Origin: Treponema sp.
Lineage (GTDB): Bacteria > Spirochaetota > Spirochaetia > Treponematales > Treponemataceae
Direction: 5' to 3'
DNA length: 37,577 nt
NCBI GenBank assembly: GCA_024695475.1
Contig: JAILIC010000113.1
Location: 1 to 37,577, forward strand
Part shown: positions 1 to 37,577 of the stretch, in pieces
Layout: the number at the start of each line of letters is the position of its first letter
Numbering within the stretch: the stretch's first letter is position 1
Made by a program: the position numbers and the translations under genes
Notes under the pieces: generated by a model
Database searches by the model: none
What the model was told of the DNA's origin: nothing
What the model saw: only the letters and a program-made list of their open reading frames with translations

Positions 1-543
1 TCCTTTTGATATAATCGTATCAAGTCCAATCTTATCTAACGTATCCTTACGCCACATATTAAAGCCGCCAGTTAAATCTTTAACGTTCACGCCAAGTACC
101 AAACGGCTGTATAATGATCCACCCTTGGATATGCAATTACGCAGCACAGACCACCCCTCAACACTACCACCTTTTATATTACGGGAACCTATTGCTACAT
201 CATGAGTCTGTATTGCTTCATACAGTTTTGGCAGGTATTCTGGCTTATGTGAAAAATCAGCATCCATTTCACACAGTACATCGTACCCATGTTCTATTCC
301 CCACTTAAAGCCTGTTATATAGGCATCAGCAAGTCCTTTTTTTTCGGTACGTTCCAGCAAATGCAAGCGGTTTTCCCATACCTCCCCCCTTAAATTTTTT
401 ACTGCATCAGCGGTACCATCAGGACTACCATCATCAACGACAAGAATACCAGCATCTTGGGGAATATTTTGAAAAACCTGCGGAATAATCGCGGTAATAT
501 TATCAATTTCATTATAGGTAGGAATAATAACAAGAAGTTTCAT
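1..543 (-). CDS. Polyprenol-phosphate mannosyltransferase (Dpm1-like GT2), C-terminus cut by window edge
   Basis: Reading the minus strand from the ATG at 543 gives 181 codons without a stop, running off the left edge. The start MKLLVIIPTYNEIDNI is a classical GT2 opening. The nucleotide-binding VVDDGSPDGT and the acidic EMDADFSHKPEYLP are the signature of polyprenol/dolichol-phosphate mannose synthases, which move mannose from GDP-mannose to a polyprenyl phosphate on the cytoplasmic face to feed GT-C enzymes outside. IGSRNIKGG and LTGGFNMW also fit that subfamily. A GAAGGGC ribosome-binding site lies 5-11 bases upstream of the start. Divergent from the GT2 at 688. The sugar is a family-based inference, and any C-terminal membrane domain lies outside the window. 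Confidence 0.85.
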   Translation of the reverse strand, partial: MKLLVIIPTYNEIDNITAIIPQVFQNIPQDAGILVVDDGSPDGTADAVKNLRGEVWENRLHLLERTEKKGLADAYITGFKWGIEHGYDVLCEMDADFSHKPEYLPKLYEAIQTHDVAIGSRNIKGGSVEGWSVLRNCISKGGSLYSRLVLGVNVKDLTGGFNMWRKDTLDKIGLDTIISKG

Positions 544-582
544 TATGTAAGCCCTTCAAAATAGATTAAAAACAAGTATCTT

Positions 583-612
583 ATATTACCATATCTAAAA
601 GTCTTGTTACAA
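583..612 (-). promoter_or_regulatory. Candidate sigma70 promoter for the minus-strand mannosyltransferase
   Basis: On the minus strand TTGTAA (612-607) and TAATAT (588-583) are separated by 18 bases, about 40 bases upstream of the ATG at 543. Pattern match only. Confidence 0.35.
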
Positions 613-649
613 GACAATAAAACTTGCCAATTAAAGCAATTGAGTTTTA

Positions 650-678
650 TAGACAGATGTGTATCTTGTCGATATACT
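650..678 (+). promoter_or_regulatory. Candidate promoter TAGACA-N17-TATACT
   Basis: TAGACA (650-655) and TATACT (673-678) lie exactly 17 bases apart. The -10 ends 9 bases before the ATG at 688, so the transcript would start within a few bases of the start codon, and no Shine-Dalgarno sequence is visible. The same two hexamers with the same spacing recur at 12130-12158. Confidence 0.55.
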
Positions 679-687
679 GACCACAAT

Positions 688-1629
688 ATGTATACACTGT
701 CACTTGTCGTACCTTGTTATAACGAAGAAGAAACTATACCCATTTTTTATGATACCGTACTCACAATAGCTCCTCAGATTGATGCAGAGCTGGAATTTGT
801 ATTTGTCGATGACGGTAGCACTGACCGTACCTTGGCGATTTTACGCGATTTATCTAAAAAAGATGCCAGAGTCCATTATGTTTCGTTTTCTCGTAACTTT
901 GGTAAAGAAAGTGCCTTGTATGCAGGCTTAAAAGCAAGTCATGGAGACTATGTAGCGACCATGGATGTCGATTTACAAGATCCACCCTCTCTCCTGCCAC
1001 AAATGCTTTCGATAGTTACTGGTAAGACAGAAACTGACGGTATCGAATATGACTGTGTAGCTACCAGACGAAGCACACGTAAAGGTGAGCCACCAATACG
1101 TTCCTTTTTTGCAAATTTGTTTTATCGCCTGATAAACAAGATGTCTACGGTAAAGATTGAAAACGGAGCCAGAGATTACCGTCTTATGAGTCGTACCATG
1201 GTAAATGCCATTATCAATGATCCAGAATATAACCGTTTTTCAAAAGGAATTTTCAGCTGGGTAGGCTTTAACACCTATTGGATTGCATATGAAAACATCG
1301 AGCGAAGTGCTGGTACAACTAAGTGGTCTTTTTTTAAGCTCTTTAAATATTCCTTGGAAGGAATTCTTGCTTATACCACGGTCCCGCTGCTCTTTTCATC
1401 TCTGATTGGCTTATTTTTCTGCATAGCTTCTCTGTTGGGCTTGCTCTTTATTGTTATTCGTAAACTATTACGAGGTGATCCTGTTGCAGGTTGGGCATCC
1501 ATGGTAAGTATCATTACCTTTTTAGGCGGCATCATTTTGTTTAACTTGGGCATTTTAGGACTATACATCTCCAAAATGTACATGGAAACAAAGAACCGCC
1601 AGATTTATATCGTTAGGGAAGAAAAATAA
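688..1629 (+). CDS. GtrB/ArnC-like polyprenyl-phosphate glycosyltransferase (GT2)
   Basis: This 313-residue protein has an N-terminal GT2 domain (SLVVPCYNEEE, FVFVDDGSTDRT, TMDVDLQDPP) followed by two strongly hydrophobic segments near residues 230-300, the layout of GtrB/ArnC/CsbB enzymes that load one sugar onto undecaprenyl phosphate. An upstream in-frame TTG at 604 would add 28 residues, but homology begins at MYTLSLVVP and a good promoter lies inside that extension, so I start at 688. It sits two genes before a GtrII-like membrane glucosyltransferase (2937), which suggests a GtrA/B/II-type system in which this enzyme makes the lipid-linked donor. No GtrA flippase is adjacent. The sugar is unknown. 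Confidence 0.85.
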   Translation: MYTLSLVVPCYNEEETIPIFYDTVLTIAPQIDAELEFVFVDDGSTDRTLAILRDLSKKDARVHYVSFSRNFGKESALYAGLKASHGDYVATMDVDLQDPPSLLPQMLSIVTGKTETDGIEYDCVATRRSTRKGEPPIRSFFANLFYRLINKMSTVKIENGARDYRLMSRTMVNAIINDPEYNRFSKGIFSWVGFNTYWIAYENIERSAGTTKWSFFKLFKYSLEGILAYTTVPLLFSSLIGLFFCIASLLGLLFIVIRKLLRGDPVAGWASMVSIITFLGGIILFNLGILGLYISKMYMETKNRQIYIVREEK

Positions 1630-1671
1630 AAGGTATAAGACAACTGTAAGTCTCCCACAAGGACGCCAGCC

Positions 1672-2841
1672 TTAGGCTTTTGCACATAAGGCTAAAAACT
1701 GCTCCGTAATATGATCCCAGCGTCTGTCTGCCAAATCAAAATGGTAGGTACATGTCTTTTGCTTTATGGCAGCACGGACACCGGCAATAAAATCCTCATA
1801 GGTATAACTAACACAGACACCAACATCGACAAGCTTGGGAGTATCACAATAGGCAACAATCGGTTTATGTGCAGCCATTGCCTGATAATACTTTGCAGTA
1901 ATTCCCAAAGGACGATTTTTGTAAAAGTCTGTGACATACGGCACCATAACAACCGAGCAATTAGTGATCCAAGCAGGTACTTCAGATGGTGCAATACCAG
2001 GAACATAACTGAGGTTTGTATATTCTTTTATTTTTTGCTGGATTTGCTCGCTTGGATAATTAGGACAAACAACAATATAGTGGTATTCTAGATCTGCTTT
2101 TGCAGCTTTAAACAGTAAGTCCCACTCAACTTCCCATGCACCGACATAGAGTATAGTATTGGGCTTTTGTAAAAGATTTGGTATCGGATAGTTTTTTTCA
2201 TAGCTTTCAATATCAACACCATTTGACAGCAGCGTGTAACGTATATGCTGCTCAAAATCAGGAATCTTACGGCGGTAAAGGTCGAGTCCCTCCTGATTGA
2301 CGATGATGTTTAAGTCAGCAACATGCATCATATGTTCTTCGTTAGTGACATAGCGGCTCAGTGCCCCATCGTACATAAGGGGATCGCTAGGACGATATAC
2401 CATTTTTGCCTGCGGATATCGCTTTTTAAGCTGATCAATAAAAATCATGCCGTCGCAACTTTCAAAGACAAAGACATCGGTACCATCGAGCCACTTTTTT
2501 GCAAATGATGAAAATGAGGTAAAAGAAAAACGCTCCAAGGTGTTCATCATGGAGTCACTAAGTATTTTGTTTACACTGTTGGGCAACTTCATGGTAGCAA
2601 GCGTCACATTATGCAGTTTACTTTTACCGACATCATAGGTAATTCCTTTTTGCAATGCTTTGACACTGTGTTTATTATAGAGCTCTTGATGCATAAAGTA
2701 ACTGTAATACGGACGAGGAAAGCTAAAAAAGACTACTTCGATACCTACGTTACAGGCGGCCTCTGCAAATTTATGAAAGCCACCCAATCTATGTGACTGC
2801 CAGTTATGACCAGTAAGAAACGTTATTTTTTTAATACTCAT
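1672..2841 (-). CDS. GT-B glycosyltransferase, GumK-like
   Basis: 389 residues on the minus strand, between two plus-strand genes. The start MSIKKITFLTGHNW with HRLGGFHKFAEAA, the middle segment YVGAWEVEWDLLF, and the C-terminal donor-site region GITAKYYQAMAAHKPIVAY are typical of GT-B enzymes. They most resemble the GumK (glucuronosyl-beta-mannosyl, GT70) type, in which the glutamate/lysine-rich YYQAMAA segment contacts the nucleotide-sugar. No signal peptide or membrane helix is evident, so it is probably cytoplasmic or peripheral. An AGGGGC stretch directly before the ATG could act as ribosome-binding site. Family assignment is moderate; donor and acceptor are not predictable. Confidence 0.75.
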   Translation of the reverse strand: MSIKKITFLTGHNWQSHRLGGFHKFAEAACNVGIEVVFFSFPRPYYSYFMHQELYNKHSVKALQKGITYDVGKSKLHNVTLATMKLPNSVNKILSDSMMNTLERFSFTSFSSFAKKWLDGTDVFVFESCDGMIFIDQLKKRYPQAKMVYRPSDPLMYDGALSRYVTNEEHMMHVADLNIIVNQEGLDLYRRKIPDFEQHIRYTLLSNGVDIESYEKNYPIPNLLQKPNTILYVGAWEVEWDLLFKAAKADLEYHYIVVCPNYPSEQIQQKIKEYTNLSYVPGIAPSEVPAWITNCSVVMVPYVTDFYKNRPLGITAKYYQAMAAHKPIVAYCDTPKLVDVGVCVSYTYEDFIAGVRAAIKQKTCTYHFDLADRRWDHITEQFLALCAKA

Positions 2842-2936
2842 GCCCCTAGCATGGCTTAAATCATGCCAAAAGTAAAGAGGAATACAAAAGTTGCAGATGA
2901 TAGCATTTATATAAAAATCGTGCTACAGTATAGGCT

Positions 2937-4700
2937 ATGTATACGAAGCTTAGAAAACTATGTACTTTTCAAACGCTGTTGCTTTTAGCTTTTGCTTTTT
3001 GTCTTATCTGCATTCTTCCCTTTACACGAGCACTGCTTGTTGCTCTCATGGAAATGCTTATTGGAAGATCATTACGCAATATCCATAAATGGGATATGGT
3101 CATCATCCATTCGATGGCTTTTTTTGCGACATTATGTGCAATCTGGTATTTTTTGTGGTATACAAAAAAAGGTAAACCTGCATGGTCTGCCATTAAAGAA
3201 AAATACATACATCTTTTTTGTCAGGAACATACCGTAAAATATCTTACGGTCCTCTTTACCCTCTTGTGTATATTCTTTTTTGCACTCCTACGTGCAAATT
3301 ACGATTATCAAGATGATATTACCCGCTCTTTTAAGGGGCATAAAATGTGGGCTGGCGGCAGTCGCTTTGTGTCAGAAACACTAGCGGTATTTTTGCATAC
3401 TAATTTCTATATCAATGATATTTCGCCCATTACGCAATTATTCAGTATCGCTGTTATCTGTGTCACTGCCTATCTTATTGCAGGCATCATCGGTAAAGGC
3501 AAAGTAACACGACTGTCATTGGCTGCAGCGTCACTGTTTGGTATGACTCCATTTTTTTTGGAAAACATGTCATATAAATACGACTGTCCATACATGGCTC
3601 TCTCTGTACTCTTTGCAGTCATTCCATTTCTTTGTACCTCACACTATCTAGCCTATTGCATTACCAGTTTTACGGGGCTTATTCTTGTCTGTTCGTCTTA
3701 TCAGGCCTCAAACAGCGTATATATACTGCTTGCAATCTATTGCGCATTTGCGCTCTGGCTCGACGGAGCTTCTTGGAAAAAGATCGGTATTTTTGCAGGA
3801 TTGTCCGTAGCAAGCTACGTAGCCGCACTCGTCTATTTTAGAGCTGTCATCATGATTCCTTGGTCAAGTGAAGGCATGGATGTCGGTACTGACATTGTAC
3901 AGGGCAACCTTATTGCAGGTATAGCACGTAATTTTATTACCTATGTTCATGTAATACTCCGTACCTTTGGCAACATCTGGATAAAAGGTTTTACCGCTCT
4001 TGCCATGCTGATATTTCCTTGTGCAATCGCCTGTCATGCTAAAAATAAGAAGTTGGTATCAGGGCTATTTGCACTTGTCATCATGTCCGGCATGTTTGCA
4101 TTATCATACGGAGCCTATCTCATACTTGAAGATGCCGCTATGGTAGGCAGAGCCTTTATCGGCTTTGCTGTTTTTGTCAGTCTCATTGCAACTGCCGACA
4201 TTGTTTTTGTACAGGAGGCCCGTCCAGCTGTTCTTACAAAAGTTACCTATGGCATTGTACTTTGTTTATTTTATGGCATGGGCATTTGCACTACCGTTAC
4301 CGGTAACCTGTATGCCAAGCAAAAGGATTATCAGACCTTCCGCTTTACGATTTTGGCACAAGATTTAAGCCATATTGTAGATCCGAGTCAAAATAATACA
4401 TTGTTTGTCGGCGGTGCTATCGGTCAGACAAGCAAGGCTCATATGGAATATGTAAACTACCATCTTGAAATGGGAGGAGCAACAAGTCCTTGGAGCAGCT
4501 ACATTCTGGCAAATTTAAACATGAATGTAGAGTTTAGTTCTACCGATACCTGGGAAAACCTTTCTACACAAGAAAAAGAACATCTGCAATCATTGCCATT
4601 GATTATGGACAGCTACTATCATACGATTTATGGCAAAGACAATGAGTATTATGTAGCTTTCAAAAATCCTCAGGTCACGGATTACGAAAATGGCAACTAA
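2937..4700 (+). CDS. GtrII-like membrane glucosyltransferase (Glucos_trans_II family)
   Basis: A 587-residue polytopic protein with about ten hydrophobic segments over residues 10-440 and a soluble C-terminal part of about 130 residues. The first large loop carries DYQDDITR (D126-D127), followed by GHKMWAGGSRFVSETL, the acidic-pair and arginine pattern of the GtrII family, which uses lipid-linked glucose to modify surface glycans on the outer side of the membrane. A plausible partner is the GtrB-like enzyme at 688. The ATG at 2937 has no visible Shine-Dalgarno sequence. The gene ends 9 bases before the first YidC-phosphotransferase fusion, so the two are probably co-transcribed. Confidence 0.75.
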   Translation: MYTKLRKLCTFQTLLLLAFAFCLICILPFTRALLVALMEMLIGRSLRNIHKWDMVIIHSMAFFATLCAIWYFLWYTKKGKPAWSAIKEKYIHLFCQEHTVKYLTVLFTLLCIFFFALLRANYDYQDDITRSFKGHKMWAGGSRFVSETLAVFLHTNFYINDISPITQLFSIAVICVTAYLIAGIIGKGKVTRLSLAAASLFGMTPFFLENMSYKYDCPYMALSVLFAVIPFLCTSHYLAYCITSFTGLILVCSSYQASNSVYILLAIYCAFALWLDGASWKKIGIFAGLSVASYVAALVYFRAVIMIPWSSEGMDVGTDIVQGNLIAGIARNFITYVHVILRTFGNIWIKGFTALAMLIFPCAIACHAKNKKLVSGLFALVIMSGMFALSYGAYLILEDAAMVGRAFIGFAVFVSLIATADIVFVQEARPAVLTKVTYGIVLCLFYGMGICTTVTGNLYAKQKDYQTFRFTILAQDLSHIVDPSQNNTLFVGGAIGQTSKAHMEYVNYHLEMGGATSPWSSYILANLNMNVEFSSTDTWENLSTQEKEHLQSLPLIMDSYYHTIYGKDNEYYVAFKNPQVTDYENGN

Positions 4701-4709
4701 GTAGGTATT

Positions 4710-7391
4710 ATGTTTTTATATTACATTATCATACATCCAATAAAACAGATACTCGAAACCTGTTATATATTATTTAATTTTATTTTTCATAATGCAGGAT
4801 ACTCAATCATTGGATTAAGTTTTGTCGTAACGCTGTTCTGCCTGCCTCTGTATATCGTTGCAGAGCAATGGCAAGAAAAAGAGCGTACGTTGCAAAAGCT
4901 GCTGGCACCGGGAACCGCACGAATAAAAAAAGCATTTCATGGTGACGAGCAGTACATGATGCTTACGGCTTTCTATAAAGAACACAAGTACCATCCTATT
5001 ATGGCATTACGCTCCTCATTTGGACTGCTCATACAGATTCCGTTTTTTATGGCGGCATATAGTTATCTGTCTCATTTAACGACATTACAGGGAGCCTCAT
5101 TCTGGTTTATCCGCGACTTAGGTGCTCCTGATGCAACATTCACCATCGGTTCGTTTGCAGTCAACATGCTGCCAATCGCGATGACAGTCATCAACTGCGT
5201 TGCAGGTGCCATTTATGCAAAAGGACATGGATTGCGCGAGCAGATTCAGATTTACGCATGTGCACTGGTATTTTTGGTATTATTATATACCTCCCCGGCA
5301 GGGTTGGTATTGTACTGGACCATGAACAATGTGCTGTCTCTGGTAAAAAATATCTTTTATAAACTCAAACATCCGCTACAGGTACTGTATGTGCTTACCT
5401 CACTATGTGCATTGTACATGCTGTACTATTTTTTTATCAAACACAGTGACTCTCGCATTGAACTAAAAGCAATCATATTCTTATTTGCAGTTTGTATTCT
5501 TGCTACCCCACTCTTAATCAAGGGATATCAGTGGCTTACCACGCACTTGTTAACCGATGTATCGTCAAAACCATCCCAGATGGCACTGCTTTTTGTATTG
5601 GGCAGTCTGACACTGGCACTGACAGCAGGACTTGCCATTCCTTCTACCATCATCGAAAGTGAGCCTAAAAACTTTTGTTATATCGACGGCTATAACTCTC
5701 CGTTTGTCTTTTTACGCATCGTATTATATCAGGCAATTGGTTTGTTTGTATTTTGGACAGGATGTATGTATGCTCTCTTTTCAAAAAAGACAAAACAGGG
5801 TTTTACACTTATCGTTGTCTTTGCAGCCCTCTACGGACTGGTAAACAACTTTTTCTTTGGTGGCAACTACGGTCCACTGACTCCTGAGTTGTATTTTATG
5901 GAGCCTCAATTTTTTGAGGGACCACACCATCTCATCATCCTCAATGCAGTCATCGCCCTCGCACTGTTTGCAGTCACGCTGATTTTGTTGACTAAAAAAA
6001 GTACAGTGCTGACTCCCGTGTTTGCTATCTTTATCTTCGCATTACTTGGCATCTCAATAAAAAACATCGCCATCATCAACAACGAGTATCGCAACATGGA
6101 AGCTCCAGTCATTAAAGACAACGTAGAGCCTATATTCCACCTGTCAAAGACAGGCAAAAACGTACTGGTCTTTATGCAAGATCGCAATTTTTCGCCAATT
6201 GTTGATGACATCTGTGAAGAAAATCAACAGCTTGCAAAACAGTTTGATGGCTTTATCTTTTACGAAAATGCCACGTCATTTGGTCAGTACACAATGATTG
6301 GAGTACCCGGTTTATTTGGTGGGTATGACTATACTCCTTATGAAATAAACAAACGTACTGATAAAACACTGCGCGAAAAATATAATGAGTCTATCCTTTC
6401 AATGCCGGTTTTATTTAGTGAACATGGGTATACAAGCACGGTTGCTGACATACCGTATGAAAACTTTTTAAAGACCCCATTAACCGAAATGTATGACGGC
6501 TACCCACAGATTAATCGCCTTGTTACCAGAGACAGTTATATCGACTATTGGTGTGCCCATAATAATTTTACAAAAGTGCCCTATCACAGCACGATGATTA
6601 TCCATAACTTTATCATGTTTGGCGTGTTTAAGCTCTTTCCTCCTGTATTGCGAAAACTGGTATATGCAAAAGACTGGTGGGATTCCGGAGATCCAAACGA
6701 AGCCACCGATACTTTTATCAGAAATTATGCAGAGCTAGATCTTTTGCCTCAGCTATGTGACACCACTTCGGATACTGATACCTTTATGATTATCGATAAT
6801 GAGTCAACACACGAGCCAGTATTTTTACAGGCTCCTGACTATATACCGGTCAATACGGTCACCGACTACGGCAACAGCAAGTATCCGCACAGCGACCATT
6901 ATCATGCTCAGGCAGCAACGTTTAGACTGTATGGTAAGTTTTTTGATTATCTGCGTGAGCAGGGTGTCTATGACAACACGCGTATCATCATTGTTTCTGA
7001 CCATGGCACAGGTTTTGACATAGACTTTATCAAGCAACGTGATCAGGTACCATTTAGGGCAGAAGAAGTACTTGCCTGTCTTTTAGTCAAGGATTTTAAC
7101 TCCCATACCTATAACGATGGCGATATTCTGCTGAAAAAAGATGATACGTTTATGACCAATGCCGACGTCCCCGCTTTGGCAACTGAAGGTATAATCCCTG
7201 ATGCCCGTAATCCGTTTACCAACAATCCGCTCAAAGTAGCTGACAAGGCGGCATATATAAAGATTTCGTATGCACCGGGAGAAAGTACCCGTAACCGTGA
7301 CCACACGCAGTTTACGATTAAGGACACGGACTGGTACACGGTTCATGATGACGTACGTATCGGGACAAACTGGTCTCGCTATACAGAGTAA
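4710..7391 (+). CDS. YidC/Oxa1-like core fused to an alkaline-phosphatase-superfamily transferase, copy 1
   Basis: 893 residues in three parts. Residues ~1-225 match the five-helix YidC/Oxa1 core: SFVVTLFCLPL, then HPIMALRSSFGLLIQIPFF, WFIRDLGAPD, LPIAMTVINC and SPAGLVLYWTMNNV, in the family's order. Residues ~226-465 are further membrane segments. Residues ~485-893 are a sulfatase/LtaS/EptA-like domain with metal ligand D491 (FMQDRN), probable nucleophile T528 (GQYTMIG) and D764-H765 (VSDHG), ending NPFTNNPLK. Position T41 is where insertases carry the groove arginine. Unlike copies 2 and 3, this one lacks the HxH pair about 30 residues after SDHG. It probably transfers a phospho-head group outside the membrane; an insertase role looks unlikely. 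Not followed by a TagF-like partner. Start ATG lies 9 bases after the previous stop. Confidence 0.8.
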   Translation: MFLYYIIIHPIKQILETCYILFNFIFHNAGYSIIGLSFVVTLFCLPLYIVAEQWQEKERTLQKLLAPGTARIKKAFHGDEQYMMLTAFYKEHKYHPIMALRSSFGLLIQIPFFMAAYSYLSHLTTLQGASFWFIRDLGAPDATFTIGSFAVNMLPIAMTVINCVAGAIYAKGHGLREQIQIYACALVFLVLLYTSPAGLVLYWTMNNVLSLVKNIFYKLKHPLQVLYVLTSLCALYMLYYFFIKHSDSRIELKAIIFLFAVCILATPLLIKGYQWLTTHLLTDVSSKPSQMALLFVLGSLTLALTAGLAIPSTIIESEPKNFCYIDGYNSPFVFLRIVLYQAIGLFVFWTGCMYALFSKKTKQGFTLIVVFAALYGLVNNFFFGGNYGPLTPELYFMEPQFFEGPHHLIILNAVIALALFAVTLILLTKKSTVLTPVFAIFIFALLGISIKNIAIINNEYRNMEAPVIKDNVEPIFHLSKTGKNVLVFMQDRNFSPIVDDICEENQQLAKQFDGFIFYENATSFGQYTMIGVPGLFGGYDYTPYEINKRTDKTLREKYNESILSMPVLFSEHGYTSTVADIPYENFLKTPLTEMYDGYPQINRLVTRDSYIDYWCAHNNFTKVPYHSTMIIHNFIMFGVFKLFPPVLRKLVYAKDWWDSGDPNEATDTFIRNYAELDLLPQLCDTTSDTDTFMIIDNESTHEPVFLQAPDYIPVNTVTDYGNSKYPHSDHYHAQAATFRLYGKFFDYLREQGVYDNTRIIIVSDHGTGFDIDFIKQRDQVPFRAEEVLACLLVKDFNSHTYNDGDILLKKDDTFMTNADVPALATEGIIPDARNPFTNNPLKVADKAAYIKISYAPGESTRNRDHTQFTIKDTDWYTVHDDVRIGTNWSRYTE

Positions 7392-7417
7392 AGCGTATCT
7401 TGACCAGACGTATTTCA

Positions 7418-7446
7418 TTGATTATTTTTATCGATACTACTAAAAT
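7418..7446 (+). promoter_or_regulatory. Candidate promoter TTGATT-N17-TAAAAT before the Arn-like cassette
   Basis: TTGATT (7418-7423) and TAAAAT (7441-7446) with 17-base spacing lie in the 85-base gap after the first fusion gene. A strong AAGGAG (7464-7469) follows before the GTG start at 7477. Pattern match only. Confidence 0.4.
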
Positions 7447-7476
7447 AGAATGAAGCAATAAGCAAGGAGAACTTAA

Positions 7477-8610
7477 GTGATACCTTTTAATATTCCACCT
7501 GTCGTAGGAACTGAATCTACTTATCTATTACAAGCTGTACAAAACCATAAATTATGTGGAGACGGTCCTTTTACAAAAAAGTGTTCTGAGTATCTATCAA
7601 AACAATTGTGTGGTCATAAAGTATTGCTCACAACCTCTTGTACTACTGCATTGGAAATGGCAGCACTGCTCTGTGATTTGCAGCCAGGTGACGAGGTTAT
7701 TCTCCCATCATTTACTTTCTGTTCTACTGCAGATGCATTTGTACAGCGCGGAGCCACGCTGGTTTTTGTCGATGTACGTCCAGACACACTTAATATTGAC
7801 GAAACAAAAATCGAGCAAGCCATAACTTCTAAAACAAAAGTAATTGTTCCTATGCATTATGCCGGTGTCGCTTGTGAGATGGATACCATCATGGCAATTG
7901 CAAAAAAACATAACCTTAAAGTTGTTGAAGATGCCGCACAGGCAATCTGCTCCACCTATAAAGGAAAACCTCTCGGTACCATAGGCGACTTTGGATGCCT
8001 GTCATTCCATGAAACTAAGAATTTTAGCATGGGCGAAGGCGGTGCCATCGTCATAAATGACGTATCAAAATTTGAAAAAGCCGAAATCATCCGTGAAAAA
8101 GGTACTGACCGTAGTAAGTTTTTACGCGGTCAAATAGATAAATACACCTGGCGTGATTATGGCTCATCCTATCTGCCAAGTGAATTATGTGCCGCCTATC
8201 TCTGGGGGCAGTTGGAACAGGCAGATACCATTCAATCATCACGTATGCGTGCATGGCAGTACTATTTTGATCAATTACAGGATGTTGCATCTGCCCATAC
8301 ACTTGCTTTACCGACAGTGCCAGCAGATTGTCAGCACAATGCACACCTGTTTTATTTTATTACCAACTCATTTGAAGAACGTACTGCTCTGTTGCAATAT
8401 TTGCATGACAATGACGTGGGAGCCGTATTCCATTATATTCCATTGCACAGTGCACCAGCCGGCATAAAATTTGGTCGTTTTGCAGGTGAAGATGTAATTA
8501 CTACCAACTACTCAGAACGTCTGGTTCGCCTCCCTCTCTATTATGGTCTGACACAAGCGGATCAGGATATAGTCATCGCCAAAGTTAAGGAATTTTACAA
8601 AAACAAATAA
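7477..8610 (+). CDS. DegT/DnrJ/EryC1/StrS nucleotide-sugar aminotransferase, WecE/RffA-like
   Basis: 377 residues, close to the length of E. coli WecE (dTDP-4-amino-4,6-dideoxygalactose transaminase). The PLP lysine is K181 in SFHETKNFSMGEGGA, a motif strongly associated with WecE. Also visible are TTSCTTALEMAALL (PLP phosphate site), PSFTFCSTADAF and VEDAAQAI. It would transaminate a 4-keto-6-deoxy nucleotide sugar, most likely dTDP-linked, in the cytoplasm. The start codon is GTG, preceded by AAGGAG at 7464. It heads a run with an ArnC-like GT2, two ArnE/F-like half transporters and a GT-C protein, so the amino sugar is probably loaded on a polyprenyl carrier, flipped and transferred. The nucleotide-sugar oxidoreductase that makes the keto substrate is not in the window. 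Confidence 0.85.
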   Translation: MIPFNIPPVVGTESTYLLQAVQNHKLCGDGPFTKKCSEYLSKQLCGHKVLLTTSCTTALEMAALLCDLQPGDEVILPSFTFCSTADAFVQRGATLVFVDVRPDTLNIDETKIEQAITSKTKVIVPMHYAGVACEMDTIMAIAKKHNLKVVEDAAQAICSTYKGKPLGTIGDFGCLSFHETKNFSMGEGGAIVINDVSKFEKAEIIREKGTDRSKFLRGQIDKYTWRDYGSSYLPSELCAAYLWGQLEQADTIQSSRMRAWQYYFDQLQDVASAHTLALPTVPADCQHNAHLFYFITNSFEERTALLQYLHDNDVGAVFHYIPLHSAPAGIKFGRFAGEDVITTNYSERLVRLPLYYGLTQADQDIVIAKVKEFYKNK

Positions 8611-8616
8611 ATACAC

Positions 8617-9552
8617 ATGAAAGCATTAAGTATCGTTATTCCTGTTTATAACAGTCATGAATGTGTTGCCGAGTTATCTCGGCAGCTTGCAGATGCATTA
8701 CAAGGCATTGATTATGAGCAAATTATGGTCAATGACTGTAGCAAAGATACCAGCTGGCAGGAGATTCAAGCTGTCAGCAAGACAAATTCCCATATCATCG
8801 GTATCAATCTACGCAAAAACGGTGGTCAGGACAATGCCATTTTGACAGGTCTTCATTTTGCAAGTGGTAATTATGTTGTCATCATGGATGATGATTTGCA
8901 GCACTCCCCTTATGATATTCCCGCTCTTTATGCTGAAGTACAAAAAGGCTGGGACGTCTGCTATGCAAACTTTACCCATAAAAAACAGAAGCTCTGGAAA
9001 AACATGGGCAGCTGGTTTAATGGTAAAATCAGTGAAATTGCAATACAAAAACCGCAGAATATCTATTTATCTCCATTTAAAATCATTGCCCGTCCCGTAG
9101 TACAAGAGATACTAAAATTCAATAATCTTTTTCCATATATCGACGGCTTGATTTTTCAAGTAACAAAAGATATTACCCAAATCACGGTAGAACATCACAA
9201 ACGCGAACTGGGTAAGAGCAATTATAACCTGATAAAGTCCATCAAAGTATTTTTACGCATGCTCTTTGGTTTTTCGACAGCTCCGTTGCAGATTGCGGCC
9301 TATCTTGGTTTTACCTCAGCTGCCATCGGTCTTATACTTGCCCTCTGGTATTTTATCGAGTTTATACGTGGCAAAGCTGATGTTGTTGGATGGACAACAC
9401 TCGTTATCTTGATACTGATACTTGGCGGTGGTATTTTTGTCTCGTTGGGTATCATTGGAGAATACATCGGTCGTATGTATCTTACTATAAATAACAGTCC
9501 TAAATTTATCATCAAGGATACCATAGGCTACCACGATGCAAAAAAAGAATAA
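8617..9552 (+). CDS. ArnC/GtrB-like undecaprenyl-phosphate glycosyltransferase (GT2)
   Basis: 311 residues: GT2 domain (IVIPVYNSHE, MVNDCSKDTS, IMDDDLQHSP) then two C-terminal membrane helices and the terminal LGIIGEYIGRMY signature shared with ArnC/GtrB. The usual DDGS is NDCS here; the DDDLQ metal-binding motif is intact. Starts 6 bases after the aminotransferase stop and overlaps the next gene by 17 bases, so translation is probably coupled. By context it would attach the 4-amino sugar made by the 7477 product to undecaprenyl phosphate. The GT2 at 688 has the same architecture, but the two proteins are clearly diverged. Confidence 0.85.
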   Translation: MKALSIVIPVYNSHECVAELSRQLADALQGIDYEQIMVNDCSKDTSWQEIQAVSKTNSHIIGINLRKNGGQDNAILTGLHFASGNYVVIMDDDLQHSPYDIPALYAEVQKGWDVCYANFTHKKQKLWKNMGSWFNGKISEIAIQKPQNIYLSPFKIIARPVVQEILKFNNLFPYIDGLIFQVTKDITQITVEHHKRELGKSNYNLIKSIKVFLRMLFGFSTAPLQIAAYLGFTSAAIGLILALWYFIEFIRGKADVVGWTTLVILILILGGGIFVSLGIIGEYIGRMYLTINNSPKFIIKDTIGYHDAKKE

Positions 9553-9898
9553 GTTTGCCTATATGGTGCTCATGCACTTTGGATTTTTTCTGTATACCTG
9601 CTACTCCGTTATAGGTAAAATTGCATCTCGGTTTGATGCCATGTCTCTCCCCTTTATCATTGCATACGGCTCTGTTTTTGTTATTTTATTTGTCTATGCA
9701 ATCTTGTGGCAGCAAGTACTCAAAGTAATTCCACTGACTACAGCTACTGCAAATAAAACGATAACGATTGTCTGGGGTATTGTCTTTGGCATCATACTGT
9801 TTAAAGAACACATAAGCCTGCACATGTATCTTGGTGCTTTACTTATCCTAATCGGTATCATAGTACTGAGTTCAGAAAATGAGGCAAATCATGAATAA
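9536..9898 (+). CDS. ArnE-like small EamA/DMT-family half transporter
   Basis: 120 residues with four predicted membrane helices, the size of ArnE and SMR proteins. The second half (TATANKTITIVWGIVFGIILFKEHIS followed by LGALLILIGIIVL, shown in pieces) has the 'W..F.I.LF.E.....' and 'GA.LI..GI..L' pattern of EamA/DMT domains. ArnE and ArnF act as a heterodimer that flips undecaprenyl-phosphate aminoarabinose; the arrangement here suggests flipping of the lipid-linked amino sugar. Overlaps the upstream GT2 by 17 bases and the downstream partner by 8. Confidence 0.7.
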   Translation: MQKKNKFAYMVLMHFGFFLYTCYSVIGKIASRFDAMSLPFIIAYGSVFVILFVYAILWQQVLKVIPLTTATANKTITIVWGIVFGIILFKEHISLHMYLGALLILIGIIVLSSENEANHE

Positions 9899-10235
9899 CA
9901 CTACATTTTTTATTGGTCTGCTCTTTTTTTGTTCTTTTATATCAGCATTTTCGCAGATTTTGCTCAAAAAATCTGCATTGCACACCTATTCCTCGTTTAT
10001 TCGTGAGTATCTGAATATTTACGTCATCAGTGCCTATAGCATTTATTTTATAGCTGTCTGTATGGATCTTTGGGCCTTGCATAAGGTTCCCGTATCATAC
10101 GTTCCCATTATCGAAGCATCCAGTTATGTCTATGTCATTTTTTTAAGCAGAGTTTTTCTTAAAGAAAAGTTTTCAAAGCGTAAAATCATTGGCATGAGCA
10201 TTATCGTGCTTGGTATCATTTTGTATATAGTATAA
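9891..10235 (+). CDS. ArnF-like small EamA/DMT-family half transporter
   Basis: 114 residues, four hydrophobic helices, with AFSQILLKKSAL in helix 1 and FLKEKFSKRKIIGMSIIVLG near the end, typical of the ArnE/ArnF/SMR group. An alternative in-frame ATG at 9879 exists, but ATG 9891 has GAGG (9881-9884) at good spacing, so I use it. It overlaps the upstream half transporter by 8 bases, as expected for a heterodimer pair. Followed by a 76-base gap containing a hairpin. Confidence 0.7.
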   Translation: MNNTTFFIGLLFFCSFISAFSQILLKKSALHTYSSFIREYLNIYVISAYSIYFIAVCMDLWALHKVPVSYVPIIEASSYVYVIFLSRVFLKEKFSKRKIIGMSIIVLGIILYIV

Positions 10236-10239
10236 GGTA

Positions 10240-10295
10240 TCTCTAAAAACTCGCTGTTAGCAATTTTTTTGGAGAATCTGCTGTTTTAGGAGAGA
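10240..10295. repeat. Imperfect inverted repeat in the gap before the GT-C gene
   Basis: TCTCTAAAAAC (10240-10250) pairs imperfectly with GTTTTAGGAGAGA (10283-10295), giving a stem of about ten pairs with one bulge. The loop contains T7 (10264-10270). It could be an RNA hairpin or attenuator between the transporters and the GT-C gene, or a dispersed intergenic element. Confidence 0.4.
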
Positions 10296-10311
10296 TTAGT
10301 AAGGAGTAGAC

Positions 10312-12132
10312 ATGAACTACTTTTCAAAAAGGACTACATCAATTCTTGTTCCTCTTTCTATCGTGTGTCTGTTAGCTGGCAGTCTTTTAGTGCTTTTTTC
10401 GCAGCAAAGCATTGCTGTAATGTATACTTTTTTATCTAAATCGATTTTTCACCGGGAGTTTTCATTAGAAAAGTGGCTGCCGACAATAGAGTCGTTTTTT
10501 ATGATTCCGCTCTTTACTGTCGTTTTTTTTAATGCTCTTGTCTTTCACAAATATACTGAAAAAATCCGTCTACTCATGGTGAGTGTCTTATTTGCAGTTA
10601 TTGCTTTTATGATTATCTATGTAACAGCTACACGCTCTGATGCATTTGTAAACACTGATCTTGCCGCAGAGTTTTTATTGGCAAAAGAGTGTGTGCTTGA
10701 AAAGTCATTATGGCCACGCGGCTGGTGTTACTCGACAGAAATCCGACTACTCAATACACAGCTGTTTTCAGCCCCGCTATTCCTTTTTACGGATAGTTGG
10801 ACCGTTAATAAAGTGTTTACGACTATTTGTACCTGTGCAGTGCTCTTTTGGGCTTGCTGGTATCTTTTACAGCAGACCGATGTCAAAGGCACGTGGCTAA
10901 AACTGCTTGCCAGCTTGCTTATCATATGTCCTTTTTCAGAAATAGCCTGGTATGTCGGTACCTGGGGTACCTACTATGTACCTCATGCTGTAATGAGCAT
11001 TGTCTATGTAGCAACTTTTGTAAAATTGCACTACAAGCAGCCAAAACATGCAAAAATACTTACCTATTTCTTTTACATCTGGGGCTTTTTGAGCGGTTTA
11101 TCATCAATACGATACATCATGCTGTTTGTATTTCCGTTATGTATTACTGCCATCGTCATTGAATGTCACAACAAAAAAGATATTACCCAGTTTAAGGCTT
11201 TCTGGATTAATACTCCTACTGTCTTTACCAGTTGTATTGGTCTGTTTGCAAGTGGATTTGGCTACGTATGCAACAATGTTGTTTTACAGCATCTGTATAC
11301 TTTTTCTCAGTGGAATACGATAAACTTTACTACTTTTGGCCACTACACCGTAACAGAACTGATTAGTGCTCTGCTCCATATCTTTGGTTTTCAAGACGGT
11401 ATCGCCGTCATGACACCTGGTGGCATAGTCAACATCCTTGTGTATGCAGCACTCGTACTCTTTATCATCAATGTAGTTGCATCGTTTAAAGGTACAATGC
11501 CGATATCACACAGAACTATCTTGACCTTTGTGGTCAGCAGCTATGCCTTTAATACCTTTGTCTATTTTAATACTGATTTTATCGCACGTTACTATTATCC
11601 ACTCGTCGTCTATATCATTCCTTGTATTGCAATTCTTATACAAGATGGCAGCATAAAAAAGCTGCAGCGTTATTTCATGGTTGTAGCATGGGCCGTCGTA
11701 CTGATTATCTCGACCTTTGCATTGTTACAAAACAAGCTCCATACAGACAACAACACCCATGAATATGGTGCGTTGCACTTTTTGCAAGACAATGACTACA
11801 CCTTTGGGTATGCCACTTTCTGGCACACCAATGTCTTTACGTATCTGTCAAACGGAAAGATTGCCATCGGTAACCTGCTTTGTACAGATTCTTCAAAGTT
11901 ACATTTTACTGATTCATTTGCCTATGACACGTGGCTTACACCAAAACGCTATTACACGGATGATTTTGCAAAAGGGAAAGTTTTTTTATTAGTAACCAAT
12001 GAACAAGCTCAGACAGGAGCCAATCATGGACTGTTACAAAATGGACATCTGGTTTATGAAGATTCCTATTACAAAATTTATGACTACCCGTCAAATCAGG
12101 CGTTCAAAGACAGCTATAAAAGCACAAGGTAG
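10312..12132 (+). CDS. Polytopic GT-C-like membrane glycosyltransferase (putative)
   Basis: 606 residues: about ten to eleven hydrophobic helices over residues 10-460 and a soluble C-terminal domain of about 130 residues. The segment RSDAFVNTDLAAEF in the first large loop supplies acidic residues where GT-C enzymes hold their catalytic aspartates; WPRGWCYSTEIRL follows. I do not recognise a specific family. Its place after an ArnC-like enzyme and an ArnE/F-like pair parallels ArnT and argues for a transferase using the flipped lipid-linked amino sugar. The start has AAGGAG eight bases upstream. Its TAG stop overlaps the -35 of the next promoter. Confidence 0.55.
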   Translation: MNYFSKRTTSILVPLSIVCLLAGSLLVLFSQQSIAVMYTFLSKSIFHREFSLEKWLPTIESFFMIPLFTVVFFNALVFHKYTEKIRLLMVSVLFAVIAFMIIYVTATRSDAFVNTDLAAEFLLAKECVLEKSLWPRGWCYSTEIRLLNTQLFSAPLFLFTDSWTVNKVFTTICTCAVLFWACWYLLQQTDVKGTWLKLLASLLIICPFSEIAWYVGTWGTYYVPHAVMSIVYVATFVKLHYKQPKHAKILTYFFYIWGFLSGLSSIRYIMLFVFPLCITAIVIECHNKKDITQFKAFWINTPTVFTSCIGLFASGFGYVCNNVVLQHLYTFSQWNTINFTTFGHYTVTELISALLHIFGFQDGIAVMTPGGIVNILVYAALVLFIINVVASFKGTMPISHRTILTFVVSSYAFNTFVYFNTDFIARYYYPLVVYIIPCIAILIQDGSIKKLQRYFMVVAWAVVLIISTFALLQNKLHTDNNTHEYGALHFLQDNDYTFGYATFWHTNVFTYLSNGKIAIGNLLCTDSSKLHFTDSFAYDTWLTPKRYYTDDFAKGKVFLLVTNEQAQTGANHGLLQNGHLVYEDSYYKIYDYPSNQAFKDSYKSTR

Positions 12133-12158
12133 ACATCTTTATACATAATTATTATACT
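12130..12158 (+). promoter_or_regulatory. Candidate promoter TAGACA-N17-TATACT before fusion copy 2
   Basis: TAGACA (12130-12135) and TATACT (12153-12158), 17 bases apart, are identical in both hexamers and spacing to the promoter at 650-678. The TAG of the -35 is the stop codon of the GT-C gene. A transcript from here would carry the phosphonate and heptose genes. Confidence 0.55.
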
Positions 12159-12182
12159 TGAAAGAACTATTCAGAGGAAATA

Positions 12183-14915
12183 ATGGAATCTATTCTATAT
12201 ACTATAATTATTTACCCGCTTTATCTTATCATCGAATTAAGCTATCAGATATTTGTAAAACTCTGTGATGGTAATAAAGCGCTGCCAGTTATCGGTGTCA
12301 GTATTGCAATCACATTGCTTTGTCTGCCCCTCTATGCCGTCGCAGAAAAATGGCAGGAGTTAGAGCGTCAAACACAAAAAAAGCTGCAACCTGGCATTGA
12401 TCGTATAAAAAAAGCATTTACCGGTGACGAACGGTATATGATGACGACAACATTCTATAAAGAAAATCACTACCATCCATTGATGGCATTGCGCTCATCT
12501 TTTGGTCTGTTAATACAAGTACCTTTTTTTATAGCTGCATATTCATTCTTATCCAATCCGAATCTATTGTCAGGTGTTTCGCTTCTATTTATCAAGGACA
12601 TGGGTAAACCAGATGCATTATTTTCAATAGGTTCGTTTACGGTAAACATTCTGCCGATAACCATGACCCTGATCAACATCATTGCCGGTGCTATCTACAC
12701 TCATAGTTTTAAGCTTAAAGACAAACTACAGATATATGGCATGGCATTGCTGTTTTTAGTTATTTTGTACAACTCGCCAAGCGGTCTGGTTTTATACTGG
12801 ACAATGAACAACGTATTTAGCCTTATAAAAAATATCTTTTATAAGCTTAAAAATCCTCTCAAGGCTTTCTATTATTGCTCTTGCATTGTCTGTGCATTTG
12901 TCATTGTCTACTTTGCATTTTTCTTAAAGACAAAACATATCAATAAAGTCATTGGTATTGTTTTTTGCCTACTTATCTATTGCATACCTTTATTTGCTAA
13001 GGCATGTACCTATTTACTCGATCATCACCTTAAAATAGGACTAGAAGATAAAAAGCTACGCTTACAGGTATTTTTCTTATCTTGTCTTATCACCTGTATT
13101 TTGACAGGACTAGCCATACCATCAGCTTTGATCTCATCTGATGTTGTTGAATTTTCTGATATAGCCGCTCATCAAAGTCCCTATTTTTTGTTTGGATTTA
13201 CCGTCTGGCAGTCAATTGGTTTTTGTATAGCCTGGCCATTATGCATTTACTTTTTATTTGGTCCAAAGATTCAAACTTTTCTTTCTTTGGCAATGTGTAT
13301 CATTGCAATTGGGACGGTTATGAATGCCTTTGGTTTTATGCTTCCTTATGGCGACATTTCACAGTCTTTGGTATTCTTAAATCCGGCAAGTTTTAGAACA
13401 GTCTCACTGCCGTCTTTACTCAATCTTCTTGCAATCATTGCACTGATTGTTTTATGTGCACTCTTTGTTTTTGCAAAAAAAGGTAAAGTGTTTACTTCAT
13501 TATTGACTATCGGTGTCTTATCATTAAGTGCCATCAGCATCGTCAATATCATAACTATCGTACAATCATATAACTTCTATTTGAAGAATAAAAGTTCGGC
13601 AATCACACAGGTTGAGCCTATTTTTCACCTGTCAAAAAATCATCCAAACGTCGTATTATTTATGCTTGACCGTGGTACAAGCTATTATATTCCAGAAGTA
13701 TTGGAAGACTGTCCGGAACTAAAAGAGGTATACAGCGGTTTTACCTTATATCAGAATGTACTTTCATTTAATGGTCATACACTAATGGGTAGCCCAGGTC
13801 TTTTTGGCGGTTACGAGTATACTCCTGCTGAAATGAATAAACGATCTGAAGAGCCACTCAAAGACAAGCATAATGAAGCTTTGCTGTTATTACCTCGTAT
13901 CTTTACGGAACAGGCAGGTTATAAAGTTTCTGTTGCTGATCCATCTTGGGCAAATTATAATAATTTTTCTGATTTAACTATTTTTGAAGGGCATGACAAC
14001 ATTAAAGCTTTTCAAACCATGGGTAAATATAATGAAGCATGGTTTAAAGCACATCCAGACAGCAAAAATTTTGACAATACCGAAGCTATATTAAAACGAA
14101 ATCTTTTGTATTTTAGTTTTTTCAGAGAAGTACCCATTTTTTTACGTCAGATTTTGTATCATAGCGGTAGCTATTGGAACTCTGATGCAGGTGTTGCAAA
14201 CCTGTCAGTCATCATTGACAGTTATGCCGTTTTAGACTTTTTACCACAGCTTACCGATTTTAGTAATGACGACACTGGATCATATATCGTTATGTCTAAC
14301 GAGCTTACCCACGAAGACATGTATTTACAGGCTCCAGAATTTATTCCTGTCAAAGATGTTACCAACCGTGGAATTTCTCGTCTCAAAGATGACGTACATT
14401 ATCCTACTCATGCGGCAACCTTAAAGCGTATCGCCTCTTGGTTGCAGTATCTAAAGGATAACGGGGTCTATGATAATACACGTATCATCATGGTTAGTGA
14501 CCATGGTGTCAACAGCAGTGAAGATATCTTTGATGCTAATCCAGAACTTGACAACACCGTTGCCAGCTGGAAGTATCATGGACGTGCACACTATCACAGT
14601 ATCATGATGTACAAGGATTTTAATACCAATGGAACAATCAAAACAGATATGTCATTTATGACAAATGCTGATACACCATCACTGTTGGTGCGCGATATTG
14701 TGCCAAACGCGACAAATCCGTTTACCAATAAACCAATACCAACTGATACCACATCATTAAAAAAGGATGGTGTCTATATAACAGTAAATGATAACCATCA
14801 GCCACCATACAATGGTAAGTACACATATACTATTAAAGATACTGAGTGGTGGCACGTAAAAGATTCTATTTTTAAGTCAGAAAACTGGAATCAGCAAAGT
14901 CCATTTAGTAAATAA
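12183..14915 (+). CDS. YidC/Oxa1-like core fused to an alkaline-phosphatase-superfamily transferase, copy 2
   Basis: 910 residues with the same three-part layout as the copy at 4710. The YidC-like core (~1-225) has IAITLLCLPL (T44 at the insertase arginine position), HPLMALRSSFGLLIQVPFF, LFIKDMGKPDA and SPSGLVLYWTMNNV. Extra membrane segments follow to ~470. The extracytoplasmic transferase domain has metal ligand D496 (FMLDRG), probable nucleophile T533 (NGHTLMG), D773-H774 (VSDHG) and H803/H805 (GRAHYH), a set comparable to EptA/LtaS metal and substrate residues. The pair with the TagF-like gene 16 bases downstream is repeated at 24498/27221. Expected role: transfer of a phospho- or phosphono-head group to a glycan or lipid outside the membrane. 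RBS AGAGGAAA just upstream. Confidence 0.8.
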   Translation: MESILYTIIIYPLYLIIELSYQIFVKLCDGNKALPVIGVSIAITLLCLPLYAVAEKWQELERQTQKKLQPGIDRIKKAFTGDERYMMTTTFYKENHYHPLMALRSSFGLLIQVPFFIAAYSFLSNPNLLSGVSLLFIKDMGKPDALFSIGSFTVNILPITMTLINIIAGAIYTHSFKLKDKLQIYGMALLFLVILYNSPSGLVLYWTMNNVFSLIKNIFYKLKNPLKAFYYCSCIVCAFVIVYFAFFLKTKHINKVIGIVFCLLIYCIPLFAKACTYLLDHHLKIGLEDKKLRLQVFFLSCLITCILTGLAIPSALISSDVVEFSDIAAHQSPYFLFGFTVWQSIGFCIAWPLCIYFLFGPKIQTFLSLAMCIIAIGTVMNAFGFMLPYGDISQSLVFLNPASFRTVSLPSLLNLLAIIALIVLCALFVFAKKGKVFTSLLTIGVLSLSAISIVNIITIVQSYNFYLKNKSSAITQVEPIFHLSKNHPNVVLFMLDRGTSYYIPEVLEDCPELKEVYSGFTLYQNVLSFNGHTLMGSPGLFGGYEYTPAEMNKRSEEPLKDKHNEALLLLPRIFTEQAGYKVSVADPSWANYNNFSDLTIFEGHDNIKAFQTMGKYNEAWFKAHPDSKNFDNTEAILKRNLLYFSFFREVPIFLRQILYHSGSYWNSDAGVANLSVIIDSYAVLDFLPQLTDFSNDDTGSYIVMSNELTHEDMYLQAPEFIPVKDVTNRGISRLKDDVHYPTHAATLKRIASWLQYLKDNGVYDNTRIIMVSDHGVNSSEDIFDANPELDNTVASWKYHGRAHYHSIMMYKDFNTNGTIKTDMSFMTNADTPSLLVRDIVPNATNPFTNKPIPTDTTSLKKDGVYITVNDNHQPPYNGKYTYTIKDTEWWHVKDSIFKSENWNQQSPFSK

Positions 14916-14931
14916 CGAGACGGAGTAACCT

Positions 14932-16197
14932 ATGATATATCCTACATTTTTATACATCGATCCAGGTACAGGAAGCATGTTGTTTTCGATTCTTATCGGA
15001 GCAACTGCGACTTTATTCTTTTTAGGCAAAGCTGCCATTCTTAAGCTAAAGCTGTTCTTTTCAGGTAAAAAAGGCGGCGTACAGCAAGATGCATCATACA
15101 AACCGTATGTCATTTATTCTGAAGGCAAGCAATACTGGAATGTTTTTAAACCGGTAGTCACTGCTTTTGAAGAGCGAAAAGTGCCACTTACCTACTACAC
15201 AAGTTCATCAGATGATCCTGTATTTGACACTACCTATACTTATATAAAACCAGAATACATTGGTGAAGGTAATATGGCATTTGCCCGTCTCAATATGCTT
15301 TCTGCAGGTTTTGTTTTGATGACAACACCAGGCTTGCAGGTATATCAGTTAAAACGCAGTAAACATGTTGCTCATTATAGTCATGTAGTACACATGCCTA
15401 ATGATGCAACAACATACCGTTTGTTTGGTTTGGATTTTTTTGACTCAGTATTATTGACTGGCGATTATCAGGGTGAAGATATCCGACTTTTGGAAGAACA
15501 GCGTGGTATAGCAAAAAAAGATTTGGTAACCGTAGGTTGTACCTATCTTGATGAATATGCAGCAAAGATTTCATCAATTCCAGAAGAAGAAAATCATCCG
15601 TTTACGGTATTAGTGTCGCCAAGTTGGGGTGCAAGCGGTCTTTTAATGAAATATGGCGAAAAACTGCTTGATCCATTGTCACAGACAGGATGGCGCATTA
15701 TTATCCGTCCTCACCCTCAGTCAAAGAAAAGTGAAGCTGAGATGCTTGATCGACTTACCAAACGCTATGAAGGCAATGCTAACATCGAATGGGATTATAA
15801 TCGCGAAAACATTTATTCCCTTAAAAAAGCTGACATCATGATATCTGATTTTTCTGGCATCATTTTTGATTACACGTTCCTGTGTGATAAACCTGTCATG
15901 TATGTTAATGCCGATATGGATCTATTACCGTATGATGCATACGATTTACAAAAGCCACTGTGGCAGTTTGAAGTATTAAAAAAGATGGGCATTGAACTTA
16001 CCGAAAGTAACTTTGCTACTATCAAAGATGTTATACAATCAGCAAGCGACAGCAAAGAACTTGCACTTGCACGTAAACAAGCAAAAGAGCAGGCCTGGAT
16101 GCATATTGGACAGGCTGGAGAGCTTATTGCAGACTATATGATGAAGACAATACCATATACACAATCTACACAAAAGGGAGATACCGATGAGCAATAA
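14932..16197 (+). CDS. 'IDPGTGS' membrane-anchored TagF-like (CDP-glycerol glycerophosphotransferase family) protein, copy 1
   Basis: 421 residues. The N-terminus FLYIDPGTGSMLFSILIG plus the following hydrophobic stretch forms a single membrane anchor (~5-32). The rest resembles the GT-B fold of TagF/CDP-glycerol glycerophosphotransferases: VSPSWGASGLL, IIRPHPQS (H261) and MISDFSGIIFDYTFL (D306, S308, D313) followed by CDKPVMY. TagF uses CDP-glycerol to add glycerol phosphate units at the inner face of the membrane. Next to a CMP-AEP pathway, the natural inference is use of CMP-AEP or a related nucleotide-activated head group. It overlaps the PEP mutase gene by 11 bases. GGAG lies eight bases before the start. 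Donor and acceptor are unproven. Confidence 0.75.
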   Translation: MIYPTFLYIDPGTGSMLFSILIGATATLFFLGKAAILKLKLFFSGKKGGVQQDASYKPYVIYSEGKQYWNVFKPVVTAFEERKVPLTYYTSSSDDPVFDTTYTYIKPEYIGEGNMAFARLNMLSAGFVLMTTPGLQVYQLKRSKHVAHYSHVVHMPNDATTYRLFGLDFFDSVLLTGDYQGEDIRLLEEQRGIAKKDLVTVGCTYLDEYAAKISSIPEEENHPFTVLVSPSWGASGLLMKYGEKLLDPLSQTGWRIIIRPHPQSKKSEAEMLDRLTKRYEGNANIEWDYNRENIYSLKKADIMISDFSGIIFDYTFLCDKPVMYVNADMDLLPYDAYDLQKPLWQFEVLKKMGIELTESNFATIKDVIQSASDSKELALARKQAKEQAWMHIGQAGELIADYMMKTIPYTQSTQKGDTDEQ

Positions 16198-17491
16198 AAC
16201 TGTTTATGTAGGAATCACTGGTGATATCATTCACCCAGGAATCATTAATATTATTACAGAGGGTGCAAAACACGGAGATTTGATTGTCGGTTTGCTTACT
16301 GACAGTGCTATCGTTTCGCACAAACGGCTCCCCTACCTCACATACGAGCAGCGCAAAGCCGTAGTAGAAAACATAAAAGGTGTAAGCAAAGTCATTCCAC
16401 AGGAAGACTGGAGTTATGTACCAAACCTGAAAAAACTCAAGCCGGATTTTATCATTCATGGTGATGACTGGAAAACCAATTATCTCAGCAAAATTCGTGA
16501 AGACGTCTATGAGACTATGAAAGAATGGGGCGGTCAGGTTATTGAAGTTCCTTATACACAGGGCATCAATTCTACTGCGCTTGTCGATAATGCAAAGACC
16601 ATCGGCACTACTCCAGACGTACGTCGTGCTACATTACGCCGTCTCTTGGCAGCAAAACCGATTGTCCGCATTATGGAAGCTCATTCTGGCTTAAGCGGAC
16701 TTATTATCGAAAATACAGAAGTTATGAAAGACGATGGCTTACACTCTTTTGACGGTATGTGGTCGTCTTCATTGACAGACTCTACAAACAAAGGTAAACC
16801 TGATATCGAAGCTGTCGATTTGACTACACGTATGCAGGCATTAACTGATATTCTTGAATGTACTACAAAGCCAATCATTTATGATGGTGATACTGGTGAT
16901 ATTCCTGAGCACTTTGTCTTTACCGTACGTACACTGGAACGTAATGGCGTCAGTGCGGTCATCATCGAAGACAAAAAAGGTCTTAAGAAAAACTCTCTAT
17001 TTGGAACAGAAGCAAAACAGGAACTGGCAACAGAAGAAGAATTTTGCCATAAAATCTCAGAAGGTAAAAAAGCACAAGTCACCAAAGACTTTATGATTAT
17101 TGCCCGTATCGAAGAGATTATCGCAGGTCGCAGTGTTGATGAGGCTTTAACAAAGGCTTTTGCAAGTGTAAAAGCCGGTGCCGATGGTATCATGATTCAC
17201 TCAAAAGACAAGTCTGGCGCAGACATCAAAGAGTTTTGCCAGAGATTCCGCAAGGAATACAAATCAATTCCTTTGGTACTAGTACCAACCACCTATAACC
17301 AGTTTACAGAAAAGGAACTTGCCGAATGGGGTGCAAACATCATCATTTATGCTAATCATATGTTGCGCTCAGCCTACCCTGCCATGCAGCGTTGTGCAGA
17401 GACCATCTTGAAAGCAGAGCGTTCACTTGAAGTAAATGATATGTGTATGCCTATCAAGCAAATTCTTGAACTTATTCCAGGAACAAAATAA
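16187..17491 (+). CDS. pepM: Phosphoenolpyruvate mutase with N-terminal cytidylyltransferase-like domain
   Basis: 434 residues. Residues ~1-135 form a nucleotidyltransferase-like domain (DIIHPGIINIITEGAKHG; YTQGINSTAL). Residues ~150-434 are PEP mutase of the isocitrate-lyase superfamily: MEAHSGLSGLI, DGDTGDIPEHF, the catalytic loop IIEDKKGLKKNS (E261-D262-K263) and ADGIMIHSKDK, NHMLRSAYPAM. It converts PEP to phosphonopyruvate, forming the C-P bond. The N-terminal HxGH motif is degenerate (HPGI, I19 instead of H) and the ISST-type motif reads INST, so that domain is probably not catalytic. Overlaps the TagF-like gene by 11 bases and precedes the decarboxylase by 2, securing the thermodynamically unfavourable step. 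RBS AGGGAG at 16175. Confidence 0.95.
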   Translation: MSNKTVYVGITGDIIHPGIINIITEGAKHGDLIVGLLTDSAIVSHKRLPYLTYEQRKAVVENIKGVSKVIPQEDWSYVPNLKKLKPDFIIHGDDWKTNYLSKIREDVYETMKEWGGQVIEVPYTQGINSTALVDNAKTIGTTPDVRRATLRRLLAAKPIVRIMEAHSGLSGLIIENTEVMKDDGLHSFDGMWSSSLTDSTNKGKPDIEAVDLTTRMQALTDILECTTKPIIYDGDTGDIPEHFVFTVRTLERNGVSAVIIEDKKGLKKNSLFGTEAKQELATEEEFCHKISEGKKAQVTKDFMIIARIEEIIAGRSVDEALTKAFASVKAGADGIMIHSKDKSGADIKEFCQRFRKEYKSIPLVLVPTTYNQFTEKELAEWGANIIIYANHMLRSAYPAMQRCAETILKAERSLEVNDMCMPIKQILELIPGTK

Positions 17492-17493
17492 CT

Positions 17494-20456
<2,963 letters not shown>

Positions 20457-20468
20457 CAAGAGGACTTT

Positions 20469-21482
20469 ATGATTATTACACAGACACCGTTCCGCATGTC
20501 CTTTTTTGGTGGCGGAACTGATTTTGCAGGCTTTTATAATGAGCATGGTGGAGCTGTTTTATCAACCACTTTTGATAAATACTGTTATGTAACAGTACGC
20601 CATTTACCACGCTTTTTTGATTATAAAACACATTTGACCTATTCAAAAACAGAGCAGGTCAACAGTTATGAAGAAATTCAGCACCCAGCCATCCGTAACG
20701 CTATGCAGTGGCTCGACATGCACGAAATTCGTTTGACTTATGAAAGCGATTTACCGGCACGCTCTGGACTGGGAACCAGTTCTTCATTTGCTGTCGGTAT
20801 GCTCTCTGCCTTTTATGCACTAAAAGGACAATATGCTGATAAACGAAAGCTTGCAGATGATGCGATTTATCTGGAGCGCACGCTGTGTAATGAAGCCGGT
20901 GGTATACAAGATCAGATTGCTGCCAGTTTTGGAGGTTTAAATCGCATCGACTTTTCACAAGATGGATACAAGGTAAGTCCTATCATCATTTCTCCAGAAC
21001 GTAAACGAGAACTGAACAGCCATTTGATGTTGTTCTTTACGGGATTTTCTCGTTTTTCTTCAGATATTCAAAAGAGTACTGAAAAATCAATGAAAGATAA
21101 AACCCAGCAGTTGCTGGAGATGTACCATCTTGTCGACGATGCAGAAAAGATCCTGACCAACAAAAATACCAGTCTTGATGAATTTGGCAAACTACTGGAT
21201 TATACGTGGAAACTAAAACGGGGTATTTCTAGCGGTATCAGTACCGGCTCCATCGATGAGCAGTATGACAGAGCTATGAAAGCTGGTGCACTTGGCGGAA
21301 AATTGCTTGGTGCTGGTGGCGGTGGATTTTTGCTGTTCTACGTACCTCTTGAAAAACAGCAGCAAGTACGAGAGGCCCTCAAAGACCAGATGTATGTACC
21401 GTTTAAATTTGAAAATGACGGTAACAAGATTATTTTTTACCAGCCAGAAGATTTTAAAACAGTGTCATATAAAGGACAATAA
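20469..21482 (+). CDS. hddA: D-glycero-alpha-D-manno-heptose-7-phosphate kinase (GHMP kinase)
   Basis: 337 residues with all three GHMP-kinase motifs: TPFRMSFFGGGTDFAGFY at the N-terminus, the ATP-binding LPARSGLGTSSSFAVG near residue 100, and GALGGKLLGAGGGGFLLF near residue 275. The FGGGTD start and a neighbouring GmhA and HddC-GmhB make the heptose-7-phosphate 1-kinase HddA the best assignment. It makes heptose 1,7-bisphosphate for GDP-heptose synthesis. RBS AGAGGA just upstream of the start. Confidence 0.88.
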   Translation: MIITQTPFRMSFFGGGTDFAGFYNEHGGAVLSTTFDKYCYVTVRHLPRFFDYKTHLTYSKTEQVNSYEEIQHPAIRNAMQWLDMHEIRLTYESDLPARSGLGTSSSFAVGMLSAFYALKGQYADKRKLADDAIYLERTLCNEAGGIQDQIAASFGGLNRIDFSQDGYKVSPIIISPERKRELNSHLMLFFTGFSRFSSDIQKSTEKSMKDKTQQLLEMYHLVDDAEKILTNKNTSLDEFGKLLDYTWKLKRGISSGISTGSIDEQYDRAMKAGALGGKLLGAGGGGFLLFYVPLEKQQQVREALKDQMYVPFKFENDGNKIIFYQPEDFKTVSYKGQ

Positions 21483-21497
21483 GTAAGGAAAATACGT

Positions 21498-22130
21498 ATG
21501 GATCATATTAAAACACTCATAGATCGCTACCCAGTATTGCAGGTATGCGAAAAATCAATTAGAGATGCAGCAGAAGCTATTATCGTAAGTTACGAACAGG
21601 GCGGTAAGCTGCTTGTTGCCGGTAATGGTGGCAGTGCTTCTGATAGCGACCATATCTGTGGTGAGCTTTTAAAAAGCTTTGTCTTAAAACGTACGCCTGA
21701 TAAGCAATTTTTAGATGCGCTGACAGCTATCGACGCTGATACCGGGGCCTATCTTGCTGATAAATTGCAAGGTTCTCTCCCAGCCATCGCTTTAACAAAT
21801 CAGAGTGCACTTATGACCGCAAGTCTCAATGATGTTGATGGTAATGTCATGTTTGCACAACAGGTAAACGGCTATGGCAAAAAAGAAGATGTTTTTTTTG
21901 GTATTTCTACCAGCGGAAACTCTAAAGATGTTATTTATGCATTGGTAGTTGCTAAAGCTAAAGGACTTAAGACAATTGCCTTGACTGGTAAAACTGGTGG
22001 CAAAGTAAAAGATATAGCTGATATTTCGATTATTGTCCCTGAAAATGAAACTTACAAAATTCAAGAGTTGCATCTTCCTGTCTACCATGCACTTTGTCTT
22101 GAAATTGAAGCACACTTTTTTAAAGAGTAA
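21498..22130 (+). CDS. gmhA: Sedoheptulose 7-phosphate isomerase (SIS domain)
   Basis: 210 residues, slightly longer than typical GmhA. The SIS core carries VAGNGGSASDSDHICGELL and ISTSGNSKDVIYAL (phosphate-binding serines), and the C-terminal QELHLPVYHALCLEIE supplies the active-site Glu/His region. It converts sedoheptulose 7-phosphate to D-glycero-D-manno-heptose 7-phosphate. Internal stretch KSFVLKRTPDKQFLD followed by DALTAIDADTGAYLADKL is a lid segment seen in longer GmhA proteins. RBS AAGGAAA upstream; 5 bases before the next gene. Confidence 0.9.
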   Translation: MDHIKTLIDRYPVLQVCEKSIRDAAEAIIVSYEQGGKLLVAGNGGSASDSDHICGELLKSFVLKRTPDKQFLDALTAIDADTGAYLADKLQGSLPAIALTNQSALMTASLNDVDGNVMFAQQVNGYGKKEDVFFGISTSGNSKDVIYALVVAKAKGLKTIALTGKTGGKVKDIADISIIVPENETYKIQELHLPVYHALCLEIEAHFFKE

Positions 22131-22135
22131 GCATA

Positions 22136-23419
22136 ATGAAAACTGTTATCATGGCTGGCGGTAAAGGTACTCGAATTGCTTCTATTGCCAGTGATATTCC
22201 TAAGCCAATGATTCGTCTCTGTGACAAGCCTATTTTGGAGCATCAGATTGAGTGCCTTAAACGTAATGGTCTCACTGATATCATATTGGTAATTGGTCAT
22301 CTGGGGCATTTTATAAAAGAATACTTTGAAGATGGTTCCCGTTTTGGGGTACATATTACCTACTTTGAAGAGACAGAACCATTAGGTACTGCAGGAGCCC
22401 TTTTTAAGATTCCAGAACTAGAGCAAGATGATTTTATTATCTTGTGTGGGGATATCATTTTTGATGTAGATTTTACTCGTCTCATTGCATTTCATAAGGA
22501 GCATAATGCTGACGCAACCTTGGTATCTCATCCAAATGGACACCCTTATGACAGTGCCTTGCTCGTTACTAAGACTGTTTATCCAGATGAAAACTCTGGA
22601 GATATGCCGTATAACAGCCATCAGGTAATCCAGTGGTTAAATAAAGAAGATCCTCGTACCTGGTATGCAAATAGAGTCAATGCAGGAATTCAGGTACTCT
22701 CACCTCGCCTGCTGCAAAAAATAAAGCCGACAGTATCTAAATCAAAAGTCGACTTGGATAGAGACATCTTAAAACCATCAGTTGCAGATGGACATATTTA
22801 TGCATACGATACCCCGGAATATATCAAGGACATGGGAACGCCTGACCGCTACTATGCAACAGAAGCTGATATCAAAAGTGGTATCGTACAGCAACGCAAT
22901 TTAAGTCATAAGCAAAAAGCTGTGTTTTTAGATCGTGACGGTACGCTCAATAAAGAAGTACACTTTCTCAAAAACATTGATGATTTGGAATTATTGCCAG
23001 GAGTCGCACAAGCTGTCAAAAAGATAAATAGTCTCGGCTATCTTGCCATAGTCATTACCAATCAACCGGTAATAGCCCGTGGCGATATTACATTTGAACA
23101 GCTACAAGAAATTAACAACAAGCTAGAAACGTTACTCGGTAAAGAAGGTGCTTACATTGATGCTCTGTATTTTTGTCCACATCATCCCGATTCTGGTTTT
23201 GAGGGGGAACGTCCTGCATACAAAAAGATATGTTCATGCAGAAAACCTAACTCTGGACTTATTGAACAGGCAGCAAAAGACTTCAATATCGATATAACGC
23301 AATCCTACATGGTCGGTGACTCTGATAGTGATTATCAATGCGGTTTAAAAGCTGGTTGTAAACAGAGTGTACGTCTTGAAAAGGGATACTCACTCAGTGA
23401 TTTTGTACAAGGACTATGA
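22136..23419 (+). CDS. hddC-gmhB: Fused heptose-1-P guanylyltransferase (HddC) / heptose-1,7-bisphosphate phosphatase (GmhB)
   Basis: 427 residues. Residues ~1-235 are a sugar nucleotidyltransferase: TVIMAGGKGTRIASIASDIP with KPMIRLCDKP, CGDIIFDVDF and VNAGIQVLS. Residues ~258-427 are a HAD phosphatase: FLDRDGTLN with D266 and D268, ITNQPVIARG, a zinc-binding CPHH...CSCRKP pattern, and VGDSDSDYQCG, all typical of GmhB. The two domains carry out the last steps to GDP-D-glycero-alpha-D-manno-heptose. GDP is inferred from the HddA/HddC type pathway. The fusion order follows the domains' roles in reverse (the phosphatase acts first). Overlaps the GT4 by four bases (ATGA). Confidence 0.9.
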   Translation: MKTVIMAGGKGTRIASIASDIPKPMIRLCDKPILEHQIECLKRNGLTDIILVIGHLGHFIKEYFEDGSRFGVHITYFEETEPLGTAGALFKIPELEQDDFIILCGDIIFDVDFTRLIAFHKEHNADATLVSHPNGHPYDSALLVTKTVYPDENSGDMPYNSHQVIQWLNKEDPRTWYANRVNAGIQVLSPRLLQKIKPTVSKSKVDLDRDILKPSVADGHIYAYDTPEYIKDMGTPDRYYATEADIKSGIVQQRNLSHKQKAVFLDRDGTLNKEVHFLKNIDDLELLPGVAQAVKKINSLGYLAIVITNQPVIARGDITFEQLQEINNKLETLLGKEGAYIDALYFCPHHPDSGFEGERPAYKKICSCRKPNSGLIEQAAKDFNIDITQSYMVGDSDSDYQCGLKAGCKQSVRLEKGYSLSDFVQGL

Positions 23420-24498
23420 AAAAAAAGATCATTGCCATTAATGGTGAAGCTTGGTGTCGTACCCTTACGGGTATTGAACGGCTTGCAATTGAAGTAACGC
23501 AATTTCTTGATACGATGGTACAGCCAGGAGAATTTGAGCTAGTTGTACCTAAAAATGCACGTAATGTACCACCATTACACAATATTGCCGTCATCAGATT
23601 AGAGGCAAATGCAACGTTTTTTCCTAAATGGACGCAAATTGCTTTTCAAAAATATGTACTGACACATCATCGTATCAGTCTGGATTTTTCTAACACGTGT
23701 CCCTTTTTTTCACCTGGGTTTGAATTTATCCATGATATCTATAGTGTACTCTATCCAGAAGATTTTACATCGCATCGTGCCCAATTAATAAAACTGTACA
23801 GCAACTGCATGTATAAGACTATCGCAAAACGGGCAAAGCATATTTTTACGGTATCGGAATACACAAAACAAACAATTATTGATACCTATCATATCAATCC
23901 TGATCGTGTATCTGTCGTATACAGTGGTGTTTCAGGCTATAATGATATACAACCCGATTATTCCATTTTTGACCGCTTACCTGCCCTTGTATCAGGTGAG
24001 TATTTTTTTACACTGGGAAGCCTTTCACAGCGTAAAAATCTTGCATGGATTGCAAAGCATGCACAGCTCTATCCCAACGAAGTCTTTGCCGTTTCGGGAA
24101 AAGCACTACCTAACAACCATGAGGTACCAGAGGAATTAGAAATACTGCGAAAGCTTCCCAATATCGTTTTAACCGGTTATCTATCTGATGAAGAAGTAAA
24201 GGCGCTTGTCACCAAGAGTAAGGCATTTATTTTATCTTCGTATTTTGAAGGTTTTGGTCTGCCACCTTTGGAAGCATTAGCATGCGGAACAAAGATCATT
24301 ATTTCAAATAAAACCAGTCTTCCCGAGATTTACGGTGACTGTGCGTATTATATAGATCCTGACGATCCTACGACTGACTTGTCAGTCCTGATGAAGCAGA
24401 GTGTTACATCGCCAGCAGAAATACTTAAAAAATACACTCTGCAAAATACAGCAAAACGTCTGTACTCCATAATCCAAACTTGTTATACTACTACATAA
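23416..24498 (+). CDS. GT4-family glycosyltransferase
   Basis: 360 residues, GT-B fold. TLTGIERLAIEV at the N-terminal acceptor side, HIFTVSEYTKQTII in the linker, FFTLGSLSQRKNL, and the donor-site motif YFEGFGLPPLEALACG with the E-x7-E glutamates are typical of GT4 mannosyl/rhamnosyl-type transferases. No membrane segment. It directly follows the GDP-heptose genes, so a heptosyltransferase role is attractive but only contextual. The TAA stop shares one base with the start of fusion copy 3 (TAATG). Confidence 0.85.
   Translation: MKKKIIAINGEAWCRTLTGIERLAIEVTQFLDTMVQPGEFELVVPKNARNVPPLHNIAVIRLEANATFFPKWTQIAFQKYVLTHHRISLDFSNTCPFFSPGFEFIHDIYSVLYPEDFTSHRAQLIKLYSNCMYKTIAKRAKHIFTVSEYTKQTIIDTYHINPDRVSVVYSGVSGYNDIQPDYSIFDRLPALVSGEYFFTLGSLSQRKNLAWIAKHAQLYPNEVFAVSGKALPNNHEVPEELEILRKLPNIVLTGYLSDEEVKALVTKSKAFILSSYFEGFGLPPLEALACGTKIIISNKTSLPEIYGDCAYYIDPDDPTTDLSVLMKQSVTSPAEILKKYTLQNTAKRLYSIIQTCYTTT
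24481..24489 (+). promoter_or_regulatory. Possible extended -10 (TGTTATACT) before fusion copy 3
   Basis: TGn followed by TATACT (24484-24489), with ATG 9 bases after, the same -10-to-ATG distance as at 688. The -35 (TGTACT at 24461) is poor. It lies inside the end of the GT4 gene. Confidence 0.3.
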
Positions 24499-27221
24499 TG
24501 TCTACTATTCTTTATACCGTAATTATTTATCCGCTCTATACGATTATAGAGCTTGCATATACCCTTATTGAAAAAATCACCAGTAATTCTGGCATTGCAG
24601 TCATTGGCGTCAGTGCTACCATCACAATACTTTGTCTGCCACTCTATGCTGTTGCTGAGCACTGGCAGGAAATTGAGCGTGAAACCGAACGGCGCTTACA
24701 ACCTCAGGTGGATCTGTTTAAACAGATTTTCAAAGGTGATGAACGTTACATGATTACTTCTGCCTACTATCGGGAAAACCATTATAGCCCGATCATGGCT
24801 TTGCGCTCATCATTTAGCCTATTAATTCAAATTCCATTTTTTATTGCGGCATACACCTTTTTATCACATTTACCCGATCTCCAAGGCGAGTCTTTTTTAT
24901 TTATCAAAGACATGGGTGTTCCGGATGCTTCTTTTTATATTGGTTCTTTTGCAGTTAATATTTTACCAATTGCAATGACTGCAATAAATATCATATCCGG
25001 TACTGTTTACACCAAAGGTTTGCCTGTAAAAGAAAAAATACAGATTTATGGTATGGCTCTTATCTTTTTGGTCATACTATATCAATCACCAAGTGGTCTC
25101 GTCCTCTACTGGACAATGAATAACGTATTTGGTCTTATAAAAAACATATTTTATAAGCTTCAAAATCCACTTAAGGCCTTTTGGTTATTTGTCTGTGCTG
25201 TAGCCACAGTACTTGGACTCTATACGTTTATTTTTATCGGTATTCCACTTCTCTATAAACTGCTCGTATGTACAGCAGTCGCTTGTATATACCTCATACC
25301 GCTTGGATTGCGCGGGGTACAAAAACTGCTTGCCACTCGTGCAAGGCTCTTAGTACAAGATAGCAAAACCAGAGCACTCATATACATGCTCTCCTGTGTG
25401 TTGCTCTGCTTACTCAGTGGTTTAGTAATACCATCTTCCTTGATTGCTTCTTCTCCAATCGAGTTTGCAAATATTGGCTCACAGAGAAGTCCTGTTGAAC
25501 TCTTGTATTATCCGACGTTACAGGCTATCGGTCTCTTTGTATTTTGGCCACTATGTGTCTACTTTTTGTTTAATCATAAAGTACAAACCGTACTTGCCAT
25601 TATAATGAGCTGTTTGTGTTGCAGCGCACTCGTCAATACGTTTATTTTTTCTTTATCATACGGAGATATCTCATCTTCGCTACAATTTATCAATGCAGTA
25701 CAGTTTAAGACTTTTTCGCTTGTATCAATCACAAATCTTGCCATCGTAGCAGGTTTGTGTATACTCATATCCCTGTTTATCTACATCAAAAGAGGAAAAG
25801 TATACACGTATCTTATTGGCATCTTAGTGTTAACGCTCTCTTTGATCACAATAAAAAATACCTCAGTCATTAGCCATGAATACAAGGCTTTTGATAAAGT
25901 TCATCAGAGTACGCTGCATACCGAAATAACTCCGATTTTTACATTATCAAAAACAGCTCCAAATGTATTTGTCTTTATGCTTGATAGAGCGCAAGGACAA
26001 TACATGTCGGAAATATTAAAAGAAAGTCCTGACTTGCATGACTCATATAGTGGCTTTGTGTTTTATAACAATACGGCATCATTTAATGGTCATACCATGA
26101 TTGGCTCACCAGGAATTTATGGCGGGTATGAATATACACCTCAGGAAATGAACAAACGTTCTTCAGAACTGCTCGTAGATAAACATAATGAAGCACTTTT
26201 GTTGTTACCTCGCCTCTTTACTGAGCAAAAAGGATTTTCTGCTGTTGTAACTGATCCGTCTTGGGCAAACTACAGTCTTTACTCCGATTTTTCTTTGTAT
26301 GAGCCATATCCAAATATTAACGCCTATCAAACGATCGGAACCTATTCTTCCCTATGGCATGCAGAGCATGCAGACAGCGGTATCATAGATGGTACCGAGA
26401 CTATATTAAAACGGAATCTTTTATTCTTTAGCATTTTTAGGCAAGCCCCTGTCGTATTACGCGAATCCATTTACTATAAGGGACGTTACTGGAATTCAGA
26501 CACCACGCTAGAATCTTCTACCATCATGGTTGATAACTACGCACCATTGGAATATTTACCAAGACTGACAGCTATTACCGATGCCCCTACAGGGTCATAC
26601 ACCTGCATGGTTAATGAATTAACCCATCAGTCCTATTTTTTACAGGCTCCAGAGTTTAGACCACAGGCCGAAGTCACAAATCGGGGAACATCACGCTTTA
26701 AGGACATTAACGATTATGCTACGCAGGTCGCCGCCATAAAACGGATCGCTGAATGGCTGGACTATCTCAAGGCAAACGGTGTCTATGACAACACTCGTAT
26801 CATCCTTGTATCTGATCATGGAACATATGATACAGAAGACGACATGGAGTACAATCCTGAACTGGATGCTGCCATCGATGGTGGCGAATCAAAGGGACGT
26901 GGACACTTTCACTGTCTGCTAATGTATAAGGATTTTAATGCAAGAGGTAAAGTATTCGAGGATAACAATACATTTATGACCAATGCCGATGTGCCAGCTT
27001 TGGCATTACAGGGACTTATCGACAATCCTGTAAATCCATTTACACAAAAGAAAATTCCACTTGATACCACCTCTTTAAAAAAGGAAGGCATAATCGTCAC
27101 TCCTTGTGATGATCATCAGGCCTGGTTATATCGCAAAGATACTGTTTTTAATATCAAAGATACGCAATGGTGGAAAGTAAAAGACAATATCTTTAAATCA
27201 GAAAACTGGAGTAGACCATAA
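24498..27221 (+). CDS. YidC/Oxa1-like core fused to an alkaline-phosphatase-superfamily transferase, copy 3
   Basis: 907 residues from the ATG at 24498; an in-frame TTG at 24480 is less likely because homology with copy 2 starts at MSTILYTVIIYPLY. Core ~1-225: ATITILCLPL (T43 at the insertase arginine position), SPIMALRSSFSLLIQIPFF, LFIKDMGVPDA, SPSGLVLYWTMNNV. Transferase domain: D496 (FMLDRA), T533 (NGHTMIG), D773-H774 (VSDHG), H803/H805 (GRGHFH). These four sites sit at the same residue numbers as in copy 2, so the two are close paralogues; copy 1 is more distant. The stop overlaps the start of the TagF-like gene by one base (TAATG). Predicted extracytoplasmic phospho-head-group transferase; substrate unknown. 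Confidence 0.8.
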   Translation: MSTILYTVIIYPLYTIIELAYTLIEKITSNSGIAVIGVSATITILCLPLYAVAEHWQEIERETERRLQPQVDLFKQIFKGDERYMITSAYYRENHYSPIMALRSSFSLLIQIPFFIAAYTFLSHLPDLQGESFLFIKDMGVPDASFYIGSFAVNILPIAMTAINIISGTVYTKGLPVKEKIQIYGMALIFLVILYQSPSGLVLYWTMNNVFGLIKNIFYKLQNPLKAFWLFVCAVATVLGLYTFIFIGIPLLYKLLVCTAVACIYLIPLGLRGVQKLLATRARLLVQDSKTRALIYMLSCVLLCLLSGLVIPSSLIASSPIEFANIGSQRSPVELLYYPTLQAIGLFVFWPLCVYFLFNHKVQTVLAIIMSCLCCSALVNTFIFSLSYGDISSSLQFINAVQFKTFSLVSITNLAIVAGLCILISLFIYIKRGKVYTYLIGILVLTLSLITIKNTSVISHEYKAFDKVHQSTLHTEITPIFTLSKTAPNVFVFMLDRAQGQYMSEILKESPDLHDSYSGFVFYNNTASFNGHTMIGSPGIYGGYEYTPQEMNKRSSELLVDKHNEALLLLPRLFTEQKGFSAVVTDPSWANYSLYSDFSLYEPYPNINAYQTIGTYSSLWHAEHADSGIIDGTETILKRNLLFFSIFRQAPVVLRESIYYKGRYWNSDTTLESSTIMVDNYAPLEYLPRLTAITDAPTGSYTCMVNELTHQSYFLQAPEFRPQAEVTNRGTSRFKDINDYATQVAAIKRIAEWLDYLKANGVYDNTRIILVSDHGTYDTEDDMEYNPELDAAIDGGESKGRGHFHCLLMYKDFNARGKVFEDNNTFMTNADVPALALQGLIDNPVNPFTQKKIPLDTTSLKKEGIIVTPCDDHQAWLYRKDTVFNIKDTQWWKVKDNIFKSENWSRP

Positions 27222-28498
27222 TGATGCCGCATCTTTTGTATATAGATCCCGGTACGGGGAGTATGCTTTTTTCGATTTTCATAGGTATTGCCGCAACGTT
27301 ATTCTTTTTTGCAAAGGCTGCCATCCTAAAGCTGGTTGTTTTTGTATCAGGAAAACGTAGTGGCATACAACAAGATGCATCATATAAACCCTATGTAGTT
27401 TATGTTGAAGGTAAGCAATATTGGAACGTATTTAAACCTATCGTTGATGAATTTGAAAAACGCCAGTTACCCTTGACCTATTACACTTCTGCTGAAGATG
27501 ACTCCATCTTTGATACAACATACACCTATGTACATGCAGAATACATTGGCAAAGGAAATGCTGCTTTTGCTAAGCTAAACATGCTGTCTGCAGGTATTGT
27601 TGTCATGACCACTCCCGGTCTCAACGTATACCAGTTAAAACGAAGCAAAAACGTGCGTTTTTATGCAAATATTTTACATGGAGCGTCAGATCCTACCATG
27701 ATGAAATGGTATGGTTTAGACTTTTTTGATGCCATTTTGTTAACAGGTGATTATCAGCGTACTGATTTGCGTATGCTTGAACAAAAGCGTAAGATTCCTG
27801 CTAAGCAACTGCCAACAATAGGATGTACCTATCTCGATGCATTGCAGCAAAAAATGGATTCCATTCCCGTTGAGACTCCTCATCAATTTACCGTGTTGGT
27901 TTCACCATCATGGGGCCCCAGCTCCCTTTTGTCAAAGTATGGTACTGCCTTATTAGATCCTCTGGTTGCTACCGGCTGGAATATCATTATCCGTCCACAT
28001 CCACAGTCTAAACGAGCAGAGCCAGAAGTAATCGAAACACTGACACAAACCTACCAAAATGCAAAAAATGTGACATGGGACTATAGTCGTGATAACATTA
28101 TCGTAATGAAAAAGGCTGATATCATGATTTCGGACTTTTCAGCAATCATTTATGACTATACATTCCTGTGTGACAAGCCGGTCATGTATGTAAATGCCGA
28201 CCTCGACTTACGCCCCTATGATGCGTATGAGCTCGACAACCATGGAAAAGACATCTGGCAGTTCCGTGTATTAAAAGAAATGGGAATCGAGCTAAAACAG
28301 GAACAATTTGCTAACATAAAGACCATTATTGAACAGGCAAGCGACAATGAACATTTACATGCACTTAGACAAAAAGCAAAGAGCGAAGCTTGGATGCATA
28401 TTGGTCATGCCGCTGAAAATGCTGTAAACTTTATGATAGATACTGTTAAATCATTTGAACAGGCAAAGGATACACACAATGAACAGAAACATGCTTAA
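27221..28498 (+). CDS. 'IDPGTGS' membrane-anchored TagF-like protein, copy 2
   Basis: 425 residues, paralogue of the protein at 14932: N-terminal anchor LLYIDPGTGSMLFSIFIG and hydrophobic stretch, then the same TagF-like region with VSPSWGPSSLL, IIRPHPQSKRA (H260) and MISDFSAIIYDYTFL (D305). Differences cluster at the N-terminal acceptor half and in a short insertion (LDNHGKDIWQF). It follows fusion copy 3 with a one-base overlap and overlaps the class V aminotransferase by 20 bases. The start could be ATG 27221 or the next ATG at 27224. Predicted to use a CDP- or CMP-activated head group, perhaps the product of the cytidylyltransferase two genes downstream. Confidence 0.75.
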   Translation: MMPHLLYIDPGTGSMLFSIFIGIAATLFFFAKAAILKLVVFVSGKRSGIQQDASYKPYVVYVEGKQYWNVFKPIVDEFEKRQLPLTYYTSAEDDSIFDTTYTYVHAEYIGKGNAAFAKLNMLSAGIVVMTTPGLNVYQLKRSKNVRFYANILHGASDPTMMKWYGLDFFDAILLTGDYQRTDLRMLEQKRKIPAKQLPTIGCTYLDALQQKMDSIPVETPHQFTVLVSPSWGPSSLLSKYGTALLDPLVATGWNIIIRPHPQSKRAEPEVIETLTQTYQNAKNVTWDYSRDNIIVMKKADIMISDFSAIIYDYTFLCDKPVMYVNADLDLRPYDAYELDNHGKDIWQFRVLKEMGIELKQEQFANIKTIIEQASDNEHLHALRQKAKSEAWMHIGHAAENAVNFMIDTVKSFEQAKDTHNEQKHA

Positions 28499-29567
28499 TT
28501 TTACCGTTGGTCCCGTTATGATGGACGATACACTGCGTTTGGAAAACTCAGAACAAATCCCGTATTTTAGGACCCCTGAATTTTCTGCTATCATGAAAGA
28601 AAATGAATCATATCTCTGTCAGTTTTTAGATGCTCCAAAAGATTCGCGCATGATTTTTATGACAGGTTCTGGGACAGCTTCTATGGAAGCTGCAGTCATG
28701 AACGTGTTTACAGCACAGGATAAAGTACTTGTGGTTAATGGCGGTAGTTTTGGACACCGTTTTGTTGAATTATGTACAATCCACGGCATTCCGTTTACCG
28801 AGATTCATCTCAACTATGGTGAGCCACTAACACAAAAACATCTAGATGCATTTAACAATCAAGGATACACCGGTCTAATCATGCAACATCATGAAACATC
28901 AACGGGTGTATTGTATGATTTATCAATGGTAGGCGCCTTCTGTAAAAAGAACAACATATTTTTATTAGTTGATGCTATTTCTTCTTTTATGGCAGATCCG
29001 CTATCCATGCAACAGGACGCAATAGGAGCTGTCATCATGGGATCCCAAAAGGCTATGGCATTGCCACCAGGATTATCTTTTATCTGTGCCACTCCAAAAG
29101 CAATCCAGAGAATCACATCTCACAAGGTATCTTCCTTGTATTTTAACCTTGCTGACTATCTTACCAATGGTGAGCGCGGACAAACTCCTTTTACTCCGGC
29201 AGTCGGTACATTACTGTTATTGCATACCCAGCTTAAAAAAATTGCTGAGCAAGGTGGTGTCGCTACTATTATCAAACATACTCAAGAAATTGCTCAGTAT
29301 TTTAGAGACGGTATTAAAGATTTACCGTTAAAAAACTATTCAGTAAGTCCTTCTAACGCAGTAACAGCACTCACTTCAACAACAGGTAAATCTGCCTATG
29401 ACATCTTTACCGAAATGAAAGATAAATACCAGATATATATTTGTCCTAATGGTGGTGAATTAAAAGATCTCATCTTTAGAGTTGGTCACATCGGATATAT
29501 TACTAAACAGGCACTGGATACTTTGCTTGCAGCATTGCATGACATGCACAAACATGGAGCATTATAA
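28479..29567 (+). CDS. Class V PLP aminotransferase, AEP-transaminase/AGT-like
   Basis: 362 residues from ATG 28479, chosen over an in-frame TTG at 28455 because AAAGGA lies about eight bases upstream. FTVGPVMMDD at the N-terminus, FMTGSGTASMEAAV (PLP phosphate loop), QHHETSTGVLYD, VDAISSF (aspartate to pyridine nitrogen) and the PLP lysine K191 in MGSQKAMALPPG match the class V family that includes AepW and alanine-glyoxylate aminotransferase. It is related to but clearly distinct from the AepW domain at 18618. With a TagD-like cytidylyltransferase directly downstream, it probably makes an amino group on a small phosphate- or phosphonate-bearing compound; the substrate is unknown. Confidence 0.8.
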   Translation: MNRNMLNFTVGPVMMDDTLRLENSEQIPYFRTPEFSAIMKENESYLCQFLDAPKDSRMIFMTGSGTASMEAAVMNVFTAQDKVLVVNGGSFGHRFVELCTIHGIPFTEIHLNYGEPLTQKHLDAFNNQGYTGLIMQHHETSTGVLYDLSMVGAFCKKNNIFLLVDAISSFMADPLSMQQDAIGAVIMGSQKAMALPPGLSFICATPKAIQRITSHKVSSLYFNLADYLTNGERGQTPFTPAVGTLLLLHTQLKKIAEQGGVATIIKHTQEIAQYFRDGIKDLPLKNYSVSPSNAVTALTSTTGKSAYDIFTEMKDKYQIYICPNGGELKDLIFRVGHIGYITKQALDTLLAALHDMHKHGAL

Positions 29568-29576
29568 GGACTGCGT

Positions 29577-30911
29577 ATGAAAAAGGTCATCACCTACGGA
29601 ACATATGATTTACTCCATTATGGGCATATTCGTTTACTCAAAAGGGCAAAAGAGCTTGGAGATTATCTCATTGTTGGTGTTACCTCCGATGCGTATGATA
29701 AAGTACGTGGTAAAATCAATGTGCAGCAGTCCCTCATGGAACGTATCGAGGCGGTTAAAGCAACTGGTATTGCAGATCAAATCATCGTCGAAGAATATGA
29801 TGGTCAAAAAATTGATGACATCCAAAAGTACTCTGTCGATATTTTTACTGTTGGTTCTGACTGGAAAGGTAAGTTTGACTATCTAAACGAGTATTGTAAG
29901 GTCATCTACCTCGATAGAACTGAAGGAATTTCTAGTTCTGAAATTCGAGCTGAAAAGCGCGAAATCAAACTGGGATTACTAGGTTCCTCACCTATCCTCA
30001 ATAAATTTGAACGAGAAAGTCACTTTGTAAATGGTGTAAGTATTTCTGGTATCTGTTGTGATGATGTTTCTGCATTAAGCGAGAATATACAAAAATTACC
30101 GTTGATAACACAAAGTGTTGATACATTGCTTGATGCTTCAGATGCCATCTATATTATTTCGGAACCGACGACTCACTATGATATCATAAAAAAGGCACTG
30201 CTCAAACAAAAGCATGTACTGGTTGAGTCTCCAATTGCATTGCAATATGCCCATTGGAAGGAACTGACAGAACTTGCCGAAAAGAATAATTGTATTCTTA
30301 TGGACGGTATCAAAACAGCCTATGCAGATGCCTATAAACACCTTAAACTGCTGGTAAAATCTGGTGTTATCGGGAAAGTTGTTTCCATCGATTGTACGTG
30401 TACAAGTTTACGTCCCGTTGATACTGATACCAGCAATACAGCTTGGAACAGTCTCTGTGCATGGGGACCAACAGCCCTGCTCCCCATTTTTCAGCTATTA
30501 GGAACTGATTATAAATCACGCTCCATTACAACTCATCTATTACACCCTAAAAGCAATTACGACATGTTTACTAAAGTTGACTTCATTTATAAAGATGCCG
30601 TTGCTTCACTTAAGGTTGGACAAGGTGTAAAAAGTGAAGGAGAATTGATCATATCGAGTTCCAAAGGGTATATTTATGTTCCAGCTCCCTGGTGGAAAAC
30701 CGATTACTTTGAAATACGTTATGAAAATCCCGCTGATAACAAACGTTATTTTTATCAACTGGATGGCGAGGGTATCAGATACGAGATTGTATCGTTTATA
30801 AAGGCGATACAGACTGGTATTAATTTTTACTTTATTGATAAGTCAGTTTCAAGTGCTATAACCTCACTAATCGAAGACTTTTACAATAAAAAAGACATTA
30901 CGTTAATTTAG
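29577..30911 (+). CDS. TagD-like cytidylyltransferase fused to a Gfo/Idh/MocA-like domain
   Basis: 444 residues. Residues ~1-130 match glycerol-3-phosphate cytidylyltransferase (TagD): TYGTYDLLHYGHIRLL with intact HxGH (H14, H17) and RTEGISSSEIR (118-124). Residues ~133-444 resemble Gfo/Idh/MocA oxidoreductases in layout, but the nucleotide-binding glycine loop reads GLLGSSPI and the catalytic EKP is ESP (S218 in place of lysine). The first domain should make a CDP-linked alcohol; the second may bind a ligand or be a divergent dehydrogenase. Lies 9 bases after the aminotransferase. RBS AAGGA. Probably supplies the donor for the TagF-like protein at 27221. Confidence 0.8.
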   Translation: MKKVITYGTYDLLHYGHIRLLKRAKELGDYLIVGVTSDAYDKVRGKINVQQSLMERIEAVKATGIADQIIVEEYDGQKIDDIQKYSVDIFTVGSDWKGKFDYLNEYCKVIYLDRTEGISSSEIRAEKREIKLGLLGSSPILNKFERESHFVNGVSISGICCDDVSALSENIQKLPLITQSVDTLLDASDAIYIISEPTTHYDIIKKALLKQKHVLVESPIALQYAHWKELTELAEKNNCILMDGIKTAYADAYKHLKLLVKSGVIGKVVSIDCTCTSLRPVDTDTSNTAWNSLCAWGPTALLPIFQLLGTDYKSRSITTHLLHPKSNYDMFTKVDFIYKDAVASLKVGQGVKSEGELIISSSKGYIYVPAPWWKTDYFEIRYENPADNKRYFYQLDGEGIRYEIVSFIKAIQTGINFYFIDKSVSSAITSLIEDFYNKKDITLI

Positions 30912-30924
30912 TATAGTTACATTA

Positions 30925-30944
30925 TATAGTTAATAGTTAAAGGA
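30925..30944 (+). promoter_or_regulatory. Possible -10 (TATAGT) and AAAGGA RBS before the GT4 pair
   Basis: In the 42-base gap after the TagD-Gfo gene, TATAGT (30925-30930) and AAAGGA (30939-30944) precede the ATG at 30954. The -35 is not convincing. Confidence 0.25.
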
Positions 30945-30953
30945 TACTAATAC

Positions 30954-32060
30954 ATGAAAGTTGCTATTGTCCATGACTGGCTCGTAAATTACGGAGGAGC
31001 GGAACGTGTTGTTGAGTCACTGCTTACGCTCTATCCTGATGCTGATATCTTTACACTCGTTTATGACAAAAAAAAGATGGCAAAGCATTTTGCTCCTGAA
31101 AAGGTACATACTTCATTTGTACAAAAAATACCAGGTTCTACACGATTATATACCAAGCTTTTAACATTTATGCCAAAAGCTTTTGAGTCGTTTGATTTAA
31201 CTGGTTACGATTTGGTACTTTGCTCATCATCATCCTGTGCAAAAGGGGTTATTACATCTCCAACAGTTCCGCATATCGCCTACATACACACGCCTATGAG
31301 ATATGCATGGGATTTATTCTATGATTATAAAAAACGAAGTGGCAGACTCACTCGCTTTTTTATGGATCGTTGGATGCCACACATGCGTTTGTGGGATTAT
31401 GTATCCAGCCAGCGACAGGATGTTCTTATTGCAAATTCAAACTATATTGCACGGCGCATCAAAAAATGTTGGAATCGCGAAGCTGTGGTTGTGTATCCAC
31501 CTGTAAATACCAGCCGTCTGCATCCTAATAACAAGGAGAGCGAAGACTTTTATGTGGTATTTTCGCGATTTGTTCCATACAAGCGTGTAGACTTAGCAAT
31601 AACAGCCTGTATTAAAGCGCATAAAAAGCTTGTAGTCATTGGTGGTGGCAGTCTCGAAAAAGAATTAAAACTGCTTGCCTCCGGTCACGATGATATCGTA
31701 TTTACTGGGAGAATATCTGACGAAGCTGTGCAGGATTACTTGCAGCGATGTAAGGCTCTTATTTTTTGTGCAGAAGAAGATTTTGGCATTATTCCTGTTG
31801 AAGCACAGGCATGCGGTCGTCCCGTTATTGCCTATGGTAAAGGTGGTGCACTCGAAACTGTTGTCGATGGCAAAACTGGTGTATTTTTTAATGAGCAAAC
31901 AACCGACAGTGTCTGTGATGCTATAGAACGCTTTGAGCAGTTATATGAGCAGCGTGTGTTTGACGCCAGTACCATCGTTAGTCATGCTGCCCGTTTTTCT
32001 GAAGAACGCTTTATTACCCAAATGCGAGAGGTCATCAATGAAGCTTGCAATCGATTGTAG
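30954..32060 (+). CDS. GT4-family mannosyltransferase-like protein (WbaZ-like)
   Basis: 368 residues. KVAIVHDWLVNYGGAERVVE at the N-terminus, YIHTPMRYAWDLFYDY, VLIANSNYIARRIKK, FSRFVPYKRVDLAI and the donor motif EEDFGIIPVEAQACGRPVIAYG with two glutamates form the pattern seen in WbaZ/WbdB/C-type GDP-mannose-dependent GT4 enzymes. Cytoplasmic or peripheral. Overlaps the next GT4 by 23 bases. The mannose assignment is by family resemblance only. Confidence 0.85.
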   Translation: MKVAIVHDWLVNYGGAERVVESLLTLYPDADIFTLVYDKKKMAKHFAPEKVHTSFVQKIPGSTRLYTKLLTFMPKAFESFDLTGYDLVLCSSSSCAKGVITSPTVPHIAYIHTPMRYAWDLFYDYKKRSGRLTRFFMDRWMPHMRLWDYVSSQRQDVLIANSNYIARRIKKCWNREAVVVYPPVNTSRLHPNNKESEDFYVVFSRFVPYKRVDLAITACIKAHKKLVVIGGGSLEKELKLLASGHDDIVFTGRISDEAVQDYLQRCKALIFCAEEDFGIIPVEAQACGRPVIAYGKGGALETVVDGKTGVFFNEQTTDSVCDAIERFEQLYEQRVFDASTIVSHAARFSEERFITQMREVINEACNRL

Positions 32061-33096
32061 AATGTGTGGTAAAAGTGGGATAGGTGCGTTTATAGACGGT
32101 ATCTTACCCTATCTGATTGAAAGTGATACTGTCTTGCTATTAATCGGGTATACACAAGCAGTTGCAAAACCAACAGTCTCAATTATTCCTTGCGACATAC
32201 CAGTATTTTCGCTCAAAGAAATGCTCTTTTTTCCAAAGCAAATCGCAGCACACATTAATGCTTGCGATGCCTTTTTTACACCATATTGCAATATACCATC
32301 TGGCATAACCGTTCCGATCTATACCACTATCCATGACGTTGTATTTTTGGATGTACCTGGTCTCGCATCTCGTCTAGGAACAGTACTGAGAAAAATAATG
32401 TATTTATATGCAGTCTATCGCTCAAAAGGAATTTTTACAGTTTCGGAATTTAGTAAGTCTCGTATTCAGAAAACATTACACTGCAAAAAAGAAATAACGG
32501 TCGTACACAGTAGCGTTCCTGATTATTTACAAAAACCATTACATCCACGCCCAACAAAAACTGATACTATCATTTTTATTGGCAATATCAAAAAGCATAA
32601 AGGACTGCATACATTGATTCCTGCTTTTTCTAAGTTGCGTGAAAGATGCAGCATAAATGGTGTAGCACTGCCCACCCTTATGATAGTTGGTTCACAAGAA
32701 AATTTTAGGACAAAAGATGCAGAACTGACTGAGTTGCAAAATGATAATCAAAATACTGGTATTGCGTTTACAGGCTTTGTCACTAACGAAACATTACAGA
32801 CGCTGATAGCTTCGGCAAAACTACTCGTACAACCCTCACTTTATGAAGGTTTTGGTTTGCCACCCATGGAAGCCTTATGCAATGGAACAAGAGCACTTGT
32901 ATCAGACATTGCAGTCTTTAAGGAAGTATACCACAATTTACCGGTAACCTACTTTAAGACAGGAGACTGTAACGATTTATGTGATAAAATGTATACACTA
33001 TGGACCGAAACAGCTGATATGCCGTGTACGGGCAATTGTTATTCATTTAGCAAAACGACACACAAAATTCTAGATAGTATACAAGGAAAGCTCTGA
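32038..33096 (+). CDS. GT4-family glycosyltransferase
   Basis: 352 residues from ATG 32038; the in-frame TTG at 31933 would add 35 residues of non-homologous sequence, and GAGAGG at 32025 supports the ATG. IDCRMCGKSGIGAFIDGIL, TIHDVVFLDVPG, GIFTVSEFSKSRI, FIGNIKKHKGLHTLI and YEGFGLPPMEALCNG are classical GT4 motifs. It is the last gene of the polysaccharide block; a hairpin terminator candidate follows 19 bases downstream. Confidence 0.85.
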   Translation: MKLAIDCRMCGKSGIGAFIDGILPYLIESDTVLLLIGYTQAVAKPTVSIIPCDIPVFSLKEMLFFPKQIAAHINACDAFFTPYCNIPSGITVPIYTTIHDVVFLDVPGLASRLGTVLRKIMYLYAVYRSKGIFTVSEFSKSRIQKTLHCKKEITVVHSSVPDYLQKPLHPRPTKTDTIIFIGNIKKHKGLHTLIPAFSKLRERCSINGVALPTLMIVGSQENFRTKDAELTELQNDNQNTGIAFTGFVTNETLQTLIASAKLLVQPSLYEGFGLPPMEALCNGTRALVSDIAVFKEVYHNLPVTYFKTGDCNDLCDKMYTLWTETADMPCTGNCYSFSKTTHKILDSIQGKL

Positions 33097-33115
33097 TAAA
33101 TTAGTATTGCTGTTC

Positions 33116-33144
33116 CCGACCGCAAAAAGGTCGGTTGGGTCTTT
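33116..33144 (+). terminator. Hairpin terminator candidate after the glycan operon
   Basis: CCGACC (33116-33121) and GGTCGG (33129-33134) form a perfect six-pair stem with loop GCAAAAA, followed by a moderately T-rich TTGGGTCTTT. A T8 run is at 33170-33177. It lies between convergent genes and could serve both strands. Confidence 0.55.
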
Positions 33145-33196
33145 CGCCTTCGTAGCATAGCCGCTTTGTTTTTTTTATTAAACAGCCAGATCAGTC

Positions 33197-34765
33197 TTAA
33201 TACTTCCAGCCTACAAGACCCTTAGCTGCACTTGAGAATACAACACCTACCTTATACATGGTCTTTCCGCTTACTGCAAAACGCTCTGCATAGCCGTTTG
33301 CATCTATCTGAGACAAAGCCTCCGTGACAACTTCATCAAATGCTCGTCCTTTATCCATCTTAAGCTCAAAGATAAAGACTGCGTCTTTTGTCGTAACTAC
33401 AACATCACTGCGTCCTGCAACTGACTGCAGCTCGCTTACTACATTGGTACCTGCCAAACGGAAAATCAGATGCGTCACTGACTCGTAGTAGTTTTCGCAC
33501 ATGTCCTTTTTTACGACAGTCGGTAAATCTGCAATCGAAGCTTTTATGATCGAAAGCACCCGGTCTATATCCTTATTCTTCAAGGCCTGCCGTATATTGT
33601 TTACCTCCAGCCCCATGTCATCATAAGGAACCGTGATGAACTTTTTAAGCAATACTTCCAGAAATCCCTGCTCAATTTCCCGGTTTGGAAAGTCCAGGGT
33701 ATACAGTTCATCTTCTTTGTCGTACCCCTTTATGGTAAGATAACCGCTTTGATAAATCACCGGCAGCATGTTTTTGCTGTCAGGATCATAGTTCTTAAAC
33801 TGGTTTTCATTTGCAAGCCTGCCGTTTACCAGCGTCGAAAGCTCAAGCGGCTGGTTCTGTAATGTCTTTACAAGGAAAGACGGGGTTCCGCTCTCAAACC
33901 AATAGGAGCCGAAAGCTTTTTCCTTAAAGCATTTTAAAAGGCAAAACGGATTGTATACACCTTCACCCTCATATGAAAAATGATAGCCGTCATACATCCG
34001 GGCAAGTTTATCTTTTGCCTCAGAAACGGTCATTTCCTGACGGTCAGCAAGGGCCTGTATCTCCGGTCCAAAATATTCTTCAAACTCTGACTCAGAAATG
34101 CCGCATAATGTAGAAAAATCGCTGTTTAAGCTGATATCATCCAGCTGATTCAAGCCGCTGAATATGTTTACATGGCTTACTTTTGTGATGCCGGTTATGA
34201 ACAAAAAGCGGATGTACTTATCCAGGTCTTTCAGCGGACTGTAAAAATTACGCAGCTCCTGACGGTTCTGCTCCTCATATTCTGTGTAGAGGGCATCAAG
34301 GATAGGCTTGTCATATTCGTCAATCAGGATGGCGACCTGCTTTTGTTTCTTTTCACTCACAGTAAGAATCAAATTACTTAAACGTACAGAGGGATTGTCT
34401 GATAGCTTGGTTATTCCGTTTTCCTGTTCATATTTACCAAGAATAAAGTCTATCGTTGACAAAAGCTTTTCTTTATTTTCATAGGAGCCTCCGCCAAAAC
34501 TGATTTTGAGTACAGGATACTCTTCCCACTTGTCTTCAAGTTTCTCTATTGCAAGCCCCTTAAAGAGGTCTTTTTTGCCAAGAAAATAGTATTCAAAAGT
34601 TGAGAGCAGCAGGCTCTTGCCAAACCTGCGCGGACGGCTTAAGAAATATGGTGTAGCTGTCCGTGTAAGATTATAAATATACTGAGTCTTATCTACATAT
34701 ACATAATTGCCGTTACGCAGTTTTTCAAAATCCTGAATTCCGATTGGCAGATATCTTGGTTCCAT
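33197..34765 (-). CDS. AAA-ATPase-like protein with C-terminal PD-(D/E)XK nuclease-like domain
   Basis: 522 residues on the minus strand, the usual size of this family (AAA-ATPase_like plus PDDEXK_9), which occurs in many near-copies in gut bacteria. The start PIGIQDFEKLRNGNYVYVDK is diagnostic. The P-loop is RPRRFGKS (44-51), Walker B-like ILIDEYD is at 146-152, and the nuclease motif is D454 (GRSDVVV) with E467-x-K469 (FELKMD). The function is not firmly established; mobile-element or defence roles have been suggested for the group. Transcribed toward the glycan operon. All key residues are present and the frame is intact. Confidence 0.9.
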   Translation of the reverse strand: MEPRYLPIGIQDFEKLRNGNYVYVDKTQYIYNLTRTATPYFLSRPRRFGKSLLLSTFEYYFLGKKDLFKGLAIEKLEDKWEEYPVLKISFGGGSYENKEKLLSTIDFILGKYEQENGITKLSDNPSVRLSNLILTVSEKKQKQVAILIDEYDKPILDALYTEYEEQNRQELRNFYSPLKDLDKYIRFLFITGITKVSHVNIFSGLNQLDDISLNSDFSTLCGISESEFEEYFGPEIQALADRQEMTVSEAKDKLARMYDGYHFSYEGEGVYNPFCLLKCFKEKAFGSYWFESGTPSFLVKTLQNQPLELSTLVNGRLANENQFKNYDPDSKNMLPVIYQSGYLTIKGYDKEDELYTLDFPNREIEQGFLEVLLKKFITVPYDDMGLEVNNIRQALKNKDIDRVLSIIKASIADLPTVVKKDMCENYYESVTHLIFRLAGTNVVSELQSVAGRSDVVVTTKDAVFIFELKMDKGRAFDEVVTEALSQIDANGYAERFAVSGKTMYKVGVVFSSAAKGLVGWKY

Positions 34766-34846
34766 GCTTTTATATTACCATTGATTCAGACACTTTACAA
34801 TAAAACATTTTTGCTGCAATTTGACTTCATAAAACTGCTGTTTTTG

Positions 34847-34890
34847 GTCAAAAAAGCTCAAAATTCACATGAATTCTACGCTTTTTTGAC
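34847..34890. repeat. Perfect 11-bp inverted repeat with nested inner stem
   Basis: GTCAAAAAAGC (34847-34857) and GCTTTTTTGAC (34880-34890) are exact reverse complements. Inside the 22-base loop, AATTC (34862-34866) and GAATT (34871-34875) form a second stem. It lies in the 146-base gap between the divergent ATPase start and the RHS tip, just before the point where RHS homology begins. Confidence 0.6.
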
Positions 34891-34911
34891 GCTTTCCCCA
34901 CAAATTGTAAT

Positions 34912-35544
34912 TTGTTTGCATACGCCGCAAACAATCCGGTCAAGTACACGGACCCAGATGGCAAATCACCTGTACATTTTATTCCATCAATTGGATGGAG
35001 TCATCATGCACCCCAGCGACTCTTCGGTTACTTTAATGTTTATGATCCAGCTTCAATTCTTTTAGGCTTTGATATTCATGGAACACAAATTGATGTAAAT
35101 GATTTTACTATCAGAATGTGGAAAGGAAACTATAGTTTTGCTGGTGCCGGTTGTGAATTAGGTATTTATACAAGAAATGGGGCTGCAATGAATCGGGATG
35201 AATTGTCCAGTCTTGGGATTGTATCATCTTCTTCTGAGCTTTATGTCGAGAATGGGAAAAAACCTTTAATAGGTACATCTAAAGAAGGTAAACCAAGTTT
35301 CTGGACAACACAATTCCACCCGTTACTAGCATGGATAGCACTTAAGAGTGAATTGACTGCAAAATTTCAACTTAACTTTGATACGAAAGAACATGCTGAA
35401 AACTTTTTTAATCAAATTGCAGGTAAAGGGGATAAAGCCGAAAGTTATTTTTGGAATGGCTTTCTCAATAAAGAAAAAGTTGATTTTTATCTGAGCGAAG
35501 ATAAAAAATCTGTCATATTTAAGTATGGAGATTTTGACAAATGA
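34912..35544 (+). pseudogene. Orphan RHS C-terminal toxin tip with DUF4474-like domain
   Basis: The 210-codon frame opens with FAYAANNPVKYTDPDGK, the conserved end of an RHS-repeat core, but no RHS repeats lie upstream. The only start is a TTG without a visible ribosome-binding site. After the core end, residues ~60-190 (IRMWKGNYSFAGAGCELGIY; FWTTQFHPLLAW; DTKEHAENFF) resemble DUF4474, a domain found at polymorphic toxin ends. It reads as a displaced toxin tip, the kind of cassette exchanged beneath RHS cores. The stop overlaps the downstream lipoprotein start (ATGA), as in toxin-immunity pairs. Toxic activity is unknown; the DUF4474 match is from memory of the pattern. Confidence 0.7.
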
Positions 35545-36278
35545 AAAAGTTTCAATTTTTATTATTTACAATGTTTTTTTCTTTATGCACAGGCTGTACA
35601 ATGTCAAGAAGTTATAGTTTTTATAATGCAATTTACAGGGAAGATGTAAACCTTGTAAAAGAATTACTTGAAGAAGGTTCGGATCCAGATAAATGCAGGG
35701 GAGAAGCAGGATGGGTAGATGGTAATCCATTGAAAATTGTGTCTGAAAGTTTTGAAAATACATTTTATAGCGGTAAGACTGATGATTTCAAAGACATTCA
35801 GTTATTGAATTTACTAATTGATTATGGAGCCGATATAAATCGTTTGCCATATGTTTGGGCACGTGTTTATACATGGGGAAATAAAGAGCTAGACTCTTCT
35901 TTGACATCAATCTATAAATATCATAAAGATGAAATCGGTGAGCGGAATCCAGAAGATAATTTTATTAAAGATTCAAACCGTTTGTTGAAAGCTATGCTTG
36001 AAAAAGGAATGAGCCCGAATATGAAAGGACATCCTGTTCCGTACACACATAGACTGAAACTATTGTTTTTCAATGATAGAATAGCTTTTATGTATTTTAA
36101 TTCTTCAAAGGCAACGACCCCACTCTATGAGGCAATAAAAAAAGGAATGAGATGGGAAAGTCAGGTAGATTTACTTCTTGAATACGGCGCAACTTTGGAT
36201 GAATCATGTCTTGAAGCTGCTCAACAGAGTGGAGACGAAGCGATGGTATTAAAAATAGAGAAACTGATGAAAAAATGA
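35541..36278 (+). CDS. Ankyrin-repeat lipoprotein, probable immunity protein
   Basis: 245 residues. The N-terminus KKFQFLLFTMFFSLCTGCT is a lipoprotein signal with a relaxed spirochaete-type lipobox (C19). Ankyrin-like repeats follow: FYNAIYREDVNLVKELLEEG, LLNLLIDYGADINRLP, TPLYEAIKKGM...VDLLLEYGATLD, and a last LEAAQQSGDEAMVLKIEKL. Ankyrin proteins are a known immunity class in RHS/CDI polymorphic toxin systems. Four-base overlap with the toxin tip supports pairing. A lipid-anchored periplasmic location would imply a toxin acting in the periplasm or at the membrane. Without the functional RHS carrier it may act as an orphan immunity gene. Confidence 0.75.
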   Translation: MKKFQFLLFTMFFSLCTGCTMSRSYSFYNAIYREDVNLVKELLEEGSDPDKCRGEAGWVDGNPLKIVSESFENTFYSGKTDDFKDIQLLNLLIDYGADINRLPYVWARVYTWGNKELDSSLTSIYKYHKDEIGERNPEDNFIKDSNRLLKAMLEKGMSPNMKGHPVPYTHRLKLLFFNDRIAFMYFNSSKATTPLYEAIKKGMRWESQVDLLLEYGATLDESCLEAAQQSGDEAMVLKIEKLMKK

Positions 36279-36288
36279 TACCTTCATA

Positions 36289-36321
36289 CCTGGCGTTTCC
36301 GGCGTGACTGGAATCGCTAGG
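36289..36321 (+). terminator. Imperfect hairpin just after the ankyrin lipoprotein
   Basis: CCTGGCGTTTCC (36289-36300) pairs with GGAATCGCTAGG (36310-36321) at 10 of 12 positions around a 9-base loop, starting 10 bases after the stop codon. There is no T-tract, so it may be a terminator-like or mobile-element hairpin. Confidence 0.4.
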
Positions 36322-36325
36322 TGTT

Positions 36326-36353
36326 AGTCATATCAATAGCAATTGATTTGACT
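36326..36353. repeat. 12-bp inverted repeat with 4-base loop
   Basis: AGTCATATCAAT (36326-36337) and ATTGATTTGACT (36342-36353) are reverse complements at 11 of 12 positions, loop AGCA. It lies immediately before the 22-bp repeat array and could be an element terminus. Confidence 0.5.
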
Positions 36354-36360
36354 ATCAATC

Positions 36361-36514
36361 TGACTTACTGTCACAATAATTATGACTTACGTTCACAATG
36401 ATTACGACTTACGGTCACAATAATTATAATGGACAGTCAGAAAGATTCTGTACGACGTGGGAGATAATTCTGTACGACGTGGGAGATAATTCCGTACAAC
36501 GTTAGGAAATTGAT
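36361..36514 (+). repeat. Seven in-phase degenerate 22-bp direct repeats
   Basis: Units start at 36361, 36383, 36405, 36427, 36449, 36471 and 36493. Units 1-3 share GACTTAC and TCACAAT; units 5 and 6 are identical over 22 bases (TGTACGACGTGGGAGATAAT then TC); units 4 and 7 are intermediate or degenerate. There are no spacers. The array ends where a short ORF starts. This lies in the 372-base stretch 36279-36650 that has no other clear gene. Multiple ~22-bp repeats at an element end recall transposase-binding sites of Tn7- and IS21-type elements; that identity is inferred. Confidence 0.65.
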
Positions 36515-36592
36515 ATGTCATTCACAGAGCTTCTGACAACCACAGTAGATACTCATGATATGCAAGACTATGGCAAAACCGTTACTTTATAA
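36515..36592 (+). CDS. 25-codon ORF after the repeat array, possibly a truncated element gene
   Basis: ATG to TAA, 25 residues beginning MSFTELLTTTVDTHDMQDYG, with AGGAAA (36504-36509) at suitable spacing. It may be the cut N-terminus of a transposase whose promoter/end region is the repeat array. I do not recognise it; coding status is uncertain. Confidence 0.3.
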   Translation: MSFTELLTTTVDTHDMQDYGKTVTL

Positions 36593-36621
36593 GCTTAATA
36601 CCACCTGAATATGCCGATAAA

Positions 36622-36636
36622 ATGGTTAAAAACCAT
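36622..36636. repeat. Short palindrome upstream of the recombinase
   Basis: ATGGTT and AACCAT flank AAA, ending three bases before the AGGGGTGAT ribosome-binding site of the recombinase. It may be an operator or a hairpin limiting translation. Confidence 0.3.
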
Positions 36637-36650
36637 ACAGGGGTGATACT

Positions 36651-37577
36651 ATGACTACAGAAACAATTTACAAAATCACATCAAAAATGGCTGAATTCCT
36701 TTCGGTAACGCAGTTAGAAATATTGAGCAAAGTATGTTTTGAAATTCTTGCCAAAGAGCCGGACGTTAAAACAATTAAAAAACACAAACAAAACCTTATA
36801 AAACAATTTATCAGTGCAAAAAAAGTGGAAGGATGTTCCAAAAGGACGGAAGAATATTATTATTCTGTTCTTTTTTGTTTTGAAAAAAACATCACCTGCG
36901 ATATTTGTAACGCCGATACAAACACAATCCGTGACTACCTCATAAAATACCAGAAAATCAACAACTGCACCAATGTCACACTCGACACCATACGCAGAAT
37001 TCTCTCCAGCTTTTACCGCTGGCTTGAAGAAGAAGATTTTATCATAAAAAGTCCTATGAAACGAATCCACAGAATAAAAACACCTTCCGTCATAAAGCCT
37101 GCTTTTTCAGATGAGCAGATTGAGAATATAAGAAGTACAGCTGCCACAAACAAGCGGAATATTGCCATCATAGATATTTTACTTTCATCAGGTATAAGAG
37201 TAAGTGAACTTGTCAACCTTGACTGCTCTGCAGTCGATCTAAACTCACGGACTTGCATAGTATTTGGCAAAGGCTCAAAACAGCGCGAAACTTATTTTGA
37301 TGTGCGGACAAAAATTGAGCTTGCAAACTACCTAAAAACACGGACAGACAATAACAAGGCACTTTTTATAACAGAACGTAAAAACAAAGAACTAGAAACG
37401 TATACAAGGCTCTCGGTAAATGCAATTGAAAAAATGATACGCGAAGTAGGTCAAAAAACACAGATTGATAACGTCCATCCGCACCGTTTTCGCCGTACAA
37501 TGGCTACAAAGGCCATAGACAAGGGCATGCCTATTGAGCAGGTACAGGTCTTACTAGGACATACAAAAATAGATACG
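36651..37577 (+). CDS. Tyrosine recombinase/integrase, C-terminus cut by window edge
   Basis: 309 codons open to the right edge, start ATG 36651 with a strong AGGGGTGAT upstream. The N-terminal core-binding domain (~45-135; SKRTEEYYYSVLFCF, ILSSFYRWLEEE) is XerC/D-like. Catalytic residues seen: arginine in LLSSGIRVSELVNL, lysine in VFGKGSKQRE, the HxxR in VHPHRFRRTMAT, and histidine in VLLGHTKIDT. The nucleophilic tyrosine would lie just past the window. There is no extra patch of the kind found in integron IntI. Probably the integrase of a mobile element; its attachment site is not identified. Confidence 0.9.
   Translation, partial: MTTETIYKITSKMAEFLSVTQLEILSKVCFEILAKEPDVKTIKKHKQNLIKQFISAKKVEGCSKRTEEYYYSVLFCFEKNITCDICNADTNTIRDYLIKYQKINNCTNVTLDTIRRILSSFYRWLEEEDFIIKSPMKRIHRIKTPSVIKPAFSDEQIENIRSTAATNKRNIAIIDILLSSGIRVSELVNLDCSAVDLNSRTCIVFGKGSKQRETYFDVRTKIELANYLKTRTDNNKALFITERKNKELETYTRLSVNAIEKMIREVGQKTQIDNVHPHRFRRTMATKAIDKGMPIEQVQVLLGHTKIDT

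Follow-up and report, generated by a model that had tools for sequence, protein, structure and literature searches.

Genes and features of the locus

The window, that is, the whole stretch of 37,577 bp of Treponema sp. DNA analysed here, carries near its end an intergenic array of 22-bp repeat units, located between an orphan Rhs/YD-repeat tip with its ankyrin-repeat partner and a tyrosine recombinase gene (Table 1). Orphan Rhs/YD-repeat tips (..NNPVKYTDPDG..) and small partner genes form cassette-like series in many treponemes. These cassettes occur in the window (34909–36278) and at the loci L008–L012, L212, and L217–L222, often with an adjacent XerA-like recombinase; tips and recombinase together are possibly a tip-shuffling system. 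Imperfect attC-like hairpins follow the tip/partner cassettes of the window and of L008 (1225–1262). Both hairpins share CTAG(C/T)G...CGCCAG arms and 9-nt loops, suggesting integron-type cassettes.

The recombinase reported beyond the array in the initial annotation is indeed present. It is XerA-like, starts 137 bp downstream of the array, and is not an integron integrase (TIGR02249 score of 53.9 bits versus a cut-off of 265). Its relatives in other treponemes (63–73% identity) are located among Rhs toxin tips. More distant relatives (about 50% identity) from Firmicutes and Bacteroides (L018 and L074) adjoin hsdS genes, which probably ties this recombinase family to phase-variable type I restriction specificity. 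An IS91-type partner was rejected: the relatives have no neighbouring IS91 transposase and occur by themselves next to Rhs tips or hsdS.

Table 1. Coordinates of features in the window and loci of the array families detected in the same genome.
Feature	Position or loci	Strand	Remarks
Orphan Rhs/YD-repeat C-terminal tip (..AANNPVKYTDPDG..)	34909..35544	+	With DUF4474
Ankyrin-repeat protein	35541..36278	+	Likely immunity partner of upstream toxin tip
Imperfect hairpin CCTGGCG..CGCTAGG	36288..36322	+	attC-like; just upstream of array; single-strand DNA fold z -2.7
Possible extra unit	36317..36338		11/22 to unit 0
CATATCAAT	36329..36337	+	Left arm of 9-bp perfect inverted repeat bounding the array
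Decayed unit 0	36339..36360	.	11/22 to unit 1; leftward extension of array
Seven 22-bp units	36361..36514	.	Units 1–3 TGACTTACGGTCACAATAATTA-like; 4, bridge; 5–6, TGTACGACGTGGGAGATAATTC; 7, decayed
Dyad TGAC-TTACT-GTCA	36361..36373	.	Common to window, families A and E
ATTGATATG	36509..36517	-	Right arm of the same inverted repeat as CATATCAAT
25-codon ORF	36515..36592	+	Probably not a gene
XerA-like tyrosine recombinase (PF00589 + PF13495)	36651..37577	+	Interrupted only by contig end at 37577
Family A	L275, L278
Family B	L274, L292, L285		Single unit at L337
Family C	L282, L248, L337
Family D	L231, L286
Family E	L226, L235

Structure of the window array

The seven units follow one another in exact 22-bp register without a single indel, as originally described. 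Lag-22 comparison over positions 36317–36514 gave 113 matches of 176, while 20,000 shuffles gave a mean of 47.0 (sd 5.7) and a maximum of 74. Units 1–3 are identical to each other at 19–20 of 22 positions (86–91%), units 5 and 6 are the same, and unit 7 has decayed to 10/22 relative to them. Unit 4 is intermediate: it matches units 1–3 at 12–13 of 22 positions and retains GTCA at the same offset, in agreement with its earlier interpretation as a bridge between the two groups. TRF reported two distinct 22-bp arrays here (36361–36427 and 36445–36502). The two consensus units, however, agree at 11 of 22 positions at offset 0 and at no more than 9 at all other offsets. Since their agreement is best in register, they look like a single family that has drifted from a common ancestor; the alternative that the similarities arose by chance was not borne out by either the shuffles or the register.

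The array is enclosed by a 9-bp perfect inverted repeat. None of 200 flank shuffles reached an inverted repeat of this length, the frequency of the 9-mer is about 1 per 44 kb, and no bounding pair of comparable strength was seen in any other array (14 arrays compared). The same nine bases as in the right arm form the 3' boundary of array L275, at which the end of an IS3-family element (TGATATGCACC) starts. The inverted-repeat and TGATATG arguments are post hoc, having been made once the sequence had been seen, and the match to the L275 edge is suggestive. An ATG does follow unit 7 (position 36515), but it lies within the right arm and opens an ORF of 25 codons only. Thus, the 'start codon' into which unit 7 was said to run is probably a piece of the array boundary, and the 'truncated ORF' downstream of the array, with its 25 codons, is probably not a gene.

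A genome-wide class of 22–23 bp arrays

Noncoding tandem arrays (z ≥ 6) were sought at periods from 13 to 63 in 524 kb of the same genome, comprising 40 stretches picked by contig number regardless of arrays and three regions in hand. All 13 arrays detected have a period of 22 (six arrays) or 23 bp (seven arrays); no other period was found. The coding hits, 40 in total, all display periods that are multiples of three, as expected for protein repeats. Markov simulation of the sample, run six times, yielded no arrays. After leaving out two arrays from regions that had been selected for other reasons, 11 arrays remain in about 460 kb, which extrapolates to approximately 75 arrays per 3.17-Mb genome. 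The window array, noncoding and with z = 9.4 at period 22, is a member of this genome-wide intergenic class of 22–23 bp arrays in this gut treponeme.

The array density was much lower in samples from three other treponemes: none in 363 kb (G048), one in 310 kb (G001), and one, with a period of 48, in 412 kb (G049). A periodicity scan of treponeme loci revealed further arrays of about 22 bp (21–23 bp), with wholly different sequences. Among the open papers searched, which make up part of the literature, none was found to describe a treponeme array class with a fixed period and several families.

The position and orientation of arrays relative to genes did not differ from those of ordinary intergenic gaps of 150–900 bp, and on the same comparison an orientation bias, with arrays solely upstream of genes, was rejected. 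At L226:6965–7990 (G000:C96), an orphan ankyrin immunity-like gene and an array occupy the place that an Rhs gene takes in the relative L009; arrays are possible markers of rearrangement junctions. Genes of the HU family (HU-HIG/DUF4469) were seen beside or near arrays L105, L229, L008, L222, and L275, a raw proximity that is not counted as evidence.

Unit families and array growth

Most arrays of this genome belong to unit families that are present at two or more loci. At least five such families, each at 2–4 loci, were recognised (Table 1). Pairwise local scores within families are 48–93 versus a shuffle maximum of 11, and there is no recognisable similarity between families. The window array, L247, and L272 are sequence singletons within the sample; all that the window array has in common with other loci is the dyad TGAC-N5-GTCA.

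Unit identity declines with distance within arrays (18 arrays, combined permutation p = 2e-8; window array, p = 0.016). Neighbouring units are thus more alike than distant ones, as expected of local unit duplication with drift, and the comparison shows that the arrays grow in this way. The graded change of sequence across the window array is, as judged from these unit comparisons, an outcome of the same process: duplication and turnover of whole units keep neighbours similar and let the ends of an array drift apart. The recurrence of families at several loci shows that arrays have, in addition, been copied in blocks to further sites.

The array and the neighbouring recombinase

One could regard the array as a region that serves the neighbouring tyrosine recombinase, or an integron, as an accessory or attachment site, comparable to attI or to arm sites. 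Its position 137 bp upstream of the recombinase gene and the attC-like hairpin just before it would fit, as would array L285 of family B, which lies directly upstream of the start of a true integron integrase (L285:4049–5323, G000:C25; TIGR02249, 424.8 bits) whose N-terminus is extended by about 110 residues. The recombinases with 63–73% identity in other treponemes, however, have no array upstream; the array is therefore no conserved component of this locus. Most sibling arrays adjoin unrelated genes. Moreover, integrons are known from treponemes, and their attI is on the other side of intI from the position of the array (PMC3607928). We consider an attachment function quite improbable.

IS3-family ends at array edges

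Five arrays adjoin the right end of an IS3-family element or a fragment thereof. At L274, a 1,345-bp element (3087–4431; NCBIfam NF033516) with terminal repeats TGATMTGCACCYA is directly joined by its right terminal base to an array of family B; a target duplication is not visible for this copy. At the other loci, what adjoins the array is the last 73–76 bp of the right end (L292, family B), the last 21 bp (L278, family A), the last 13 bp followed by an internal deletion (L275, family A), and the terminal 11 bp (L286, family D). Most sampled arrays have no IS end at all. The arrays are always on the right side of the element and outside it, and therefore do not represent its transposase-binding ends. 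One reading of this arrangement is that insertion of IS3-family elements is directed to array edges and is followed by loss of the element. The edge of the window array shows 9 bp (ATTGATATG) only, versus 11–76 bp of the IS3-family end at the five siblings; this copy (36329–36517) may likewise have been bounded or trimmed by IS3-family ends.

Searches for further copies and for a parent transposon

The initial annotation had proposed a transposase end, of IS21, Tn7-like, or IS481 type, and a search for a second copy or an intact element. This search, in the same genome and about 200 relatives, found neither and returned hits at chance level only. BLAST and pattern searches revealed no other copy of the window array in its own genome and no reverse copies of its sites that could represent an opposite end. 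In 197–200 related genomes, BLAST recovered the window's own copy only, and pattern searches gave matches at no more than the rate of reversed-pattern controls, those inspected being located in or beside unrelated genes. The window array had no match in plasmid, phage, and viral-contig collections or, up to E = 1, in Rfam, and the sibling families had none in viral contigs.

Repeated transposase sites about 22–23 bp apart do occur at IS21 and Tn7 ends, with a 23-bp spacing reported for IS21 (PMC10122671), and IS3-family ends adjoin sibling arrays. On this reading, the array would be one end, with several binding sites, of a DDE transposon (IS21, Tn7-like) that was later truncated by insertion of the recombinase element. 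The treponeme arrays, however, lack a transposase, an opposite end, and an intact element, and no transposase of the proposed types is encoded near the window array. The sibling arrays are found beyond the IS3 terminal repeats, and at least five unrelated families would each require a transposase of their own. Given the missing second copy and the lack of an array at related recombinases, the window array is not a recognisable transposon end; this origin is strongly disfavoured and the least probable of those considered.

Dyad symmetry and the constant step

TGAC-N5-GTCA is the most widely shared dyad, being present in four arrays (families A and E and units 1–3 of the window); it does not occur in the remaining noncoding DNA of the sample (44 kb). 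Palindromy exceeds that of shuffles in about one-third of arrays; it is not significant in most arrays of this genome, the window array included. The test for a conserved core next to a spacer that varies at constant length was significant for L229, L008, and L231, but neither for the window array nor for most others of the same genome. In L105 and L229, both from other treponemes, a 12-bp core is kept, and the spacers, though of different sequence, all have one length.

The array was earlier taken for a protein-binding one. Its non-random nature, the class-wide combination of constant phase with drifting sequence, and the dyad found in three families fit this proposal; no binding protein was identified for the arrays, which counts against it. 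A dimeric DNA-binding protein that reads short inverted-repeat units could hold the step at 22–23 bp, as successive units would then be presented to it on nearly the same face of the helix. From the sequence patterns, phased protein binding is plausible and our leading guess, rated a little above a neutral or selfish origin.

The latter would involve the same class of arrays, with the period either handed down from one common ancestor of the arrays or fixed by the way in which units are copied, the phase read by no protein, and drift and duplication as in minisatellites. The decay of unit identity with distance, the missing conserved core in most arrays including that of the window, the absence of a positional bias, and the patchy distribution among species are all in line with such an origin. 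It accounts less well for the retention of 22–23 bp by at least five families with no recognisable similarity, for a dyad common to several of them, and for the constant spacer length beside the conserved 12-bp core in L105 and L229. We assign it an appreciable, though less than even, chance.

The best overall explanation, to which we give a probability of about 0.5, would be that the window array belongs to the genome-wide class, grew by local duplication, was bounded by IS3-family ends, and is phased by dimer binding. Against it speak the lack of a sequence relative of the window unit elsewhere, the lack of an IS end at most arrays, and their ordinary placement. A bolder proposal, rather unlikely in our estimate, is that this treponeme lineage keeps dozens of arrays whose sequence is free to drift and whose two-turn step is held by a phase-reading protein tolerant of many sequences.

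Comparison with known repeat systems

REP, BIME, and REPIN elements are also short, intergenic, dispersed, and often palindromic, with several families per genome, and some IS3-family elements, namely IS1397 and ISKpn1, insert into REP-type repeats (PMC1525189). The treponeme arrays, in contrast, are arranged head-to-tail with a fixed step of 22–23 bp, whereas REP/BIME units alternate, and the IS3-family end adjoins the edge of the array and not the axis of a palindrome. REP/BIME units are defined as palindromes of 20–40 nt in high copy number; here, clear palindromy is limited to about one-third of arrays and each family to 2–4 loci. Searches for the RAYT transposase (Y1_Tnp, PF01797) gave no match in this genome, while the E. 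coli control was positive. REP/BIME sequences are thus the closest system in habit, but their arrangement is different and their transposase is missing here.

The iteron and operator arrays of plasmids and regulators consist of direct repeats spaced by about two helical turns, as do the treponeme arrays. The latter, however, occupy dozens of chromosomal sites and share neither a common replication gene nor a cognate regulator gene. Intergenic minisatellites and VNTRs have local duplication and drift in common with the treponeme arrays, whose period, unlike theirs, is confined to 22–23 bp across unrelated families.

Interspersed repeats of bacteria are normally defined by their sequence. In this treponeme, the conserved property is the spacing, while the unit families are unrelated. 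If a protein enforces the step, the arrays would be maintained in a way that is new for repeats and would offer a tractable route to a spirochete DNA-binding system. If no protein does so, they would point to a duplication mechanism that is able to yield one unit length throughout the genome.
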